Part shown: in pieces, positions 1 to 64,000 of the stretch
Layout: each line of letters begins with the position of its first letter
Numbering within the stretch: position 1 is the stretch's first letter
IMG/VR virus record: IMGVR_UViG_3300027710_000011
Location: 1 to 64,000 of that record
DNA: 64,000 nucleotides
Source of the DNA: a virus
Reading direction: 5' to 3' (one strand)
Made by a program: the position numbers and the translations under genes
The notes under the pieces: model-generated
The model's input: the letters and a program-made list of their open reading frames with translations, nothing else
What the model was told of the DNA's origin: nothing
Databases searched by the model: none

Positions 1-775
1 CCGACACCGGCTTCACCGTTGACATCGACGCTGCCTTCAAGGGTCGTGTCTCCGCTGCTGAATCCGGCCTCGCTGCCGAAATCACCCGCGCCACCGCTGC
101 CGAAGGCGTCATCGACGGCAAGGTCGCCGCCGAAGTTACTCGTGCCACTGGTGCCGAGAACGTTCTGACCGCCGCCATCGCGACCGAAAAGTCGCGTGCT
201 GAAGGTGTCGAAGCAACTCTGACTACTGGCCTGGCCAGCGAAGTCAGCCGCGCCACGACCGCCGAAGGCGTGCTGGACGGCAAGATTGCCACCGAGAAGA
301 CCCGTGCCGAAGGCATTGAAGCCGGTCTGCAGTCCGCTCTGGATGCTGAAGTTGTTCGCGCAACCGCAGCCGAAGGCGTGCTCACGACTGCTGTCGCAAC
401 CGAAAAGACTCGCGCTGAAGGCGTCGAGGCTGGTCTGCGCACTGACCTGACTGCCGAGACCGCTCGTGCGACTGCCGCCGAAGGCGTGCTGACCACCGAC
501 TTGGCTGCTGAAGTTGCTCGTGCAACTGCTGCCGAAGGCGTGATCGATGGCAAGGTGACTGCTGAAGTCACCCGTGCCACGGCCGCTGAAGGTGTCCTGA
601 CTACTGCCATCGCTACGGAAAAGACCCGTGCCGAAGGCATTGAAGCCGGCCTGCGTACGGACCTGACCGCTGAAGCTGCTCGCGCCGCTGCTGCTGAAGG
701 TGTCCTGACGACTGACCTGGCTGCTGAAGTCAGCCGCGCGACTGCTGCTGAAGGTGTGTTGTCTGGCAAGGTGGG
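1..775 (+). repeat. Tandem coding repeats of the rod protein
   Basis: Units of about 50-60 bases encoding TRATAAEGVL / EKTRAEGxEAxL recur without interruption to about base 775. The units are similar but not identical at DNA level, so copy number could change by slippage or recombination. Confidence 0.75.
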
Positions 776-1112
776 TAACCTCTCCAGCCTGACCACATCC
801 GCCAAGACCGACCTGGTCTCGGCCATCAACCAAGTTGCAGCTGCCGCCGGCACTGGTACTGGCGCCCTGAAGGATGCCATCAACGCTCAGCGCTTCACCT
901 ACACGGCTGCTGCTGCTGCTTTGACGCACGTCATCAACCACAACCTGAACACCGGCTTCGCCGCTGTGCAAGTGTTGACCAAGGGTGATGATGGTCTGTT
1001 CCGCAACGACATCGTCGCCGTGGAAGAAACCAGCGCCAACGCCATCACCATCACGCTGACCGAAGCGCGCATCGTGAAGGTCGCGATCCAGGCTCTGGAC
1101 GCTTTGGCCTAA
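1..1112 (+). CDS. Repeat-rich tail fiber/adhesin rod, 5' end outside window
   Basis: The frame is open from the left edge (codons from base 3), so the N-terminus is missing. About 250 residues are tandem Ala/Glu-rich units of the type TRATAAEGVL alternating with ATEKTRAEGxEAxL, expected to form a long helical or coiled-coil rod. The last 75 or so residues leave the repeat and carry a small globular module (around LTHVINHNLNTGFAAV) that resembles the second half of the 182-residue protein at 1601 (WTVQHGMNT). The codons are more G/C-ending than in most neighbours. A terminator hairpin follows 6 bases after the stop. I infer a virion adhesion or fiber component from composition and from the adjoining fiber genes. 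The exact role is unknown. Confidence 0.6.
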   Translation, partial: DTGFTVDIDAAFKGRVSAAESGLAAEITRATAAEGVIDGKVAAEVTRATGAENVLTAAIATEKSRAEGVEATLTTGLASEVSRATTAEGVLDGKIATEKTRAEGIEAGLQSALDAEVVRATAAEGVLTTAVATEKTRAEGVEAGLRTDLTAETARATAAEGVLTTDLAAEVARATAAEGVIDGKVTAEVTRATAAEGVLTTAIATEKTRAEGIEAGLRTDLTAEAARAAAAEGVLTTDLAAEVSRATAAEGVLSGKVGNLSSLTTSAKTDLVSAINQVAAAAGTGTGALKDAINAQRFTYTAAAAALTHVINHNLNTGFAAVQVLTKGDDGLFRNDIVAVEETSANAITITLTEARIVKVAIQALDALA

Positions 1113-1118
1113 TCGGCT

Positions 1119-1158
1119 GGGAGAACTCGCTAGTAAAGGAGTTCTCCCTTTCCCTTCT
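1119..1158 (+). terminator. Intrinsic terminator after rod protein
   Basis: GGGAGAACTC (1119-1128) pairs with GAGTTCTCCC (1139-1148) and is followed by a pyrimidine/T-rich tract (TTTCCCTTCTTTTT). Confidence 0.75.
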
Positions 1159-1176
1159 TTTTAGCTTTTTCTTATT

Positions 1177-1398
1177 ATGCCAATTCGTCCTCTCGCATCC
1201 TTTAACGTTCAAGAACTACAGTCTGTGGACGACGCGTTGGCAATGCTTGACGCAAACATCGAAGACTTGATGACCATGACTAAAGACCAATTGGTTTATG
1301 GTCCAAATGAGTACTGGATACTGGACAAGAACATTTTGTTCCTTGAACAGTACAGCAACAGGCTGGAAAAGCTAATAAGACAGGAGAATAAAAAATGA
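1177..1398 (+). CDS. Small protein of unknown function (73 aa)
   Basis: Not recognised. It is mainly helical and charged at its C-terminus (LEKLIRQENKK), with no membrane segment. It overlaps the next gene by the four bases ATGA, so the two are probably translationally coupled. Lying between two fiber-type genes, it may be a small fiber-associated or assembly protein, but that is only context. Confidence 0.6.
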   Translation: MPIRPLASFNVQELQSVDDALAMLDANIEDLMTMTKDQLVYGPNEYWILDKNILFLEQYSNRLEKLIRQENKK

Positions 1399-1583
1399 GT
1401 CAACCGCACCCTCAGCAACTGCAAGCCTGGTTGGCACGGTGTCGGATGAACTTGGCTAAGTTTCGCGCAATACGTCATACACTGACTGAAGAACAACAAG
1501 TTCAGTTCGTTAATGACCAACAGGTGATTCTTAGAACAAGCGTCAGAGTTGTAAAAGGCCTTGCTCGGTTCGAAGGCGTGTAA
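1395..1583 (+). CDS. Small protein of unknown function (62 aa)
   Basis: The start overlaps the stop of the preceding 73-residue gene (ATGA), with GGAG a few bases upstream inside that gene. The product is a short basic helical protein (QQLQAWLARCRMNLAKFRAI) that I do not recognise. It precedes the 182-residue tail protein by 17 bases. Confidence 0.55.
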   Translation: MSQPHPQQLQAWLARCRMNLAKFRAIRHTLTEEQQVQFVNDQQVILRTSVRVVKGLARFEGV

Positions 1584-1600
1584 CTATCCAGGAGTGCATC

Positions 1601-2149
1601 TTGTCAGCATCAATCGTTCGCAATTACACAGACATGGAGCTGCGTGGCTCCCTCATCCACGGTAAGGAGCTGTCGGATTTTCCGGCTACCCCTCGTCGTA
1701 ATGAGCAGGTCCTCATCAACGGGGTTCTCTGGGTCTACACGATGGTCGCTGGGTCTCTGACCTGGTTCCCACTCAACACCAAGAAAAACACCCACACTCA
1801 TACCCAAGCCCTGGCCTCCCAGGACTGGACCGTCCAGCACGGTATGAATACCCAGGACTTCGTTCTCGGCGTCTACGGCCCCGACAACAACCTGGTGATG
1901 CCTTCCAGCATCCAACAAGTCACCGACAATAGCTTCCACATCACGTTCACTGAACCTGTCGCTGGCCGCGCTGTCGCCTTCTTCAATACCGCAGCATTTG
2001 CGCCTACAGTGGTCACGCAGTCTGTCACCGCCAATTCGTTGAATATCTCGAATGGCTTGGTCACTGCAGATCAAACTGGGCTCAAGGTCAACGGCAATCA
2101 AGTTCCAGTCTTGAATGCTGAAGGCCATATGGACTACGGTACTCTCTAA
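1601..2149 (+). CDS. Tail fiber-associated structural protein (182 aa), TTG start
   Basis: The TTG start is chosen because AGGAG lies 6 bases upstream and no good ATG exists before MELRGS. The middle (about 60-125) has HTHTQALASQDWTVQHGMNT, then a beta-rich stretch ending ITFTEPVAGRAVAFFN. This matches in pattern the C-terminus of the rod protein at the left edge. Such small beta modules are common in phage tail fibers, where they bind other fiber subunits or a ligand. It is 27 bases upstream of the 1466-residue fiber, so probably co-transcribed. The structural role is inferred. Confidence 0.6.
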   Translation: MSASIVRNYTDMELRGSLIHGKELSDFPATPRRNEQVLINGVLWVYTMVAGSLTWFPLNTKKNTHTHTQALASQDWTVQHGMNTQDFVLGVYGPDNNLVMPSSIQQVTDNSFHITFTEPVAGRAVAFFNTAAFAPTVVTQSVTANSLNISNGLVTADQTGLKVNGNQVPVLNAEGHMDYGTL

Positions 2150-2176
2150 CACCTTCTGAGCAGGAAAGAAAACGAG

Positions 2177-5100
2177 ATGCATACCCCATTGATCCCTCCC
2201 CGCGGCGGCGCTTCTACCGTCGCGTCTTACGTTGGTCCTGCTGGCTCCATCGTCGTCAACACTGACGCAAAAACAATCCACGTCCATGACGGCGTGACCG
2301 CTGGCGGCTTTGCTTTGTCCAAGGTTGGCCACCAGCACACGCTGAACGAAATCACCGCAGCTTTGGGTTTCACGCCTGCTGCTTTGAACGTCAGTGGTCA
2401 AGTCTCCGTTGCTCAACTGGGTACCGGCACTGCAAATGCGACTAAGGTCCTGTTTGGTGACGGCACTTGGAAAGACGCTCCCACCGGCGGTGGTGGCGGC
2501 TCGAGCAATAGCTTGTCTGGCACTGGCACTGTTTCGCCTTCTACTTCGGTGTCCGGCGTTTACGCTGGTGTTACGGCCGGTGTTGGTGAGATGTATCTGG
2601 TCAACGCTGGCGCAGGTTCCAACGAAAAGGCTATTCAGTTCGCCCAGCGCGCTGATGGTGTTTTCCAGATCAATCTGTACAACGACGCTCTCAACAGCAA
2701 TCCCACGTTCTTCTCGCTGGATCGCACCGGCGCAGTTCCTAACATCGCTACGTTCAATGTGAACTCGATGGTGGTGAACGGCGTTCTTAGCGCCAATTCT
2801 TTCGCCGGCGTGGGCACGGCTCTGACAGCGCTGAACGCTTCGAACCTCGCTTCTGGCACAGTGCCTGTTGCGCGATTGGGTAGCGGTACCGCAAGTGCCA
2901 GTACCTACCTCCGTGGCGACGGTACTTGGGACGCTATCAGTGCAGGCGGCTCCGTTGAAGCTGGGAGCATTCTTCCAGCTGCCGGCACCAGCTCTGTCAC
3001 ACTGACTACTGGTAACCAGATTGGTGCCAACACCAGTGCTGACGTCACTATCGGCTCCGGTTCGTCGGCCAACGGCCTGACTGGTGCAGTCACGATTACT
3101 TCCGGCGGTACCGGTTCACTTGGTTCCGGTAACGTGACCTTGAAATCGGGTCAGACTGGTTCTGGCTACGGCTCGGGCGAAGTGATCATCGGCACCGGTG
3201 CGACCAGTGGTAATTCGGGAACACCTGCTGTTTCTGGCGCTATCACGATTGCTACTGGTGGTTGGACTGGTACGGGTACGAATCAGTCGTCGGGCAGCAT
3301 CACGCTGCAAACCGGAACGAAAGCAGGTTCCGGTGTTGGTGGTGACATCAATCTGACAACCGGTACTGGCGGCGAGATTGTGATGACTTCTTCTGTCATC
3401 ACAACAACCGGCAACCTCGGAGTTGGTGGCTTTGGTGGTAACGGTGCCACGCCTGGTCGAATCTTCGCTGCTTCCGGCGGTATCCAGGTTGATCAAACAT
3501 CCTTGGTACCCTCGAATTCGTTGGGCGGTAGCTTCCGTATCGGTTATCTGAATTCTGCGATCAGCGGAACATCGGATGGCTTCCTGACCTGGATGGGCGC
3601 GGCAGCAACGCTGAATGTGTCCGGTGCCAATGGCTCTGTTCTGCTGGCATCGCGTTCTGATTCCGGCACAGCCGGCGTCAGCGTTGCGACAAACAACACG
3701 GCTCGCCTGTTCATTGCTGGCAATGGCGCGTGGGGTTTGTCTGGCGCTAACTACGGCACAGCTGGTCAAGTGTTGACATCGAGCGGCTCGGGCTCTGCAC
3801 CGACCTGGACGTCGCCTGCTGTTGACACCTTGAACGCCACCGGTCCTCGTGGCTTCAACATCGCGACTGCTGCGGTGACTGCCGGTACTTCGAATGACGG
3901 AACTTATCAGATTCCTTGCATTGGTTTGACTGCGCCTAACGCGCCGTTGAACGAAAAAGTTTGGCAATTCAGCGCAAGTAGCGGTGGTGGTTTTGAACTC
4001 GGCGGTTACAACGACGCGTTGCAGGGTGGCTCGTATAGCGCTTATATCACTATCGGTCGCAATGCCGTCGCAGCAAATACCATGCAGTTCAATGCGGCAG
4101 CGATCACATTGAACGGTGCGGTGACCGGTACGTCGTTTGCAGGTTCTGGCGCTGGCTTGACTGCGCTGAATGCTTCGAACTTCAGCACAGGCGTCATGGC
4201 CACCGCTCGTCTGGGTTCCGGTACAGCTGACGCATCGACGTACTTGCGTGGTGACGGCACGTGGGCGGCAGTTTCGGCTGGCGCATCTACGTCGTTGAGC
4301 GCTACAGCGACATCGCCTGCACCTAGCGGTACTTCTGGTACGACGGGCGTGTACGCATCGTCTGTTGGCGGTCAGCCGACGTTCTGGTTCACCAACTCCA
4401 CAGCGGCTGCCAACACCAAGACATCCGTTATTGACCAGACATCCGGCGGCTTGTTGCGGTTCAATTTCACAAATGACTTGTGGAATACAGCAACGGCATG
4501 GCTGTCGGCACAGCGTGTCAGTGGTTCGAACGTTGCGTCTGCTGTCAAGCTGGATGCGAATTCTGTCAATCTGGCAGGTTTGTCTACGGGTCTGCAGCTG
4601 AACGGCTCTGCCGGTACAGCTGGTCAAGTGTTGACTTCGCAAGGCGCCAGCGCTGCTCCTATCTGGACGTCCGCCAGCGTTACGGCTTTGAACGGCACGG
4701 GTACCTTCACACCATCGACTACGACGACAGGTGTTTTTGCTGGCGCAGCCGGCGCTGAGTCACGCATTGTGTTCTCGGCATCTGGAGCCACTGCTGGTAA
4801 CAAACTGTCAATTTTGGCTGGACATTCAGGCGGCTTCCAAGCTAGCTTTGTCAACGACACGTACGATAGTCAAACAGTCTGGTTGCAGGTTGCTCGTTCT
4901 GGTAATACAGCTACGAACATCACGCTCACAGGCACAGCCATCACGCTGAACGCTGCTGTGACTGGCACGTCGTTTGCAGGTACACACACTGGTGTTGGTA
5001 CTGGCTTGACTGCACTGAATGCTTCGAACCTGGCTTCTGGCACGGTGGCAACTGCTCGCCTGGGTACAGGTACTGCCGATAACAGTACCTACCTCCGTGG

Positions 5101-6577
5101 CGACGGTACCTGGGCAGCGGCTGTGGCTACGTCGAGCACATCGTTGAACGGCACTGCTGCACCGAGCGCTCGTTCGTCCAGCACAAGCGGTGTGTTTGCC
5201 GGTACCATCGGTTATCCGTTGATCACGATGACTGCGTCTGGCGCAGGCGCGAATGCTAAGAGTGCCCAGATTTATCTGGACTCCACTACTGGTGCTTTCG
5301 GCATGTCGTTCTTGCCGGACGGCTTGGCTTCGCAAAATCTGTTCTTCACCGCATCGCGCAACGGCGCAACTGCCGCAACGATCACCTTGACTTCTACAGC
5401 CATGAATTTGGCTGTTGGCACTGGTGGTCTGCAGCTGAACGGCTCTGCCGGCACAGCTGGTCAAGTGTTGACTTCCAATGGTCCTAGCGCCGCCCCTACG
5501 TGGGCTGCTCCTGCTCCAGCTGTCTTGGCTGCCACTGGCAACTACGCGACAGTTCTGACCTCGGGCGTCTACGCTGGTTTGCGCACTAACGCTCCTGCTC
5601 TTCAGTTGGTGAATACCAGCTGTGCAACCGATGCGGAAGTGACATCGCTTGTGCACGACAATGACGGCGTTGTTCGTCTGCGTCTGTGGGCCAACAACTT
5701 CGCATCGAACAACTACGCGTTCGAAGTGGTGCGTAACGGCGCAGCAGTGCCGTCGATGTTCAAGTTGTATGGCACCGCCATCAATTTGGCTGTTGGCACT
5801 GGTGGTCTGCAGCTGAATGGCGTTGCTGGCACAGCTGGTCAAGTCCTGATGTCTGGCGGCGCTGGCGTTGCTCCGACATGGTCGAGCACGTATGCAGGTC
5901 AGATGACATTCTCTGCTGGCATCACATGCTCGTCTGTGACTGCAATGGAAGTCGCTGGCGCCTCTGGCGCTCTGCAGCTCGGTTACCTGAATGCAGCAGT
6001 GACTTCGGTGCAAGATGCATTTGTGGCTTGGGGTGGTACTTCCAGTACTCTGGTGTCCGGCGTCACAGGTGCCAGCTCCAACGGTACTCTGGTGCTGTCT
6101 TCGCGTAACACATCCAACGCGGGTGTCACTATCGCGACTAACAATACTGTTCGACTGGTCACTCAGTTCAACGGTACGGTTCGTCCTGGTGCTGATGCGA
6201 CGCAGGACTTCGGCGCTACGACCTTCCGCTGGAACAACGGCTACTTCGGTGCCCTGTTCACAACAGCCGGTACCGTCAGCGTCTCGGATGAGCGTCTGAA
6301 GACCGACATCTTCGATCTGGAAGATGCTGAAGTGCGCGTGGCCCAGCAACTCAAGCAGTTGCTGAAGAAGTATCGTCTGAAGTCGGAAGTTGCGGCTCAA
6401 GGCGCGAAGGCCAAGTGGCACGTTGGCATCATTGCGCAAGCAGTGGTCAAGGCATTCGCAGATGAAGGTCTGGATGCTCACGACTACGCGATGCTCAGCC
6501 TGACTGATGTTGATGGTGTTGATCAATACGGCGTGAACTACGACGAATTGCTCGCATTCATCATCGCTGCTCTGTGA
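2177..6577 (+). CDS. Long tail fiber with C-terminal S74 chaperone domain (1466 aa)
   Basis: The N-terminal 60 residues (RGGASTVASYVGPAGSI, TDAKTIHVHDGVTAGG) match the Mtd/tail-spike N-terminal module found in many receptor-binding proteins. The shaft contains recurring blocks: LNASNLASGTVxxARLGSG followed by STYLRGDGTW (three copies), and LQLNGSAGTAGQVLTS (about four). The C-terminus is a Peptidase_S74 intramolecular chaperone with the Ser-Lys motif SDERLK, Ser at about residue 1370. In this family the domain trimerises the fiber and then cuts itself off N-terminal to the Ser, here releasing about 97 residues. A hairpin terminator follows, then the chaperone-like gene at 6664. Confidence is high for a fiber; which fiber of the virion it forms is not known. 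Confidence 0.85.
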   Translation: MHTPLIPPRGGASTVASYVGPAGSIVVNTDAKTIHVHDGVTAGGFALSKVGHQHTLNEITAALGFTPAALNVSGQVSVAQLGTGTANATKVLFGDGTWKDAPTGGGGGSSNSLSGTGTVSPSTSVSGVYAGVTAGVGEMYLVNAGAGSNEKAIQFAQRADGVFQINLYNDALNSNPTFFSLDRTGAVPNIATFNVNSMVVNGVLSANSFAGVGTALTALNASNLASGTVPVARLGSGTASASTYLRGDGTWDAISAGGSVEAGSILPAAGTSSVTLTTGNQIGANTSADVTIGSGSSANGLTGAVTITSGGTGSLGSGNVTLKSGQTGSGYGSGEVIIGTGATSGNSGTPAVSGAITIATGGWTGTGTNQSSGSITLQTGTKAGSGVGGDINLTTGTGGEIVMTSSVITTTGNLGVGGFGGNGATPGRIFAASGGIQVDQTSLVPSNSLGGSFRIGYLNSAISGTSDGFLTWMGAAATLNVSGANGSVLLASRSDSGTAGVSVATNNTARLFIAGNGAWGLSGANYGTAGQVLTSSGSGSAPTWTSPAVDTLNATGPRGFNIATAAVTAGTSNDGTYQIPCIGLTAPNAPLNEKVWQFSASSGGGFELGGYNDALQGGSYSAYITIGRNAVAANTMQFNAAAITLNGAVTGTSFAGSGAGLTALNASNFSTGVMATARLGSGTADASTYLRGDGTWAAVSAGASTSLSATATSPAPSGTSGTTGVYASSVGGQPTFWFTNSTAAANTKTSVIDQTSGGLLRFNFTNDLWNTATAWLSAQRVSGSNVASAVKLDANSVNLAGLSTGLQLNGSAGTAGQVLTSQGASAAPIWTSASVTALNGTGTFTPSTTTTGVFAGAAGAESRIVFSASGATAGNKLSILAGHSGGFQASFVNDTYDSQTVWLQVARSGNTATNITLTGTAITLNAAVTGTSFAGTHTGVGTGLTALNASNLASGTVATARLGTGTADNSTYLRGDGTWAAAVATSSTSLNGTAAPSARSSSTSGVFAGTIGYPLITMTASGAGANAKSAQIYLDSTTGAFGMSFLPDGLASQNLFFTASRNGATAATITLTSTAMNLAVGTGGLQLNGSAGTAGQVLTSNGPSAAPTWAAPAPAVLAATGNYATVLTSGVYAGLRTNAPALQLVNTSCATDAEVTSLVHDNDGVVRLRLWANNFASNNYAFEVVRNGAAVPSMFKLYGTAINLAVGTGGLQLNGVAGTAGQVLMSGGAGVAPTWSSTYAGQMTFSAGITCSSVTAMEVAGASGALQLGYLNAAVTSVQDAFVAWGGTSSTLVSGVTGASSNGTLVLSSRNTSNAGVTIATNNTVRLVTQFNGTVRPGADATQDFGATTFRWNNGYFGALFTTAGTVSVSDERLKTDIFDLEDAEVRVAQQLKQLLKKYRLKSEVAAQGAKAKWHVGIIAQAVVKAFADEGLDAHDYAMLSLTDVDGVDQYGVNYDELLAFIIAAL
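2809..5112 (+). repeat. Dispersed coding repeats inside the 1466-aa fiber
   Basis: Three copies of a block of about 123 bp encode LTALNASNLASGTV through STYLRGDGTW, at about 2809-2931, 4141-4263 and 4990-5112. They are separated by unrelated beta-rich cassettes, which suggests the shaft grew by module duplication. Confidence 0.7.
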
Positions 6578-6596
6578 GCATGTGAAGTGAAGTAAT

Positions 6597-6627
6597 AAAA
6601 GGAGGGGATAAAACCCCTCCTTTTATG
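6597..6627 (+). terminator. Intrinsic terminator, TTATG hairpin family
   Basis: AAAAGGAGGGG (6597-6607) pairs with CCCCTCCTTTT (6614-6624), followed by ATG (TTTTATGTTATC). Confidence 0.85.
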
Positions 6628-6663
6628 TTATCGATTTTATGTAACTCTGAGGGAATATCAACA

Positions 6664-7215
6664 ATGCAAGTCGCAAAACTGATTGATGGCGTAGTGACTA
6701 TTTCTGACCTCGCTACGTTCTATCCGAATACCTCATTCACTGAGGAAGGCCCGGATTCGGATTTCATGCAGCAAGAAGGAATCTTCTTGATCAACAACGA
6801 ACTGATCCACAATCCGGCCACTCACAGACTTGAGGACGCTGCGCCGTACATTGACGGTAGTGTGGCGCGATCAAAGATTATCGTCGCGCTTACCCAGCAA
6901 GAGCTCTATCAAATGGCCATGCGTAAAGGCGGGCAAGTCATCGATGAGTTCAAAAAGGAAGCATCCAAACGTCTGGATGAGTTTGCACAGACTCGTGGTT
7001 ACGACAACATCTTGTCTTTGTGCACGTACATCAATGACATCAATCCAGACTATGTCGCAGAAGCTACACGCGGCATTGAGCTGAGAAGTCAATGGTGGAC
7101 AATCCTGACAGGACAGATGAACAGCGTTCTGGCGGGTACAAGACCTATGCCTGCTTCGTTTGAAGAGCTGGCTACTGAGCTGCCAGCTCTGACTTGGAAT
7201 AACGCCCGTCACTAA
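6664..7215 (+). CDS. Probable tail fiber assembly/chaperone protein (183 aa)
   Basis: The ATG at 6664 is preferred over an earlier in-frame ATG because that one lies in the terminator tail, while GAGGG precedes 6664. The C-terminal half has the pattern of DUF4376-type fiber accessory proteins: a helical KRLDEFAQTRGYDNILSL stretch, conserved Trp residues (SQWWTIL) and a final PASFEELATELPALTW. Proteins of this type lie directly after fibers and help fold or attach them. Its position after the 1466-residue fiber fits. The assignment is from pattern and context, not a search. Confidence 0.55.
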   Translation: MQVAKLIDGVVTISDLATFYPNTSFTEEGPDSDFMQQEGIFLINNELIHNPATHRLEDAAPYIDGSVARSKIIVALTQQELYQMAMRKGGQVIDEFKKEASKRLDEFAQTRGYDNILSLCTYINDINPDYVAEATRGIELRSQWWTILTGQMNSVLAGTRPMPASFEELATELPALTWNNARH

Positions 7216-7227
7216 AACGAACGTAAT

Positions 7228-7258
7228 AAAGGACGGGTGTAATCCCGTCCTTTATGTC
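7228..7258. terminator. Bidirectional terminator between convergent genes
   Basis: AAAGGACGGG (7228-7237) pairs with CCCGTCCTTT (7244-7253), flanked by AATAAA and TTTATGTCGTG. It lies between the plus gene ending at 7215 and the minus gene ending at 7263. Confidence 0.85.
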
Positions 7259-7262
7259 GTGC

Positions 7263-8267
7263 TTAAGGTTTTGCAGAAGATGTCGGCGAATTAGCGCCTT
7301 GAGCTTGATGATGGTGCGACTTCACGCCGGTGCCGTCAACCGTAACGTCACCGCCAGTTACAGTCATGGAACCCGACACGGTAGCTGTTGCGCCACCAGA
7401 ACCACCGCTGACAGCCATACCACCTTGGATGGTTGTCTTACCAGTGAACAAAGTCGTTGGGACAGTATTCGTAGTCGTCGAAGCTTTGGTTGTGATAGCT
7501 GTCGTCTTGTCGTTGATAGAAGATCCTGCGTCACTATTGATAGAGCCACCAGCTTTGTGATTGATGTCTTTACCAGCAGAGAGGTTGATAAAGTTGCCAG
7601 CCTTCATGTTGATCGTATCAGGTGCAGTGATATTGATCACCTTACGATTCATGTCAATCCATGAACCATCCGCATTCTTCAACTCAATACGAACGTTCTT
7701 GGAATCGAGTTGAATGTAGTTGCCAATATCATCCTTGATCAACAAGTTACCGTTCGCCGTGTCAAGCTGAATGTCGTACACAAATGGCTCACCATCGGAC
7801 TTCGATGTGTGTACCGTAATGTGTTTACGATGCGTGCTGACTTCCATGTAGTAAGTCGTGTCAGGCGTAGACTTTTTAGTCTCGTCCCGTGTGTTTGAGT
7901 ACGAGTAAATCACAGTCTCCAACTTGCGAAGATCTGCTTCGTAAAACAGAGTTGACCAGTAGTACTTGTCCTGATCACCATACTGCCAGATTTGAATACG
8001 CTCACCACGACGAACGTCGGGAGGCGTGGCACGGTTGCTAATGCCGTCCGGGATCCATTTAGCAAGCACACTGATCGTGGTATCCAAGGAATGCTGATAG
8101 GCTTGACCTTGTGAGTCTGTACCAGACGCCTCGTATTGCTTGACGTTATCAGACAGTTGCCCATCTACGAAGTTCATCTCCTCGATCGGAACGACTTCAA
8201 TCAAATCAGAATCCAGAGCTTTGTTGGCGGCAACAATGCCCAAGCTATAACGACGAAGATTAGACAT
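7263..8267 (-). CDS. Baseplate central spike protein (gp5/gpV-like, 334 aa)
   Basis: Residues about 75-110 (RRGERIQIWQYGDQDKYYW) look like the OB-fold of contractile-tail spikes. The region from about 165 to 300 is a regular beta-prism/helix with repeated short strands (ITAPDTINMKAGNFINLSAG). The tip carries three consecutive His (about 318-320) before a Gln/Ser-rich end, consistent with the metal-binding His tip of P2 gpV-type spikes. The spike is the membrane-puncturing needle at the end of the tail tube. No lysozyme domain is visible, unlike T4 gp5. It is convergent with the fiber block and divergent from the SbcC-like gene. Confidence 0.75.
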   Translation of the reverse strand: MSNLRRYSLGIVAANKALDSDLIEVVPIEEMNFVDGQLSDNVKQYEASGTDSQGQAYQHSLDTTISVLAKWIPDGISNRATPPDVRRGERIQIWQYGDQDKYYWSTLFYEADLRKLETVIYSYSNTRDETKKSTPDTTYYMEVSTHRKHITVHTSKSDGEPFVYDIQLDTANGNLLIKDDIGNYIQLDSKNVRIELKNADGSWIDMNRKVINITAPDTINMKAGNFINLSAGKDINHKAGGSINSDAGSSINDKTTAITTKASTTTNTVPTTLFTGKTTIQGGMAVSGGSGGATATVSGSMTVTGGDVTVDGTGVKSHHHQAQGANSPTSSAKP

Positions 8268-8331
8268 GGCCCTACTTTCTGTAAAAAATCATGAGATCTC
8301 TTAATGATCTGTAAAGAATCCAGGAGATCCA

Positions 8332-10809
8332 ATGCGAATTGTTTCCATTGAGCTGAACGGATTCAGACGAATGGCGCTCAACGGCATCAAGCATTTCAAG
8401 CTTAAACCTACAGCACGTGTTCAACTGATCCTAGGTGCGAACGGTAGTGGCAAATCGTCACTGATTGCCGAACTTACACCGTTGCCAGCCATACCGGCGA
8501 ACTACACCAAAGATGGTTCAAAAATCATAATCATTGAGCAAGCTGGTGATAATTATATTTTAACCAGTAATTTTGCTTCGAACCAGAAGCACTCCTTCAT
8601 TAAGAATGATGAAGAGCTCAATGATGGTGGAACTGCTTCAGTGCAGAAAGAATTAGTTAAGTCCACTTTCGGTATCACACAAGAATCACACGACGTCTGC
8701 ACAGGCGTTGAACGATTCAGCACAATGAGTCCTTCTCGTAAGCGAGAGATCCTCACTGAGCTTTGTGATAACGACTACGATTACGCGCTCAGAGTCTTTG
8801 CTAAATCCAAAGAATACCTGCGTGATACAACCGGTGCTTTGAAGATGGCTAAGAAGCGTTTGGTGTCAGAGACATCAAAGCTTGTTAGTCCCGAATCCAT
8901 TCAAGCCATCGAAAATGAAATCACTGCTTTGATTGCAGAGATCGATGTCTTGTATCGGAACCGTGTATCTAACTCAAGAACTCAACGCGAGATCGAAGAC
9001 GAACGCGAGAACATTGAGATTGAATTGATTCGTGCTTCCAACAAAGTGCTGTCGTTCAAATTCCCGAATGAGCGCGCCTTCACACCAGAAGAGATCAAGA
9101 GCCAGATCGACATCAGTCGTCAAGAAGTCGCTAGTCTCAATACACGTATCGAGATTGCTACGAGAGAGCACGTGGAATTGAAGAAAAGCCACGAAGTGTT
9201 CTTGAAAACAGGCAATTCAAGCGCCGAGAGTTTGAGGACACAGATCAAAGAGCTCAAGGACAGGCGTAACGGGCTCTTAAGCACGAGAAAACTAGGTCTT
9301 GAGTTCTCGGGTGCTGAAACTGCTAAAACGGCCTTAAACGCCATTTTAGACAATCTCCAGATTGTGCTGGTGGAATTCCCTGAGAATAGTGAGCGAGGAC
9401 TCAGTCAACTGAAGTTGCAAGAATGGCGACAAAAGGTTGATGACGTTAAGCAAGCTGTCATCAAGATCGATACCCAGCTTGAACAACTTGGGCATCAGAA
9501 GTTCCACATGGAAAATCTGCTCAAGGGAGATGAGACTCAATGTCCTAAGTGCACGCACAGATGGCATCCGGGGTACAGCAAGTCTGCACACGACATGGTC
9601 TTGCAATTGATCGATAAACTCGACAATCAAAAGCAAGCTCACAAGTTGGTTCTGACTGAAGCTGAAGACAACGTTCGCAGGAATGAACAGTACGGCGTCT
9701 CGATGAGAGACTACATGCGCATGGTGCGCGCCACGCCAGTACTAGAGCCTTTCTGGTCTCACCTGCGTGACAATGACATTATCCATACTTACCCTCGACA
9801 AGCAGCAATCAAGCTGGAGCAACTCCAACGAGATATCGAACTGAGTTGTCAAGCAGTTGAGGTGGATAAAGAAATTGATCGCATTACTGACCTACTTGAT
9901 CTGGCTTTGAAAACGAGTGACAGTTCTATGGCGGCTGTGACTGAAAAGCTGGAAGAAGTAGAGAACAATCTGGGTTCATTGACGAATCAATTAACTCGGA
10001 CTCAGAACGGCATTCAGCAAGATCAGTTGTGGTTGTCTAAGACCACAGAGTTTCTCGCTAATGAAGAGAAGGTGCGCCAGTATTCTCTTCGTTTGAAAGC
10101 AGCGACCGATGAGATGATTGTTACGATTCGTAATGACATTATCAACGATTGCTTGCGAGAGCTTCAGATCGAATTGGCTAAGCGTCAATCCTTGCTCAGC
10201 GACTTCCGCATGCAGCAAGGCATTGTGGACGACATTGCTAAACAAGTTGGTTTCTTGGAAGAGCAGGAAACCGTCGCTCGTTTGGTGATGAACGAATTGT
10301 CCCCAACAGACGGATTGATTGCTGAAGGACTCTTGGGATTCATTCGCAGCTTTGTGCGAAAGATGAACATCGTCATTCGCAAGATCTGGACCTATCGTCT
10401 TGAAGTTCAGGACTGTAGTGTTGGCGACGGCGATACTGCTGAGCTGGATTACAAGTTCCCTCTTCTTGTCAGCAGTGAAGAAAACATTGTCCCAGATGTC
10501 AAGCTTGCATCAGTAGGCCAGCGTGAAGTCGTAGACATGGCTTTCCGTATTGTGGCTACCAGTTACTACGGATTGAATGATGCACCTTTGAGTCTTGATG
10601 AATTTTCAGCAAGCTTTGATAAGGAACATCGTACAGCCGCAGTGAGCGCCATCAAAGCGATCTTGGAACAGCTCTCGTTCTCACAGTTGTTCTTGGTGAG
10701 TCATTACGAAGAACAACACGGCGCATTCCCCGGTGCGCAGCGTTGTATCCTGACGAAGAATCAAACACTTCAGATGGAGAGCGATAACGAACACGTCGTT
10801 ATTCAATAA
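8332..10809 (+). CDS. SbcC/T4 gp46-like recombination ATPase (825 aa)
   Basis: This is an SMC/Rad50-type protein. Walker A is LGANGSGKSS (about 34-43). A long coiled coil is broken by a zinc hook CPKC (about 404-407, CPKCTHRWH). A second coiled coil follows, then an ABC-type C-terminal head with a signature-like VGQREVVDMAF and Walker B LSLDEFSASFD (Asp about 756), and a final VSHYEEQ. With its nuclease partner (SbcD/gp47) this family resects DNA ends in recombination-dependent replication or degrades host DNA. The partner gene is not adjacent and is not seen in this window. The gene is isolated within tail genes, flanked by the divergent spike and a hairpin terminator. Confidence 0.88.
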   Translation: MRIVSIELNGFRRMALNGIKHFKLKPTARVQLILGANGSGKSSLIAELTPLPAIPANYTKDGSKIIIIEQAGDNYILTSNFASNQKHSFIKNDEELNDGGTASVQKELVKSTFGITQESHDVCTGVERFSTMSPSRKREILTELCDNDYDYALRVFAKSKEYLRDTTGALKMAKKRLVSETSKLVSPESIQAIENEITALIAEIDVLYRNRVSNSRTQREIEDERENIEIELIRASNKVLSFKFPNERAFTPEEIKSQIDISRQEVASLNTRIEIATREHVELKKSHEVFLKTGNSSAESLRTQIKELKDRRNGLLSTRKLGLEFSGAETAKTALNAILDNLQIVLVEFPENSERGLSQLKLQEWRQKVDDVKQAVIKIDTQLEQLGHQKFHMENLLKGDETQCPKCTHRWHPGYSKSAHDMVLQLIDKLDNQKQAHKLVLTEAEDNVRRNEQYGVSMRDYMRMVRATPVLEPFWSHLRDNDIIHTYPRQAAIKLEQLQRDIELSCQAVEVDKEIDRITDLLDLALKTSDSSMAAVTEKLEEVENNLGSLTNQLTRTQNGIQQDQLWLSKTTEFLANEEKVRQYSLRLKAATDEMIVTIRNDIINDCLRELQIELAKRQSLLSDFRMQQGIVDDIAKQVGFLEEQETVARLVMNELSPTDGLIAEGLLGFIRSFVRKMNIVIRKIWTYRLEVQDCSVGDGDTAELDYKFPLLVSSEENIVPDVKLASVGQREVVDMAFRIVATSYYGLNDAPLSLDEFSASFDKEHRTAAVSAIKAILEQLSFSQLFLVSHYEEQHGAFPGAQRCILTKNQTLQMESDNEHVVIQ

Positions 10810-10821
10810 AGCAGCATAAAG

Positions 10822-10856
10822 GCCAGTGACGGACAACCGTCACTGGCTCTATGCCG
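10822..10856. terminator. Bidirectional terminator
   Basis: GCCAGTGACGG (10822-10832) pairs with CCGTCACTGGC (10837-10847), with GCATAAA before and CTATGCCGTC after. It separates the plus SbcC-like gene from the convergent minus lectin gene. Confidence 0.8.
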
Positions 10857-11681
10857 TCAGTAACCTGAAGCAGAGTTTCTGACCATGATCATGGCGTGCA
10901 GCGTACCGCCGTATTTAGTGCTGGCGCCGTCCGTTTGCTTGAATTCTCCGGTACTTTGATCAAAAGTATCGAATACCCAAGGACCGGCGCCCTCCCAATG
11001 CGTATCGCTATTGATGTAAGTCGTCGCCATGCCGTTAGCATGAAGTCCGTATCCAAGAGAGCCGTTGCCGTTCACAACGTCACGCATGAAGTAGTTCATG
11101 TAACTAACATCTTGCATCGCTCCAACGTATCCTTGCATCCACGGTAGACCGGATACGTTGTAAATGCTCAATGTGGCTTTCATCGTGGCTGAAGAAAGCC
11201 AAGGCGTTGCGTTTGAATTGAACAACGTGTCGTAACCGTTAGCTCCAAGCGCCGTGTAGATGCCGAATCGTTTATAGATGAAAGGCCCCCACTCGTTGGT
11301 ATTGACATTCTTTCGATTTCCGACTAGGAACTCTGTGAACTTGTGTCCAGCATCATGCCAATGCCGCCAGCCAATAGAGTACGCTTGTGTGAAACCGGTT
11401 AGTGTGCCAGTTTCATAAGCGTACCAACCCCAAGGTGTGGTATTGGGATCACTGCGCGGATCAGTCCGAGCAACGAGCATCCAGCCGCCACCGTCAGTAG
11501 TCATATCGCAATAGGCTTGTGTCGTTCCGTCTCTGGCAGTGCCTTTGACGTAATAGATGCCATCCGTTTTGCGATAGCCCATCATGCAAACTTCCATGGC
11601 TCCGCGCCCAGCGGTGTAAGGACTCACACCAGTGGGAACGGGACCACGCCTGTGTCTGTTAGCGATAGAACCGATACGCAT
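10857..11681 (-). CDS. Fibrinogen-like (FReD) lectin tail protein (274 aa)
   Basis: From about residue 30 the protein shows the N-terminal signature of fibrinogen-related domains: C32, then YRKTDGIYYV, then AYCDMTTDGGGWMLVAR with C58. The two Cys are spaced as in the first disulfide of FReD lectins. Trp/Gly/Asn-rich sequence continues to the end. In animals these domains bind acetylated sugars. A few phage and bacterial proteins carry them, and here a cell-surface glycan receptor is the natural inference. The N-terminal 30 residues are basic and probably attach it to another fiber. It starts 2 bases after the 697-residue fiber, so the two are surely expressed together and may form one fiber with a lectin tip. 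Confidence 0.75.
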   Translation of the reverse strand: MRIGSIANRHRRGPVPTGVSPYTAGRGAMEVCMMGYRKTDGIYYVKGTARDGTTQAYCDMTTDGGGWMLVARTDPRSDPNTTPWGWYAYETGTLTGFTQAYSIGWRHWHDAGHKFTEFLVGNRKNVNTNEWGPFIYKRFGIYTALGANGYDTLFNSNATPWLSSATMKATLSIYNVSGLPWMQGYVGAMQDVSYMNYFMRDVVNGNGSLGYGLHANGMATTYINSDTHWEGAGPWVFDTFDQSTGEFKQTDGASTKYGGTLHAMIMVRNSASGY

Positions 11682-11683
11682 GA

Positions 11684-13777
11684 TTACACGTACGGAGTTG
11701 CGCTAGCCAGAACAATCCACGTATTGGACGTGGTACGAACCAAAGAGAACACAAACACATCAACGTTGCTCGGAGTCGCAATTGGCAACATCCCGCCAGC
11801 CCATTTAACAGTCACTGCTGTGCCGTTAATCTGAACTGCATTAGGAATGTATCCCGTTGCGCCTTGTTGCACAATCAAAGTGAGCGTCACAATTTGACCA
11901 GTGGTTACTGGAACGTTTGTGAAGTTCGGCGTGAAGTTACCAGACGGGTTCGTTGTGACCCAAGTGGAGATGGTGTTGAAGTCATAAACCACCACGCCAC
12001 TGCCGGCTACCTTATCGAGTGTTTGCTCAACCTGTCTACCCGTAGTCAATACACCAGCCACAGTCAGATGACTGTTTGCTTGAACAGGAACATACGTCGT
12101 AATCAGAGTCGAATTGGCCTGCAGATAGTTGGCGTTACCTCCAGGATTTTGCAACACCACATTTGTACCGCGAACAAACAAGTTGTTGCCGGCATCACAA
12201 CCAAGGATGTTGACCGTACCGGTGCCAAGGAAAACCGTATCACCTCGAACAGTCAAGTTCGAGTTCAGATCAACTCTTACGCCTTCAACGCTGTTGCCGC
12301 CCTTAGCCACCATAATGGCCATACCTGCATTGTTACCGTCACCGCCATGTACGGCACGATTACCAATGTAGACATTACCCCACTGCATCCCGTACCCGCC
12401 AGCAAGATTACCTGCGGTATTTCCAGACATCTGTGATGTCAGCGTACGGAACAATTGCGTGACGACTGTAGGGCCTTTGATGTCAACAACCAACTTGTCC
12501 ACGGTTTCTGGATTGGTAATCCCGATACCGAAACTACCACCAGAAAACACAGCGTGCTGCGTAAAGTTGCCTCCACCACGCAAAGCGTAACTGTCACCAA
12601 CACCGATTTGAATCTGACGATTGGAGCTGGCAATGACAGCCGGACCTGCTGTGCCCAACGAATCGCGATTACCCATCGCGATAGACGATGGACCACTCTG
12701 ACCAGTCAAGGACAGCGAACCACTGGTATCTTCACCAACGTAGTTGATGTGGAGATCACCAATAGCCGTGGCCGCTTGCACACCTCCTATCAACACTTTG
12801 CCGTTGGTTTGCAGTTGCAAAGGACGAATCCAGGCCGTCGTGTTTGCATTACCTGTCCAGAAATCCAAACCGTTCTGAGCATTCAACTGCATCCCGCTGC
12901 CGGTAAAGACCGGATTGTTGACGGGAAATATCCAGAAGCCCTTGGAAGTCTGAGCACCGTTAGAGCCAGTTCCAACAGTTGCAGTTACACCGCCGCCAAC
13001 AGAGAATCCGCCGTTGATGACGGATGCATTGTTAACGCCAGGAATAACCACAGTGCCATCGGTATTGAACCGTGCAAGAGTTTTCGTTGCGGTGCCGATA
13101 GTGGTGTTACCAGCGTAAGCGCCCAGCACCAAGTTTCCTTGGTTGGCACGAACAGCAGTATCGGCAGCAGCACTACCGGTGATGTATTCTCCAGCGGTAG
13201 AAATACCAGCAATTGCGAACGCTGCCATATTGCCACTGCTGCTTCCAGACACAAAAGCTGCTGCAACAGACTGAGAGTTTTGAATAGCTACAGCGCCAGA
13301 CAAAACAGTCAAACCGTTAAGGTCAATTTTGACACGAGACGTGAAGGTTGCAACTTGGTCCGCAGTCCCGATAGGGGCTGTGGCAAACGTGTGTGCGCCA
13401 GCTCGCTGCATGTAGAATGATGCGCCAGCACCTGTCTTGTCATACAGCATGTCGTTGCTGAAAGCACCCGCTGGAGGAGATGCGTTGTTCAGCAGGTAAG
13501 TTCGTTCATCATCCGTACCAACTGTTTGCTGGAGGATGGTTGCGCGCAGTACGCTCTGACTCACGTTCAGAACCATGCCTGAACTTGCAGGAATAATCAC
13601 CGAACCAGAAACGTTAAGTGCGCGCTTGACATTGATGGGACCAGCCGTCCCTGCATTTGGAACTTCGATGTTGAAGCCGTACTTATTCAAAAGCGTCACC
13701 GCTTTGATCAAAGACGACTCCGTCAGTTCCGGAGTTGGGTCGCCGGCCGAAGTGTCCGGTACAGCGTTTTGAGTCAT
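11684..13777 (-). CDS. Tail fiber protein (697 aa)
   Basis: A Gly/Thr/Asn-rich beta-structured fiber. The N-terminus (SAGDPTPELTESSLIKAVTLLN) matches that of the 1099-residue fiber (DAGDATPKLVRASLKDIVVAIN), suggesting a shared attachment module. The rest has repeated short strands typical of trimeric shafts. The C-terminal about 100 residues (TGQIVTLTLIVQQGATGYI) look like a small beta-sandwich cap, and there is no S74 domain. The lectin gene follows after 2 bases, and the 63-residue gene precedes it. Confidence 0.75.
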   Translation of the reverse strand: MTQNAVPDTSAGDPTPELTESSLIKAVTLLNKYGFNIEVPNAGTAGPINVKRALNVSGSVIIPASSGMVLNVSQSVLRATILQQTVGTDDERTYLLNNASPPAGAFSNDMLYDKTGAGASFYMQRAGAHTFATAPIGTADQVATFTSRVKIDLNGLTVLSGAVAIQNSQSVAAAFVSGSSSGNMAAFAIAGISTAGEYITGSAAADTAVRANQGNLVLGAYAGNTTIGTATKTLARFNTDGTVVIPGVNNASVINGGFSVGGGVTATVGTGSNGAQTSKGFWIFPVNNPVFTGSGMQLNAQNGLDFWTGNANTTAWIRPLQLQTNGKVLIGGVQAATAIGDLHINYVGEDTSGSLSLTGQSGPSSIAMGNRDSLGTAGPAVIASSNRQIQIGVGDSYALRGGGNFTQHAVFSGGSFGIGITNPETVDKLVVDIKGPTVVTQLFRTLTSQMSGNTAGNLAGGYGMQWGNVYIGNRAVHGGDGNNAGMAIMVAKGGNSVEGVRVDLNSNLTVRGDTVFLGTGTVNILGCDAGNNLFVRGTNVVLQNPGGNANYLQANSTLITTYVPVQANSHLTVAGVLTTGRQVEQTLDKVAGSGVVVYDFNTISTWVTTNPSGNFTPNFTNVPVTTGQIVTLTLIVQQGATGYIPNAVQINGTAVTVKWAGGMLPIATPSNVDVFVFSLVRTTSNTWIVLASATPYV

Positions 13778-13789
13778 GGTGAGACCTTA

Positions 13790-13981
13790 TTAGGTGATGT
13801 CCTCATTACCCAACAAGTCGCCACGTGCGGTAACTGTACCGATCACCTTGACGTTCTTGATAGTTTTGATGGAAGTAGGATCAACAGGATCCTGGATGAA
13901 GAAATCTTTGCTCTGCATTTGCGTGAGCTTTGCAACCAAAGCGGTTTGCAAACCGCCGAATGCGTCGGATACAGTAGACAT
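13790..13981 (-). CDS. Small protein of unknown function (63 aa)
   Basis: The start at 13981 is chosen because GAGGTG lies 5 bases upstream; a longer frame begins at 14041 without a ribosome site. The product (MSTVSDAFGG...) ends in a short beta-rich part (IKNVKVIGTVTARGDL). It lies between two fibers and may be a fiber accessory or connector. Confidence 0.5.
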   Translation of the reverse strand: MSTVSDAFGGLQTALVAKLTQMQSKDFFIQDPVDPTSIKTIKNVKVIGTVTARGDLLGNEDIT

Positions 13982-14043
13982 GGAAACACCTCTTTTGAAA
14001 AAGCCAGAGTACACATCATTCCCGTAAAATAAGGACGACATAA

Positions 14044-14078
14044 GCAGAGAGACCCATGCGGGTCTCTCTGCGTTTATG
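14044..14078. terminator. Terminator hairpin between fiber genes
   Basis: GCAGAGAGACCC (14044-14055) pairs with GGGTCTCTCTGC (14060-14071), flanked by TTTATGCC on the plus side and TTATGTCGTC on the minus side. It follows the 1099-residue fiber on the minus strand. Confidence 0.8.
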
Positions 14079-17000
14079 CCTTGTTATCGAGATCGCTCAA
14101 ACGTTGAAGGATTCTCTCCATCGTTTGTTTCATCGATAGCAATTCAGACTGCGTGTCTGATAACTGACGTTTTGTTTCTTGTAGTTCATCCATCAACTCT
14201 TGCTGAGACTTAACGATCAGGGGAACAAGTTTGGAGTTATCAACTCCCCACATGCCGGTGATGCCGTCAAACTCAGTGTAGTCTGGAGAACCCACATGAA
14301 CAGCCCACGGCGTAGAACCAACCAGTTCTTGCGCAATGAAACCAAACGTGCAATGTTCCCCACCGTTCTTGAAGTTAAACGATCGAACAACGATAGAGCG
14401 CAAGATGTCTTGTGCCCGAGGTGAGTCGATGATGTTTTCCTTCGCCCGCTTATCGGACGTTGTATTGAACGATGCACTGGAACCGGTGAACGTAATGGAG
14501 CCTGCCAGATTACCTGTCGTGGTACTGACCAAGCGCAAACCGTATGCTTGCGAAGTAGTCTTTGCTTGCGCGTAGAAACAATAGTCAGTTCCATTGGAGG
14601 TACTACCTATTGCTTGAACGCGGTCGACGTAATCACCAGAATTAGTGACGTGTCCACCGAAGATTGTGCAAGCATTGGGCGATATCCAAAGGCATTCGTT
14701 CCAGTTACTGTTCTTATAACTTACGACCTGCAACCCCCCGCTGTTTTCTTGCAACAGCAGATTAGTTGCATTAGTGGCATTCCCAAGCTGAATGTTCGCA
14801 CCCTGACCGATGCCGAAACTACCAGCACCAGTTCTGGAAATGATCACATCTGCATTAGAGTTAGCAGTTGTATTACCGCTAAACCACGCCAGATTGGAAC
14901 CACCACTCATTCCAATGACATTCAAACGAGCACTGGATACCGCAGTATCACCACCTACGATTACACGGCCGCCTGCTCCAGATGTCTGCAAGTACATATC
15001 CGGATTTGTCTTAGAGAGCGCGCTCTCCATCCGAATCATCGTGTAATCGTTGTTAGAGCCAACACCACTAAATCCAGGACGAGTCGTGATGTCGAAGTAG
15101 TCGGCACCGCCATTCTGAGTCGTGACCGGACCGACCTTGATCTTCAGACCAGCGTACTTCTCAGCTGTGGTGATGCACAAAGCAGTCGTCATCGCTGAAA
15201 CAGAGGACGTCGTGGAAATGATGACTTGACCGTCAGTCATCGTTGCGCCAGTACTTTCACCGTGAACATACAAGTGAGCATTAGGTCCAATGGATAGATT
15301 ACCAGCATTAGTCAACGCCATTCTCGTAGACACGAGATTAGCACCGACTGTTGTAGAACCAGTGGTTGTACTACCCCACTGGAAACTATTGGCGGCCTCT
15401 GCCCATCCGCGATACTGACCGGTCGTTCGGTTGTACGAACGCATCTGGATGAAATCCACAACGGGGTCAGGATCTACTTCAAATCCAACACCAGCAGGAA
15501 CTGTGCTGTGTGTAACGTTGAATACCGAGACTGGATTCATTGCATTCACACCGGTATTACCGTTGGACTTTACAATGAAACGACTATTCTGTCCAGCTGA
15601 CCCAGTAGCACCTGGAGCCAGAATAATCGAAGACGGAGTGTTTGTATCCGTCCAATCCTGTTCAGCCTGTATTGTAATTTGTCCCGCAGCTACGTATTGT
15701 GTTCCAGTGTAACCGTGAACATTGAAGAAAGCAAGCGCGTTAGTCGCCAGAATCTTGGTAGGAACAGCAAACGTACCGTTAGCGCGCCGGCCAGTGAAAC
15801 CACCGTATTCGCCAAACGCATCCATCATGACGCGAATGCGCTCGCCGTCATTGCCAATAGCGTGAACGCGATGAGTAGGATTTACCGTGTTGATACCGAA
15901 CATTCCACCAGGAATCAGACAAGCGCCAACGGCCGAAGGAAGACCGTCTGCGTTTGTACCTGCTCTGAAGATCAACTTTCCTGGATTAACTGCTGAACCA
16001 CCGCCGACAAAATCAATCTGCCCACCACGCGCTCCACCGGCAGCTTGTGCCGCGCCCCCTGAGATAGAGATCGTACCGCCTGATGATCCAAAAACCAATG
16101 CAGGTACAGTCGATGGAGTATTGGATTGCAAGTAGATCACACCTTCGCCAGACGGATACGTGTTACCGCCAACCATGGTCAAGCGCGCTGAATCACTAGC
16201 TGTGCCAATCAATACGTTTTGCTGATTGGTAATGCGTACCGCCGGCACATATTGCACAGAGTTCACTTTGGCCGTGGAGAAAATCAATTCACCTGGTGTT
16301 GAAGTAGAGGTTTGAACACCTGAAGCTCTGGCCTCAATCCCAGCAAGATTAGTGTTTAAGTCCGTACCATTACCAGCGCAGAACTGAATCGCACCAACGA
16401 TATCCTGATCTTGAAGAAGAATATTAGAACCAATACCTGTTCCCCTACTCTTACCTAGCGCCAACACTGCGGCATGTATGTCATCAGAGTTACGAACAAT
16501 CGCCAATGAAGCTTGATTGTTAGCATTCTCAATATGCACAAGACGAGTAGCGCCACCAACCGATCTCGATTTACCACCAAATGTCATCCCTGCATTCGAC
16601 AGAGAGAACAACTCGTTATAAGTCAAGTTGTTGCGCGCAGTTGCAGCGGCTGCAAAAGAAAACGACAAACGACCTTGACCGCCTACGTTTAGATCGTGAG
16701 AGATTCTCCAGGACGAAACGTTTGTCGCATTGGCTTGCGAGTTCAGCTCCAGTTTAGCGCCGCTGGCAGCATTGAAAGCGCCGAGGAAAGCACCCTCGAA
16801 GTTCGTTGTGTTTGAAGCAACGTAGATTTCATTGATAGTCGAAGATCCAACTTCACCGATATTCAAGTTAGCTTGGAGAATGCTGTTCTCACCCAAACCT
16901 ACTTGACCCGTGGTATTGATCTTCAAGGCTGTTCGCTGAGTACTGGCATTCAGTACCTTAAGACGCCACAGACCTTGTGGTTGATACCACGACTGTTGAA

Positions 17001-17373
17001 CAGAAGGTGTGATCGTATTCGACCCGTCCCAGAAGTTGATACCACTCAGAGCACTGGCTGTTGTAAAATTGAGAAAAGCTGCACCGGATGTGCTCTCAAT
17101 CAAAACGCTGGAGTTACTGCTATTGTCGCCAGTGGCACTGGTGTTAGAGACACGGATGTTGCGTCCGACGGCGCTGTAAGCCAGTGGCACATTACCGAGG
17201 GATAGATTTCCATCGGCTTCGAGTTGAAGCGCATCAGGCGCAATCAGAAGGTCAGGGGTCTTGAACGTGTATGAGATTCGATTGATCGCTACAACGATAT
17301 CTTTCAAAGATGCACGTACAAGCTTAGGCGTTGCATCGCCAGCATCAAGCTGGTCGGTAGGAATATTGGGCAT
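14074..17373 (-). CDS. Long tail fiber with C-terminal S74 chaperone domain (1099 aa)
   Basis: The N-terminal module (DAGDATPKLVRASLKDIVVAIN) is shared with the 697-residue fiber. A long shaft of Asn/Gly/Ser-rich beta repeats follows. The C-terminus is an S74 intramolecular chaperone with TTSDKRAKENI (Ser about 973), then FGFIAQELV and a final coiled coil (QQELMDELQETKRQLSDTQSE) that trimerises the domain. Self-cleavage before the Ser is expected from the family. The terminator at 14044 closes the unit. Receptor unknown. Confidence 0.85.
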   Translation of the reverse strand: MPNIPTDQLDAGDATPKLVRASLKDIVVAINRISYTFKTPDLLIAPDALQLEADGNLSLGNVPLAYSAVGRNIRVSNTSATGDNSSNSSVLIESTSGAAFLNFTTASALSGINFWDGSNTITPSVQQSWYQPQGLWRLKVLNASTQRTALKINTTGQVGLGENSILQANLNIGEVGSSTINEIYVASNTTNFEGAFLGAFNAASGAKLELNSQANATNVSSWRISHDLNVGGQGRLSFSFAAAATARNNLTYNELFSLSNAGMTFGGKSRSVGGATRLVHIENANNQASLAIVRNSDDIHAAVLALGKSRGTGIGSNILLQDQDIVGAIQFCAGNGTDLNTNLAGIEARASGVQTSTSTPGELIFSTAKVNSVQYVPAVRITNQQNVLIGTASDSARLTMVGGNTYPSGEGVIYLQSNTPSTVPALVFGSSGGTISISGGAAQAAGGARGGQIDFVGGGSAVNPGKLIFRAGTNADGLPSAVGACLIPGGMFGINTVNPTHRVHAIGNDGERIRVMMDAFGEYGGFTGRRANGTFAVPTKILATNALAFFNVHGYTGTQYVAAGQITIQAEQDWTDTNTPSSIILAPGATGSAGQNSRFIVKSNGNTGVNAMNPVSVFNVTHSTVPAGVGFEVDPDPVVDFIQMRSYNRTTGQYRGWAEAANSFQWGSTTTGSTTVGANLVSTRMALTNAGNLSIGPNAHLYVHGESTGATMTDGQVIISTTSSVSAMTTALCITTAEKYAGLKIKVGPVTTQNGGADYFDITTRPGFSGVGSNNDYTMIRMESALSKTNPDMYLQTSGAGGRVIVGGDTAVSSARLNVIGMSGGSNLAWFSGNTTANSNADVIISRTGAGSFGIGQGANIQLGNATNATNLLLQENSGGLQVVSYKNSNWNECLWISPNACTIFGGHVTNSGDYVDRVQAIGSTSNGTDYCFYAQAKTTSQAYGLRLVSTTTGNLAGSITFTGSSASFNTTSDKRAKENIIDSPRAQDILRSIVVRSFNFKNGGEHCTFGFIAQELVGSTPWAVHVGSPDYTEFDGITGMWGVDNSKLVPLIVKSQQELMDELQETKRQLSDTQSELLSMKQTMERILQRLSDLDNKA

Positions 17374-17418
17374 GTGTTTTCATCCTGCATTAACGTGATC
17401 CAAAGGATTTCGCGTAAT

Positions 17419-17454
17419 AAATGGAAGTGGGAAACCCCACTTCCATTTATGCGC
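17419..17454. terminator. Terminator hairpin
   Basis: AAATGGAAGTGGG (17419-17431) pairs with CCCACTTCCATTT (17436-17448), with TAATAAA before and TTTATGCGCTGTC after. It follows the minus gene ending at 17459. Confidence 0.85.
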
Positions 17455-17458
17455 TGTC

Positions 17459-18019
17459 TTACACGCCGCCGTATTGCAGGAAGCCGGGCAAGAATGGCTT
17501 TGGAACCAACTTGAAGAAGTTGGGATCTGGAGGGTTGTACCCGACAGCAACATCGCCAGTCCAAATATAGGAATTTGGATTAGCACGCAGTACGAACTGA
17601 ACCGCGTCTGGATCGCTGAACTCGTAATCAACAATGTCTTCCGGCCGCAGAGGAAACGGAAGATGCGGGTTGATCTGCGGGAGCATCTCCACCATCATGA
17701 ACGGGAACTTGGTGATATTCAGAGGAGGTAATTCAACATCCTCGAAGTATTCAGCAAATGACCGACGACGATACACGAAGCCAGTCATGCTGGCCAAATG
17801 GTAGTTGTAGTCCGCATCAATCTTGAAAGGCACGAACGTATTGTGATCGTACAGATTGTCAGGCCTCGTATCCAATTCCGTCGGAAGACCATACTTGATC
17901 TTGTCTTCAGGAATACGAAGCTTGTTGGTCTCGTAGATCAGATCGGTCAGCAGTTCGATGTTGGTCTTACCGATGTCGTTCTCATCGATGATCACACATC
18001 CGTTACAATGTAAGTGCAT
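17459..18019 (-). CDS. Probable virion structural protein (186 aa)
   Basis: Not recognised with certainty. It is a soluble, acidic, Pro-rich protein (LPPLNITKFPFMMVEM, PKPFLPGFLQYGG) with no membrane segment. It starts 2 bases after the 417-residue gene and ends at a terminator hairpin, so the two form one unit. Lying inside the fiber block, it is probably a baseplate or tail component. Confidence 0.55.
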   Translation of the reverse strand: MHLHCNGCVIIDENDIGKTNIELLTDLIYETNKLRIPEDKIKYGLPTELDTRPDNLYDHNTFVPFKIDADYNYHLASMTGFVYRRRSFAEYFEDVELPPLNITKFPFMMVEMLPQINPHLPFPLRPEDIVDYEFSDPDAVQFVLRANPNSYIWTGDVAVGYNPPDPNFFKLVPKPFLPGFLQYGGV

Positions 18020-18021
18020 GC

Positions 18022-19275
18022 TTACGCTCCAGTTTTAACCAGTTGATCCGTGCCGATCTTCAAGAAATGGGCAAGGGAGAGCGTCGTCCGATTCCACGGT
18101 GTTCGAGATTCATCGATACAAACGATGTTTTCCTCGAGCGTCGTGTTGAAGTCGTAGTTATTACGACGAGCATCTTTGTTGGTGATAGCCCACTGCTTGT
18201 CCTCGTAGACAGACCAGTAGTCGCTGAACTTACCTGCTTGTACGATCAAAGGCCAACGTGGCTTCACGTAACTTGTGTAAGTATTGTGAATTCGTGTTTG
18301 AGCAAGTGCTTGACGTTCAACGAAGATATGTGCGTTGTCAACAAAGACAAGGAACGACTGCGAAAGGGTAGCGTATTTAACCAACACTGCATCACTTTCC
18401 AATTCTGCAGCGTCTGTACGCATAGCATTCGCTGGCTGATGATCCAGACCAAGAGGCTTCAGATCGATCATTCCAACCGAATCAAAGTAACGCTCTCGCA
18501 ATGGGAAGTTTTGGAAATCGATGCAGTAGGTCTGATCACCCACTTGAGAGAAGGTGTTTTGATCCAACACATGCAAATAACCGCCCAATACCAGCATTGG
18601 AGTTTTACCTGGCCGAGGAATCAACCCGTCGACAAACATGCGGCTCTTATAAGGCACGCTTGGATCTTGCTTGTAAATCATGCTCGGAGTAATGTTGACG
18701 AACTCCAGCTCGCCCACATTCAAAAAGCTAGTGATGCCTAGCGTATTCATGCCAGACTGTCGGCATGACTTCATCCCATCGATCACGTAGATCCGCTCAC
18801 CGTCACAATCAGTGCGATGAATGAAACCATTCACCGTAACCAGGCAGTTCTTGAAGAACAAATCCATGTCGGTTTGAGCGCGAGTGATAGATAGCCAATC
18901 ACGATCGCCTGGTGCAATATTGGAACCAATGTGTCCCAACGGAGAAATTGGCTGGATCTTGTAGTTGGCTTTGAATCCGTCCGAGTAACCGGCGTGCTTA
19001 GTCGTAACGGAATAGGTATAGTTCGCCACAGGCAAACTTTGTGTCCCAATGTCCGTTAAGAAATCGTTGAAGGTGCGAGTAGGGCTTGGCTTGAGCGACT
19101 CAATGTCGCTCAGATCCAGGGTTCTTTGTCCGGCGTAGAACGGATTAGTCAACACCGCGTAGACTTTTTCGTACTGACTGAACAAGTCACCCATGAGTTT
19201 GGAGCCAATGTCCAGACTCACCCAGCGCGAGCCAGCTTTGTTTGACCTGGCAATTGCGGAGACGAGTTGATACAT
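18022..19275 (-). CDS. Probable baseplate/tail structural protein (417 aa)
   Basis: Not recognised as a named family. It is a mixed alpha/beta protein rich in aromatic residues, with long beta-rich stretches (TPMLVLGGYLHVLDQ) and no membrane or catalytic signature. It heads a two-gene unit with the 186-residue gene. Its position among fiber and spike genes suggests a baseplate or fiber-attachment role. Upstream (19276-19446) is a divergent intergenic region shared with the 918-residue fiber. Confidence 0.55.
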   Translation of the reverse strand: MYQLVSAIARSNKAGSRWVSLDIGSKLMGDLFSQYEKVYAVLTNPFYAGQRTLDLSDIESLKPSPTRTFNDFLTDIGTQSLPVANYTYSVTTKHAGYSDGFKANYKIQPISPLGHIGSNIAPGDRDWLSITRAQTDMDLFFKNCLVTVNGFIHRTDCDGERIYVIDGMKSCRQSGMNTLGITSFLNVGELEFVNITPSMIYKQDPSVPYKSRMFVDGLIPRPGKTPMLVLGGYLHVLDQNTFSQVGDQTYCIDFQNFPLRERYFDSVGMIDLKPLGLDHQPANAMRTDAAELESDAVLVKYATLSQSFLVFVDNAHIFVERQALAQTRIHNTYTSYVKPRWPLIVQAGKFSDYWSVYEDKQWAITNKDARRNNYDFNTTLEENIVCIDESRTPWNRTTLSLAHFLKIGTDQLVKTGA

Positions 19276-19446
19276 TTTTTCATTTCCTCAAGGAAGTTTT
19301 GACACGATCGCTATATATGGTCGACGATGCTCTTCAAATAATGTGATCGGTCATCTTTAGGATCACCGCAACATAACCCACGACTGGGCACTTTTTTGCT
19401 TAGTTTTACGGTATTCAGACGCAAGTCTAATCTCTAGAGGTGCCAG

Positions 19447-22203
19447 ATGCCTAACCCAAATATCACTTACGAATTTGACCCGACGGGCCAGAACCCGCTG
19501 AACAAGGTAATCAACGAACAACAACCGATTACCTCGGTCAACTTCCAAGATTACCATTACATTGTTCCGAAGTGGGCGCCGTTCTTTGCCGCTGGTCTGA
19601 CGCTTGCTTTCAACAATCCAGATGGTTCTTCTCGGACTCTGGTGGAGGGCGTCGATTACTACCTCGGCTATCAGTTCATTCAAGCCTCCAAAGCCTGCGC
19701 CAAGCCCTTGTATGGTTCCATCCAGTTCCTGGATACAGACTTGGCCGGTGTTATTCGCATCAGTTATCAGACTGTTGGTGGTAATTGGACGCTGAGCACA
19801 TCTCAGATTGCTGAGTTGCTCGCTAACAAGATGTACAACCCTCGCAACACAAGTTGGGAGATGGTTGTCGCTCGACCCATTGACTTCCCTGTCATTGACC
19901 ACGAGTGGAATCTGGTCGACATGGTGGGTGCCAAGGAGATGGTTGCATCCATCGACAACGTTCGCGCTGCTATTTCTGCCAGCACTGGCGGTGGTTTGCA
20001 AGAGCACGTTTCGAACAAGTCCAATCCTCACGAAACGACTGCTGCTCAAATAGGTCTCGGGAATGTCCAGAACTTCCCGATTGCGACCACACCTCAAGCG
20101 CAAGCTGGTGTGAACACTACGACCTACATGACGCCAGCAACAACGGCGGCCGCCATTCTGGCTTTGGGTTCTTCTAATCTTCAAGCTCACTTGAATGATC
20201 AGAACAACCCGCACGGTACGACCAAAGCTCAAGTGGGTCTGGGTAACGTTCCCAACTACGCCATGGCAACCGGTACAGAAGCACTGGCCGGTATTTCCAC
20301 CACCACGTTCATGTCGCCGGCTTTGACGGCTCAAGTGGTGGCTGTTGTGACTGCTGCGCTGAATGCGCACACAGCCAACACGATGAACCCGCATGCGACC
20401 ACCAAGGATCAAATGCAGTTGTTCAACGTGGCGAACTTCCCGCCAGCTACGTCGCAACAGGCACAAGACGGTACGGACAATGCGTCGTACATGACGCCAC
20501 TGCGTGTCAAGCAAGCCATTTCGTTCCTGGCGAACGTTGACTTGCAGCAGCATTTGAGCGACTTCATGAACCCTCACGCTGTGAACAAATCACAGGTGGG
20601 CCTGGGTAGCGTGGATAACTTTGCAACAGCTACACAAGCTGAAGCAACGAACAATACCGTCGCTACCAAATTCATGACGCCGCAACGTGTGTCGCAAGCC
20701 ATTTCGTTCTATGTCGGTAACGACTTCTTGAATCACTTGAATGCAGCAAACCCTCACGGAGTGACTGCTGCTCAAGTTGGCTTGGAAAACGTACCTAACT
20801 TCATGATGGCGACCAATGCTGAAGCTACGGCTGGTACAGCTATTGATCGTTTCATGTCGCCTGCCCGCACGACTGATGCCATTACTTTCCAGGTTGGAAC
20901 GGCTTTTGCTGATCACGTTGCGTTGTCGAATCCTCACAACACGACAAAGACTGATGTCGGCTTGGGTCAAGTGCAGAACTATGCGATTGCTTCTGATCCA
21001 GAAGCAGCAGCTGGTTTGTCGAGCACGGTGTATTTGACACCTCGCGGTGGTTCCTTGCTTTTGAATGCCAACCTCGGCGGGCACTTGTCGGATACGAATA
21101 ATCCGCATGCAACAACGAAAGAGCAAGTGGGTCTGGGTAACGTCCAGAACTTTGACATTGCTTCTGCCGCCGAAGCCAATGCAGGTACGAGTAATGTCAA
21201 GTACGTCACACCTCAAACAGCAACGTTGATCGCTCAGAACAACGTTAATGCTCACGGTACGCGTCAGGATAACCCTCACGCAGTGACGGCGATTCAGGTT
21301 GGTTTGGGCAACGTCCAGAACTTCCCGATCGCATCATTGTTGCAAGCTCAAACTGGTACAGATAGCGCAACCTACATGACGCCGGCGCGTGTCAAGGACG
21401 CAATCCTGTCCCAAGTGCCAGCATTGGTCAACGTGCACGCAAACCGCACGGACAATCCTCACAGTGTTACGGCAGCTCAGGTTGGTTCGTACACCACTGC
21501 GCAAACCGATCAACTGCTGCTCGCGAAGCTGGGTGTCAACGATACGGCTACCAACTCCGGCAAGCTTGGTGGTTATTCCGTTACGGATTTGCAGAACTTG
21601 CTGACACAGAGCTCTGTGAATGGCGGCTTCTTGGATTCGAAACCTGCGGACGCGGCGAACACCACTGGTTATACCTGGGCACGTTTGGGTACCGTGGGAC
21701 CAATCACCAATTCTGCGAACGGCATTCCTAATGCCACACCGGATTTGATTTGGTTGATCTCTGGCGGTGAATCTCCGACAGCGTTGAAGTCACCAAGCTA
21801 TCGTTTGTCTTTGTCCATCCGCGACATTCCTGCAAACGGCTATGTGAACTACTCGCTGACACCTGAGTCACCGGAACCTGATACTGGCGCGCCTGAGTTT
21901 GGTTTTACGTATGACTCTGCTACCAACATTGCGACCGTTTACGCTCGCATGGGTACCAGCAACAATCCGTTGTCCATCGTGCAGCTGAATAAAGGCGGTG
22001 GCGGTGTTTCGATTGTCCACTTGGGTTATCAGAATCCACCAACGCCAACGATGATGACGAAGTCTTCGTCGAATCAGGCACTGCAGGCACAAGTCAATAC
22101 CTTGCAAACACAACTCGCTCTGTTGCAGGGTCAACTCAATACCCTCACGACAGACGTGGCAACAGGTCTGCAAGCCTTGACGGCCGCTATCAACAATCTG
22201 TAA
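19447..22203 (+). CDS. Tail fiber with NPH/QVGLGNV repeats (918 aa)
   Basis: The N-terminal 150 residues form an attachment domain whose plan (QPITSVNFQDYHYIVPKWAP, DYYLGYQF, ISYQTVGG) also starts the 899-residue fiber at 22257. Then come nine units of about 55-60 residues with NPHxTTxxQVGLGNVxNF followed by an MTP motif. These match the tail fiber repeat family (PF03406 type). The C-terminal part is a beta-rich head, then a coiled coil (LQTQLALLQGQLNTLTTDV). No S74 domain is present. His residues in the repeats may coordinate metal in the trimer. Confidence 0.85.
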   Translation: MPNPNITYEFDPTGQNPLNKVINEQQPITSVNFQDYHYIVPKWAPFFAAGLTLAFNNPDGSSRTLVEGVDYYLGYQFIQASKACAKPLYGSIQFLDTDLAGVIRISYQTVGGNWTLSTSQIAELLANKMYNPRNTSWEMVVARPIDFPVIDHEWNLVDMVGAKEMVASIDNVRAAISASTGGGLQEHVSNKSNPHETTAAQIGLGNVQNFPIATTPQAQAGVNTTTYMTPATTAAAILALGSSNLQAHLNDQNNPHGTTKAQVGLGNVPNYAMATGTEALAGISTTTFMSPALTAQVVAVVTAALNAHTANTMNPHATTKDQMQLFNVANFPPATSQQAQDGTDNASYMTPLRVKQAISFLANVDLQQHLSDFMNPHAVNKSQVGLGSVDNFATATQAEATNNTVATKFMTPQRVSQAISFYVGNDFLNHLNAANPHGVTAAQVGLENVPNFMMATNAEATAGTAIDRFMSPARTTDAITFQVGTAFADHVALSNPHNTTKTDVGLGQVQNYAIASDPEAAAGLSSTVYLTPRGGSLLLNANLGGHLSDTNNPHATTKEQVGLGNVQNFDIASAAEANAGTSNVKYVTPQTATLIAQNNVNAHGTRQDNPHAVTAIQVGLGNVQNFPIASLLQAQTGTDSATYMTPARVKDAILSQVPALVNVHANRTDNPHSVTAAQVGSYTTAQTDQLLLAKLGVNDTATNSGKLGGYSVTDLQNLLTQSSVNGGFLDSKPADAANTTGYTWARLGTVGPITNSANGIPNATPDLIWLISGGESPTALKSPSYRLSLSIRDIPANGYVNYSLTPESPEPDTGAPEFGFTYDSATNIATVYARMGTSNNPLSIVQLNKGGGGVSIVHLGYQNPPTPTMMTKSSSNQALQAQVNTLQTQLALLQGQLNTLTTDVATGLQALTAAINNL
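20014..21490 (+). repeat. Nine NPH/QVGLGNV coding repeats
   Basis: Each unit spans about 165-175 bp. Motif variants are NPHETT, NPHGTT, NPHATT, NPHAVN, NPHGVT, NPHNTT, NPHATT, NPHAVT and NPHSVT. Confidence 0.85.
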
Positions 22204-22207
22204 GGTT

Positions 22208-22236
22208 AGGGGGAGGTAGCTCCTCCCCCTTCCTTA
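22208..22236 (+). terminator. Hairpin between the two repeat fibers
   Basis: AGGGGGAGG (22208-22216) pairs with CCTCCCCCT (22222-22230), followed by TCCTTATCC. It has a weaker T tract than the other hairpins and may be partial. Confidence 0.6.
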
Positions 22237-22256
22237 TCCAACAATGGATATTTGTC

Positions 22257-24956
22257 ATGCCAGTACCAGTTCCAATTCGATATCCGCTGGATAAGACCGG
22301 TGTGAGTCCCGACAACAAGATTGTCGGTGAACCTCACGATCTTGTCAATCGCCAGGTGCGAGCCATCGCGCCGAACTATGGTCCTTTCTTTACAGAGTCT
22401 TTGGTTGTTCGTGATCTGACAACCGGGTTGACTCTGCGTACGCCGCAGCAATATGTTGCGACTGAATTGGACACCGTTCCTACCGGTATGTTCGGTAAGG
22501 AAATTTGCGGCATCATCTTGATCAAGGACACTGCTGTTTCCAGCAGGATTGAAATTGAATACCAAACAGTTGGTGGTCAATACAGTCTGAATTCCCAAGC
22601 CATTGTTGACATGCTCAACAGTGCAGCTTTCGATAACCGTCCTGTCAACTGGGGTGACATCATCAGCAAGCCTGATGTCTTCACCGCAGCAGCTCACTTC
22701 CACGATGCTGGTGACATCTACGGTTTCGAGTATGTGGTCACAGCGATCGAGCGTTTGCGTAGCGCTATTCTGATCGGTGACTCTGCTTCCCACGATGAGA
22801 TCTATCGTTACATCGATAGCACTTTCACTCTGGTGAATCAACGCATCACGCAGGTTGAAGCCAACATCAATGCTCACAAGGCTGATCTGGCAAACCCGCA
22901 TCAAACAACGAAGGCTCAAGTTGGCTTGGGTAACGTTGACAACTTCTTGACGGCCACACAAGCCCAAGCAGAAGCTGGCACATTGAACAACTTGTTCATG
23001 ACGCCGCTGCGGACAGCGCAAGCAATTGCTCTGCAAGCAGTTGTGCCGTTGAACACGCACATTTCCAACGTCAACAATCCTCACCAGACTACCAAAGCTC
23101 AAGTTGGCTTGGGTAGTGTCAACAACTTCGATATTGCAACCACTGCTGAAGCACAAGCCGGTACAAGCACTGTCAAGTACATGACGCCGTTCTTGACAGC
23201 GCAAGCTATCACGACACAGGCCGGTGCGTTGCTGAACACACACGTCAACGATCGCAATAATCCGCACCAAACAACCAAGGCCCACGTTGGTCTAGGTAAT
23301 GTGCAGAACTTCGGCATTGCAACAACGCCTGAAGCTCAAGCAGGTGTGTCGAATAGCGTCTACATGACACCTGTTCGTACTGCTGAAGAAATTGCTGCCT
23401 TGGTTGGTAATGCTTTCAGTGCGCACGTTAACAACTTGTCGAATCCTCACCAGACCACAAAGGCTCAGGTTGGACTTGGCAACGTTGATAACTTCCCGAC
23501 TGCGTCGCAGGCCCAAGCGCAAGCTGGTTCCGACAACGGTACCTTCATGACACCGCTTCGCGTTGCGCAAGCAATCGGAGTGCAAGCCGGTGCTTTGGTG
23601 AACGCTCACGCTGGACGTACTGACAATCCTCATGCTACTAACAAGTGGCAAGTTGGTTTGGGCAACGTTGAGAATTACACAATTGCTTCACAAGGTGACG
23701 CGGTTGGTGGTTCTAGCAATACGGTCTACATGACGCCTTTGCGTGTTCGTGAAGCCATCAATACGTTCGCTGCACCTGCGTGGTATCAAGGCTGGGTTGG
23801 CGCGCCTGGCTGGGACGCTAACGCATTGCCAGGAAGCCGTTCTGGTTTCACGTACGCCTATAACGCTCCGTATAGCGGACCGTTGGTTTGCTTCGACGGC
23901 GGCGGCTACAACCTGCAGTTGAATTCGGCGTACAGCGGTCAAGGCTTGGCGTACCGCACCCGCAACGGTGACAGTGGCGGTTCATTCAACGGCTGGAAAA
24001 CTGTTGCTCATAGCGACGGTACGAACGTTGGCGGGACATGGCCTATCAATGTCACAGGCAGTGCTTCTAGTGCAAACACAGCTAACACTGCAAACACGTC
24101 CAATTACACCAACGTTCTGAATAACCTTGGCGTTATCAGTAACGGCGCAGGAATGACGCCCGTTGGTGCTACTATGTATAGCGTGTATAGCAGTGGTCAA
24201 CCCACCGCGTACGGTACCATCTTGTCGATGACGGGTGGTGGTTGCGGTCAACTGTTGTTGGGTTGGTCTGGCTCTACTGGCGCTCATGCTGAGAACTATA
24301 TCCGCTCGATGCGCGATACAGGTGGCACATGGTCTCCATGGGCTCGCATCATGACCGACGTTAACGTTGGCGGTGTTTGCTTGTCCTTGGCCAACGGCGG
24401 TACTGTCAGCGGTGCCACAAACTTCAACTCCTCTGTTACCTTCAATTCGACAGTTCAGTTCAACGGTGAACACCGTGGTAATTGGTGGCGCAGTACGGGC
24501 AACACCGGCTGGTACAACGAGACTTACTCTGGCGGCATTTACATGCAGCAAGCTGGTTTCGTTGACGGCTACAATGGCGTTGCTCTGCGTGCTTCTGATC
24601 TGTACACGACTTCAGACCGTCGTATCAAGTCTGAGATCGAACCGATCAAGAATGCGCGTAAGCGTTTGTTCAGCACTGTGACTGGCTGCACGTTCGTCAA
24701 GAACGGAAAGCCTGGCATGGGTTTCATCGCTCAAGACTGTCAAGTCGAGTTCGGCGTGGCTGTGATTGAAACTGCTGATGAGTTGCCGGATGGTTCCAAG
24801 ATCCTGACCGTGAGCTACGGTTCGATGGAAGCTCCAATGCTCGAAGCAATGAAGGAACAAGATGTCGACATCGAATATCTGAAGTCCACCGTTGCTGAAC
24901 AGCAGAAGGAAATCGACGAACTCAAGAGGCTGGTTCAAGCTCTGATCGCTAAGTAA
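22257..24956 (+). CDS. Tail fiber with NPH repeats and S74 chaperone (899 aa)
   Basis: The N-terminal attachment domain is homologous in plan to that of the 918-residue fiber. Five NPHQTTKAQVGLGNV-type repeats follow (about 200-470). Next comes a head with WYQGWVGAPGW and Gly/Asn-rich strands resembling collar/fiber tips. The C-terminus is an S74 chaperone with TTSDRRIKSEI (Ser about 786), GMGFIAQDC and a terminal coiled coil (VDIEYLKSTVAEQQKEIDEL). Self-cleavage is expected. It probably arose from a common ancestor with the 918-residue fiber and then gained a different tip. A terminator hairpin follows. Confidence 0.88.
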   Translation: MPVPVPIRYPLDKTGVSPDNKIVGEPHDLVNRQVRAIAPNYGPFFTESLVVRDLTTGLTLRTPQQYVATELDTVPTGMFGKEICGIILIKDTAVSSRIEIEYQTVGGQYSLNSQAIVDMLNSAAFDNRPVNWGDIISKPDVFTAAAHFHDAGDIYGFEYVVTAIERLRSAILIGDSASHDEIYRYIDSTFTLVNQRITQVEANINAHKADLANPHQTTKAQVGLGNVDNFLTATQAQAEAGTLNNLFMTPLRTAQAIALQAVVPLNTHISNVNNPHQTTKAQVGLGSVNNFDIATTAEAQAGTSTVKYMTPFLTAQAITTQAGALLNTHVNDRNNPHQTTKAHVGLGNVQNFGIATTPEAQAGVSNSVYMTPVRTAEEIAALVGNAFSAHVNNLSNPHQTTKAQVGLGNVDNFPTASQAQAQAGSDNGTFMTPLRVAQAIGVQAGALVNAHAGRTDNPHATNKWQVGLGNVENYTIASQGDAVGGSSNTVYMTPLRVREAINTFAAPAWYQGWVGAPGWDANALPGSRSGFTYAYNAPYSGPLVCFDGGGYNLQLNSAYSGQGLAYRTRNGDSGGSFNGWKTVAHSDGTNVGGTWPINVTGSASSANTANTANTSNYTNVLNNLGVISNGAGMTPVGATMYSVYSSGQPTAYGTILSMTGGGCGQLLLGWSGSTGAHAENYIRSMRDTGGTWSPWARIMTDVNVGGVCLSLANGGTVSGATNFNSSVTFNSTVQFNGEHRGNWWRSTGNTGWYNETYSGGIYMQQAGFVDGYNGVALRASDLYTTSDRRIKSEIEPIKNARKRLFSTVTGCTFVKNGKPGMGFIAQDCQVEFGVAVIETADELPDGSKILTVSYGSMEAPMLEAMKEQDVDIEYLKSTVAEQQKEIDELKRLVQALIAK
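22900..23665 (+). repeat. Five NPH/QVGLGNV coding repeats
   Basis: Motif variants are NPHQTT (four) and NPHATN (one). The DNA is similar to the repeats in the preceding fiber gene, so recombination between the two genes is possible. Confidence 0.85.
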
Positions 24957-24967
24957 CTTGGCGTAAT

Positions 24968-24998
24968 AAAGAGGAGGGGAAGACCCTCCTCTTTATGT
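24968..24998 (+). terminator. Terminator hairpin, TTATG family
   Basis: AAAGAGGAGGG (24968-24978) pairs with CCCTCCTCTTT (24984-24994), flanked by TAATAAA and TTTATGTTC. Confidence 0.85.
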
Positions 24999-25070
24999 TC
25001 TTTCAAACACCACCTGCGAGTATTATGAGAGCTGCTTCATTATGAAGCCAACTCCTTTAGGAGAACTAAA

Positions 25071-26957
25071 TTGACTGTCCCAAATAGCTTACCCGTCAAG
25101 TTCAGCGACGTCATCGCTGAGTTTGGCGGATCCAATCCTCCACGAAACCTGAGCGCTTACCGTGCCGGTGGCGGATATACACCTTCGGGTGCAAAAGGCG
25201 GCTCTGCTGCTATTCCGACACCTGGTGGTTTGATCTCCAGCAGTTACGCTGTGAACCTGGGTTCTTTTCCTGGCGCACAGAAGTCGCTGAGCATTACTCA
25301 GTTCTGGCCGTACAAGGATTACTTCCATCGCACGCTTTACAACCATTCGTCTAACCCGCCAGCTACTGATGCTCAGAACGATGACTGCACGCGTCATTGG
25401 AATGATTTTGGTTATGCTGGTCGCGTAGGCAACGGCTGGTTGTGGCAACGCAAGAACTTCAGCAATGAAAATAACTCTGGCTTGCCAGATAGTGCTACGT
25501 GTACTGTATTTTTCATGTTGACCGGTAGTTGGACAACCTACACCAGCACAATGAGTGGTGGCACCAGCTTGTCTGCTCGCGGCCGTGATGCAGTCGGTGA
25601 AGTAATGCACATGACGCCAATTGCGACAGGTCGCTATAACTTCCAAACGAACAACTCCGGTTCGGAAATAGCGATGGCTTACGCCACTTACAACTGCTCC
25701 ATCAAGAAAATCTCTGAAATCTTTACGGCGATGAATGATGGTGGTGGCAATGGCGTTTGGGATGAACTCATCATTCTCCCTGGCAATCGAACTGTCGGCG
25801 AGCAAGCTGTCACGCGGGATGAGAATGGTTCAGACAATCGTCTGGGCGCTCCCATCAATCCAAACGAAGTAGTCATTGGCTTGCGTTACGATGGTGCTGG
25901 TGATTATGAGCAACAGTACTACAACCACACGTTTCCTGATCCGATTCGCTTCTCTGGCTGGTGGGGTAACAATGGCGCTATCAGTATTGAAGCAAACACG
26001 ACTGAAAACTCTACGTGGTTGACCACACAAGTTCGTTGGGATCGCTCGCCTGCTTGCGTGTGGGCAAAAATTGTTCCATACGAAGGTGCCGTCTATTCGC
26101 CTGGTGTAAATCCGGTTTGGCCGTATTTGAATATCAGTGCAAATACCAATTCGTTTACCGTGAAACGTAACGGCGGCATCACGGCTACGATGTACGGTAC
26201 TGCCGTAGATATTCCAGCTTACCAAACGTGTCCTGAAAATTGGTACATCGGCAATCCAATGTCGAGCATGCCTGGCGATCGGTACTGGGTTCGTGTCACG
26301 CCTCAGCCCGGTTATGAAACTGCTTTCGCCGGTAACCTCAGCGGTCCTCGCGGCTATGTTCCGCTTAGTTCGGATCAAACTTGGGAGTTTACCGGCGGCG
26401 TGCCGTTGCAAGTAGACGTCAACATTGCAGATAATCCCGCTGGAACTAACGCTGCGTACCTCGGTGCTGTAGTGTTGAGAACTGGCAGTAGTGGTGGCGG
26501 TGGCGGCGGAGGCGGTGGTGGATCAGTTTCTGTATCCGCTTACATGCCCGGCCATTCATTCGATGTTCGTGCTCGCGACATGCGTCCCGGTCATTCGCTT
26601 GAACTGCTGAACCTTACGCGCGATGGCGTGATGGCTGGTGAAGTCATCAGCAACCGTGTCTCTGAACAAAACCTTCTCACGATGGTTTCTGCGTCTGGCA
26701 TCGAGTTGACTTGCTCTGATAACACACCGCTGACCTTGGAAGATGGCTCGTGCATCAATTCGACAGAAGTGTTGAATAAGCGCTTGCCTGTCCAAGATGA
26801 GAATGGCTTCCGTTGGGAAGAGATTGTTGAACTCCGTGATGCAGGCCGCGGTATGGTTGCAACGATCTTCTGTGATAATCAGTGTTACGCTGCTGGCGAT
26901 TCGCCAGGCCGTTACATCTGGACTCATAACGCTGGTCCAACCAATAGCAAGGAATAA
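25071..26957 (+). CDS. Tail protein with C-terminal Hint-like domain (628 aa)
   Basis: AGGAG precedes the annotated start by 7-8 bases; the start codon is TTG (TTGACTGTCCC). Residues 1 to about 470 are a beta-rich, Trp-rich tail protein. A run of ten Gly (about 475-484) links it to a domain of about 140 residues. That domain has the pattern of Hint-type (intein/Hedgehog-like) domains on phage tail proteins: LLTMVSASGIELTCSDNTPL, a KRLPVQDENGFRWEEIVEL core, QCYAAGD, and a final WTHN (His 619, Asn 620). The Cys expected at the start of such domains is replaced by Ser-Val-Ser after the Gly linker. Whether it still self-processes is unknown. Confidence 0.65.
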   Translation: MTVPNSLPVKFSDVIAEFGGSNPPRNLSAYRAGGGYTPSGAKGGSAAIPTPGGLISSSYAVNLGSFPGAQKSLSITQFWPYKDYFHRTLYNHSSNPPATDAQNDDCTRHWNDFGYAGRVGNGWLWQRKNFSNENNSGLPDSATCTVFFMLTGSWTTYTSTMSGGTSLSARGRDAVGEVMHMTPIATGRYNFQTNNSGSEIAMAYATYNCSIKKISEIFTAMNDGGGNGVWDELIILPGNRTVGEQAVTRDENGSDNRLGAPINPNEVVIGLRYDGAGDYEQQYYNHTFPDPIRFSGWWGNNGAISIEANTTENSTWLTTQVRWDRSPACVWAKIVPYEGAVYSPGVNPVWPYLNISANTNSFTVKRNGGITATMYGTAVDIPAYQTCPENWYIGNPMSSMPGDRYWVRVTPQPGYETAFAGNLSGPRGYVPLSSDQTWEFTGGVPLQVDVNIADNPAGTNAAYLGAVVLRTGSSGGGGGGGGGGSVSVSAYMPGHSFDVRARDMRPGHSLELLNLTRDGVMAGEVISNRVSEQNLLTMVSASGIELTCSDNTPLTLEDGSCINSTEVLNKRLPVQDENGFRWEEIVELRDAGRGMVATIFCDNQCYAAGDSPGRYIWTHNAGPTNSKE

Positions 26958-26968
26958 GCGAAGTTAAT

Positions 26969-27000
26969 AAAGAGGTAGGTAACCCCTACCTCTTTATGCT
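26969..27000 (+). terminator. Terminator hairpin, TTATG family
   Basis: AAAGAGGTAGG (26969-26979) pairs with CCTACCTCTTT (26985-26995), followed by ATGCTGTC. Confidence 0.85.
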
Positions 27001-27108
27001 GTCTATAATCGATTTGTTTATTAACGTACCCAATGACATGGAAGTAAAGTTTAAATGCCGTGTAGGCTGTTTAAATGCGTTTTAGAGGTAGTATGAACTA
27101 GATAACAT

Positions 27109-27138
27109 AAAACGAGGGAGTGATCCCTCGTTTTATTA
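27109..27138 (-). terminator. Terminator hairpin for minus-strand unit
   Basis: AAAACGAGGGA (27109-27119) pairs with TCCCTCGTTTT (27124-27134). On the minus strand it is followed by TTTTATGTTATC. The sequence between this and the preceding hairpin (about 27001-27108) holds nothing I recognise. Confidence 0.85.
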
Positions 27139-27146
27139 ACTGATTC

Positions 27147-27845
27147 TTACGCAGCTTTGTTACCACCTATCGAATCAATGACGAACTCGATAGGTTCTTT
27201 AGACGGCATCAAGATGTACTCGCCATACGTCGTGTAGTACGGAGGTTTTTTATCCTTGTAACTAGGATCAACTTCGTACAACGCGTAACAGAGCTCAAGA
27301 CTGATGTCTAAAAGACGGTTCTTGTATTTGGCCGGATCAAGAGTAGCAATGATCTTGCCATAACTGGATGCCGTGCCTTCGTGATGTGTGAAAGACAAAG
27401 CTCGCTTAGTGACGTGAGTAAACTTGTCACCAGGCTTACCATTGACGTTGAGTTTGCCGTACCAGGTTTTATCCGCAGTAAGCATGTTGTCTTCGTCAAT
27501 CTCGCTGACATCGAAGCCACGGTAGAGTTTCGGATGCATTTTCGGTTTTTGAATTGCCGAAAACACACGCCGTGCTTCTTCCAGTTTTGGAACCAAATCT
27601 TGATCTGGAGTGAAGATCCAGTCGTCGATTACCTTGAGGAGTTCAGGATGCTTGCACATCTTCTCCACGATCCTCATATCGACGTCTTCTTGATCAAACG
27701 TCAATTTGGGGATGTAGGCAACCATGCCGAGGATTTTGATCAAAACTTTTCGACCAATCGAATCATTTCGATCCTTCATCTCCATGACTTTTTCCATTGC
27801 AATTTGCTGTTGCAACAGAGCTTGTTGAATGATGATGTTAGTCAC
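27147..27845 (-). CDS. Candidate ADP-ribosyltransferase (232 aa)
   Basis: The N-terminal 100 residues are helical. The C-terminal half has the ordered motifs of the R-S-E class of mono-ADP-ribosyltransferases: LYRG with Arg 109 on the first strand, then KPGDKFTHVTKRALSFT (Ser 151, STS-like), then TTYGEYILMPS with the putative catalytic Glu 209, and a final beta strand (PIEFVID). Phage enzymes of this class (T4 Alt, ModA, ModB) use NAD to modify host RNA polymerase and translation factors. It lies 3 bases after the CYTH-fusion gene, in a late-looking unit, so it could be packaged and injected. The target is unknown, and the fold needs confirmation. Confidence 0.6.
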   Translation of the reverse strand: MTNIIIQQALLQQQIAMEKVMEMKDRNDSIGRKVLIKILGMVAYIPKLTFDQEDVDMRIVEKMCKHPELLKVIDDWIFTPDQDLVPKLEEARRVFSAIQKPKMHPKLYRGFDVSEIDEDNMLTADKTWYGKLNVNGKPGDKFTHVTKRALSFTHHEGTASSYGKIIATLDPAKYKNRLLDISLELCYALYEVDPSYKDKKPPYYTTYGEYILMPSKEPIEFVIDSIGGNKAA

Positions 27846-27848
27846 TTC

Positions 27849-29582
27849 TTACTCCGCACTAGAAACAACTGACTTCTGCAACCACATCAGCAAAGCCTCG
27901 GCGACCTGACTACTCGCATACCGGAATGTAGATTCCAGAACGTAAATAGGATCTATGTACTGATCGCTGAGGGTGCCGATTTTAAAAAGCGCTGTCTCAT
28001 ACATCGGGCAATCTATCTTAGCATGCGCAAAAAGATAGTCGGGAGATGCACACTGCTTGTTAGTTTCAGGCCAACCGTCCTGAGGACGCGGGTAGTAGGT
28101 AACTTGCTGTTGGGCTGGATGGAAAACACCACCTCCTGAAGACATGGTTACTTCAAGAAACTTAATGATCAGCTTTGCAACTTCTTTGGCTTGAGCAGCT
28201 GTGAGCGCTGGGACTTGAGCATCAACTTTAGGCGGCTTTGCTTCCAGCTTAAAGTAATAATCTCCGTCCCACACGTCGTACTTGTCATTCACAGAGTAGA
28301 CGAGACCACCTACCATGTTTTTGCTGTTGGGCAATTTGTTCCACAACGCTTCTGCAGGATGGTGCAAAGCACGCAGCTTCTTTTCCATATCCTCAAACAA
28401 CGAAGCAGCTTCCAGCGTCTGATACTTCACAGCCCAATCTGTGTAAGCTTCATTGCCGCTAGGTTCAGGCGGTGTTCGCTGGCACAAAGCTTCCACCGGA
28501 GCTACGATTGTTTGAACTTGCTTGACAAACGAAACGTAGGCATTGAAGAGCGTAGTTTCAGTCCGCGCAATGATTGCGAGTGTGTCGTTGATAGTTTCAA
28601 TCGGATTGGGATTGAACTTACCATTTACGGAAAGCCACTTCGCAATCTCAGTGCCAGCGATATCACCTGTCTTGAAGGTCTGCTTAGAAACCCAAGCATC
28701 GTTCAAGAAGGTATTCTTCAACGTCCTGACGACCTTGTGAATTTCTTCGTCGAAAATGTCGAGATCCTTGTTCTTGTCCTTAACGTAGGCTTTCCACTTG
28801 TCGTGACCCCACATGAAGAGGTTAGCCACTCCAATCAAAGCTAAGAAACCAAAACCAAGTTTCTCACCAGTTGAAAAAGTAACTGTTGTTGTAGCTTCTT
28901 GCGCAATAGACAAGTGTTCCAATGCCAGCACGGCGTCAGCATCAAACTTGTTCTTCGTGATGAAGTACTTGTCGAAGTACTCCGTGATCTTCTTGCGCTC
29001 ACTCGAATCCGTGGTGTCGCCCTTGATGCAGGACTTCACTTGAATCGGCAATTCAGGAATCTCAGCATCCATGCTCTTGACTTCCAGATCGATCTTGGCC
29101 ACCGGATGGTAACCGCCTTCTGGATTCACGAACATGTCGACTTCAAAGACCAAGTCGCCCACAGGGAAGTGATAGCGATGCTTGATCATGCCGGACTCGC
29201 TCAGCATAGCGAACAGATTGAACGCATCAACTGTTGTCGGAACAGGCACTTCCAGACGACGACCAACGCCTTGATCCACCTTGGTGTTCAAGACGTACTG
29301 AGGCTCGCCTTCAGGCCTTTGATCAGCACCTGCCTTGGGATCGCCTTTGACGATCTGGCGAATACGCAAAGCACCCTTAGCGGCATTCTTAGAACTCTTG
29401 CCGATCTTGATGTTCCATTGCTCTTGCAGATCCATTGATTCAGCATTCTTCAACTGTTCGAAGTCTTCGATCTCGACGTAGAACTCATGCTCATGTTCTT
29501 TGAACGTCTTACCGTCTTGAACATCTTGTTCCAAGGCAATCTGAGCGTTTGCCTTTTTGATCATTTCAAAAATGAGTTTCAC
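27849..29582 (-). CDS. CYTH-domain fusion virion-type protein (577 aa), GTG start
   Basis: The GTG at 29582 is chosen because GGAG lies 7 bases upstream; an in-frame extension to 29660 has no ribosome site. Residues about 28-180 resemble the CYTH/triphosphate tunnel fold: EHEHEFYVEIED at the first strand, then ALRIRQIVKG, a long hairpin, and HFPVGDLVFEVDMFV with alternating acidic and basic strand residues. A hydrophobic segment (about 241-258, GFGFLALIGVANLFMW) follows. The remaining 300 residues are mostly helical and end in a pattern I associate with large inner-virion proteins (PALTAAQAKEVAKLI). Known CYTH enzymes hydrolyse triphosphates or make cAMP. No activity can be claimed here. Confidence 0.55.
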   Translation of the reverse strand: MKLIFEMIKKANAQIALEQDVQDGKTFKEHEHEFYVEIEDFEQLKNAESMDLQEQWNIKIGKSSKNAAKGALRIRQIVKGDPKAGADQRPEGEPQYVLNTKVDQGVGRRLEVPVPTTVDAFNLFAMLSESGMIKHRYHFPVGDLVFEVDMFVNPEGGYHPVAKIDLEVKSMDAEIPELPIQVKSCIKGDTTDSSERKKITEYFDKYFITKNKFDADAVLALEHLSIAQEATTTVTFSTGEKLGFGFLALIGVANLFMWGHDKWKAYVKDKNKDLDIFDEEIHKVVRTLKNTFLNDAWVSKQTFKTGDIAGTEIAKWLSVNGKFNPNPIETINDTLAIIARTETTLFNAYVSFVKQVQTIVAPVEALCQRTPPEPSGNEAYTDWAVKYQTLEAASLFEDMEKKLRALHHPAEALWNKLPNSKNMVGGLVYSVNDKYDVWDGDYYFKLEAKPPKVDAQVPALTAAQAKEVAKLIIKFLEVTMSSGGGVFHPAQQQVTYYPRPQDGWPETNKQCASPDYLFAHAKIDCPMYETALFKIGTLSDQYIDPIYVLESTFRYASSQVAEALLMWLQKSVVSSAE

Positions 29583-29646
29583 GATTACTCCAAAATAGGG
29601 GTTAGTGGTTAGCACTACAACACAAGATAAACGGAATAAAACCCCC

Positions 29647-29676
29647 ACACGACCTACCATCGTTCGGTAGTGTCGT
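29647..29676. promoter_or_regulatory. Hairpin in intergenic region
   Basis: An imperfect inverted repeat (ACACGACCTACC with GGTAGTGTCGT) lies between the 577-residue gene and the small membrane protein. It may be a weak terminator or a leader hairpin. No T tract is present. Confidence 0.4.
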
Positions 29677-29700
29677 ATAGGGATTTCTAAACCAGTAAAA

Positions 29701-30015
29701 CTAGCTGGTTTTCATGATTTTGAACATCTCCAGGAGAGTATCCAGGAACGTCTTAATCACACTTGCGTCAGCGCCACTATTCGGCCCCTTCACCACGGAC
29801 ATATAAATGAAGGCCGAGCAGGCAACGGAGAACATGAGTGCCACCACACTCACGATGACCTTAATCACCCAGTGTTTCAACTGGCGATCTGCTTTCTCTG
29901 CTTCGTACTTACCAATATCTGCTACCGTGGGAGTTGATGGCACGATAGGCACAGCGGGCGCTACAGGCACGACTGGAGGAACCAGGGTGCTTTCTGCAGT
30001 ATCCTTATCACTCAT
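29701..30015 (-). CDS. Single-pass membrane protein (104 aa), possible lysis protein
   Basis: A Pro/Val-rich N-terminal 30 residues is followed by one hydrophobic segment (about 50-73, WVIKVIVSVVALMFSVACSAFIY) and a short soluble tail. No catalytic motif is present. It is next to the Rz1/Rz-like genes on the same strand, so a holin, antiholin or other lysis-timing role is reasonable. A second, better holin candidate lies at 59629. It could also be an unrelated envelope protein. Confidence 0.5.
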   Translation of the reverse strand: MSDKDTAESTLVPPVVPVAPAVPIVPSTPTVADIGKYEAEKADRQLKHWVIKVIVSVVALMFSVACSAFIYMSVVKGPNSGADASVIKTFLDTLLEMFKIMKTS

Positions 30016-30050
30016 CGTATTCTCCCAGAGTTGTTTCAGATCTGATCGTA

Positions 30051-30365
30051 TCAGTTCTTCTTGTCCTTGTAAAGCTCGAGTTGTTCAGCTTTCCAAGAAC
30101 GCAAGTTTTTGAGCCTGATATTGCATTTGGCGATATTCACCAATTGCTTTTGGCTCATGTCGATTAGAACGCCTTCTTTCAGCGTCCATTCGGGCAGCTT
30201 CAAATAATCATCAATATTCGGAGGAGCTTCTGTATCGCAGTCCAACAACAGACTATCCTCAGGCGCAATGACGATCGTTTTGTATTTGATTACGGGTTCT
30301 GGCTGTGTTGTTGTACATCCTGAGAGAATGAACGCAACCAGAAAAAGGAAGAGGAGAGGACGCAT
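30051..30365 (-). CDS. Outer-membrane spanin, Rz1-like lipoprotein (104 aa)
   Basis: The signal peptide ends in a lipobox (ILSGC, Cys 17), predicting an outer-membrane lipoprotein of about 88 residues. The mature part follows the Rz1-like pattern: PEDSLLLDCDTEAPP, then NIAKCNIRLKNLRSWKAEQ. Together with the adjacent Rz-like protein it should link inner and outer membranes and fuse them at lysis. The gene begins 18 bases after the Rz-like gene ends, an ordinary separate (not embedded) arrangement. Confidence 0.75.
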   Translation of the reverse strand: MRPLLFLFLVAFILSGCTTTQPEPVIKYKTIVIAPEDSLLLDCDTEAPPNIDDYLKLPEWTLKEGVLIDMSQKQLVNIAKCNIRLKNLRSWKAEQLELYKDKKN

Positions 30366-30383
30366 GAAAAGTACCTCGAACTG

Positions 30384-30896
30384 TTATGGCTTTGAAGCAG
30401 ATGAGGCAATGGGCATTGCAACGTGCGGTTGCGAACACCTGGCTTCAGACGGATTAGCGATGCAGTACACTTCCCATAAACGGGTCAGGCGATCTGCACT
30501 AATTTCATCCATCTTTGCTTTTTCATTGTCCGGTGTCTTCGGAAGCTGTTCGTATTTCTTTTCAATGTCCTTGAGCTTGGTCAGGTGCTCAGTTGTGATT
30601 TGACCTGTGGTTTTTTCCACAGACCCCATCTCTTGAATCACCTTCAACTGCACCTTCTCATTGATGTTGTCAGACGCTTCTTTCTTGTCGATCGTAACTT
30701 GCAAATCCTTGTTCTCTGCCCTGCGAGTCACAAGTTCAGCATTTGCCTTTATCAACGACGCCTGAGTTTGCTTGTAGTCGTGCCAGAAGTAAGCGCCAAG
30801 CACGAGTGCTGAAATGACGCCGGCACCAATGAGTATCCATTTGATCACATTCATCTTGGCCTTTACAGGAGCCAAGACGGTATCGATAATGCTCAT
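30384..30896 (-). CDS. Inner-membrane spanin, Rz-like (170 aa)
   Basis: It has one N-terminal membrane anchor (about 17-38, VIKWILIGAGVISALVLG), then a long periplasmic coiled coil (TQASLIKANAELVTRRAENK), then a less ordered C-terminus with two Cys. This is the standard i-spanin layout. It overlaps the RuvC-like gene by ATGA and precedes the Rz1-like lipoprotein. It acts with that lipoprotein in the last step of lysis of a Gram-negative host. Confidence 0.72.
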   Translation of the reverse strand: MSIIDTVLAPVKAKMNVIKWILIGAGVISALVLGAYFWHDYKQTQASLIKANAELVTRRAENKDLQVTIDKKEASDNINEKVQLKVIQEMGSVEKTTGQITTEHLTKLKDIEKKYEQLPKTPDNEKAKMDEISADRLTRLWEVYCIANPSEARCSQPHVAMPIASSASKP

Positions 30897-31471
30897 AGCC
30901 TGTTCCTTCTAAACTCAATCAGTTTGGAGTAAGCCACTGCAATCGCATCGATAGAGTGCTCATCCAGTGAACCCAATGGAGTCTGGCCTTGATAATTGAG
31001 TTCATCAATCATCAAAACACGACGTTGGACCTCTTCCTTCTTAGCATTGCCGGCCCCACCAACAGCTCTTTTAACGCTAGGTGGATCAATGTAGTTCAAC
31101 GATTTGTAAACGTCAAACATACTGACAGCATGCCGTATCATCTCGATTGTCTCAATCAGCGCCTGATATGCGTTTGGACGTAACGCATTAAAGAACGGTG
31201 ATTCAGTAACGACACAGACTGGATTGACGTAATGCAGCACTTGAAGAATGTTCTGTTGAAGCGTCTTCAAGCGCGAATGTCTATCGCAATGAATCTCAGC
31301 ATACCAAGGGCTGGGACTCATTTTGTCTGCTGTGAGCAAAAGAGATTGCGTACGAACGATTTGCAGAGTAACAGCGTCAAAGCTAATCCAAGCTAGACCC
31401 AGGTTGTTTGTTCCTGGGTCTAAACCTAAGATCGTGACAATGCTCTCTGCATTGTACGGCATCAGATGCAT
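30893..31471 (-). CDS. RuvC-like Holliday junction resolvase (192 aa)
   Basis: It has the RNase H-fold with RuvC-family motifs: ILGLDPGTNNLGLAW (Asp 18), CVVTESPFF (Glu 90), and LDEHSIDAIAVAY (His 172, Asp 175) as the last acidic site. The length is close to bacterial RuvC. It would cut four-way or branched DNA made during recombination and packaging. It fits functionally with the SbcC-like ATPase at 8332 and the helicase at 45739. It is translationally coupled (ATGA) to the i-spanin gene and lies just after a virion gene, so it is probably expressed late, when DNA is packaged. Confidence 0.82.
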   Translation of the reverse strand: MHLMPYNAESIVTILGLDPGTNNLGLAWISFDAVTLQIVRTQSLLLTADKMSPSPWYAEIHCDRHSRLKTLQQNILQVLHYVNPVCVVTESPFFNALRPNAYQALIETIEMIRHAVSMFDVYKSLNYIDPPSVKRAVGGAGNAKKEEVQRRVLMIDELNYQGQTPLGSLDEHSIDAIAVAYSKLIEFRRNRL

Positions 31472-31477
31472 TGAGAT

Positions 31478-32320
31478 TTAATGCATCAAGGCCAGCAGTG
31501 GTTCTGTGGAACCCACGTTCAGCACCACGTCGGCGCCAGACGGATTGAAGTTCACAGGGATCATTGCTGGACTGAAAGCAGCGATCTGAGCCACGATGAT
31601 TTCATTCATCGAGAAGTTACCAGCTGTGGAAGTGACGGAGACCACCTTGTCCACGCTGGTCACCAGACCGATTTCGGAGATGATGGCGTAACCTTCATCT
31701 TTGTACAGCACCTTGGCCACGTTCAGCAACTCAGCAGCTTCAGCTTCCGAGATTGCGATAGTCAACGTCGCCACGGCGGAAACGTAGCTGCCGTCGGTTG
31801 TGTTGACACCAGTGGACGAAACCACTGGAGGCACTGGATTCAGGTTGGAGCTGTTGGGCACAAACGGAGTCGTTGTTTCAACACCGTTAGTCACGGTCTT
31901 GATCAACATCTGCGTGACCATGTTGGTCTTGTCCAGACGACGAGCGTAGTAAGCCGCATAACGAATGCCGTCATGAACTTCTTCAGTACGCAGTGCGTAC
32001 TTCGCACGATCTGTCTGCGACAGGTCGTTGTTCATGGGACGCAGAACAAACGGGATGTGGCCGTACAGTGCCGCATCGGTAGCGCGATGTTGAACAGGTT
32101 CCGACTTGGCGATACCTTCGGCACCAACAACAGTCTGATGACCGCGGTTGCCGATCACGTAGCAGTTCAGCGACGGAGTGTCCGTTGTAGACGGCAAAAT
32201 TCGAGCGTTGATACCGAACTTCTCGTTCAGTGTTGTGTTGTCCGGATAAGCTTGCGCCGTCTTCAGAAAAAGATTTGTCTGAATAGACGCAGCGTAGACG
32301 GTGCGAGTGATGTTTTCCAT
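31478..32320 (-). CDS. Virion structural protein of jumbo-phage type (280 aa)
   Basis: The start at 32320 is chosen because AAGGAAG lies just upstream; a longer frame (32347) runs back into the ribosome site. The sequence (MENITRTVYAAS, GHQTVVGAEGIA, EPVQHRATDAALYGHIPFVLR) strongly resembles a conserved structural protein that I recall from phiKZ-group phages, of uncertain place in the virion. No membrane segment or catalytic motif is present. It is followed after 6 bases by the RuvC-like gene. Confidence 0.65.
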   Translation of the reverse strand: MENITRTVYAASIQTNLFLKTAQAYPDNTTLNEKFGINARILPSTTDTPSLNCYVIGNRGHQTVVGAEGIAKSEPVQHRATDAALYGHIPFVLRPMNNDLSQTDRAKYALRTEEVHDGIRYAAYYARRLDKTNMVTQMLIKTVTNGVETTTPFVPNSSNLNPVPPVVSSTGVNTTDGSYVSAVATLTIAISEAEAAELLNVAKVLYKDEGYAIISEIGLVTSVDKVVSVTSTAGNFSMNEIIVAQIAAFSPAMIPVNFNPSGADVVLNVGSTEPLLALMH

Positions 32321-32357
32321 GTTCTTCCTTGACAGATTTTTTCGCAAGAATATCGTG

Positions 32358-32393
32358 GCGTCTTTGAGTCCACGTTGACGGACTCAAAGACGC
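32358..32393. terminator. 14-bp hairpin between virion genes
   Basis: GCGTCTTTGAGTCC (32358-32371) pairs perfectly with GGACTCAAAGACGC (32380-32393). No T tract is present on either side, and it lacks the TTATG tail of the other hairpins. It may end or process the minus transcript after the 733-residue gene. Confidence 0.6.
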
Positions 32394-32419
32394 GTCACAA
32401 TAATTGAAGGGCGTATTTA

Positions 32420-34621
32420 TTATCCCTGTTGTTCTGGCCAGAAAGATGGGATCTTCAATTGATCTTCCAGGGGCAACAAAAGGAACTTATCCATACCGAG
32501 AACCGGTGTTAGCTTTCTTGGATTAGGAGGAAGCTCCGGCCAGTCGTACTTGTACCCAGTTGTCGAAAGCATGGCGATACGATGCCTAGCAGAATGCGGC
32601 GCTGACGTCACGGACGATGTGGATTTGACATCAATGCGCATCCAAGTCTTTACCGACGCAATCCAGTCATCATCAAAGACATCAAAATCAATCCTTGATT
32701 TCAGATGAGGAATCAGCTTATCGACACAAGGAGGAATCGAACAGACGATCTTGCCGTGAACCTTGGCTGTGAAATCGTCGTAACGGATACTGCCTGTGTT
32801 CGCATCAGTGACCTTACCGTTGTTGATCTTCGCAACGTATTGAACACTGTAGCTTGACAAGTCTCCCATGAGGCGAATCATCGCGGCTTGGATATCCTTC
32901 AGCGTAATTGCGCCTGCAGAATCCACACCTGTTGCTGCAGCGAGCAAATCGTTAGCAATAGTTGCCAGATCAGCTCTCGTGTATTCAGAGATCAGGATGT
33001 TGCGCTGAGTAAACCAATCAGCGTAAAACTGATCAACTTGATCCCCTGTCTTCACACCGGTGTCAGACCAGCAGCGATTGATGATGCCGTATTTCTGACC
33101 ATATGCATCCATTGCAGTTTCTTGACACAGTGTGTAATACTGCGACAATGAAGCACGATGCAACGCTACACAGTACTGATAGAAGCTATCAACACTGATC
33201 ATGGTCTGTGGAACAGGCAACAGGCCAATCATGCTTTCAGCAAAACTGCGAGGAACAACTCTGACGTCAGCAGCAGTCATCAAGTCATCAATCGATGGTC
33301 GAGGTGTGCGGATGACGCGCTTAGCAATCACAGCAGGTAGCTTTGTCAGCGTAATCCCGATGATCGCGCAACTTGCGTACACATAGAACTCGAAAGCTTC
33401 CTTGACAGTCAAGCTCATTGTTTCATTCGTAGCAGGTGATGTCACCTGAACGTACGAACGATACTGACCAGTTGAGCTGAGCGAAATCCAGTGATACAGT
33501 AAAGTATCAGCCAGCGTGTAGTGCTCAGAACCCGTGTAATCAATGATGGTCGATTCCAGCAACTTGGTGTTCAAGCGATTGGATTTCGAGTACTGCATGA
33601 TTTGGAGAGCGCGAGCCTCTTCGTCATCGCGATACTTCGCATTGTCACGAGCCAGTGGTTCTTCTTTATTGAAGACCTGCCCCAGCGTGTACTGATCAAC
33701 TTGGTCGTAGTTGTAACCAGTGTTCAAAGGGATCTTTTCAAACGACAACGTAGGCTTGAGTTCAGCCGGCTGTTCCGACAAGTCGTGTCGCATTTCAAAC
33801 TTAGCCAACGGCAAGCCGCGCTCAGTCATGATGTGCTGCATCAACCAATCGAATGTCGCAGCCTTACCGCTGTTGCGATAAATGTAAGCAATATTCCTGT
33901 AGAGAAACAGCGATTGCTTGCGAGTCAGATACGAGATGTAGACATCCAGCATTCCGTTACTTGCAAGATACTGGCGAACATGGTAGCTGTGGGCTTCATT
34001 CGTCTTCGTCATAGACAGACGAGCCGTAATGATTGCCGGAACCAAGTTCATGTACATGATGGCTTGCACCGTGACAGCGTACAAGTCATCAGTAAGCGTG
34101 TACTGACGGTTATACCAGCGTGTCAGGTACGCATAAATCCATTTCTGGATATTCGGGATCAACGAGTATTCCCATGTCTCCACGAACTGTGGCGGATACG
34201 ACATGATCGTACCATCCCGTGCATCGACGCAGGTTTGAATGTCGGGCGCCGGATACAAAATACCCAAGATCAATTGTTCTTGTTTCGGATACCGGTTAAC
34301 CAGTTCCTTGTAGTACGTTGAGCCGTACGCGTAAGCCTTTGCTGTACCGCGGTGAAACTGTAAGTTTTGCCGGGTAAAATCAATTGTTTGTAACGTATCG
34401 ACTGATACCACCTGGATCGGTGTATCGGTGGGATGATACTCACCGATCATATTCAGGTAATATTTCCAAGTGGTCGGATCATGCTGATCCACGGCGTTAT
34501 CGCCGTAAGCAATTCGGAGTCCTGTGTTGATCAAATTCGCAGTGTCCGATGACTTAATGACCATACTTGAGGCCAGCTGCATCACCGAATCAATGTAGAT
34601 TTGGTAGTAGTTGTTTTCCAT
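32420..34621 (-). CDS. Large virion structural protein (733 aa)
   Basis: Mostly alpha-helical and Tyr-rich, with no membrane segment or enzyme motif. Its size, composition and place between the 280-residue structural gene and the portal-like gene fit the large phiKZ-group virion or baseplate proteins, but I cannot name a specific homologue. It is divergent from the portal-like gene, with only 31 bases between the two starts. Confidence 0.6.
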   Translation of the reverse strand: MENNYYQIYIDSVMQLASSMVIKSSDTANLINTGLRIAYGDNAVDQHDPTTWKYYLNMIGEYHPTDTPIQVVSVDTLQTIDFTRQNLQFHRGTAKAYAYGSTYYKELVNRYPKQEQLILGILYPAPDIQTCVDARDGTIMSYPPQFVETWEYSLIPNIQKWIYAYLTRWYNRQYTLTDDLYAVTVQAIMYMNLVPAIITARLSMTKTNEAHSYHVRQYLASNGMLDVYISYLTRKQSLFLYRNIAYIYRNSGKAATFDWLMQHIMTERGLPLAKFEMRHDLSEQPAELKPTLSFEKIPLNTGYNYDQVDQYTLGQVFNKEEPLARDNAKYRDDEEARALQIMQYSKSNRLNTKLLESTIIDYTGSEHYTLADTLLYHWISLSSTGQYRSYVQVTSPATNETMSLTVKEAFEFYVYASCAIIGITLTKLPAVIAKRVIRTPRPSIDDLMTAADVRVVPRSFAESMIGLLPVPQTMISVDSFYQYCVALHRASLSQYYTLCQETAMDAYGQKYGIINRCWSDTGVKTGDQVDQFYADWFTQRNILISEYTRADLATIANDLLAAATGVDSAGAITLKDIQAAMIRLMGDLSSYSVQYVAKINNGKVTDANTGSIRYDDFTAKVHGKIVCSIPPCVDKLIPHLKSRIDFDVFDDDWIASVKTWMRIDVKSTSSVTSAPHSARHRIAMLSTTGYKYDWPELPPNPRKLTPVLGMDKFLLLPLEDQLKIPSFWPEQQG

Positions 34622-34652
34622 AAATCCTTGCCTCTACGATGAGTAAAGCGCC

Positions 34653-37550
34653 ATGAGCAAAAAATCAGAAATTTTGAAGCAGGTTGTTGCAATGGATGGC
34701 GGGGAGAAATTCCCAGTGCTATCCGTCATTCGCAACAATCCTGGATTGGCTGCTGCAATCAGCAAACTGCGCAGCGATAATCAGCAGCCAAGGTATACCC
34801 AAGGCGGTCAACGTGAGTTGATGCAGCCAAATTCGATGGCCTTTCGGCAACAAGCTGAAAGGACGATGAACGAAGTCAAGGACGCTGAAGGCGTCATGCA
34901 GATTCTGCCGGACATTGAGTTGTCTGCGCAAATTCTGGTAAGCTCGATCCTGTCTCCCAAAGATATGGTGACTGTCGAGTTACTTTACTCCGGCCCTGAA
35001 GGTGTCCTTCCGAACCAGCTGAGCATGGAGATCTTGGCTCTCATGCGAAACCATTTCGATCAAACCTATAAAATAAAGAACGATCTGGAACAAATTCTAC
35101 GTGATTCTCTTTTCGACAAGGGCGCTCACGTTCGGATGGTTCTTCCAGAAAACAGTCTGGATGAGTTCATTAACCGCCACGCACCTCTCGCAATGGCGAT
35201 GGAATCTTTGAATACAGGATTCCACAAGGTCTACGATAACAACGGTCGTCCTAAAGGGATTGGCTTGTTGGGACCAGGCATGGTTACTGCATCCGGCACT
35301 CAAGCTCAGGCGGAATCTGCCATTAAGTTTGAAAGCTTTGGCAAGGCAGTTCAGACCACCGTTGATGGTGAAATCTCTATCGAGAGCTTCAAAGCCTACA
35401 ACGACAAGGGTCAGCCGACCAGCACAGAGAAGACGGTTGAGAAGAACGATTTCTTGTTCGTGACCGACAACTTCGCTGTTCTGTCGACGCCTCGTGCCGC
35501 CGCAGCTGTTCGTTCAATTCGTGTTTCCGAAGCAATTCGTAACAACCGTAACCGTGGCAGTGTCGCTATGGAAAGTATGGTTGACAAGAACTTCGAGGAC
35601 AAAAAGAATATTGCACGGAAGAAGCTCACTGATCGTGAACTGTCGGCCGCATTGTTCAAGAATTCCAATGCCAGGGCAGATAACGTTTCGTCTTTGAAGA
35701 CGCAGCAACAATTGGAACGTACCACCATCGGTAATCCATTGGTGCTGGAGTTGCCTACCGAGTCAGTGATTCCCGTGCACGTTCCAGGTCAGCCCGAGAA
35801 GCACGTAGGTTACTTCGTTCTGCTGGACAACACCGGTCACCCTATCTCGATTAAGAGTCGTTCAGACTACTACTCGGATTTGGCTGGTCGCATGGGTACG
35901 AACACCGGTACGAGTTCTTTGCCGTCTCAAGTGATTGCTCGTACAAAGAGCATGATGGGCGGATTTGATTGCTCGAACTCCGAGCACTTGGATTACAGCG
36001 CTCGCGTTTACGGTGATTTGATCACTGCTGACTTGTTGGCTCGCCTGCGTAACGGTGTTTACACCAACGGTGTTGCTCTGGGTACTAACGACGACGTGTA
36101 CCGGATCATGCTGGCACGTACGCTGCAACAACAACGCACACAGATCTTGTTCGTTCCCGTAGAACTGGTGACCTATTTTGCCTTCCGCTTCAATGCCGAC
36201 GGTATTGGTCGCTCTATTCTGTCAGACACCAAGATCATCAACGCACTGCGCTCGACACTGATGTTTGCCAACACCATGGCAGCCATCCGTAACTCGATCG
36301 GGATGACGACTGTGGACTTTAAGCTGGATCCGGAAGATCCAGATCCGACGAAGTCCTTGGAAATCATGATGAACGAAGTTGTTCGCAGCCGCCAGCAAGC
36401 GTTTCCGTTGAACACAGCTTCGCCTGCTGACATCGTGTATCAGTTGCAGCGCGGTGGTTATCAGTTCACCTACAGCGATCACCCTGGTTTGCCAGACGTG
36501 AAGGTTGAGTTTGGCGAGCGTGCTTCTAACTATCCGAAACCGGATACTGATTTGGAAGAAAGCTTGCGTAAGCGCTCCATCATGGCTTACGGTCTGAATC
36601 CTGAAACAGTGGATACAGCGTTCAGCGGTGAGTTTGCAACTACGGTGACGCAGAACAACATTCTGCTGACTCGTCGCGTGATGCAATTGCAAGATCGCTT
36701 CACGCCGTTGCTGACGCAACACATCGTTAAGTACATCCGTGCAAGCGAAGGCATGATGCGCGACATCGAGCAATTGATCGAGGATAACTACGACAAGATC
36801 AATATTCCCAATCAGATCAAAGAGAAGTTCAACTTTGGCGAAGACGTTGATCTGCGCACCAAGGTTGAAAAATCGATCATGGTGGAGTATTTGGTTGATC
36901 TGTATCTGGAAGGCGTGGAAGTCGGATTGCCTCGTCCTGATACGGTTACCATTGAGAATCAGGCTGCTGCGTTTGAAGCTTACGTCAAACTGCTTGATCA
37001 AGCACTTGACGCTTGGCTGAACAAAGAGTTCTTCTCTCAAGAACTTGCCGGCGACATCACTGCTGTCATCGATTCGGTTCGCGCGTCTGTTAAGGCTTAC
37101 TACGTTCGCAAGTGGTTTGCTGATAACGGCGTCATGCCTGAACTGGCCGAAATGACTGCTCAGGATTCTGAAGGTGTTCCGCGTATTCATTTCTGGAATG
37201 AACAGAAAACGCACATTGAATCTCTGATGAAGTCCTTGGCTGGTCTGACCGCTGGTTTGAAACCCATGCAAGAAGCCGTCAACAAGGTTGCTGGAGACGT
37301 CGGTCTTGACGCCGGTGGCGGTGGAGGCTTCGGTGGCGGCTCAGGTGGCGGATTTGGTGGTGATGCTGGTGGTTTTGGTAGTGACACGGGCGGTGGCGGT
37401 GAATTCGACATGCCAGGGCTTGATGATGCGGGTGGTGCTCCAGGTGACAATACACCGGAAGCTCCAGATGCTAATGCAACTCCGGGCTTGGATGATCAGC
37501 CAACTCCTGATGATGAAACTCCTACTCCTCCTGAGGATGAGTTGAAGTGA
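34653..37550 (+). CDS. Probable portal protein, phiKZ gp129-like (965 aa)
   Basis: The helical N-terminal region with LPDIELSAQILVSSILSPKD, followed by DQTYKIKNDLEQILRDSLFDKGAHVRM, matches my memory of the portal of phiKZ-type phages. Later come a stem-like region (ITGR-type repeats are absent) and long helices (LLTQHIVKYIRASEGMMRDIEQ). The last 75 residues are a Gly-rich then acidic/Pro-rich tail (GGGGGFGGGSGGGFGG, then PDDETPTPPEDE), probably disordered. Portals form the dodecameric DNA gateway at one capsid vertex. It is the only plus-strand gene in the 27-45 kb block. Divergence from its neighbour suggests a shared bidirectional promoter. Confidence 0.6.
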   Translation: MSKKSEILKQVVAMDGGEKFPVLSVIRNNPGLAAAISKLRSDNQQPRYTQGGQRELMQPNSMAFRQQAERTMNEVKDAEGVMQILPDIELSAQILVSSILSPKDMVTVELLYSGPEGVLPNQLSMEILALMRNHFDQTYKIKNDLEQILRDSLFDKGAHVRMVLPENSLDEFINRHAPLAMAMESLNTGFHKVYDNNGRPKGIGLLGPGMVTASGTQAQAESAIKFESFGKAVQTTVDGEISIESFKAYNDKGQPTSTEKTVEKNDFLFVTDNFAVLSTPRAAAAVRSIRVSEAIRNNRNRGSVAMESMVDKNFEDKKNIARKKLTDRELSAALFKNSNARADNVSSLKTQQQLERTTIGNPLVLELPTESVIPVHVPGQPEKHVGYFVLLDNTGHPISIKSRSDYYSDLAGRMGTNTGTSSLPSQVIARTKSMMGGFDCSNSEHLDYSARVYGDLITADLLARLRNGVYTNGVALGTNDDVYRIMLARTLQQQRTQILFVPVELVTYFAFRFNADGIGRSILSDTKIINALRSTLMFANTMAAIRNSIGMTTVDFKLDPEDPDPTKSLEIMMNEVVRSRQQAFPLNTASPADIVYQLQRGGYQFTYSDHPGLPDVKVEFGERASNYPKPDTDLEESLRKRSIMAYGLNPETVDTAFSGEFATTVTQNNILLTRRVMQLQDRFTPLLTQHIVKYIRASEGMMRDIEQLIEDNYDKINIPNQIKEKFNFGEDVDLRTKVEKSIMVEYLVDLYLEGVEVGLPRPDTVTIENQAAAFEAYVKLLDQALDAWLNKEFFSQELAGDITAVIDSVRASVKAYYVRKWFADNGVMPELAEMTAQDSEGVPRIHFWNEQKTHIESLMKSLAGLTAGLKPMQEAVNKVAGDVGLDAGGGGGFGGGSGGGFGGDAGGFGSDTGGGGEFDMPGLDDAGGAPGDNTPEAPDANATPGLDDQPTPDDETPTPPEDELK

Positions 37551-37579
37551 AATAAGCCAAAAAAATAAAGGCTGCATAA

Positions 37580-37615
37580 GGCCAGTACCGGTTACCCGGT
37601 ACTGGCCTCTATGTC
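37580..37615. terminator. Bidirectional terminator
   Basis: GGCCAGTACCGG (37580-37591) pairs with CCGGTACTGGCC (37596-37607), preceded by GCATAAG and followed by TCTATGTCGTC. It lies between the convergent portal-like gene and the 690-residue gene. Confidence 0.8.
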
Positions 37616-37628
37616 GTCTTACTTTTGC

Positions 37629-39701
37629 TTACGCAACTTCACGCACACGGCGGATCAAGTACGCATCGCTCTTGATGTAACCGCGAGCCAGCAGCAACTG
37701 AATGCCGTCTTGAGTGACGATGTAATGCCGACGACCATCGGTACAACGTTCATTGCTCAAGATCTGGTCAGCAAGAGACCAAAGCTCAGGAGTTGTTTGC
37801 TCACCCAGCACACCGGTTTCACCAGGCTTCAAGTTGAAGTTCAACTCGTAGCTCGGCAGATTCAGGTGAGTGAAGCTGGTTTCCCAAGGCAACTTCACGA
37901 AGCTACCGACCCAGCCTTGAGGATTCATCGTCTTGTTGTCGATGTATTCTTCATTCAGGAAGGCTGTGTGCTCATCCAGCGTTTCACGACTGATGTCCAT
38001 CACGAACTCAGTAAAGAAACGACGTTGCTTGGCCATGAAGGTTTGGCTGACGGCCGGACCACGCTTCTTCGCGATTGCGGGCAGGACGGCCATCACGTCA
38101 GTGAAGAAGTCATCCATCCAGAAGGTGCCGAAGTTCATGATCAGCACGTTGTTGAGCTCTTGCGTCAGCAACCGATTGATACGGTTGAAGAACAAGCGAT
38201 CAGCAGGCGTGTCATGGATACCGTCGAGAATGGCAACGGCTTTCTCGAACGTGTCGCAAGCAGCGAGTTGCTCGATGACGGCCATGTGGCGTTCAGCGGT
38301 TTCATTATCTTCCACCGAGATCGCTTCAATCATGATCGCAGGGTAGCACTTGGCTGCCGAACGAGATTGGTTGGCCTTGTTGATTGCGTAACGCAGCCCG
38401 GTGATTTGCGAAGTGATGCCAGTGGACAATTCCAGCAGGAACGAATCGTTGAATTCCAGATCAAACGTCGGGACTTCAACAGTGCGGTCCGTGATTGCTT
38501 CGGGTTCCGCATTAATGCCAGTCGCGTCATACCGTGGCAGGGGTGGCCGGGTTAACGCGTGTTCGTCGATGTTCATGTTGTCTTTTTCCTCCGGGGTAAG
38601 TGGTTTCAGAACGGCAATAGTGTCTTCGCCAACTTTCACAAGGCTGCTCTTGTACTTCGTGAAGTCGTAAACAAGCTTGTATGGTTGAATTTCGCTCGGT
38701 TGCCAGACAAGTTCAACATCTGCTTGAACGGCAATGGGCTTTGTGGCGATGGCTTTGACTTCCGCCTGGGATGGTTGAGACACGTCCTGTTCTTGAACGG
38801 TCGGTTTGGGCAACGGCATCGTCGTCGATGGTTTCGCAACACGGGTGATTGGTTGGAAGCCTGTAGTCTTCTCACCAGCTTGCGGTGCAGTGCTCGGCAC
38901 TCGATAAGAGGCCTGATAAGTGCTGCGCGCCAGTTGCTGCTCTTCTGCCTTTTGACGGGCTTGACGAGCATAGCGAGAAACTTGACCATCGTTGACGGGC
39001 GTCATGACTGACGTTTGCACTGTTTGTGCAGCATTGTTCTCGAATAAACGATTTGCTGCAGAACCAGCGCCAGACAATGCAGCCGCGTGGACAGGTTGAC
39101 GCTGCTGGCCCATGCCAACAGTAGCAACGCGACCACTCATTTGTCCATTGACAAATTGCTGCTGCACACCGCGATTGCCCATTTGCTGTTGCTGCTTGAC
39201 CTGGGTGATCAAGTTAGCAATTTGCTGCATACCAGCAATCGCGGGATTCACGTGGTTGGCCGTGTTCGCATCCAGAAACTGATACAGATCTGGAAAGTAC
39301 AAGGTCAACGCCAAGCAATATTTTCCAACGAGATCAGGGATGACGTCGTTCAAACATTGCTCGAGTGATACGTTTTGGTTCGTACGCATCACTGCGTCAA
39401 TGTAATCCGTGGTCACTTGACACAGATTAACGAACTCATTGGTTTGGAAGTTGTTCGGCGCCATGTAGTTGTAAGCATACATGCGCGCCGAATTCAGCGT
39501 CATCTTGTTCTGCAGCTCCGACATCAGGGACGTGACGATGTAGCCGTAGTAGTTTTGCAATTCACCCGGACACTGGATGTTCGGAACGAACGGCGGATTA
39601 CCGGGCTGCACCATGATGTTGGGCACAGTCTGAGTCGTAGGATCAGCCTGCAGGGGTTGCTGCTGAACTTGCGATTGTTGTTGCATCATTTGGGGATACA
39701 T
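37629..39701 (-). CDS. Large protein of unknown function, Gln-rich N-terminus (690 aa)
   Basis: The N-terminus is Gln/Pro-rich and probably disordered (MYPQMMQQQSQVQQQPLQ). A helical domain follows (about 45-150), then a low-complexity linker (QVKQQQQMGNRGVQQQF). The C-terminal 350 residues form a folded alpha/beta region. No enzyme motif is visible. It starts 23 bases after the RNAP-like gene and is in the same minus-strand unit. It could be a head or scaffold protein or an RNAP-associated factor; I cannot decide. Confidence 0.5.
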   Translation of the reverse strand: MYPQMMQQQSQVQQQPLQADPTTQTVPNIMVQPGNPPFVPNIQCPGELQNYYGYIVTSLMSELQNKMTLNSARMYAYNYMAPNNFQTNEFVNLCQVTTDYIDAVMRTNQNVSLEQCLNDVIPDLVGKYCLALTLYFPDLYQFLDANTANHVNPAIAGMQQIANLITQVKQQQQMGNRGVQQQFVNGQMSGRVATVGMGQQRQPVHAAALSGAGSAANRLFENNAAQTVQTSVMTPVNDGQVSRYARQARQKAEEQQLARSTYQASYRVPSTAPQAGEKTTGFQPITRVAKPSTTMPLPKPTVQEQDVSQPSQAEVKAIATKPIAVQADVELVWQPSEIQPYKLVYDFTKYKSSLVKVGEDTIAVLKPLTPEEKDNMNIDEHALTRPPLPRYDATGINAEPEAITDRTVEVPTFDLEFNDSFLLELSTGITSQITGLRYAINKANQSRSAAKCYPAIMIEAISVEDNETAERHMAVIEQLAACDTFEKAVAILDGIHDTPADRLFFNRINRLLTQELNNVLIMNFGTFWMDDFFTDVMAVLPAIAKKRGPAVSQTFMAKQRRFFTEFVMDISRETLDEHTAFLNEEYIDNKTMNPQGWVGSFVKLPWETSFTHLNLPSYELNFNLKPGETGVLGEQTTPELWSLADQILSNERCTDGRRHYIVTQDGIQLLLARGYIKSDAYLIRRVREVA

Positions 39702-39724
39702 GGCTTCCTTTTTTCGCGCCTGGT

Positions 39725-41398
39725 TTAACGCGTAGTAATCATTTCTTGCACTTGGTCGAGCAACGGCTTGAGTTCTTCGTCACGGGTGATGACGAATTTG
39801 TCATTGAGCTGCACGCACAGATTGAGTTTGCTACGACCTGACGGATCACTCTTGCTCATGCCTGAGTAAGAGCCAACCTCAGCCACGGAAACGTGAAGCT
39901 GACGGCTAGGATCGGAAATCGAACCACGACCACCGCCACGGCCTCCTTTACCCTTGGTAGAGTCTTTCTGGAGAACCAACTGGCTGGTAATCTTGAATGC
40001 CTTGCAATCACCACTGTAACCGGTAGATGTGATCTCGCCATGGTTCTTGACGATGCGGTGAATGAGTCGAGGATTGAAAGCCCGATCAAGCATCGCGTTC
40101 ACATCACGTTCGGTCAGACCACGACGAGTACCGTCGGGATCATTGGTGTTTTTCTTTGCCGCAGCAGTCAACTGGAAGTTGAACTTGAAAATGTTCTTGA
40201 TCAGATCGAACATCACGTAGTACAGGACACTGAGTTCCTTGTCGTACATGGTGCTGACCTTGTCGCTACCTTTCAAGATCTCTTCATCGAAGCGTTCGAT
40301 GATGTATGCGAAGAAGTCGTAGATCGTATCCACGTTCACGCCGATGTCAGCCAAGTTTGCCTTGGTGATGATGTCGACATACTCGTCCAGCGAATTCAAG
40401 TGACTGTTCATCTTGTCGTACAGACGACCAACGCCGTTGTTGGCCGAGAACAAGATGTAAGCCATCACCGTCATCCATTGACGCGTGCTGTCCAGATGGT
40501 CAGCCGTGATGTGGGATGGGAAACGATCAGCAACGTAGAAGAAGCCGGCAACCAATCCACGAACCAGGGTCGTGTACTGACCGACAGGGATTGCTAACTT
40601 CAGCCCCTGTTGTTTGGTTGGGTCGCCAAACACCTTTCCAGCAGCGCGAGAAGTCATTCCGATCGATGAGCAAATCATCCAATCCGACTCAGGATACTGA
40701 GCAGGGTCGAAGTAGTTTGACACCAACGGAACAAAGCCGCAATACTTCTTGAATGTTTCAGTGAAGCCGTACTTGCAGAACAAGTAATGCGCCATGCAGG
40801 TTTCTGCTTTGATGGCCGGCTTATCGTCAGTGCCCGTTCCTTGATCATGGTGAATCAGGGAATGAACCATCTGAACGTTTTCGCGTACTCCATTGTTCGT
40901 GAACAGCGTCGGAGCACGTTTGAACGTGATGCGATCGCAGAACAAACGAACGAAGATACTGTCTGTACCGATGGAGATGACGCGGTCAGCTAGCACAGGA
41001 GCGATATTGAAATCACTACCGTTGATGGTGATGCTACCTGCTTCACCCACGAAGGGGAGGTAAACATACCGAGGTTCCAATTTCACATCGTGAAAGCGGA
41101 AGAACAACTTGATCATGACCGCGTCAGTGCGAGCCATGTCCACAGTCTTCTTCGGATTCTTGCGTGGTTGTCGCGTAGGGGTTCGGCGACGAATGTTGAC
41201 AGCGTATTCTTCCGAGGGGGTGCAACGCGCCCAACCCAGATAATGCAGGCCTTCGTGGGAACCACGCGAAGCTGCACGAATCACGTCGTCAATGTACTTT
41301 TCGACATGAGGCATTTGCACAGTGGCCAGGCCGTTGGCCAATTGTGGATTGAGCTTTGGCGTAACGCCTTGCATCAACCGGAACATCTCTTTATCCAT
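39725..41398 (-). CDS. Probable phage RNA polymerase beta-subunit N-terminal part (557 aa)
   Basis: Residues about 113-150 (YLPFVGEAGSITINGSDFNI, then DRVIS and CDRITFKRAP) resemble the RpoB stretch around the conserved G-x-F-x-I-N-G-x-E motif. In phiKZ-type phages the beta subunit of the non-virion polymerase is split, and its N-terminal half lies a few genes from the capsid gene, as here. The C-terminal part has a Gly/Arg-rich loop (KGKGGRGGGRGS). If correct, it transcribes middle/late phage genes together with other subunits encoded outside the window. The remaining halves are not in this window. Confidence 0.6.
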   Translation of the reverse strand: MDKEMFRLMQGVTPKLNPQLANGLATVQMPHVEKYIDDVIRAASRGSHEGLHYLGWARCTPSEEYAVNIRRRTPTRQPRKNPKKTVDMARTDAVMIKLFFRFHDVKLEPRYVYLPFVGEAGSITINGSDFNIAPVLADRVISIGTDSIFVRLFCDRITFKRAPTLFTNNGVRENVQMVHSLIHHDQGTGTDDKPAIKAETCMAHYLFCKYGFTETFKKYCGFVPLVSNYFDPAQYPESDWMICSSIGMTSRAAGKVFGDPTKQQGLKLAIPVGQYTTLVRGLVAGFFYVADRFPSHITADHLDSTRQWMTVMAYILFSANNGVGRLYDKMNSHLNSLDEYVDIITKANLADIGVNVDTIYDFFAYIIERFDEEILKGSDKVSTMYDKELSVLYYVMFDLIKNIFKFNFQLTAAAKKNTNDPDGTRRGLTERDVNAMLDRAFNPRLIHRIVKNHGEITSTGYSGDCKAFKITSQLVLQKDSTKGKGGRGGGRGSISDPSRQLHVSVAEVGSYSGMSKSDPSGRSKLNLCVQLNDKFVITRDEELKPLLDQVQEMITTR

Positions 41399-41417
41399 TT
41401 TCGCCCTTTTGTGTCAT

Positions 41418-42605
41418 CTACTTGAGCCATTTGCTTGCAATTACAAGCAAACCTATAATACCGGTCAGAAGGGCACCAACAACCTTGATGGTCTCGTTAG
41501 CATTCTTCTGTCCTTGAGTGATCTTCTCGTGTTCGAATTTGATCTTCTCATTTTCGAACCGCTCTCGCTCAAGTTCACTTTGCGCCTGTTCCTGTCGCAT
41601 CGTTTCCCGAATGGATTCCATTTCACGCTCATGATTACGTTCAGCTTCTTCGTTCTTTCGAATCTGTTGCTGAACATCATCTTGCAGCTTATCCGTGTCA
41701 TGCTTGGCTTTAGTCAGTCTGTTTTCTAGATCGATTTCTTTTATTCTTCGTTCTTCGATAACAGTCTGTAGTTTCACCAACGTCTCAGAGTTGTTGGCAG
41801 CTAAAGCTTCTTGATACGTTTTGTAGATTGGGAAGTCCAACTCTTCTTCCGTCTGTTTAAAGTCGGAGATGGGGACCGAGTGTTCATGAGCGTCGGTAAC
41901 TGGTTTATTTCTGACGACATAAAACCCATCGGTGCTGTTCGGATCTAGACTGGATTTTATCTGGTAAACACTGCCATGAATGTTTATCCATCTTTGTCCT
42001 ATCTTTCCGGCATTGTCAATAATAAACACGCTCCAGGTAAAAAACCGACGTGCGCCACCAGCTACGTCGACTAAATCACCCTTAACCGCATTGTGTCTAT
42101 TCTTTAATTGTGCTTGATGAGAGTATGGATGAGAGTCGATGTAGCCCTCCAAGCATACGACCATATCCAAGTCTCTAACGTAGAAACATTTTCTGGCTCG
42201 AAGTGTTTCTTCGTCAATTGCGTACATGAATTGTTCCAACGAACTCATGTGGGTTGTGGCTGATGGAGTTTGTATTTTACTCCACTTTTCTAAAAGATGT
42301 GAAAGCTCCTTGCTATTTGAAATGTCGTCGGTGGTCGCGATGTGTTTGAGATCATGCCGGGCTTGTGCTGATAGCCCGTAGCCTTTCAGGAATACCAGCT
42401 TACCCTTAGCCGCTAAAGCTGTGCGTGGAATCTTGAACTTCATGTTCTGTCGATTAACGACATAAACGTCAAAGCTCATCGAGTTATACATGTCCATACG
42501 GAAATTTATACCCGAACTCATTCCACGAACATTGCGTTCTTGGGTTAACAAATAAGTTTCTGATGGCCCCATCGGAACCACAGTGCTACAATTAAGATGC
42601 TCCAT
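41418..42605 (-). CDS. Coiled-coil, tail-anchored membrane protein (395 aa)
   Basis: The first 260 residues are a globular domain with alternating strands (SFDVYVVNRQNMKFKIPRTA). Next is a charged coiled coil of about 100 residues (IKEIDLENRLTKAKHDTDKL, then many Glu/Arg). The end is a single C-terminal hydrophobic helix (VVGALLTGIIGLLVIASKWLK). This is the layout of a tail-anchored protein, which inserts with the domain in the cytoplasm. Function unknown. It is the first gene after an ACATATNAC motif, so probably expressed early. Confidence 0.55.
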   Translation of the reverse strand: MEHLNCSTVVPMGPSETYLLTQERNVRGMSSGINFRMDMYNSMSFDVYVVNRQNMKFKIPRTALAAKGKLVFLKGYGLSAQARHDLKHIATTDDISNSKELSHLLEKWSKIQTPSATTHMSSLEQFMYAIDEETLRARKCFYVRDLDMVVCLEGYIDSHPYSHQAQLKNRHNAVKGDLVDVAGGARRFFTWSVFIIDNAGKIGQRWINIHGSVYQIKSSLDPNSTDGFYVVRNKPVTDAHEHSVPISDFKQTEEELDFPIYKTYQEALAANNSETLVKLQTVIEERRIKEIDLENRLTKAKHDTDKLQDDVQQQIRKNEEAERNHEREMESIRETMRQEQAQSELERERFENEKIKFEHEKITQGQKNANETIKVVGALLTGIIGLLVIASKWLK

Positions 42606-42665
42606 GGTTCAACACTTATAACGTATTATTGAATCTTGCGCAGTTTGCACAAGCATGACAAGTAC

Positions 42666-42674
42666 GTGATATGT
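42666..42674 (-). promoter_or_regulatory. Candidate early promoter motif ACATATCAC
   Basis: On the minus strand TTACATATCAC lies 61 bases upstream of the start at 42605. It is one of six ACATATNAC matches, all minus-strand and all upstream of minus-strand units. Confidence 0.5.
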
Positions 42675-42726
42675 AACTGAAACAAATTAGGCTTCAATCA
42701 GATTAGACGGAATAAATAGACAAAAT

Positions 42727-42758
42727 AAAAGGAGGCCCGAAGGCCTCCTTTTATGCTG
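42727..42758 (-). terminator. Terminator of the major capsid gene
   Basis: AAAAGGAGGCC (42727-42737) pairs with GGCCTCCTTTT (42742-42752). On the minus strand the loop is a stable UUCG-type, followed by TTTTATTTTG. Confidence 0.88.
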
Positions 42759-42795
42759 TTCACCCAAGCAAGCCCGAAGGCTTGTGCTGGATTAC

Positions 42796-44988
42796 TTAGA
42801 TGACGTGATTGTGGATCGCGACCTTCTTGTCGATCACATCTTCCCAGCCCTTGATCGTGATCACGGCCATGATAGGCATGTTCGTGATGTGACGGAAGGC
42901 CGGTTGCACGGTCAGTTCCTTGCTGTTCGCACCGTTGCGGTGGATCGGCAGAGCCAACACCAGCTCAGGCTGATAAGCCATGTTGCCGAAGTTCAGCACG
43001 TTCGGGACGCCTTCCGAAGCATTGGGAGCCTTCAGAGTCATCACGATCTTGCCGTTCATCAGCTTGTTGGGAGTGGAAACCACTTCCAACGACATGCCTT
43101 CACCCAGAGTGCGCATGTCGCCAGTGACCATCAGCCAGCCTTCGGTCACTTGGTCGGTACCGGCCAAGACGATCGGGTCCACGTCGTTGCCGCCGTTCAG
43201 AGCAGCAGCGGCTTGACGCCAGCCGGAGTCACGCACCATGCGATACGACATTTCGCGCATCTTGTTGGTGATGGCTTGCTGGATGTCTTCAGCCAGGTTG
43301 TGCGACTGGATGTTGTTGACGATGGTGCCCAGATCCAGCTCGAACTCTTCGTAGAACGGAGTGATCAAGTGACGCGACACGCCCAGGATGTCCAGGGTAT
43401 CGCCGATCAGGCCTTGCGAACCAACGTAGCGGCTCAGCACGTCCTTGACGCGCAGCAGCTCGTCCACGGCGCCGTTGCTGGCGCGGATGCGAGTGGTGGT
43501 GATCAGAGCGTTCAGGTCGCTGGTGTCGGTGTCATCGCCTTGGCCCAGAGGACGGGGAGCGGTGATAGGCGACAGCAGAGGCACCGAGTAGCACTGGTTG
43601 TACACCGTGATGTCCAGCAGGTCGCCACGCTGACGACGGTTGCTGTTGGTACGACGAGCGTCGATGTTGTAGCCGATCAGCTTGGCGTCGACGAAGGCAG
43701 CGAAGATGGCCTGGATGCCAGCCGGATTGGACGCACCGGGAACGTACTTCACGCCGTTCTGGGTCACCGAAGTCACGGTCACTTCACCAGCCAACAGATT
43801 CATGGTGCCGGTCTGCAGATCCAGCGAACCCGAAACCATGAAGCCCAGACGCACTTCCACGCCGGGAACCACGCCAGCCAGTTCGCCCGGCTTGGCGCCG
43901 TCGATAGCCAGGGTGCTCGAAGTCACCATCACCGACTTGTTTTCGAAGTTCAGGGTGACGCGCTTTTCCGAACCTTGCGGGTTGTAGACGAAGTTCGAAG
44001 TGAACAGGTCCTTGGTCGGGAAGTAGATCACGTCGCCAGTTGCGTCCTTCAGTTGCAAGTAGGCGCCGGCCAGGTGCACGTCACGGTCCACAGCGTCGGT
44101 CGAGTCCATCAGGCCAGATTGCACCAGCGAGTCGACTTGCGACAGGCCGATCAGGCTCATCTGCTGGCCGAACTTCAGAGCGCCGGTGACCACGGCTTCG
44201 CCGTTCTGGTCCACGGTGCTGTGCGGGATGATGGCGCTGTCGACGAACTTGTTGGCAGCTTCGTTGCGGAACACCGGGATGATCGTGGTCTGGTTGTTGC
44301 GCAGGATGTCGGGATCGCGCAGAGCGAACACGATGTTGCGACGCTTGAAGTCGTTCACGTCGCCGGAGGTGGCGCGACGCACTTCGTCCATGACGCTGAT
44401 CAGTTGGATCGAGATCAAGTAGCCGACCTGGTCACGAGTCACCACCACGGTGGGGTAGAAGGCTTCGCCGAACTTGTCTTGCTGAGCCGCTTGCATGTTG
44501 TACGTCACTGTGTACGCAGACATGTTGCGGTTCGATGCGTCGTCGTAGGCTTCCATGGCGGTAGCCAGGCGCTCGACGCCGCCAGCAGCAGCGATCATCA
44601 CGTTGTTGCCATCTTGCGGCAGGCTCGGAGCCTTGCCACCCAGGTAGCTCTTGCCAGCTTGAGCGATCATGGCGGCGCCCAGAGCGGCGTCACGACGAGC
44701 GGGAGTCAGCTTGCCCAGGCCGGAGTCGTTGGCGTAGCCTTCCAGAGCAACACGCAGACGATCCAAGCCGCCGCCGAAGGACTCTTGTTCGGAGTCGTTC
44801 ATGCTTTCCAGAGCGATGCCGGAGCGCACGCCAGCGATCAACGAGGTGCCGCCGTTGGACTGCGCTTCGTTCTTGACAGCGTTCAGGAGACCAGACAGAC
44901 CAGTAGCCGGGATGCGACCAGCCAGGAGACGTTGAACTGCATTTTTCATGATTTGGTTTTCCGTAGAAGAAAGAGAAAAGAATGACAA
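42796..44988 (-). CDS. Major capsid protein, phiKZ gp120-like (730 aa)
   Basis: The core starts with MSAYTVTYNMQAAQQDKFGE, then FYPTVVVTRDQVGYLISIQL, and later LKFGQQMSLIGLSQVDSLVQ. These are hallmarks I recall from phiKZ-type major capsid proteins, and the length (730) agrees with that family. The first 150 or so residues look like a helical propeptide. In this group a protease cuts after Glu in S/A/G-x-E sites, and ATAME (Glu 146) is a candidate. The codons are strongly C- or G-ending, as expected for a very highly expressed gene. It is closed by its own strong terminator and preceded by an unknown 203-residue gene. Confidence 0.88.
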   Translation of the reverse strand: MSFFSLSSTENQIMKNAVQRLLAGRIPATGLSGLLNAVKNEAQSNGGTSLIAGVRSGIALESMNDSEQESFGGGLDRLRVALEGYANDSGLGKLTPARRDAALGAAMIAQAGKSYLGGKAPSLPQDGNNVMIAAAGGVERLATAMEAYDDASNRNMSAYTVTYNMQAAQQDKFGEAFYPTVVVTRDQVGYLISIQLISVMDEVRRATSGDVNDFKRRNIVFALRDPDILRNNQTTIIPVFRNEAANKFVDSAIIPHSTVDQNGEAVVTGALKFGQQMSLIGLSQVDSLVQSGLMDSTDAVDRDVHLAGAYLQLKDATGDVIYFPTKDLFTSNFVYNPQGSEKRVTLNFENKSVMVTSSTLAIDGAKPGELAGVVPGVEVRLGFMVSGSLDLQTGTMNLLAGEVTVTSVTQNGVKYVPGASNPAGIQAIFAAFVDAKLIGYNIDARRTNSNRRQRGDLLDITVYNQCYSVPLLSPITAPRPLGQGDDTDTSDLNALITTTRIRASNGAVDELLRVKDVLSRYVGSQGLIGDTLDILGVSRHLITPFYEEFELDLGTIVNNIQSHNLAEDIQQAITNKMREMSYRMVRDSGWRQAAAALNGGNDVDPIVLAGTDQVTEGWLMVTGDMRTLGEGMSLEVVSTPNKLMNGKIVMTLKAPNASEGVPNVLNFGNMAYQPELVLALPIHRNGANSKELTVQPAFRHITNMPIMAVITIKGWEDVIDKKVAIHNHVI

Positions 44989-44999
44989 TCGGAATTGGT

Positions 45000-45611
45000 T
45001 TAGGCCACCGCTACCTTACGGCGCAGAAGCGTTCGAAGATACAAGCCATAAACGAAGCTCTCGGCGACCTTCGTTGGTTGCTCATAAACATATAGCTGTT
45101 TCACGATCTCGCGAACCAGCTGATATTCTAATTCACGCACGTCACTCACCTTGGCGATGGTGTTGTACAGAATCACTCCGACGGCTTGATCTCGCAATGC
45201 GACGACTTCAAAGCCGCGAGCAGGATCAGACTTGGAGATAGACACATCCGTTTGGCTTGATGCGTCTTCAGAATATAGGCGTCTTTTCAGTTCATCAAAC
45301 GCTTCAGGTTGCAAGGCCAACTTGCTTTCCAAAGTATTGGTGACTGCAATTGATTCTTGGGTGTTGTTGTCCGTGAACCACCAACTACCAAAGATGTTGT
45401 CGCTCTTGTGCTGACGAGAAGGGAAGAGATCCAATCCCAATTTGTGAATGCACAAAAGATCCGTCAGGTCGTTCTGAGACAGAACTTGGCTGGCCTTCTG
45501 GTAATCCAGAAGATCACACATCTTCATGTTCTTGCGACGGATCGTACTTGCCACCCAATAAGGGATGGCGTAAATGCGCCGACGCATCGGAAAAAGCAGT
45601 TTCATTTCCAT
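45000..45611 (-). CDS. Protein of unknown function upstream of capsid gene (203 aa)
   Basis: Not recognised. It is mostly helical and soluble, with a basic N-terminus (MRRRIYAIPYWVASTIRRK) and C-terminus (YLRTLLRRKVAVA). The start is uncertain: ATG at 45611 or at 45605, both with weak ribosome sites. It ends 11 bases before the capsid gene start, so it is probably in the same late transcript. A capsid assembly role is possible from position only. Confidence 0.5.
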   Translation of the reverse strand: MEMKLLFPMRRRIYAIPYWVASTIRRKNMKMCDLLDYQKASQVLSQNDLTDLLCIHKLGLDLFPSRQHKSDNIFGSWWFTDNNTQESIAVTNTLESKLALQPEAFDELKRRLYSEDASSQTDVSISKSDPARGFEVVALRDQAVGVILYNTIAKVSDVRELEYQLVREIVKQLYVYEQPTKVAESFVYGLYLRTLLRRKVAVA

Positions 45612-45738
45612 AACGAATACCCGTGGTATAAGGTTGGCATTGTAGCAGTGGTAGAAATTTCCACTTCAAAGCATTAGTATGTTCACAGCCGGGACATTTT
45701 CTTAATCCCGATGACAATAAACAAAATGACGCTCTCAA

Positions 45739-47280
45739 ATGGACAAAAAAATACTTCTCATTAAGGGTGTTACGCTGTTGTTTCGTGAGAGTCAAATTCC
45801 GAACAACGCTGACAACTCAGCGGCGCTGGTTAAAACACTCTTGGAGGGCGTAACGCTCCCAGACGTAAGTGTTGGTGCCATTGACACCGAACGAGAGATC
45901 CTAGGGGCTCTCAAGCAGATTTGTCTTGAGATGTGTGGACAATCGCCTACACATCAATACGTTGCAGTTGAACTGCTACAAAAGATTCACCACGCCACAC
46001 GGCATGACGAAACTCTATACCATACGTTTCGTGAAGGTATCGAAACTCAGTTGTCAGAAGATGAGCTCAAACGCTTTTGTCTGAATCTGGAAGCTGACGT
46101 TAACGAACATGTCCGTGAAGAAAAGATCAGTAAGCTGATTCTTGATGCAGGAATGCAGCTCAAGTTCAAGCGCGATACCGTTGGCAATATGCAAAGCTTT
46201 GCTGCCGACATCGTTCAAAAGCTTGAGCCTTATAGCGTCAGTGCAAGTAAGGAAGATCCTGGTGTTGTTGGTACGGTTGACTTCGGCAACCGTGAACAGA
46301 TGAACCAGATGATCGAAGAGGGTAAGACCCTGAACAGTTCTGAAGGTATTCTTCGTTTGGGTTGGCAAGGTGTCAACCGAATGACTGAAGGTGGTCTGCG
46401 CCGCGGCGAGTTCGTCACAGTGGCGGCCTTGCAACATAACTTCAAGACCGGTTTCTCTATAAATCTGTTCGAGCATATTGCGATGTATAACACACCGCAC
46501 ATGATCAACGTAATGAAGCGTCCGTTGTTGCTTCGGATCACGTTTGAAGATCCGTTGTCTACCAACATGACTTACATGTATCGCAACATCTACGAGAACA
46601 AAACTCGTCAGATGGCCGACGTGATGGGTACACCGACTGCGGAAATGACAGAGTACGTTTATAACGCTCTGACTGCAACGGGTTATGAGATCATGATGAT
46701 GCACGTTAATCCGTCCGAGTGGACGTATCGACACATCACAAACAAGGTCTTGGAACTTGAAGCCCAGGGCTATGAGATCCATGTTCTGGCATTGGACTAT
46801 CTGGCCATGGTTCCTACAACAGGTTGCCGTGTGACCGGTCCTACTGGTTCAGACATCCGAGATATGTTCCGTCGTATGCGTAACTTCTGTGGTCCTCGCA
46901 AGATCACCTGCATCACGCCTCACCAGTTGTCGACTGAAGCCAAGAAGTTGACACGGATGGGTAACGAAGAGAACTTCGTCAAGGACGTGGCTAACAAGGG
47001 TTACTACGATAGCTGTTCTACCATTGACCAAGAGATCGATCTGGAACTCTACATCCACATCGTGAAGGCCGATGGTGCATCCTACTTGACAGTACAGCGC
47101 GGTAAGCACCGTGGCTTCAACCGTACGCCTGAAGCTCACAAGTTCTGCGTGTTGAAGTTTGAAGACGTTGGCGACATCATCCATGACGTTGACGGTGTTG
47201 ATCTGACTCGCAAGCGTCCAGGCGGTGGGCCAATGGGTAGTCCGGATGAGAAACCTCATTGGGACTTTTCCATCGATTAA
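45739..47280 (+). CDS. DnaB-like replicative helicase with altered P-loop (513 aa)
   Basis: It has the DnaB/gp41 layout: a helical N-terminal domain (about 1-190), a linker, and a RecA-type C-terminal domain beginning LGWQGVNRMTEGGLRRGEFV. Walker B is HVLALDYLAMV (Asp 353). A downstream PHQLSTEAKKL replaces the usual QLNR sensor region. The Walker A position reads VAALQHNFKTGFSIN: Lys 236 and Thr 237 are kept, but the usual Gly residues are replaced by Ala, Gln, His and Asn. The family unwinds DNA as a hexamer at the replication fork. It is a plus-strand gene, followed by a minus-strand structured RNA. Confidence 0.75.
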   Translation: MDKKILLIKGVTLLFRESQIPNNADNSAALVKTLLEGVTLPDVSVGAIDTEREILGALKQICLEMCGQSPTHQYVAVELLQKIHHATRHDETLYHTFREGIETQLSEDELKRFCLNLEADVNEHVREEKISKLILDAGMQLKFKRDTVGNMQSFAADIVQKLEPYSVSASKEDPGVVGTVDFGNREQMNQMIEEGKTLNSSEGILRLGWQGVNRMTEGGLRRGEFVTVAALQHNFKTGFSINLFEHIAMYNTPHMINVMKRPLLLRITFEDPLSTNMTYMYRNIYENKTRQMADVMGTPTAEMTEYVYNALTATGYEIMMMHVNPSEWTYRHITNKVLELEAQGYEIHVLALDYLAMVPTTGCRVTGPTGSDIRDMFRRMRNFCGPRKITCITPHQLSTEAKKLTRMGNEENFVKDVANKGYYDSCSTIDQEIDLELYIHIVKADGASYLTVQRGKHRGFNRTPEAHKFCVLKFEDVGDIIHDVDGVDLTRKRPGGGPMGSPDEKPHWDFSID

Positions 47281-47283
47281 TGC

Positions 47284-47370
47284 AAAAAAAAAAAGAGGTG
47301 ATCAACAGGTCGGCGCATCGGGACACCCCGATGCGCTAGGAGCACCCGCTCCTTGACATGTTGATCACCT
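47284..47370 (-). terminator. Branched intrinsic terminator of the small RNA
   Basis: The outer stem of about 12 bp and two inner hairpins are followed on the minus strand by CUUUUUUUUUUU. It is unusual in being a three-way junction rather than a simple hairpin. Confidence 0.75.
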
Positions 47371-47472
47371 AAAAGACCTCTTGAGCAAAAACTCGTCGAG
47401 GGCTGAGGGAGGAGGGAGTCAGCAGCAACCAAACTACTGAACCCCAGAGACAGGACAACCAATCCTATCTCA
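47284..47472 (-). ncRNA. Candidate small structured RNA, three-way junction plus U11
   Basis: Read on the minus strand from about 47472. First comes a hairpin GCUGA/UCAGC (47402-47423) with a C/U-only loop of 12 bases. Next is a CCUC/GAGG helix with an inner GAG/CUC stem. Then AGGUGAUCAACA pairs with UGUUGAUCACCU (outer stem) enclosing AGGAGC-GGGU-GCUCCU and GCGCAUCGGG-GUGU-CCCGAUGCGC. Last is C plus eleven U (47284-47294). The run of U makes it an intrinsic terminator only on the minus strand. An ACATATGAC promoter-like 9-mer lies at 47478-47486. No ORF fits, and the flanking genes are both on the plus strand. Confidence 0.65.
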
Positions 47473-47477
47473 CCTTA

Positions 47478-47486
47478 GTCATATGT
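47478..47486 (-). promoter_or_regulatory. Candidate early promoter motif ACATATGAC
   Basis: The minus strand reads GGTTACATATGAC, directly upstream of the small structured RNA and with no minus-strand ORF to serve. Confidence 0.5.
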
Positions 47487-47513
47487 AACCAAAATAATCT
47501 TCATTGTACGAAA

Positions 47514-48218
47514 ATGGGCACTTCACAATCTATCGAAGTTACAGCTGCGATGAAAAGTCCACGGAAGTCTCGCACTGAGCAAGAGATCATCAAGATTTTT
47601 GATTCTGAGTTGCAGTTGTTCAATCATAGCCGGAACATTGTGAAGGCCAGTCGTATTGGTTCTAAGAATCAAAGCGTCTGTGAAGATGTTCGTGAGCTGA
47701 AGATGGATTTCTTGATTAAAGAGATCAAGAAAGTCATTGGACCGATTGGTAAGCTCAGTGGCGAACGACGAGCGGCTGCCGAAGTGATGGCGTGTGAAAG
47801 CTATTACTTGATTCTGGAAGGGTTGACGCAACTCCATCCAAGCGAGCAGTACGTCAAGAACCTAATGCTCAAGGCATGGGAAGCTGTTCGAGACAACAAG
47901 GGCATTGGTTACTTCAGTCCATTCAACAAGACGGAAGAAGCGCTGTACTGGCTGTATCGTTTCGTGCATGACGGTAACATCCGTTTTAGCAAGTTCCATT
48001 CACACGTTCAAGCTCACTTCGCTCTTGTTGAGTATCGTCTGCGTAACGGCTGCTTGATTAACAAGTACGATCCGAAGTGGACAAAGCTTCAGGAGGATTC
48101 CAGGGTCGTCCACAAATGGGCGGGTAAAGATGGAATGAATCTCAACCCTGAAGCGTATCGTTTCAAGATTGCCGACCTGCACCGAGAAATTACGGGTCGG
48201 CTACATTCAGGCATGTAA
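47514..48218 (+). CDS. Protein of unknown function (234 aa)
   Basis: Not recognised. It is helical and strongly basic (KSPRKSRTEQEIIKIFDSEL), with Trp/Tyr-rich middle parts (EEALYWLYRFVHDGNIRF). No nuclease or ATPase motif is visible. The ribosome site is weak (ACGAAA). It shares a unit with the 229-residue gene 12 bases later and follows the helicase, so a DNA-metabolism role is possible but unproven. Confidence 0.55.
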   Translation: MGTSQSIEVTAAMKSPRKSRTEQEIIKIFDSELQLFNHSRNIVKASRIGSKNQSVCEDVRELKMDFLIKEIKKVIGPIGKLSGERRAAAEVMACESYYLILEGLTQLHPSEQYVKNLMLKAWEAVRDNKGIGYFSPFNKTEEALYWLYRFVHDGNIRFSKFHSHVQAHFALVEYRLRNGCLINKYDPKWTKLQEDSRVVHKWAGKDGMNLNPEAYRFKIADLHREITGRLHSGM

Positions 48219-48230
48219 AAAGGATTTCAC

Positions 48231-48920
48231 ATGTTTAAAGATTTACAACCTCAGCCTAACCAATCCCACTTGGCTTGGCTGCTCCCGTTCCAAAAGGCCC
48301 AGGAGATCCATGATCGCCTGTACTGCCGCGATGTGGCATGTATGGCACCCACAGACCGTGCTGTGTTTCTGACAATGTTGCTAGCCAAGTACATTAGCAA
48401 CATTCAAGCAGACATGTACACGTCCAATAACGGCATCACTACTGGCAAGCGTGTCACTGACATCTTGATCACCACAACCTCTTTGCTGACTGCATTGGGC
48501 GTGAGCATTCAAGAGCGTTTGGAAAAACTCAACGTTCCTTCACACGTGAATGGTGAGCAGGCCCTGATGCAATGGTTGAGCAACAACTACGTTTTTGACA
48601 TGGGTCCTACCACGGCTTCTGTCAGCGATGTTTACGATCGCAATATGCAGTACATGGTGGCAATGCCTGTTCAGCTCTACAAGGCTATTGACGCGGCTGA
48701 AAACACCAAGCTGATGCAGACGGCAAGTAACTCTCGCTCAGTACTTGTGAACGCCGCCATGCACTTATGGGTTCAGGCTGTGATCTCTCATACACGCCAT
48801 CGCCATACGTCGTTCATTTACGACATGACGGAACGATTGCATGAAGTGGAGTTGAAGTCAATTCACTCCCAATCATTCGGTCTGTTCCCGAATTACTCGT
48901 TGGACAGTTTGTACCGGTGA
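48231..48920 (+). CDS. Protein of unknown function (229 aa)
   Basis: Not recognised. It is an all-helical soluble protein (DRAVFLTMLLAKYISNIQAD), preceded by AAGGA and ending at a UUCG hairpin terminator. It probably works or is at least expressed with the preceding 234-residue protein. Confidence 0.55.
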   Translation: MFKDLQPQPNQSHLAWLLPFQKAQEIHDRLYCRDVACMAPTDRAVFLTMLLAKYISNIQADMYTSNNGITTGKRVTDILITTTSLLTALGVSIQERLEKLNVPSHVNGEQALMQWLSNNYVFDMGPTTASVSDVYDRNMQYMVAMPVQLYKAIDAAENTKLMQTASNSRSVLVNAAMHLWVQAVISHTRHRHTSFIYDMTERLHEVELKSIHSQSFGLFPNYSLDSLYR

Positions 48921-48921
48921 T

Positions 48922-48955
48922 AAAGAGAGGACTTCGGTCCTCCCTTTATGCCGTC
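48922..48955 (+). terminator. UUCG-loop terminator, TTATG family
   Basis: AAAGAGAGGAC and GTCCTCCCTTT pair around a TTCG loop (48933-48936), followed by ATGCCGTC. Confidence 0.85.
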
Positions 48956-48986
48956 AAATAAACAAAAAATAAAAGACAGAATAACA

Positions 48987-49015
48987 CCCCTGACAGGCTT
49001 TCGCACTGTCAGGGG
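48987..49015 (-). terminator. Terminator hairpin for the 391-aa gene
   Basis: CCCCTGACAG (48987-48996) pairs with CTGTCAGGGG (49006-49015). On the minus strand it is followed by an A/T-rich stretch ending TTTTATTTTTTG. Confidence 0.75.
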
Positions 49016-49033
49016 ATTACGTACTGATGGGAA

Positions 49034-50209
49034 TTACTTGTTCAGCTTGTCCAGGATCAGGACGAGAGTCTTGGTGAGACTCTTGTTCGTTTCCAGGAGT
49101 TCAGCGTTAACCTTGCGGGTTTCACGAACTTCACGTTGCACAGCTTGGTTGAAACTGTGAACGGTTTCCAATTTCTGGTGGAGTTCGCGATTGTCAACGA
49201 CAAGTGCTTCGATCATTTCAGTCAGGTGATCAACACGACCTTCGTTGTGATCACCTTGGCTTTCGATCTCTTGCAACTGACGCTGAGTGTCACGATTTCC
49301 GACCGCGATCGCATCCAACACTTGCGAGTGAAGGCTGTATGCGTTATCACGCGGCGCACGGTCATGGTTAGTGCCGTACTGATTGGTAGGCTTTTCGGCC
49401 TTGTTCTTCTTTACTTCTTTTTCTTTGACCTCAACCTTAGGTTTGGTCTTGGTCTTGGTTTCAGGCTGAGGTTCGGGCACCACGTCGTAAACAAGCGGAC
49501 CGCCAATGTCGGCCAGCTTGAGAACCAACTCAGCACTCATCTGTCCAACCAGACGATACTTCATCACCGCCTTTTCGCCTTCGATCTGATACGAGATAGA
49601 GATCAGCCCACTGACAATGGGGCCGGTCGCTTTCTTCGCATTCGTGATCAAACGGCTGCCGACAGAGATGTAACGCAGGCCCTTGGTCAGGAGCGTTGTC
49701 ACATCGCCAACTTGTGCGATGTAGTCGCGCAGTTTGGCCAAGTTCTTCATATCGCCTTCATCGCGAATCGCAGTATTGTCACCGACGGAGTCAAGAACGG
49801 TGAGGAATTCGTGCGTTTCTTCGGCGAGCAGCTCGATCACTGCTTTGGTTTCTTCGACACCGATAGGGGAACCGGAAGTGAAGTTGCCGTGTTTATGAAG
49901 CCAGTCGCTGCCTTCATTAGCGATGTAGAACTCATAGGTGTCATCGTTATTTGCACGACGATTGACAACAAGGTTCAAGCTTTCATGAGACGTAAAAGCT
50001 TTGTGGGTCGGATTGGTGGGTGCCTGAGATTCGGGTTGCTCAATCACCGGGTCGGCAGCGTCAGCGACCGCGTCGTCGCTGTTGCTTGCTTGCTGGGTGG
50101 ATGCATCAGCGACAGCTTCGGCTGGAGGCGCAATGAGTTCCGGGGTAGGAACTTGTTGTGCTTCAGCTTCGATGACAGCAGCTGCGCTTTGAGTGTTCAG
50201 ATCGTACAT
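49034..50209 (-). CDS. Acidic/coiled-coil protein of unknown function (391 aa)
   Basis: The N-terminal 70 residues are Ala/Pro/Glu-rich and disordered (PAEAVADASTQQASNSDDAV). A folded domain spans about 75-240 (YEFYIANEGSDWLHKHG, TTLLTKGLRYISVGSRLI). A Lys-rich linker (KTKTKPKVEVKEKEVKKNK) follows, and a coiled coil ends the protein (RETRKVNAELLETNKSLTKT). The start has GGAG upstream. A 9-bp inverted repeat lies 21 bases before the ATG. No family is recognised. It is the only large protein among many small minus-strand genes in this region. Confidence 0.6.
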   Translation of the reverse strand: MYDLNTQSAAAVIEAEAQQVPTPELIAPPAEAVADASTQQASNSDDAVADAADPVIEQPESQAPTNPTHKAFTSHESLNLVVNRRANNDDTYEFYIANEGSDWLHKHGNFTSGSPIGVEETKAVIELLAEETHEFLTVLDSVGDNTAIRDEGDMKNLAKLRDYIAQVGDVTTLLTKGLRYISVGSRLITNAKKATGPIVSGLISISYQIEGEKAVMKYRLVGQMSAELVLKLADIGGPLVYDVVPEPQPETKTKTKPKVEVKEKEVKKNKAEKPTNQYGTNHDRAPRDNAYSLHSQVLDAIAVGNRDTQRQLQEIESQGDHNEGRVDHLTEMIEALVVDNRELHQKLETVHSFNQAVQREVRETRKVNAELLETNKSLTKTLVLILDKLNK

Positions 50210-50229
50210 TCTAGTGACTCCGTTAAAAT

Positions 50230-50256
50230 CGTATTTGTTGTTCTATTACAAATACG
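50230..50256 (-). promoter_or_regulatory. Inverted repeat upstream of the 391-aa gene
   Basis: CGTATTTGT (50230-50238) and ACAAATACG (50248-50256) are perfect inverted repeats, separated by 9 bases and 21 bases upstream of the ATG at 50209. This could be an operator, a leader hairpin or part of a promoter. The rest of 50257-50436 holds only a small TGGTA/TACCA hairpin (about 50402-50416). Confidence 0.5.
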
Positions 50257-50436
50257 TCTTGTTTACCAAAGCTCGTGGGTTGTTCACAAACTTTGATCCC
50301 CTTTTTACGTGCGAATACTTACTACTGTATCTGACGTAATTCTCTTTACATTGCCTTTCGCATACTTTTTTGAGCACGCTCAGACATAGGACTTTACAAG
50401 CTGGTATTTTTTACCATCTTTCAAGGGACAGCATAA

Positions 50437-50470
50437 GGGGAGTAGGAGGCGCCCAGCCTCCTACTCCCGA
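50437..50470 (-). terminator. Terminator of the giant RNA
   Basis: GGGAGTAGGAGGC (50438-50450) pairs perfectly with GCCTCCTACTCCC (50456-50468). On the minus strand it continues CTTATGCTGTCC, like the other TTATG-family hairpins. Confidence 0.8.
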
Positions 50471-50856
50471 TAGCCGGGTCATCGCTGACCCTAAGTGTGG
50501 GTGAGCTAGGGTGGTCAACCAAAAAACCACCGTAACTCACGCCCCTTCCACACTCCTCACAATGCTGTCTGCTCCGACATTTCTATCAGGCACTGGGTCA
50601 GCTCCCCAGCTCATTGTAAGATCAGATTCGCCGAACCTGACTTTCGCTCTTGTTGAGGCTACTCCAGAACTCACCTCAGTTTAATGCTCCGCCATCTGGA
50701 TTGAGCATTTTTCTCTTACCGTATTGCGTGTACGAACCGAACAAACTCCTACAATACAATACGTGAGAAAACGGCGCACCAATGACTTCAGCGAGTCTAG
50801 TGCGCCTTCATTGAAGACGTATACTGGGGGTAGCCCAGCACACGTCGTCAACGTAT

Positions 50857-50921
50857 GAACAGCATAGACAACGAACACTCAACTCCCCGAAAGGAGTCGA
50901 GCATTCGCTTCTATACTGTTT
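50857..50921 (-). ncRNA. 65-nt long hairpin within the giant RNA
   Basis: GAACAGCATAG...ACTCC pairs with GGAGT...CTATACTGTTT over almost the full length. At least four non-Watson-Crick positions are G-U on the minus strand but A-C on the plus strand, which fixes the transcribed strand. It could be a processing site or a protein-binding arm. Confidence 0.7.
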
Positions 50922-51383
50922 AATGATAATCCTAGGTCACCATCCAAGTCGCCAAGCCGTTGCGTACAGCCTGGTTTGAGCGCCCTCCACAAGAGCCAGT
51001 GTTGCTGGCAATCATGCTTTCAGGTGACTAAGGGCTATCATCGTCTAGTCCTCCGCGCTTCACAGATCTTGGGATTGTTAAGCCCGCTTTCGGGGGCGCC
51101 CTTAATCTCCACGCGATGGCGCTATCTTTCAGATAACTTGCTAGTTAAGATGTCACCTTAACTAACCTGATGCGGCATGGGTTGACAACCCACCCTAGAG
51201 CCAACTTTCGTCGGCCCCATTCAACTATCATGTGTTTACGCTTTCGCGCTATGATAGTGCCTAAGGCATCACTCTTGGCCACTGATGAATTACTCCAAGC
51301 CGGAGCCTATTCCATCAGGTGATCTTCTTCACACGATCGTCTTGCACGTAAAAACTTGCATTACAACCAGCGATTCCACGTTT

Positions 51384-51392
51384 GTGATATGT
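51384..51392 (-). promoter_or_regulatory. Candidate early promoter motif ACATATCAC of the giant RNA
   Basis: The minus strand reads CCACATATCAC, between the stop of the 202-residue gene (51410) and the first helix of the giant RNA. It is the same 9-mer as at 42666 and 62835. Confidence 0.5.
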
Positions 51393-51409
51393 GGCTGTGC
51401 AAATCTAGA

Positions 51410-52018
51410 TTACAGCTCAAGCCACTTCTGCAGCTGATGCAATTGATATTCAGCAATTGCATCAATGTGCTCACCTTGTAATCTTTGCGCCACAATCTGT
51501 TCTGGACCAGCCATATCCAATAACCGGACAACGCTGATATAGAAGTAACTACCAAAACTCTTGCGCTGCGCTTCAGAGAAGTGACCTGATATCAACAAGA
51601 CCGCCTTGGTGTTCTTGTCGTAGAAACAACCTTCCCACAACGGAATGTCTTCCGATTCAGGAGATATGTTGTAATTGAACCACGCAGTAGCAACGTTATC
51701 GTTCTCTACGTGGATTCCTAATGAATTGTGGAATGATTCAAATAAAACCACTCCCACCCGTTGTTCATTTTGACAAGTAAGCAGGTCGTTATGACAAGTA
51801 AACAAATATTTAGTTACATCCTGAATCGCGTCTTCTCGCATCTCCGCTATAAAAACTTGTTTGTGCACGATCTGTAGTTTTGCCTTTCTGTTCTTATCAC
51901 AGCCCATTGAACGAGCTTCTTGCTTGAAGACGTCAGTCACAATGTCTTCAAGCATACTGCTAATGACTTGGCGTAATTTGCGATGTTGTATTCTGAACAT
52001 CTCTTTAAGAATTGTCAT
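51410..52018 (-). CDS. Protein of unknown function (202 aa)
   Basis: Not recognised. It is a soluble mixed alpha/beta protein with a helical basic N-terminus (MFRIQHRKLRQVISSMLED) and a middle with several Trp/Phe (TAWFNYNISPESEDIPLWEG). GGAGAT lies just upstream of the ATG. It follows the terminator at 52044 and precedes the giant RNA. It is probably one of the small early host-interaction genes. Confidence 0.55.
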   Translation of the reverse strand: MTILKEMFRIQHRKLRQVISSMLEDIVTDVFKQEARSMGCDKNRKAKLQIVHKQVFIAEMREDAIQDVTKYLFTCHNDLLTCQNEQRVGVVLFESFHNSLGIHVENDNVATAWFNYNISPESEDIPLWEGCFYDKNTKAVLLISGHFSEAQRKSFGSYFYISVVRLLDMAGPEQIVAQRLQGEHIDAIAEYQLHQLQKWLEL

Positions 52019-52043
52019 ATCGATCTCCTTTGTGAAATAAATA

Positions 52044-52078
52044 AAAGAGAGGAGGGGAAACCCTCCTCTCTTTATGCC
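52044..52078 (-). terminator. Terminator hairpin, TTATG family
   Basis: AAAGAGAGGAGGG (52044-52056) pairs with CCCTCCTCTCTTT (52061-52073). The stop codon of the minus gene ending at 52072 lies inside the right arm. ATGCCGTAG follows on the plus side. Confidence 0.85.
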
Positions 52079-52581
52079 GTAGCTTTTGCCTTGTCGCGAA
52101 TGTAGTTCACAGCCATGACGTGGTTCGAATTACCTGTCAACTTCAAAGTGATTCTGACAATCATGTCAATGCCGAGTTCTTCGCGCCAGTCGCACAGGAA
52201 CTTAAAGTCCTGCCGACATGTACGTCCAGCACGCCATTCGGTTCTTTGACTAACAACGCTTACACCGTGGATATCATGGAAGACATCCAGCGCTGCAACA
52301 CGTGCAGGTTCAATCCAAACCGACTTCGTAAAGGCCTCAATGAGAACTTGACAGATGTCGTAGTATTGCTTACCGAGCTCACACTCGCCGGCTCGATCAT
52401 GCGTGCGTGTATATTGCGCCCGTGTGCTGAACACAGTTGCATCATGATTGGCAGAGCCGAGTCCTTTAGAGAACACGTTCTGTTCCTCAAGGCGGCACAG
52501 TGGCAGCAACAGCGCCTTAAGGTCGAACATTTTGTTTCGAACAGTCTCAGCGTTCTTGCAATCAACGATATACGAAGCCAT
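52072..52581 (-). CDS. Small early-type protein of unknown function (169 aa)
   Basis: The start at 52581 is chosen because AAGGATC precedes it; an in-frame ATG at 52620 overlaps the preceding gene and has no ribosome site. The C-terminal part (WRAGRTCRQDFKFLCDWREE) resembles the end of the 142-residue protein at 54305 (GRICSEDFEFHYG), suggesting related small proteins. No enzyme motif is present. It is the last gene of a minus-strand unit ended by the hairpin at 52044. Confidence 0.55.
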   Translation of the reverse strand: MASYIVDCKNAETVRNKMFDLKALLLPLCRLEEQNVFSKGLGSANHDATVFSTRAQYTRTHDRAGECELGKQYYDICQVLIEAFTKSVWIEPARVAALDVFHDIHGVSVVSQRTEWRAGRTCRQDFKFLCDWREELGIDMIVRITLKLTGNSNHVMAVNYIRDKAKATA

Positions 52582-52606
52582 GGTTTTTGATCCTTTTTGG
52601 CACAAT

Positions 52607-53041
52607 TCAATCAATGACACTGATGCTCATGTGTGGCAAGTAATCATTGTTCCAATACTTGAACGTAAAATCGTCCACTTGAATTGTGCATTCTACGAAA
52701 CACTCCGAGAGGAGCGTGCCTGGGTTGAAATTATTGAGCTGCAACTTTTTGACGACATGACGTCGTTCTTTTTTGCAGTAATCGATGAACCCCTGTAACG
52801 TCCGGGGGTCAATCAATCTGAGTTTGATAAATGCAAATTCAAACTCTTTCAAACATTCCAAGAGCCTCTGACTGAAAATGTCAGTAGGAATTCTGGTTCC
52901 ATTAGGAATATCAGAATCCCAGCGTACCGTTACAGTACCCACAGGTCCGACTTGGTCTGTCAGATACTTGTGGGCTTTTATCACTTCCGACATGTGAGCG
53001 GCGAGGTGCCAATAGCGCCAGCTCAGTTCATCTTCGGACAT
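52607..53041 (-). CDS. Small protein of unknown function (144 aa)
   Basis: Not recognised. GGGGGA lies a few bases before the ATG. It is a soluble alpha/beta protein (FAFIKLRLIDPRTLQGFIDY, then FTFKYWNNDYLPHMSIS). It is in a row of small minus-strand genes with short spacing. Confidence 0.55.
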   Translation of the reverse strand: MSEDELSWRYWHLAAHMSEVIKAHKYLTDQVGPVGTVTVRWDSDIPNGTRIPTDIFSQRLLECLKEFEFAFIKLRLIDPRTLQGFIDYCKKERRHVVKKLQLNNFNPGTLLSECFVECTIQVDDFTFKYWNNDYLPHMSISVID

Positions 53042-53056
53042 GACATCCCCCTGACT

Positions 53057-53443
53057 CTAGTCGAAATTCTCGCTGCGTATTTCCAGCATGAAATGTTTTC
53101 CAACAATTATCCACGAAGAGACATTGTCGCCGACACACACGATTGAACTTATCAAATAACCTTCGTTTTCCAAGGTTGTTCTTGACTCGGTGTCAAATTT
53201 CCCACTGAGATCAATAAGTGCTTTCTTGCTAAAGTAGCCAGCCATGTCGATATCCGTACGCAAACTGTCACCAGCTTGGAAAGAATACGGCTTGTCCAGC
53301 ATGAATGCCGCACGGTCGGATTGCGGATCCTTGTAGTACATAGAGCGACGCTCCGGATACTCCAAACGCCGATCAATCCAGCGCAACGCAGATAGCGCTG
53401 AATTAGTCGATGTCGGGAGCGCTAACTGAGGACGTGCGGACAT
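53057..53443 (-). CDS. Small protein of unknown function (128 aa)
   Basis: Not recognised. GGAGAA lies 8 bases upstream of the ATG. The C-terminal half is beta-rich (GYLISSIVCVGDNVSSWIIV, then KHFMLEIRSENFD), similar in style to the strands ending its neighbours. It is 3 bases downstream of the 120-residue gene. Confidence 0.55.
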   Translation of the reverse strand: MSARPQLALPTSTNSALSALRWIDRRLEYPERRSMYYKDPQSDRAAFMLDKPYSFQAGDSLRTDIDMAGYFSKKALIDLSGKFDTESRTTLENEGYLISSIVCVGDNVSSWIIVGKHFMLEIRSENFD

Positions 53444-53446
53444 AAT

Positions 53447-53809
53447 TCATTCTCCGAACCAAAAGAAGTTCAATCCTTCGATAACGAAGAATACACCGAG
53501 TTGAGTTTCTCGCAACGTCACGGTGCAACCAAACACGTGAGTGCGATCATTGAGCAGCTTGACGATGGCGTTGGTTTTAGGCAAAGCAGCCACGCTGGTT
53601 TTCAAAATAGTGAAGCACAAAGAGTAAGGCGTCCAACGCGCCTGCAGTCTTCGCGATCCTTCCAGATTCAGCCATCCCGTAGGCTGTAGGAATTTCTTAG
53701 CGTTTTGCTCATCCGAAAAGAACTTGTCGAGCTTCTGGATCGAAGTCACGATTAAGTCTATCTCTGATTGACTAACGTTTTTTGTTATTGCTGGTTGCTG
53801 TGTGTGCAC
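53447..53809 (-). CDS. Small protein of unknown function (120 aa), GTG start
   Basis: The GTG at 53809 has GAGGG 9 bases upstream. The layout is a helical N-terminus (SQSEIDLIVTSIQKLDKFFS) and a beta-rich C-terminus (HVFGCTVTLRETQLGVFFVI). Not recognised. The 149 bases upstream (53810-53958) hold no gene and no clear signal. Confidence 0.5.
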   Translation of the reverse strand: MHTQQPAITKNVSQSEIDLIVTSIQKLDKFFSDEQNAKKFLQPTGWLNLEGSRRLQARWTPYSLCFTILKTSVAALPKTNAIVKLLNDRTHVFGCTVTLRETQLGVFFVIEGLNFFWFGE

Positions 53810-53958
53810 GGTTGTTTACCCTCGGGAGTTGAGCTACTTGGTAGCTACTTTTGTTGCAGTAATAGGTTCATTACTTGCATTGGTTGCTTTCCTCTAATGG
53901 ATCCTGACGTAATGACAAATGTCGTCAGTGGCTGTCCATCATACAAAACTGATCTTCT

Positions 53959-54423
53959 TCACTCGACACTGATGGTTAGGTCAAATGTCGGTGCAGTGAT
54001 AATCAAGTAAGCTTCACCCACTATTGTACTAACGCGTGTGGGATGGTTGTTTTCGTCCAGAAATGCCTTCAGCAATCCAAGCTGTTTAGTGCTGGTGTTT
54101 TCAACCATTTTGTTGATTGCGTCAAAGACAAGAACGATGCGAAATGGATCATCTTGATCCACTTCTGTTATGTTCGGGTTGGTGACTGAATGGATGGTTA
54201 GTCCAAGATAGTCAATCCCGCGCTCATCGTTGCGATAGATTTCGCCTTGGGGTGAGTGCAGGAGTTTTCCGAATTCAACCAGGAGCTCTAAAAACTTCTT
54301 TGTGTCAACCGTAGTGGAACTCGAAGTCTTCGCTACAGATACGACCGCTGAGCCAGCCAAAACTGTCTCCTGAGCCTTTACGGATGCTGTACCCGTAGGC
54401 TTCCATTGATCTGTGGTTGGCAT
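53959..54423 (-). CDS. Small protein of unknown function (154 aa), overlaps the 142-aa gene
   Basis: The start at 54423 has GGGAGA 8-9 bases upstream. The first 40 residues are Ser/Thr/Val-rich and lie in the 119-base overlap with the gene at 54305, in a different frame. The rest is an alpha/beta domain (KKFLELLVEFGKLLHSPQG, then FRIVLVFDAINKMVE, then AYLIITAPTFDLTISVE). If a later start is used the overlap vanishes, but I see no ribosome site for one. Confidence 0.5.
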   Translation of the reverse strand: MPTTDQWKPTGTASVKAQETVLAGSAVVSVAKTSSSTTVDTKKFLELLVEFGKLLHSPQGEIYRNDERGIDYLGLTIHSVTNPNITEVDQDDPFRIVLVFDAINKMVENTSTKQLGLLKAFLDENNHPTRVSTIVGEAYLIITAPTFDLTISVE

Positions 54424-54733
54424 AATCGCAATCTCCCTTTTCTGTTATTAAGATATTGTCAGCAATCGATGACACTGCATTGTGCAGCGCCAGAATGTGG
54501 CGGTCAGTACCTTCCGGGTACTTTTGTAAGTAATGAGGATATGGCCACGCCAACTCAGTGACTGGATCCAAGTCTTCACAACACATATCCTGGACTTGCT
54601 CGCAAATCTCAGGGACGAAAACCTTCAAACAACGATTACCTTGCGTGACACATTCAGGATTATTTGTAATGTATTTCCGAATGGCATCCAAGTACTTCAC
54701 CAGTTCAGTAACATTGTAAATTTTGTTTACCAT
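54305..54733 (-). CDS. Small Cys-rich protein of unknown function (142 aa)
   Basis: First gene after the ACATATAAC motif at 54780. It has a helical N-terminus (IYNVTELVKYLDAIRKYITN), a Cys-rich middle (ICEQVQDMCCEDLD) and a C-terminus GRICSEDFEFHYG related to that of the 169-residue protein at 52072. Its beginning is also similar to that of the 82-residue protein at 57936 (MYDIAELVDSYIT). It is likely an early gene. Function unknown. Confidence 0.55.
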   Translation of the reverse strand: MVNKIYNVTELVKYLDAIRKYITNNPECVTQGNRCLKVFVPEICEQVQDMCCEDLDPVTELAWPYPHYLQKYPEGTDRHILALHNAVSSIADNILITEKGDCDYANHRSMEAYGYSIRKGSGDSFGWLSGRICSEDFEFHYG

Positions 54734-54779
54734 TGTTATTCCCTTGGGTTTTTTATTGCGTGTGACCTATGTACACGTC

Positions 54780-54788
54780 GTTATATGT
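54780..54788 (-). promoter_or_regulatory. Candidate early promoter motif ACATATAAC
   Basis: The minus strand reads CAAACACATATAAC, 47 bases upstream of the start at 54733. It matches CAAACACATATTAC at 58288 at 13 of 14 positions. Confidence 0.6.
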
Positions 54789-54838
54789 GTTTGTATTTTT
54801 CTACAATATCAACCCAATCAAATAAAAAAAGAAGTGTA

Positions 54839-54870
54839 ACTAGAGTGGGGGAACCCCACTCTAGTGTTTA
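54839..54870 (-). terminator. Terminator hairpin, TTATG family
   Basis: CTAGAGTGGGG (54840-54850) pairs with CCCCACTCTAG (54854-54864). TTTATGCAGG follows on the plus side, and on the minus side an A/T-rich tract ends TTTTTTTATTTG. Confidence 0.85.
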
Positions 54871-55407
54871 TGCAGGCTGCTTTTCCTGCACTTCTTCTTT
54901 TACTTGAATCGGATACTTCAGGTCAAACTCTTTGAGCATTTCCAGCACCACGTCGTTAACAGCTTTGTAGGTTGTGACAAAGTGTTTACGATGTAAGCTA
55001 TCGTGCATGCTGATGACTTTGCAATGCATGTCCAGCATCGTAGCGTATTCAGAAGCAGTTATGCTCCAACGATTCTGACGAGGATCTTCCAACTCTGTTT
55101 GATTGCGCTCTTTGATACTTAAGCACATCTCGTAGGTTTTGTCGAAGAATTCTTGATCCGCTGGTACACAGAACTTCACCGCCATCATCTTTCCAACCAA
55201 TGCGCGGTAAAGTGCATTATGGAAATCAACGACAGACGCACCACCTGCGCCTAGCCTATGGATTGCAACGTCAATCGGTTGATGAATGCGATTGCGTTGT
55301 TCTTCACCCAGGCCGCCCACTTTCTTACCGACTACGCTAACAAAGCGTGTGGTGGGCGATGGTTTATTCGGGTTGTACTTCTTATTTGGTTTCTTATTTC
55401 CAGCCAT
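54868..55407 (-). CDS. Basic N-terminus protein of unknown function (179 aa)
   Basis: A Lys/Pro/Asn-rich N-terminus (NKKPNKKYNPNKPSPTTRF) is probably disordered and nucleic-acid compatible. A helical body follows (about 45-165) with no recognised motif. The last gene of a unit that starts near 58184 and ends at the hairpin at 54839. Confidence 0.55.
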   Translation of the reverse strand: MAGNKKPNKKYNPNKPSPTTRFVSVVGKKVGGLGEEQRNRIHQPIDVAIHRLGAGGASVVDFHNALYRALVGKMMAVKFCVPADQEFFDKTYEMCLSIKERNQTELEDPRQNRWSITASEYATMLDMHCKVISMHDSLHRKHFVTTYKAVNDVVLEMLKEFDLKYPIQVKEEVQEKQPA

Positions 55408-55409
55408 GT

Positions 55410-55610
55410 TTACTCGTTTGGGGTTGGATGTCGTTTACGTACTTTGATGCAAAATGCATAAACAAGACCGGCCACGGCGGAGGTAGCGTAGACAGTCAGT
55501 AATTCTGAGAGATGGAAATGGAACAGCCAAATACCGATAGCTGTAATGGCGGCAAGAAGACCCATTCCTAGGAACAGGTTTTCCATGGTGCGGATGCGTG
55601 GTAGTTTCAT
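55410..55610 (-). CDS. Small two-helix membrane protein (66 aa)
   Basis: Two hydrophobic helices (about 11-30 and 36-57, LFLGMGLLAAITAIGIWLF, then AVAGLVYAFCIKV) and a charged tail. It overlaps the preceding gene by ATGA. Function unknown; an inner-membrane protein of the early set. Confidence 0.55.
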   Translation of the reverse strand: MKLPRIRTMENLFLGMGLLAAITAIGIWLFHFHLSELLTVYATSAVAGLVYAFCIKVRKRHPTPNE

Positions 55611-56053
55611 ACGAGTGACATCAGTTGAGCAAACCGATCGCCAGATCCACCGTTCTTTTTGACGAGTTCAGGCCACTTGGTTGAGTAGGGCGCCGTTTCG
55701 TCATTGAAGGTGATATGAAAGTTGTAACGCTTGCAAGAGTACGTGAGCGTAGCTTGCAATTCGATCACACCGTTCACCATGTCGAAGTTCATCTTCAAAC
55801 CGCTGAGCAGTTCGTGTTGAACTTCGAACCCGTAGATGTCAGACAGCTGTACGGCCAGCCATTTGTACATCGACCCATATCCCGCTCGAAGCGTCATGGG
55901 CTCAACCTTGCTAGGCGCAAAGCCCGACAAGGTATTCAGACACGAACTCGCAAGTTGAGTCAGTTCTGAAAAGTACGACTTCAGGAGAGTTACCTCCTTT
56001 TTGTTTTTCACCCTTAACCGCCGTATAGCGGTGTCGACAAGTACTTGGTCCAT
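55607..56053 (-). CDS. Small protein of unknown function (148 aa)
   Basis: Not recognised. It has a helical N-terminal half and a beta-rich C-terminus (FDMVNGVIELQATLTYSCKRY). It ends overlapping the 66-residue membrane gene by ATGA. Confidence 0.55.
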   Translation of the reverse strand: MDQVLVDTAIRRLRVKNKKEVTLLKSYFSELTQLASSCLNTLSGFAPSKVEPMTLRAGYGSMYKWLAVQLSDIYGFEVQHELLSGLKMNFDMVNGVIELQATLTYSCKRYNFHITFNDETAPYSTKWPELVKKNGGSGDRFAQLMSLV

Positions 56054-56062
56054 GACAGTTGT

Positions 56063-56497
56063 CTATTCGTTAGTTACACGCTTATAGCGATGCAAGTTGT
56101 TAGGATGAGGGACAAGCTCACCTTGGAACTCAACCGAGTGTCCCAAGGTTTGTAGGTAAGTGACACCGAGCATAGCAAAAAGATGTCGGTGGCAAAAACT
56201 ACCAGGCGCACAGTAACAGGCCAAAGCAAATGTCTTGTGTTTCGTGAGTACTTCCCATTCCTTAGGTGCTATGCGAAGTGTCGGTATGACCTTTTCATAG
56301 TACCGTAAAGAATACTCACGGTTATCCATTTCACCGCGCCTGTACGCCATTAAATCTTCCCAATGCGGAGCGAAAGCTTTGATCCCTGATTTTGCAGTGA
56401 TATCAATTACCGGTATATTCAAGTCTCTCGCTAAGCGCCACATTGGGATCTGGATCGTGAAGATCCAGTATTCGCCGCCAGTGTTATTGGCTTGCAC
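56063..56497 (-). CDS. DUF488-like protein (144 aa), GTG start
   Basis: The GTG at 56497 is preceded by AGGAAG and overlaps the end of the 478-residue gene by 14 bases. The sequence shows the DUF488-like pattern: LARDLNIPVIDITAKSG near the start, PHWEDLMAYRRG in the middle, and the Cys/His signature ALACYCAPGSFCHRHLF near the end. Members of this family are common in phages and bacteria. The biochemical function is not established. The Cys-rich signature suggests metal or redox chemistry. Confidence 0.65.
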   Translation of the reverse strand: MQANNTGGEYWIFTIQIPMWRLARDLNIPVIDITAKSGIKAFAPHWEDLMAYRRGEMDNREYSLRYYEKVIPTLRIAPKEWEVLTKHKTFALACYCAPGSFCHRHLFAMLGVTYLQTLGHSVEFQGELVPHPNNLHRYKRVTNE

Positions 56498-57920
56498 TTT
56501 CGTCTTCCTGGAGCTTATTCAACTTGGTAATAACACCAAGCAAAGCATACAGAGTACGAAGTGTCAGGTGTTGGTTGCTCATCACCAGCTTAGGTTCTTC
56601 GCCCTCTTGCACCAGAATGCCGAATTCCACTGTATGTTGACCACCACGCAAATCAAGGTAGCCTGTTACGCTCTCGATCGCTTCAGGTGCGAACAAATGT
56701 TGCACCTTACTGTAATTCAGCTGAACATTCCAGATGCCATTGCTTTTCTGTTCACTACCTGCCGCGCTATGGAAGTGCGTTGAGAATTGAATGTACTCGC
56801 CGGCGCTCTTCTTCCGAATCTGATATCTACCTTTGTCATCGCTGCCTTTGACAGCGTCGAGCAGCGCCAAAGTAACTTCCTTTTCAGTCAACACCTTCGA
56901 CGGCGTGACGGGATAGTAACCGTTGTGACGCAAGAACTCACGGATACCTGCACGAATAGCGCGCCTAGGAATCAAGCTATCGGTGCCGAAGTGGATAGTG
57001 TTTTCCAATTCGTTATACACCTCAACCGCTACTGAGAGAGGATCACGCAACTCGTAGTGATCCGGCGGATAGATGTCGTACGGTGTGCGTACGGCATTAT
57101 TGTCGCTGAAATGAATCAACTCTCGTGCAGTCATCGCGAGTTGACCAGGTCGCGATGATCCCGTGAGTGGTGAGATGTGAAGATACACGCCACAGACGTG
57201 GAGATACTCACCACTCCAGATGATATTGAAGAATGTGCGAACCTTCCAGTGTTGATCGGGCTTTGCAGGCGAATCATAAATCTCACACTGAACTTGCCAA
57301 AGCTTCTCCACCGCGTTAGGACGGTTGGATTGGATTTGCGGAATGAAACGCATATGCAACTCACGATCGTTCTCCAAGCCAACAGTATGATTAAAGTCTT
57401 CATGACCTGCTGTGAAGGCATCCTTGTTGATTTCAAAGATGTCAACAATATCAACGTCCTTTGTACCCCAACGCGGTTTCATGGTTGTCGGAATCAACCC
57501 AGTCAACAACGTGTGTGGCTCGTACTGCTCACAAGGAGCGTAATCTTGATTAAACGTGATCTGGAAGTTTGCAGACTTCAAGTCTTCAATAGTCAGCTTG
57601 CGCAGCGGACGATATTGCTGAGGCAGAGTCGTCAGTCGCTTTGCTTCACCCTTCATCACGCCATCGACGTTATTTAGCCGGGAGAAGAGCTTGGTAACTG
57701 GCGTGACGCCGTTGAGCAAGTCATAGTGCGTGAGCAACTCGTCGTTGAGATAATTCCGCATCTGCGTGGCTTGAGACGCGTTAACGTACGTACCTAAGCT
57801 ATGCAACGCAGGAATGGCCTGCATGCCATTGAAATCCATACAAGGCCGCGCGTCTTGCGCTTGGCTGCTAATGCGCTGAGCCAGCAGAGCGAACTTCAAG
57901 ATCAAATCGGTAGGTTTCAT
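56484..57920 (-). CDS. Protein of unknown function (478 aa)
   Basis: The start at 57920 has GAGGAC 5 bases upstream; an in-frame ATG at 57935 has none. It is the largest protein of the early-looking cluster. It is an alpha/beta protein without membrane segments or recognised motifs (LWQVQCEIYDSPAKPDQHWK, VCGVYLHISPLTGSSRPG). Several stretches end in strands similar in style to the small neighbours. Confidence 0.55.
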   Translation of the reverse strand: MKPTDLILKFALLAQRISSQAQDARPCMDFNGMQAIPALHSLGTYVNASQATQMRNYLNDELLTHYDLLNGVTPVTKLFSRLNNVDGVMKGEAKRLTTLPQQYRPLRKLTIEDLKSANFQITFNQDYAPCEQYEPHTLLTGLIPTTMKPRWGTKDVDIVDIFEINKDAFTAGHEDFNHTVGLENDRELHMRFIPQIQSNRPNAVEKLWQVQCEIYDSPAKPDQHWKVRTFFNIIWSGEYLHVCGVYLHISPLTGSSRPGQLAMTARELIHFSDNNAVRTPYDIYPPDHYELRDPLSVAVEVYNELENTIHFGTDSLIPRRAIRAGIREFLRHNGYYPVTPSKVLTEKEVTLALLDAVKGSDDKGRYQIRKKSAGEYIQFSTHFHSAAGSEQKSNGIWNVQLNYSKVQHLFAPEAIESVTGYLDLRGGQHTVEFGILVQEGEEPKLVMSNQHLTLRTLYALLGVITKLNKLQEDESASQ

Positions 57921-57935
57921 TTTGTCCTCTTTCAA

Positions 57936-58184
57936 TTAGAAATGCAGTTGTTCGTATTTGGGATTATAGTCTGCGCCGACACGACATTGATGTCTTACGG
58001 CTTCAGCAAACAAGCCTTTCCATTCACCACCTTCAGGATGTTGATGGATGCGGTGCGGAATCTTTTCTTCAAACAGTATCTGAATCACAAGCTCAAGCTT
58101 GTCGTCTGAGACTCGAAATTGATCACTACCCCAATATCCGTCACTGGTGATGTAGCTATCTACCAGTTCAGCAATATCGTACAT
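57936..58184 (-). CDS. Small protein of unknown function (82 aa)
   Basis: The start is uncertain. The frame is open to a GTG at 58316, but that extension is not protein-like and would span the ACATATTAC motif at 58288, so I choose ATG 58184 (MYDIAELVDSYIT). Its N-terminus is similar to that of the 142-residue protein at 54305. The first gene of its unit. Function unknown. Confidence 0.5.
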   Translation of the reverse strand: MYDIAELVDSYITSDGYWGSDQFRVSDDKLELVIQILFEEKIPHRIHQHPEGGEWKGLFAEAVRHQCRVGADYNPKYEQLHF

Positions 58185-58287
58185 CTTACTAATGGCGTTG
58201 GTTGCACCATTATCGACGGCTAGTAAACCGACGTTTAGATAAATCAAATAAGATTTCAAAAGGCCCCCGCTGTTATAAGTCTGTGAT

Positions 58288-58296
58288 GTAATATGT
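58288..58296 (-). promoter_or_regulatory. Candidate early promoter motif ACATATTAC
   Basis: The minus strand reads CAAACACATATTAC, 104 bases upstream of the start at 58184. It is nearly identical to the motif at 54780. Confidence 0.6.
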
Positions 58297-58408
58297 GTTT
58301 GATAAAATCTACACACCAGCGCAGCTTTATCATTCAGACTTTGTACATAGCTTTTACTTGTCCCGTTAGTAATTACTTCTAATCAGACAAAATAAAAAAG
58401 GCAGCATA

Positions 58409-58432
58409 GACTGGAGGCCGAAGCCTCCAGTC
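58409..58432 (-). terminator. UUCG-loop terminator of the membrane-protein unit
   Basis: GACTGGAGGC (58409-58418) pairs with GCCTCCAGTC (58423-58432). On the minus strand the loop is TTCG, and TATGCTGCC follows. Confidence 0.85.
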
Positions 58433-58589
58433 GTACGGGATGAAGCTCATCACTTGGATTTTCTATCTGCTTGTCACCATCGGCTCTCATGCGAAACAAT
58501 TAAGAACGCTAGCACTAGGAGACATTAAAGCGCACGTTACACAAACGTACTGATTTAGCAGGGGCTTGGCGATACAGCCTATATAATTG

Positions 58590-59006
58590 TTAAGGAGTTA
58601 CATGACTATCCTGCTCCGCTGCTTTCCAGAACATCCCGAAGGACAAGGCCAGCAGCAAGCCGGTGAAAGTCATCAAAATCCAAAGACCCAACGTATTGGT
58701 CATCGGTTTTTGGACGTAATACAAAACGCTCAACGTCATGAGACACGCGCCCGTCAAAGGAAGCATGTACGCAAACGAGAACATCTGCATGATGGTACGA
58801 CTGCGCGCATGTACGTAACCGTACAGCGAGAACAGCGCGAAAATGAGTCCCAGCATGAATGCTGTCTGAAAGTCAGCACCCTTGTACAACAACTTGAACT
58901 CCTCCAAGCCCGTCAGCATGAGACTGATCATGGCGTTAAAGAAGTACACCACGCCTGCCAGCACCAGCATTTGTAGCTTCAAGATTTTTGTTGTGTTTGA
59001 TTTCAT
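58590..59006 (-). CDS. Multi-pass membrane protein (138 aa)
   Basis: Four hydrophobic segments (about 10-32, 46-66, 74-96, 105-127; for example GLWILMTFTGLLLALSFGMFW). It overlaps the preceding membrane-protein gene by ATGA. The two probably act together in the inner membrane. Function unknown. Confidence 0.6.
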   Translation of the reverse strand: MKSNTTKILKLQMLVLAGVVYFFNAMISLMLTGLEEFKLLYKGADFQTAFMLGLIFALFSLYGYVHARSRTIMQMFSFAYMLPLTGACLMTLSVLYYVQKPMTNTLGLWILMTFTGLLLALSFGMFWKAAEQDSHVTP

Positions 59007-59539
59007 TTTGTTGCCTCAGTAGCCGAGTTTGGTTTTGGAGTAACACGATCACCTGGTCGGCGACCAATTCGTGTATAACCGTGTTTGCGAATTTCAAACC
59101 ATCTGTCAATTAATTCATAGTAAAACAGAACCATTGACAAAATGGAGATGACTGAGTTGATCAGAATCACGGCGCTAATGTACGGGTTGACCAAGACTTG
59201 CAATGGTACTAATACCGCATATAAGATTCCAATTCCTAAAAAGAATCCACCAATGATCACTGAATGCACAATGATTGCACCGATGAATCTCTCCAACAGC
59301 AAGAACATGATCGTTGCGATCGCGTAGATGCAAAACACAAAGTTCAGTTCTGGGATCAACTGCATTTTCTGCAAGTCGAGCTTGTGGATTTCACTATGCA
59401 TGCCCGGCCAGTTAAGAACCAGCGTCATGTAAGCGTTTGCCAGAATATAGGGCATCATCGCGTAAAACGCAGAGCCTACTGTGGCGCGAAAATGAATATT
59501 CTTGATAGTCATCGCTGGCCCCGATTGGTTGTTCATCAT
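59003..59539 (-). CDS. Multi-pass membrane protein (178 aa)
   Basis: Four or so hydrophobic segments (for example FVFCIYAIATIMFLLLERF and VILINSVISILSMVLFYY) and a basic soluble tail (RRPGDRVTPKPNS). The start could be 59539 or the later ATG at 59512, which has GGGG upstream. A near-match ACATATGAT (59535-59543) coincides with the first ATG, which favours the later start if it is a promoter. Function unknown. Confidence 0.55.
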   Translation of the reverse strand: MMNNQSGPAMTIKNIHFRATVGSAFYAMMPYILANAYMTLVLNWPGMHSEIHKLDLQKMQLIPELNFVFCIYAIATIMFLLLERFIGAIIVHSVIIGGFFLGIGILYAVLVPLQVLVNPYISAVILINSVISILSMVLFYYELIDRWFEIRKHGYTRIGRRPGDRVTPKPNSATEATK

Positions 59540-59628
59540 ATGTTTATAGTTCTTATCTCATAAAAAGACAGTAGTCTCTATGAGGCGTGTGTTCGCACTA
59601 CTCTGTTCCCACACCTATTGGAGTGTAA

Positions 59629-59991
59629 ATGAAGAAGCTTGAAGTTGTTTTGATCGAAGACTGGCGCAAAGCCTGGACAATGTACTCAGTGTGGTTCTTT
59701 GGCCTGCTGATGGCATTCCCGGAGCTGTACAACGCAGCAATCGCATCTGGCTTGATCACACAAGACCAAGTGCCTCCTCTGTTCAGCAAACTCGTGACAA
59801 CAATCTCCTTCATCGGCTTGTGCTCGCGCCTGGTTGGTCAGAAGAAGAAGTCGATCGAGGAACTTTCTCCTGAAGCCCAGAAGAACGTTGCGCTCGGTAT
59901 CGAGACGCTGGAAGAAGCCATGGAAGAGAAAACGAAACCCATTGCGGAAGTCGTGATCTCTGAAGAAGCACCTGCGAAACCTGGCCAGTAA
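59629..59991 (+). CDS. Holin-like protein (120 aa)
   Basis: The N-terminal EDWRKAWTMYSVWF, then a first membrane helix (about 16-38), a loop with QDQVPP, a second helix (about 52-70, LVTTISFIGLCSRLVG) and a charged tail match the two-helix holins found in many phages of Pseudomonas and Burkholderia. A GGAG ribosome site is present. Holins control timing of lysis by opening the inner membrane. It is a lone plus-strand gene closed by a hairpin. The spanins lie far away (30-31 kb). Confidence 0.65.
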   Translation: MKKLEVVLIEDWRKAWTMYSVWFFGLLMAFPELYNAAIASGLITQDQVPPLFSKLVTTISFIGLCSRLVGQKKKSIEELSPEAQKNVALGIETLEEAMEEKTKPIAEVVISEEAPAKPGQ

Positions 59992-60001
59992 GGCTTTGGT
60001 G

Positions 60002-60036
60002 TAAATGGAGGGAGTCATTCCCTCCATTTATGACGC
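60002..60036 (+). terminator. Terminator hairpin after the holin-like gene
   Basis: TAAATGGAGGGA (60002-60013) pairs with TCCCTCCATTTA (60019-60030), followed by TGACGCC. Confidence 0.85.
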
Positions 60037-60067
60037 CCTATTTGTAACCGTGCTTTATAGCAAAATA

Positions 60068-60099
60068 AAAAGAGAGGATGACCTCTCCTTTTATGTCGT
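60068..60099 (-). terminator. Terminator hairpin, TTATG family
   Basis: AAAAGAGAGG (60068-60077) pairs with CCTCTCCTTTT (60082-60092), followed by ATGTCGTG on the plus side. It ends the minus-strand unit that starts near 62795. Confidence 0.8.
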
Positions 60100-60104
60100 G
60101 TTGT

Positions 60105-60479
60105 TTAACGGCCGTTGGACTCAGCGAGCTTATTCAAGTCCTTGTGGAACTCATTGAGCATGTTGATGAAGTACGTCTTAAGTGCTTCACGAACAATGCC
60201 GGCCGCAGTATCGTCTTTCACATGGTTAAGAATAGTCCACACAGCCTGCGCGGCCGCGGCATTTTTTAACACCAGTGTTTTCAGATGCTCATCAGAAACA
60301 ACGATCTTACCTTCACCCATTTCCTTCGTCAGTTCGATGATTTTCTTACCATCGATTGCAAAGATGTAGGACGTAGGCTTGATGTTCGCTGCGGCAACGA
60401 TACCGTAACCCCCAGGGAAGTTGGGAGGCGTGATGACGCCTTGGCAATTCGTATTCAAGTGGTTTTCTTGATCACTCAT
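60105..60479 (-). CDS. Small protein, paralogous trio member (124 aa)
   Basis: The end of the helical C-terminus (YFINMLNEFHKDLNKL) resembles those of the next two proteins upstream (FLNGFHKRMVQRL and AINAFHQNVYAM). The three are probably diverged paralogues. AAGG lies near the ATG, and the gene overlaps its upstream neighbour by 8 bases. It is the last gene of its unit. Function unknown. Confidence 0.55.
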   Translation of the reverse strand: MSDQENHLNTNCQGVITPPNFPGGYGIVAAANIKPTSYIFAIDGKKIIELTKEMGEGKIVVSDEHLKTLVLKNAAAAQAVWTILNHVKDDTAAGIVREALKTYFINMLNEFHKDLNKLAESNGR

Positions 60480-60909
60480 CTTTGGCCTTATTTGAAGGGT
60501 AGGTATCTTCGCGAGTGAGTCGCTGAACCATGCGCTTGTGGAAGCCGTTCAGGAAGCACACCAGGAGAGGATCCAGCATGTCGTGCAGCTCTTCCTCGGA
60601 CATACCGCTTGCTTGGAGCAAGTGATCGTACGCCTGCGTGTTTCTCCGGATGCGATCAGCGTTACCGTGCGTAATGCCGGCGTTGAGGCAGTCCAAGATC
60701 ATCTCTTTGTCCATAGAGATGTCCGCTTGTGCTTGATCGGCATCAATGATGAGGACGGTTTTGCCTTCACCATTTCGCATTTCAAGCAGATGAGGAATTT
60801 TGTCTTTGTACCTGCTTAAATCACCCGAGACCCAGTTAGGGTTAGCAGGCATGCCGATCCAAGTGCCGGTAGAGCACTCTACTTTGACTTGATTTTCTTC
60901 AGCCGACAT
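60472..60909 (-). CDS. Small protein, paralogous trio member (145 aa)
   Basis: The start at 60909 has AGGAG 6 bases upstream; the longer frame to 61086 is Cys-rich and not protein-like. The centre (KTVLIIDADQAQADISMDKE) and the C-terminal FLNGFHKR are the parts shared with the neighbouring proteins. Function unknown. Confidence 0.6.
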   Translation of the reverse strand: MSAEENQVKVECSTGTWIGMPANPNWVSGDLSRYKDKIPHLLEMRNGEGKTVLIIDADQAQADISMDKEMILDCLNAGITHGNADRIRRNTQAYDHLLQASGMSEEELHDMLDPLLVCFLNGFHKRMVQRLTREDTYPSNKAKDE

Positions 60910-61303
60910 TTGGTTCTCCTGTATTGTTAGGCATCGGTGTGCCGCTGTTCGCGTAGCACATCGCATACACGTTTTGGTGGAAAGCGTTGATGGCGCTGGA
61001 CAACAACACGTGCAGAACGTCGTTGAACGTGCGTTCGTTCTGACCATCAATGGCCAGCACTTCATTGCGCAGTTCGTTATAAACATTCATTGCTTCTGGT
61101 TTTGACAGCGTCAACATCCGCAACCATTCTTCATCGAGCTTGATGTCCACCGTACCCATCTTCTCGCTGATCACCAGCAACTGTTTGTATGGTTCATCTT
61201 GGCGGAAGACGATTGTGTTTGGTGGCGGAACATTCTCAGACAGATCGTTGCGATCCGAAAAGGGATGGGTAAAATCCGCATCAGAAGCTTGTTGATTATC
61301 CAT
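60899..61303 (-). CDS. Small protein, paralogous trio member (134 aa)
   Basis: AGGAG lies upstream of the ATG. The centre (QLLVISEKMGTVDIKLDEEW) and the C-terminal AINAFHQN correspond to those of the next two proteins. It ends overlapping the next gene by 11 bases. Function unknown. Confidence 0.6.
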   Translation of the reverse strand: MDNQQASDADFTHPFSDRNDLSENVPPPNTIVFRQDEPYKQLLVISEKMGTVDIKLDEEWLRMLTLSKPEAMNVYNELRNEVLAIDGQNERTFNDVLHVLLSSAINAFHQNVYAMCYANSGTPMPNNTGEPNVG

Positions 61304-61361
61304 GACTTGGTTCTCCTTTTTAAGTCATAGGAGTCCCAAGTCACGTAAAAAAGATCATCCG

Positions 61362-61679
61362 TCAGAACAATCCTAAGAATTTCTTTCGCGGGGTGATATT
61401 CAGCGTCTGAAGGGTTTCAACGAAACCAGCCATCTTCAAAGCGCGAAGATTCTCAGGCTTGCTGATTTCTTCCACAAAACCATTCACCGCTGCCTGCGCA
61501 GAACGATCCCAGGTCTCATCCACGAGACCTTCTAGCGTGGCCACCAAGGAATCATCGTCACCGATGGAACCGATGAACTTATCCTTGTAGTAGATGTGTC
61601 TGACACCAGACTCCATCACTACCAAACGAACCACCGAGTTCTCACCAGGAGCTTTGTGCTCGCTTTTGATACCAGACAT
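61362..61679 (-). CDS. Small protein of unknown function (105 aa)
   Basis: AGGAG lies 8 bases upstream of the ATG. A beta-rich N-terminal half (NSVVRLVVMESGVRHIYYKD) is followed by a helical half (NLRALKMAGFVETLQTLN). Not recognised. Confidence 0.55.
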   Translation of the reverse strand: MSGIKSEHKAPGENSVVRLVVMESGVRHIYYKDKFIGSIGDDDSLVATLEGLVDETWDRSAQAAVNGFVEEISKPENLRALKMAGFVETLQTLNITPRKKFLGLF

Positions 61680-61692
61680 CTTGATCTCCTAG

Positions 61693-62196
61693 TTAGTTGT
61701 AGAACTTCATCTGCATTTGACGCATGACGTCTTTGTGTTCAGTAGTTTTGATAACTGCTGTGCAGCTGAAGGAAAAGAAGAAGCATTCGCTATCTTTGTC
61801 TTCCTCATACTTGATTTCGATTGTCATCACAGGACACTTGTCAGTAGTCACCGGATCTTTGCCTTGGTGCTTGTTGTAAAAGGAGTGCATAAAGACACCT
61901 AACACAGCAGAGAACTCGCTGGCGTAAGCTTGGCCCGTCACGATTGGTTCATCAGCGTGGTGATTGAACTTATCGATGAGGACTTCCAAGATTTCCATAA
62001 TCAAGTCGTGATGCAGTCTGACAGTTCTTTCTAAATTATCCAAATTAGCGGGCGGTTCCAGAAACGGTACACCGCTGATAACAGCATAGTTTCGGCTGAA
62101 CTTGATCTTGCTCACGTACGAAGCAGCTACCTCATTAAACAAGGCAGCGCTGTTGTTTGGTTTGGTCAAGCGATTCATGATTGCGTCTTTGTCCAT
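61693..62196 (-). CDS. Small protein of unknown function (167 aa)
   Basis: AAGGA lies upstream of the ATG. A helical middle with TVRLHHDLIMEILEVLIDKF and a Phe/Cys-rich C-terminus (DSECFFFSFSCTAVIKTTEH). It contains a FMHSFYNKHQ stretch vaguely like the FHK motif of the trio at 60105-61303. Function unknown. Confidence 0.55.
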   Translation of the reverse strand: MDKDAIMNRLTKPNNSAALFNEVAASYVSKIKFSRNYAVISGVPFLEPPANLDNLERTVRLHHDLIMEILEVLIDKFNHHADEPIVTGQAYASEFSAVLGVFMHSFYNKHQGKDPVTTDKCPVMTIEIKYEEDKDSECFFFSFSCTAVIKTTEHKDVMRQMQMKFYN

Positions 62197-62213
62197 TTTC
62201 TTTTATCCTTTAT

Positions 62214-62795
62214 TTAGTTGCCGTATACGTTTTGCGGGAAACCAGCGACGTCGTAGTTTGGTTCATCCGGGAGCACATTGAATCGATCAGAGCACACGAG
62301 TTGGATCAATTTGACATCAGCTGTCTTAAATCCATAGCGGTCGACAGAGAGGATCACTTCCTCTCTGGTTTTCATCCAGTCCAAGAGTTTGATCTTGATG
62401 CGCGAGCGCTGAGGTTCGTCGTCAATAATGACGCAATAATCACGTTCTTCGAGAACCTCATCAAGCAAACGCTGGTAGTTCTCCTGGGTGAATTCAGGGC
62501 TATCCAGCATTTTCTGCGACAAGAGATTCATCAGGTTAGCAAGAGTTTTACTCGTGCTACCGGACACAAGGATTTCCGGAATACCGGCCCCAGTGTTACC
62601 GATCGTATACAAGTAAGGAAGATTACTATCATCGCCATTAACGCCCTGAATAGCACGGCCCTGCTTAGAGATGATTTTCATCATTGATTGCTTGTAGGCT
62701 TTTATTTTCTGTGCAAACTTCTTCAAGACAAATTGCGCGCGCGCGACCACGATGTGCTTGCGTGCACGGACTTTATTTGTTTTGACAATGCTCAT
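62214..62795 (-). CDS. DUF4262-like protein (193 aa)
   Basis: A basic N-terminus (KVRARKHIVVARAQFVLKKF) precedes a domain with LPYLYTIGNTGAGIPEILVS, the characteristic opening of DUF4262 proteins, and then ANLMNLLSQKM. The C-terminus (FKTADVKLIQLVCSDRFN) fits that family too. The family is common in phages and bacteria; its function is not established. First gene after the ACATATCAC motif at 62835, so probably early. Confidence 0.65.
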   Translation of the reverse strand: MSIVKTNKVRARKHIVVARAQFVLKKFAQKIKAYKQSMMKIISKQGRAIQGVNGDDSNLPYLYTIGNTGAGIPEILVSGSTSKTLANLMNLLSQKMLDSPEFTQENYQRLLDEVLEERDYCVIIDDEPQRSRIKIKLLDWMKTREEVILSVDRYGFKTADVKLIQLVCSDRFNVLPDEPNYDVAGFPQNVYGN

Positions 62796-62834
62796 TTCTT
62801 TTTATCCTATCTAAGTTGGTTGTTAGGTCAAGCA

Positions 62835-62843
62835 GTGATATGT
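62835..62843 (-). promoter_or_regulatory. Candidate early promoter motif ACATATCAC
   Basis: The minus strand reads AATTACATATCAC, 40 bases upstream of the start at 62795. Confidence 0.55.
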
Positions 62844-62866
62844 AATTAAAAAAGAATAGACTGCAT

Positions 62867-62898
62867 AAAGGGAGAGGCAAACGCCTCTCCCTTTATTA
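62867..62898 (-). terminator. Terminator hairpin
   Basis: AAAGGGAGAGGC (62867-62878) pairs with GCCTCTCCCTTT (62883-62894). On the minus strand TTTATGCAGTC follows. It ends the gene at 62896. Confidence 0.85.
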
Positions 62899-63318
62899 AC
62901 TCTGTTGCAGACCGATGGTTTTATAGAGTTCTTGTGCCTCCGTAACCGTCAGGTCAAGGAACTCCTGATTAGGAATGGGAGCAAGAAAAGTGTTGTACTC
63001 CCACGAGCCGTTGGCATAATTATTGTTGTAACACACCGAACCAATCAGCTTGTCTTCGCTGAGATACTTGTAAACGGTCACGAACTTGACCAAAGCGGCC
63101 TCAGGATTGACCGTCAAGGCATGTTGCATAACCGCGACCACACCCAGAAGCATGCCGACAGTAGGCGCCGTCAACACGGTGAACAAGCCTTCTGCGTACA
63201 CCAGCTTTGCGCACGTAATCGCTTCGCCCGGAGACTCAAAGCTGCCGATGCGAGTCAGCATGTATTTGTCTTGAATTTTGTTCAAAACGAAGTACTCGCG
63301 GAGATTGTTGGGTTTCAT
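62896..63318 (-). CDS. Small protein of unknown function (140 aa)
   Basis: The start at 63318 is chosen for AAGGAA 6 bases upstream; a longer frame runs through the preceding terminator. A central hydrophobic helix (about 58-78, FTVLTAPTVGMLLGVVAVMQ) may be a membrane segment or a buried helix. Not recognised. Confidence 0.55.
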   Translation of the reverse strand: MKPNNLREYFVLNKIQDKYMLTRIGSFESPGEAITCAKLVYAEGLFTVLTAPTVGMLLGVVAVMQHALTVNPEAALVKFVTVYKYLSEDKLIGSVCYNNNYANGSWEYNTFLAPIPNQEFLDLTVTEAQELYKTIGLQQS

Positions 63319-63340
63319 AGTTTTCCTTTTTGACGACATA

Positions 63341-63366
63341 AAGGAGGAGGCGAAATGCCTCCTTGT
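63341..63366 (-). terminator. Short terminator hairpin
   Basis: GGAGGC (63346-63351) pairs with GCCTCC (63357-63362). On the minus strand TCCTTTATGTCGTC follows, as in the other family members. Confidence 0.7.
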
Positions 63367-63370
63367 GGGG

Positions 63371-63982
63371 TTACGTGTAGAAGATGTGTCCACCAAGCCG
63401 ATAGCGAGCTGCGTAGCGCTTCAGAAATGGCTTTTCATGGACACCGTGGAAGTAGACGCTGCGGCCGACTGGATTGGGCTCGAGCTTGAGTAGGACCCGA
63501 CGTGCGATATCTCGAACATCGTCGAATTCCTTGGAAGGTTTGATAACGTCACTCCTCCCGTCGCAGTACCAGCCGAATTGGCATTGGTTCTTTACTGCTT
63601 TCCCGTTGATATGTTTTCCCTGGCGAACAACACCGCACACGGTGTCAGGGAATCGCTTGTCAGCTGCGCGATTGGTTACCACGTAACCTACAGCAGCCAG
63701 GCCTTTGCGGCCTTCACCCCTTGCTTCGAAATACATCGCTTGCGTTAGGCAGTTGAGACTATTCTCATCAGGCTGTTGCACTGACGGAACTTCGTCTTCC
63801 ACGATGAATGTCGCCGGCCCAAGTATTCGTGGATGGGGCTTGATTTCTTCAGAAACCTGTTTTGTGACAACCGGAGCTTGTTCAGCCAACACGGATTGCA
63901 CTTGACGAGTTTCTATCTCCGCTTGATGCGAAGAGATTGTCGAACAACCGACAAGGATAGCTAACATGAAGAACGTCAGCAT
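63371..63982 (-). CDS. SleB-like cell wall hydrolase lipoprotein (203 aa)
   Basis: A short signal with a lipobox (AILVGC, Cys 13), a linker of about 60 residues, then a Hydrolase_2 (SleB/CwlJ) domain: NCLTQAMYFEARGEG with the putative catalytic Glu 86, GLAAVGYVVTNRA, then CQFGWYCDG. These enzymes cleave peptidoglycan glycan strands. Here it may be the endolysin, or a virion/periplasmic muramidase. Lipoprotein export would place it in the envelope, unusual for a canonical endolysin. The frame is open to the window edge, so an upstream start cannot be excluded, but the lipobox fits this ATG. Confidence 0.75.
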   Translation of the reverse strand: MLTFFMLAILVGCSTISSHQAEIETRQVQSVLAEQAPVVTKQVSEEIKPHPRILGPATFIVEDEVPSVQQPDENSLNCLTQAMYFEARGEGRKGLAAVGYVVTNRAADKRFPDTVCGVVRQGKHINGKAVKNQCQFGWYCDGRSDVIKPSKEFDDVRDIARRVLLKLEPNPVGRSVYFHGVHEKPFLKRYAARYRLGGHIFYT

Positions 63983-64000
63983 AAGGCCTTTGACGGAGCC

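Follow-up and report, generated by a model that had tools for sequence, protein, structure and literature searches.

A conserved, structured non-coding RNA of phiKZ-like jumbo phages that matches no Rfam family

What occupies a 1,200-base gap between two genes of a jumbo phage if it does not encode a protein? The gap lies at 50210–51409 of the window, by which we mean the whole stretch of DNA analysed, bases 1–64000 of the 276,772-base virus record IMGVR_UViG_3300027710_000011 (G000; a genome of about 277 kb). On the basis of two proteins, the DnaB helicase (46% to Burkholderia phage FLC9) and the major capsid protein (43%), we assigned this genome to the phiKZ-like jumbo phages. The gap is flanked by minus-strand genes of 391 and 202 amino acids, its longest open reading frame has 65 amino acids, and the window itself contains no tRNA genes. 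The first-pass annotation had described about 940 bases without a plausible open reading frame between two minus-strand genes, and this held, as did its observation as a whole, that of a gene-free, strongly structured minus-strand stretch at 50437–51392. We predict that the gap holds one structured RNA, whose start is inferred from a promoter motif and whose end is inferred from a terminal hairpin. The features are as follows.

51384–51392, minus strand: phage promoter motif ACATATCAC (17 exact genome copies, all on the minus strand)
50438–51383, minus strand: predicted structured RNA of ~940 nt (fold z −14 to −20; no open reading frame above 65 amino acids; conserved 3′ domain)
50714–51383, minus strand: 5′ region, highly structured, of lineage-specific sequence, with two GAAA tetraloops (z −10.4 on the minus strand versus −6.4 on the plus strand)
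50858–50920, minus strand: very long, near-perfect hairpin within the 5′ region, with 3′ arm CTATGCTGTT (minimum free energy (MFE) fold and hairpin scan)
50683–50709, minus strand: P1, a hairpin of the 3′ domain, with loop L1 UCCAGA at 50695–50700 (7 of 7 pairs changed on both sides across members)
50654–50678, minus strand: P2, a hairpin of the 3′ domain, with loop L2 UCUGGA at 50663–50668, complementary to L1 (6 of 6 pairs covary)
50621–50641, minus strand: P3, a hairpin of the 3′ domain, missing in some members (8 of 9 pairs changed on both sides)
50556–50620, minus strand: multibranched element, in which closing helix P4 surrounds hairpins P5 and P6 (covariation)
50493–50554, minus strand: long hairpin 3′ of the core, AGUGUGG...CCACACU (MFE fold; an analogous long hairpin is at the same place in G003 and G004)
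50475–50490, minus strand: GNRA hairpin GGGUCA-GCGA-UGACCC (MFE fold)
50432–50468, minus strand: 13-bp terminal hairpin followed by TTATG, terminator-like (the same arrangement occurs dozens of times in the genome)

We found that the minus strand of 50437–51392 folds far better than expected, with an MFE of −418.9 kcal/mol compared with −309 ± 5.6 for dinucleotide shuffles (z −19.8); a second shuffle set (n = 40) gave z −14.0, and the fold has 24 hairpin loops. The plus strand folds less well (z −7.4 and −9.1 in two runs). Both parts of the RNA are structured on the minus strand, with z −10.4 for the 5′ part and −6.7 for the 3′ part. The minus-strand MFE fold contains four GNRA loops against a shuffle mean of 0.12, namely GAAA near 51245, 51209 and 50583 and GCGA near 50485, and the plus-strand fold contains none. 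The first-pass annotation had named four GNRA loops that are pyrimidine-rich on the other strand. Three of the four were correct and the strand difference held; its loop at 51079 is not in the MFE fold, and it missed the loop at 50583.

The predicted RNA is bounded by phage signals of its own. In the 277-kb genome, ACATATCAC has 17 exact copies, on the minus strand only, against a mean of 2.0 for composition-matched 9-mers; 15 of the 17 are intergenic, and 11 lie 13–119 nt 5′ of a start codon. The earlier proposal of a promoter-like motif at 51384–51392 therefore held, and we call this recurrent element a real promoter motif. Examples within the window are at 42674, 51392 and 62843 (minus strand); the polymerase and the stage that the motif serves were not assigned. 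The proposed 13-bp terminator-like stem at 50438–50468 held as well, with TTATG directly after it, and its role as a terminator, which we infer from sequence alone, is probable. The same hairpin and TTATG close the RNA in six relatives (G004, G100, G111, G109, G113 and G098), and in G003 the RNA closes with a comparable hairpin plus TTTTTATGCC. Late promoters of phiKZ carry TATG (PMC4666361), and TTATG may therefore instead start the next transcript; either is possible, and the two have not been told apart. Across the genome, dozens of GC-rich hairpins are followed by (T)TTATGC (for example, at 10822, 14044, 37608, 50438 and 58409 of the window), which may represent a phage-specific terminator or terminator–promoter element. 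The 3′ arm CTATGCTGTT of the hairpin at 50858–50920 (minus strand) resembles the tail of the terminator-like hairpins of this phage, and it is possible that this hairpin is an internal termination site within the RNA.

The first-pass annotation had likened the stretch to giant phage RNAs, as a new member or a new class, and had proposed the GOLLD, ROOL, OLE and HEARO models as a check; all four were run and all were negative. A cmscan of the window RNA with all 4,227 Rfam families, up to an E value of 10, returned only two chance matches far below the cut-off, and no member of the RNA matches any of these families. GOLLD (RF02032) had no match in 50437–51392 up to E 10, and its best score in 13 records was 7.1 bits against a cut-off of 150, elsewhere than at the RNA. 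ROOL (RF03087) had no match at the RNA in the same 13 records and a single 12.9-bit chance match elsewhere in G059. The OLE, HEARO, group I and II intron, tmRNA and RNase P models did not match the window RNA. A coding region, a tRNA or tmRNA and an intron were each considered as the identity of the stretch and ruled out.

Relatives of the phage were fetched by helicase alignment, and in the nearest of them long minus-strand gaps with structure are interspersed with the tRNA genes. From the window sequence alone we built a covariance model of the 3′ domain (R1), which matched G034, G004 and G003 by direct cmsearch at E values of 8e-9 to 9e-7. A model built from these four sequences (R2) added seven more records, G059, G113, G098, G111, G109, G100 and G099, at E values of 6e-9 to 3e-5 or better. 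Thus, ten other jumbo-phage records carry the 3′ core of ~170 nt, or 11 with the window, although these represent only about eight independent lineages; G111 and G109, like G113 and G098, are near-identical in the RNA region. G003, by its length of 279,845 bp and its one tRNA-Asn(GTT), is taken to be Ralstonia phage RP12 (PMC5468394). The RNA ranges from ~300 nt in the G113 group (short forms in G113, G098 and G099) to ~1,050 nt. A 13.7-bit match in G001, a possible member, was not counted, and a 22.9-bit match in Erwinia phage pEa_SNUABM_54 was rejected, as it lacks the core hairpin and lies antisense to a coding sequence.

With blastn the RNA had no match in 50,697 phage records, and a DNA-level genome search returned a single lead, G034 (80% over 55 nt), which was weak but proved to be genuine. 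Among viral contigs, the pattern TTAAACN{2,12}GAGTTCTGGAGTA returned G034 and eight coding chance matches, GGGAGCWGACCCARTGC returned G003, G004, G034 and chance matches, and TTGGGMGCCTGACCYAATGC returned only the group of G113, G098, G109, G111 and G099. The sole match of a genome-contig scan, in Spirochaetales, was due to chance, its flanking helices being absent. The genome-collection search with R1 missed G003 and G004, both found by direct cmsearch, and its negatives are therefore weak.

The homologues, for which the first-pass annotation had suggested searching related phage genomes, show very strong covariation. Across the eleven members (10 distinct rows), 37 of 44 pairs changed on both sides and 96.2% of cells are paired; none of 500 shuffles reached the real value, and slid controls gave 34–41%. 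With four members the corresponding figures were 28 of 45 pairs and 0 of 500 shuffles. All nine pairs of P4 covary, with 98.8% of its cells paired; P6, with its GNRA loop GAAA, also covaries, and P5 has the invariant core YUGGG-AGCWGA-CCCAR. G003 and G004 align at 73% over the whole ~1-kb RNA, and of their 183 consensus pairs 22 are double-changed and none is broken. Because the alignments had been fitted to the structure, the covariation figures are somewhat inflated; given the margin and a first model made from the window alone, this inflation is too small to matter.

In each of the nine members examined, loops L1 and L2 of the two adjacent hairpins are complementary over 5–7 bp, and a change in one loop is compensated in the other. 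The pair reads UCCAGA/UCUGGA in the window and G034, CCGAG/CUCGG in G003, CCAAG/CUUGG in G004, UCCUACA/UGUAGGA in G059, UCCAGU/ACUGGA in G113 and UCCAAU/AUUGGA in G099, and only 3 of 20,000 permutations reach this complementarity. The loop–loop contact thus covaries, and it remains possible that it forms within one chain or between chains. The first-pass annotation would have been refuted by a lack of covariation in homologues or by a conserved coding frame, and neither came true; on its further refuter, the absence of a minus-strand transcript, there are no data.

The 3′ core is conserved among the 11 records, and the 5′ parts cannot be aligned between groups; we detected no homology between the 5′ region of the window RNA (50714–51383) and that of its relatives. 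A second module (model R3) is found upstream of the core in G034, G100 and G111/G109, and consists of CCCGG...GGUGGAU...CCGGG, a long helix and then CGAAACCUUC. It is present in three copies in G034 and also in G001, G039, G046 and G080, and it is absent from the window RNA, G003, G004, G113 and G059. Its presence in some members and absence from others makes the RNA class look modular, with an exchangeable 5′ part. R3 was considered as a 5′ domain for the window RNA and rejected on account of its absence there. The R3 sites are L107 and L188 (G034), L293 (G100), L290 (G111), L113:9497–9614 (G001), G039:307071–307209, G046:183925–184080 and G080:76205–76329. The module contains a probable pseudoknot (GRGU/ACCY), and it may define a separate large RNA family.

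The major capsid gene adjoins the RNA in 6 of the 11 records. In G113, G098, G111, G109 and G100, the RNA has the major capsid gene on one side and, on the other, a gp122-like gene followed by a phage RNA-polymerase subunit gene (gp122-like and neighbouring gene names are taken from PhiPA3), and in G099 it also follows the capsid gene. The copies in the window, G003, G004 and G034 are not beside the capsid gene, and the 391- and 202-amino-acid neighbours in the window have no relatives next to other copies. A tRNA-Leu is directly 5′ of the RNA in G100 and G111/G109 and a tRNA-Ser in G059, and tRNAs lie within ~2 kb of it in G003, G004 and G034. The tRNA-Leu of G111 (L290, oriented ~3789–3988; the same in L291 of G109) is split by a group I intron (RF00028, 51 bits), and G100 has an intron-less tRNA-Leu at the corresponding place. 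In PhiPA3, Phabio, Psa21, PA1C, SL2 and RVTF4, the capsid gene is followed by only ~200 bases, which do not contain the RNA. Several phiKZ-like isolates thus lack the RNA at the corresponding place, and the lineage can therefore do without it.

From sequence alone, these results establish an RNA gene that is conserved, structured and non-coding, has boundaries of its own and belongs to a class that Rfam does not contain. Because homologues covary strongly and no Rfam, GOLLD or ROOL model matches, this is a new class rather than a member of a known one, so that the giant-RNA reading and its 'new class' branch are supported and the membership branch failed. The class is probably new in phiKZ-like jumbo phages, although an earlier description outside the open-access literature searched cannot be ruled out.

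Among the closest known systems, GOLLD, a large RNA of phages, has no known function, is often found near tRNA genes, has a conserved 3′ half and a variable 5′ half, and uses loop–loop contacts and GNRA or A-rich loops (PMC12286853); both GOLLD and ROOL were shown to assemble into RNA-based multimers (PMC12286853). GOLLD forms a 14-mer RNA nanocage. The present class shares with GOLLD its size, tRNA-island setting, 3′-conserved and 5′-variable layout, loop–loop contacts and GNRA loops, but differs in core sequence and helix order, in having short 300-nt forms and in being found so far only in phiKZ-like jumbo phages. Two traits of the GOLLD/ROOL-like kind are met: a large structured phage RNA adjoining tRNA genes (in relatives, not in the window) and conserved covarying helices with loop–loop contacts. 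ROOL is likewise a large phage or prophage RNA near tRNA islands, with pseudoknots and kissing loops; its 5′ and 3′ parts, however, are intertwined and co-evolving, whereas the 5′ part of the new RNA is exchangeable. The GOLLD and ROOL RNAs studied by cryo-EM are larger than the ~300-nt forms (G113, G098 and G099). OLE and HEARO are also ornate large bacterial non-coding RNAs, but none of their partner protein genes was identified next to the new RNA. The phi29-type pRNA has two mutually complementary loops that allow ring formation. The new RNA is also a phage RNA with two such loops, but is 300–1,050 nt rather than <200 nt long, has no sequence–structure match in the Rfam scans and lacks a fixed link to a packaging gene.

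On balance, and without transcript data, we lean towards a large structured RNA encoded by a phage gene of its own as the best explanation, although some members lie directly downstream of structural genes, leaving room for a 3′-UTR or locus-specific role. The phage RNA polymerase would transcribe the RNA during infection, and the product would accumulate as a structural RNA rather than as an mRNA or leader. The paired loops and GNRA loops may then build tertiary, probably chain-to-chain, contacts, through which copies would join into a multimer made of RNA, as GOLLD and ROOL do, and this multimer could act as a scaffold or compartment inside infected cells. Self-assembly is the best mechanism we can offer, by analogy and with only moderate support; that these contacts yield a multimer falls a little short of an even bet, as adjacent hairpins with complementary loops can also kiss inside one chain, and expression, oligomerization and function are untested. 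A bolder, merely possible reading is that phiKZ-like phages encode, next to their capsid and RNA-polymerase genes, one more natural class of RNA-only complex that assembles itself. Assembly would then be driven by the conserved 3′ core, by means of its covarying loop pair, and each lineage would owe a particle or cargo of its own to exchangeable 5′ modules.

Among the rivals, a cis-acting element, that is, a long structured 5′ leader or 3′ UTR controlling a neighbour's expression or RNA stability, is favoured by the position between same-direction genes, including the capsid and gp122-like/RNA-polymerase genes of the five records above. We consider it unlikely, as the RNA has its own promoter motif and terminator-like end, its downstream gene varies among members, and its size and complexity exceed those of known leaders. 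Less likely still is a packaging or assembly RNA that would form a pRNA-like ring through its paired loops and aid capsid assembly or DNA packaging. In its favour are the frequent capsid neighbour and the presence of two complementary loops in each chain; against it are the lack of an Rfam match, the copies away from the capsid gene (the window, RP12, G004 and G034), the many phiKZ-like phages without the RNA beside that gene and a size far larger than that of pRNA.

The elaborate fold and the group I intron in the neighbouring tRNA-Leu of G111 might suggest a degenerate intron or ribozyme, but that intron is a separate element ~600 nt upstream of the core, the window has no match to an Rfam intron or ribozyme, and no split gene flanks the RNA, which makes a catalytic or mobile RNA very unlikely. 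These three alternatives are each less likely than the stand-alone structural RNA, but are not excluded. Short open reading frames of up to 65 amino acids leave a formal case for chance structure or an undetected coding region, which is all but excluded: covariation across eleven records and z values of −14 to −20 exclude chance, and insertions and deletions occur helix by helix without regard to reading frame.

Very few giant ornate RNAs are known, and for the two phage classes, GOLLD and ROOL, no function is known. That an independent class has another core but the same layout and setting suggests that the strategy arose or diversified more than once. Because Ralstonia phage RP12, which is in culture, has a copy and the class is present among phiPA3 and phiKZ relatives, expression, assembly and loss of function can be tested directly, and the loop pair L1/L2, which switches sequence in step, offers a precise point for mutational tests.

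More structured minus-strand non-coding gaps, of 0.4–1.7 kb, are found in G001 (L113, 8879–17089, among seven tRNA genes) and G002 (L140, 4733–18312). Elsewhere in G000, three further stretches (L144:16259–16661, L150:3128–3809 and L147:17089–17462) fold better than shuffled sequence.
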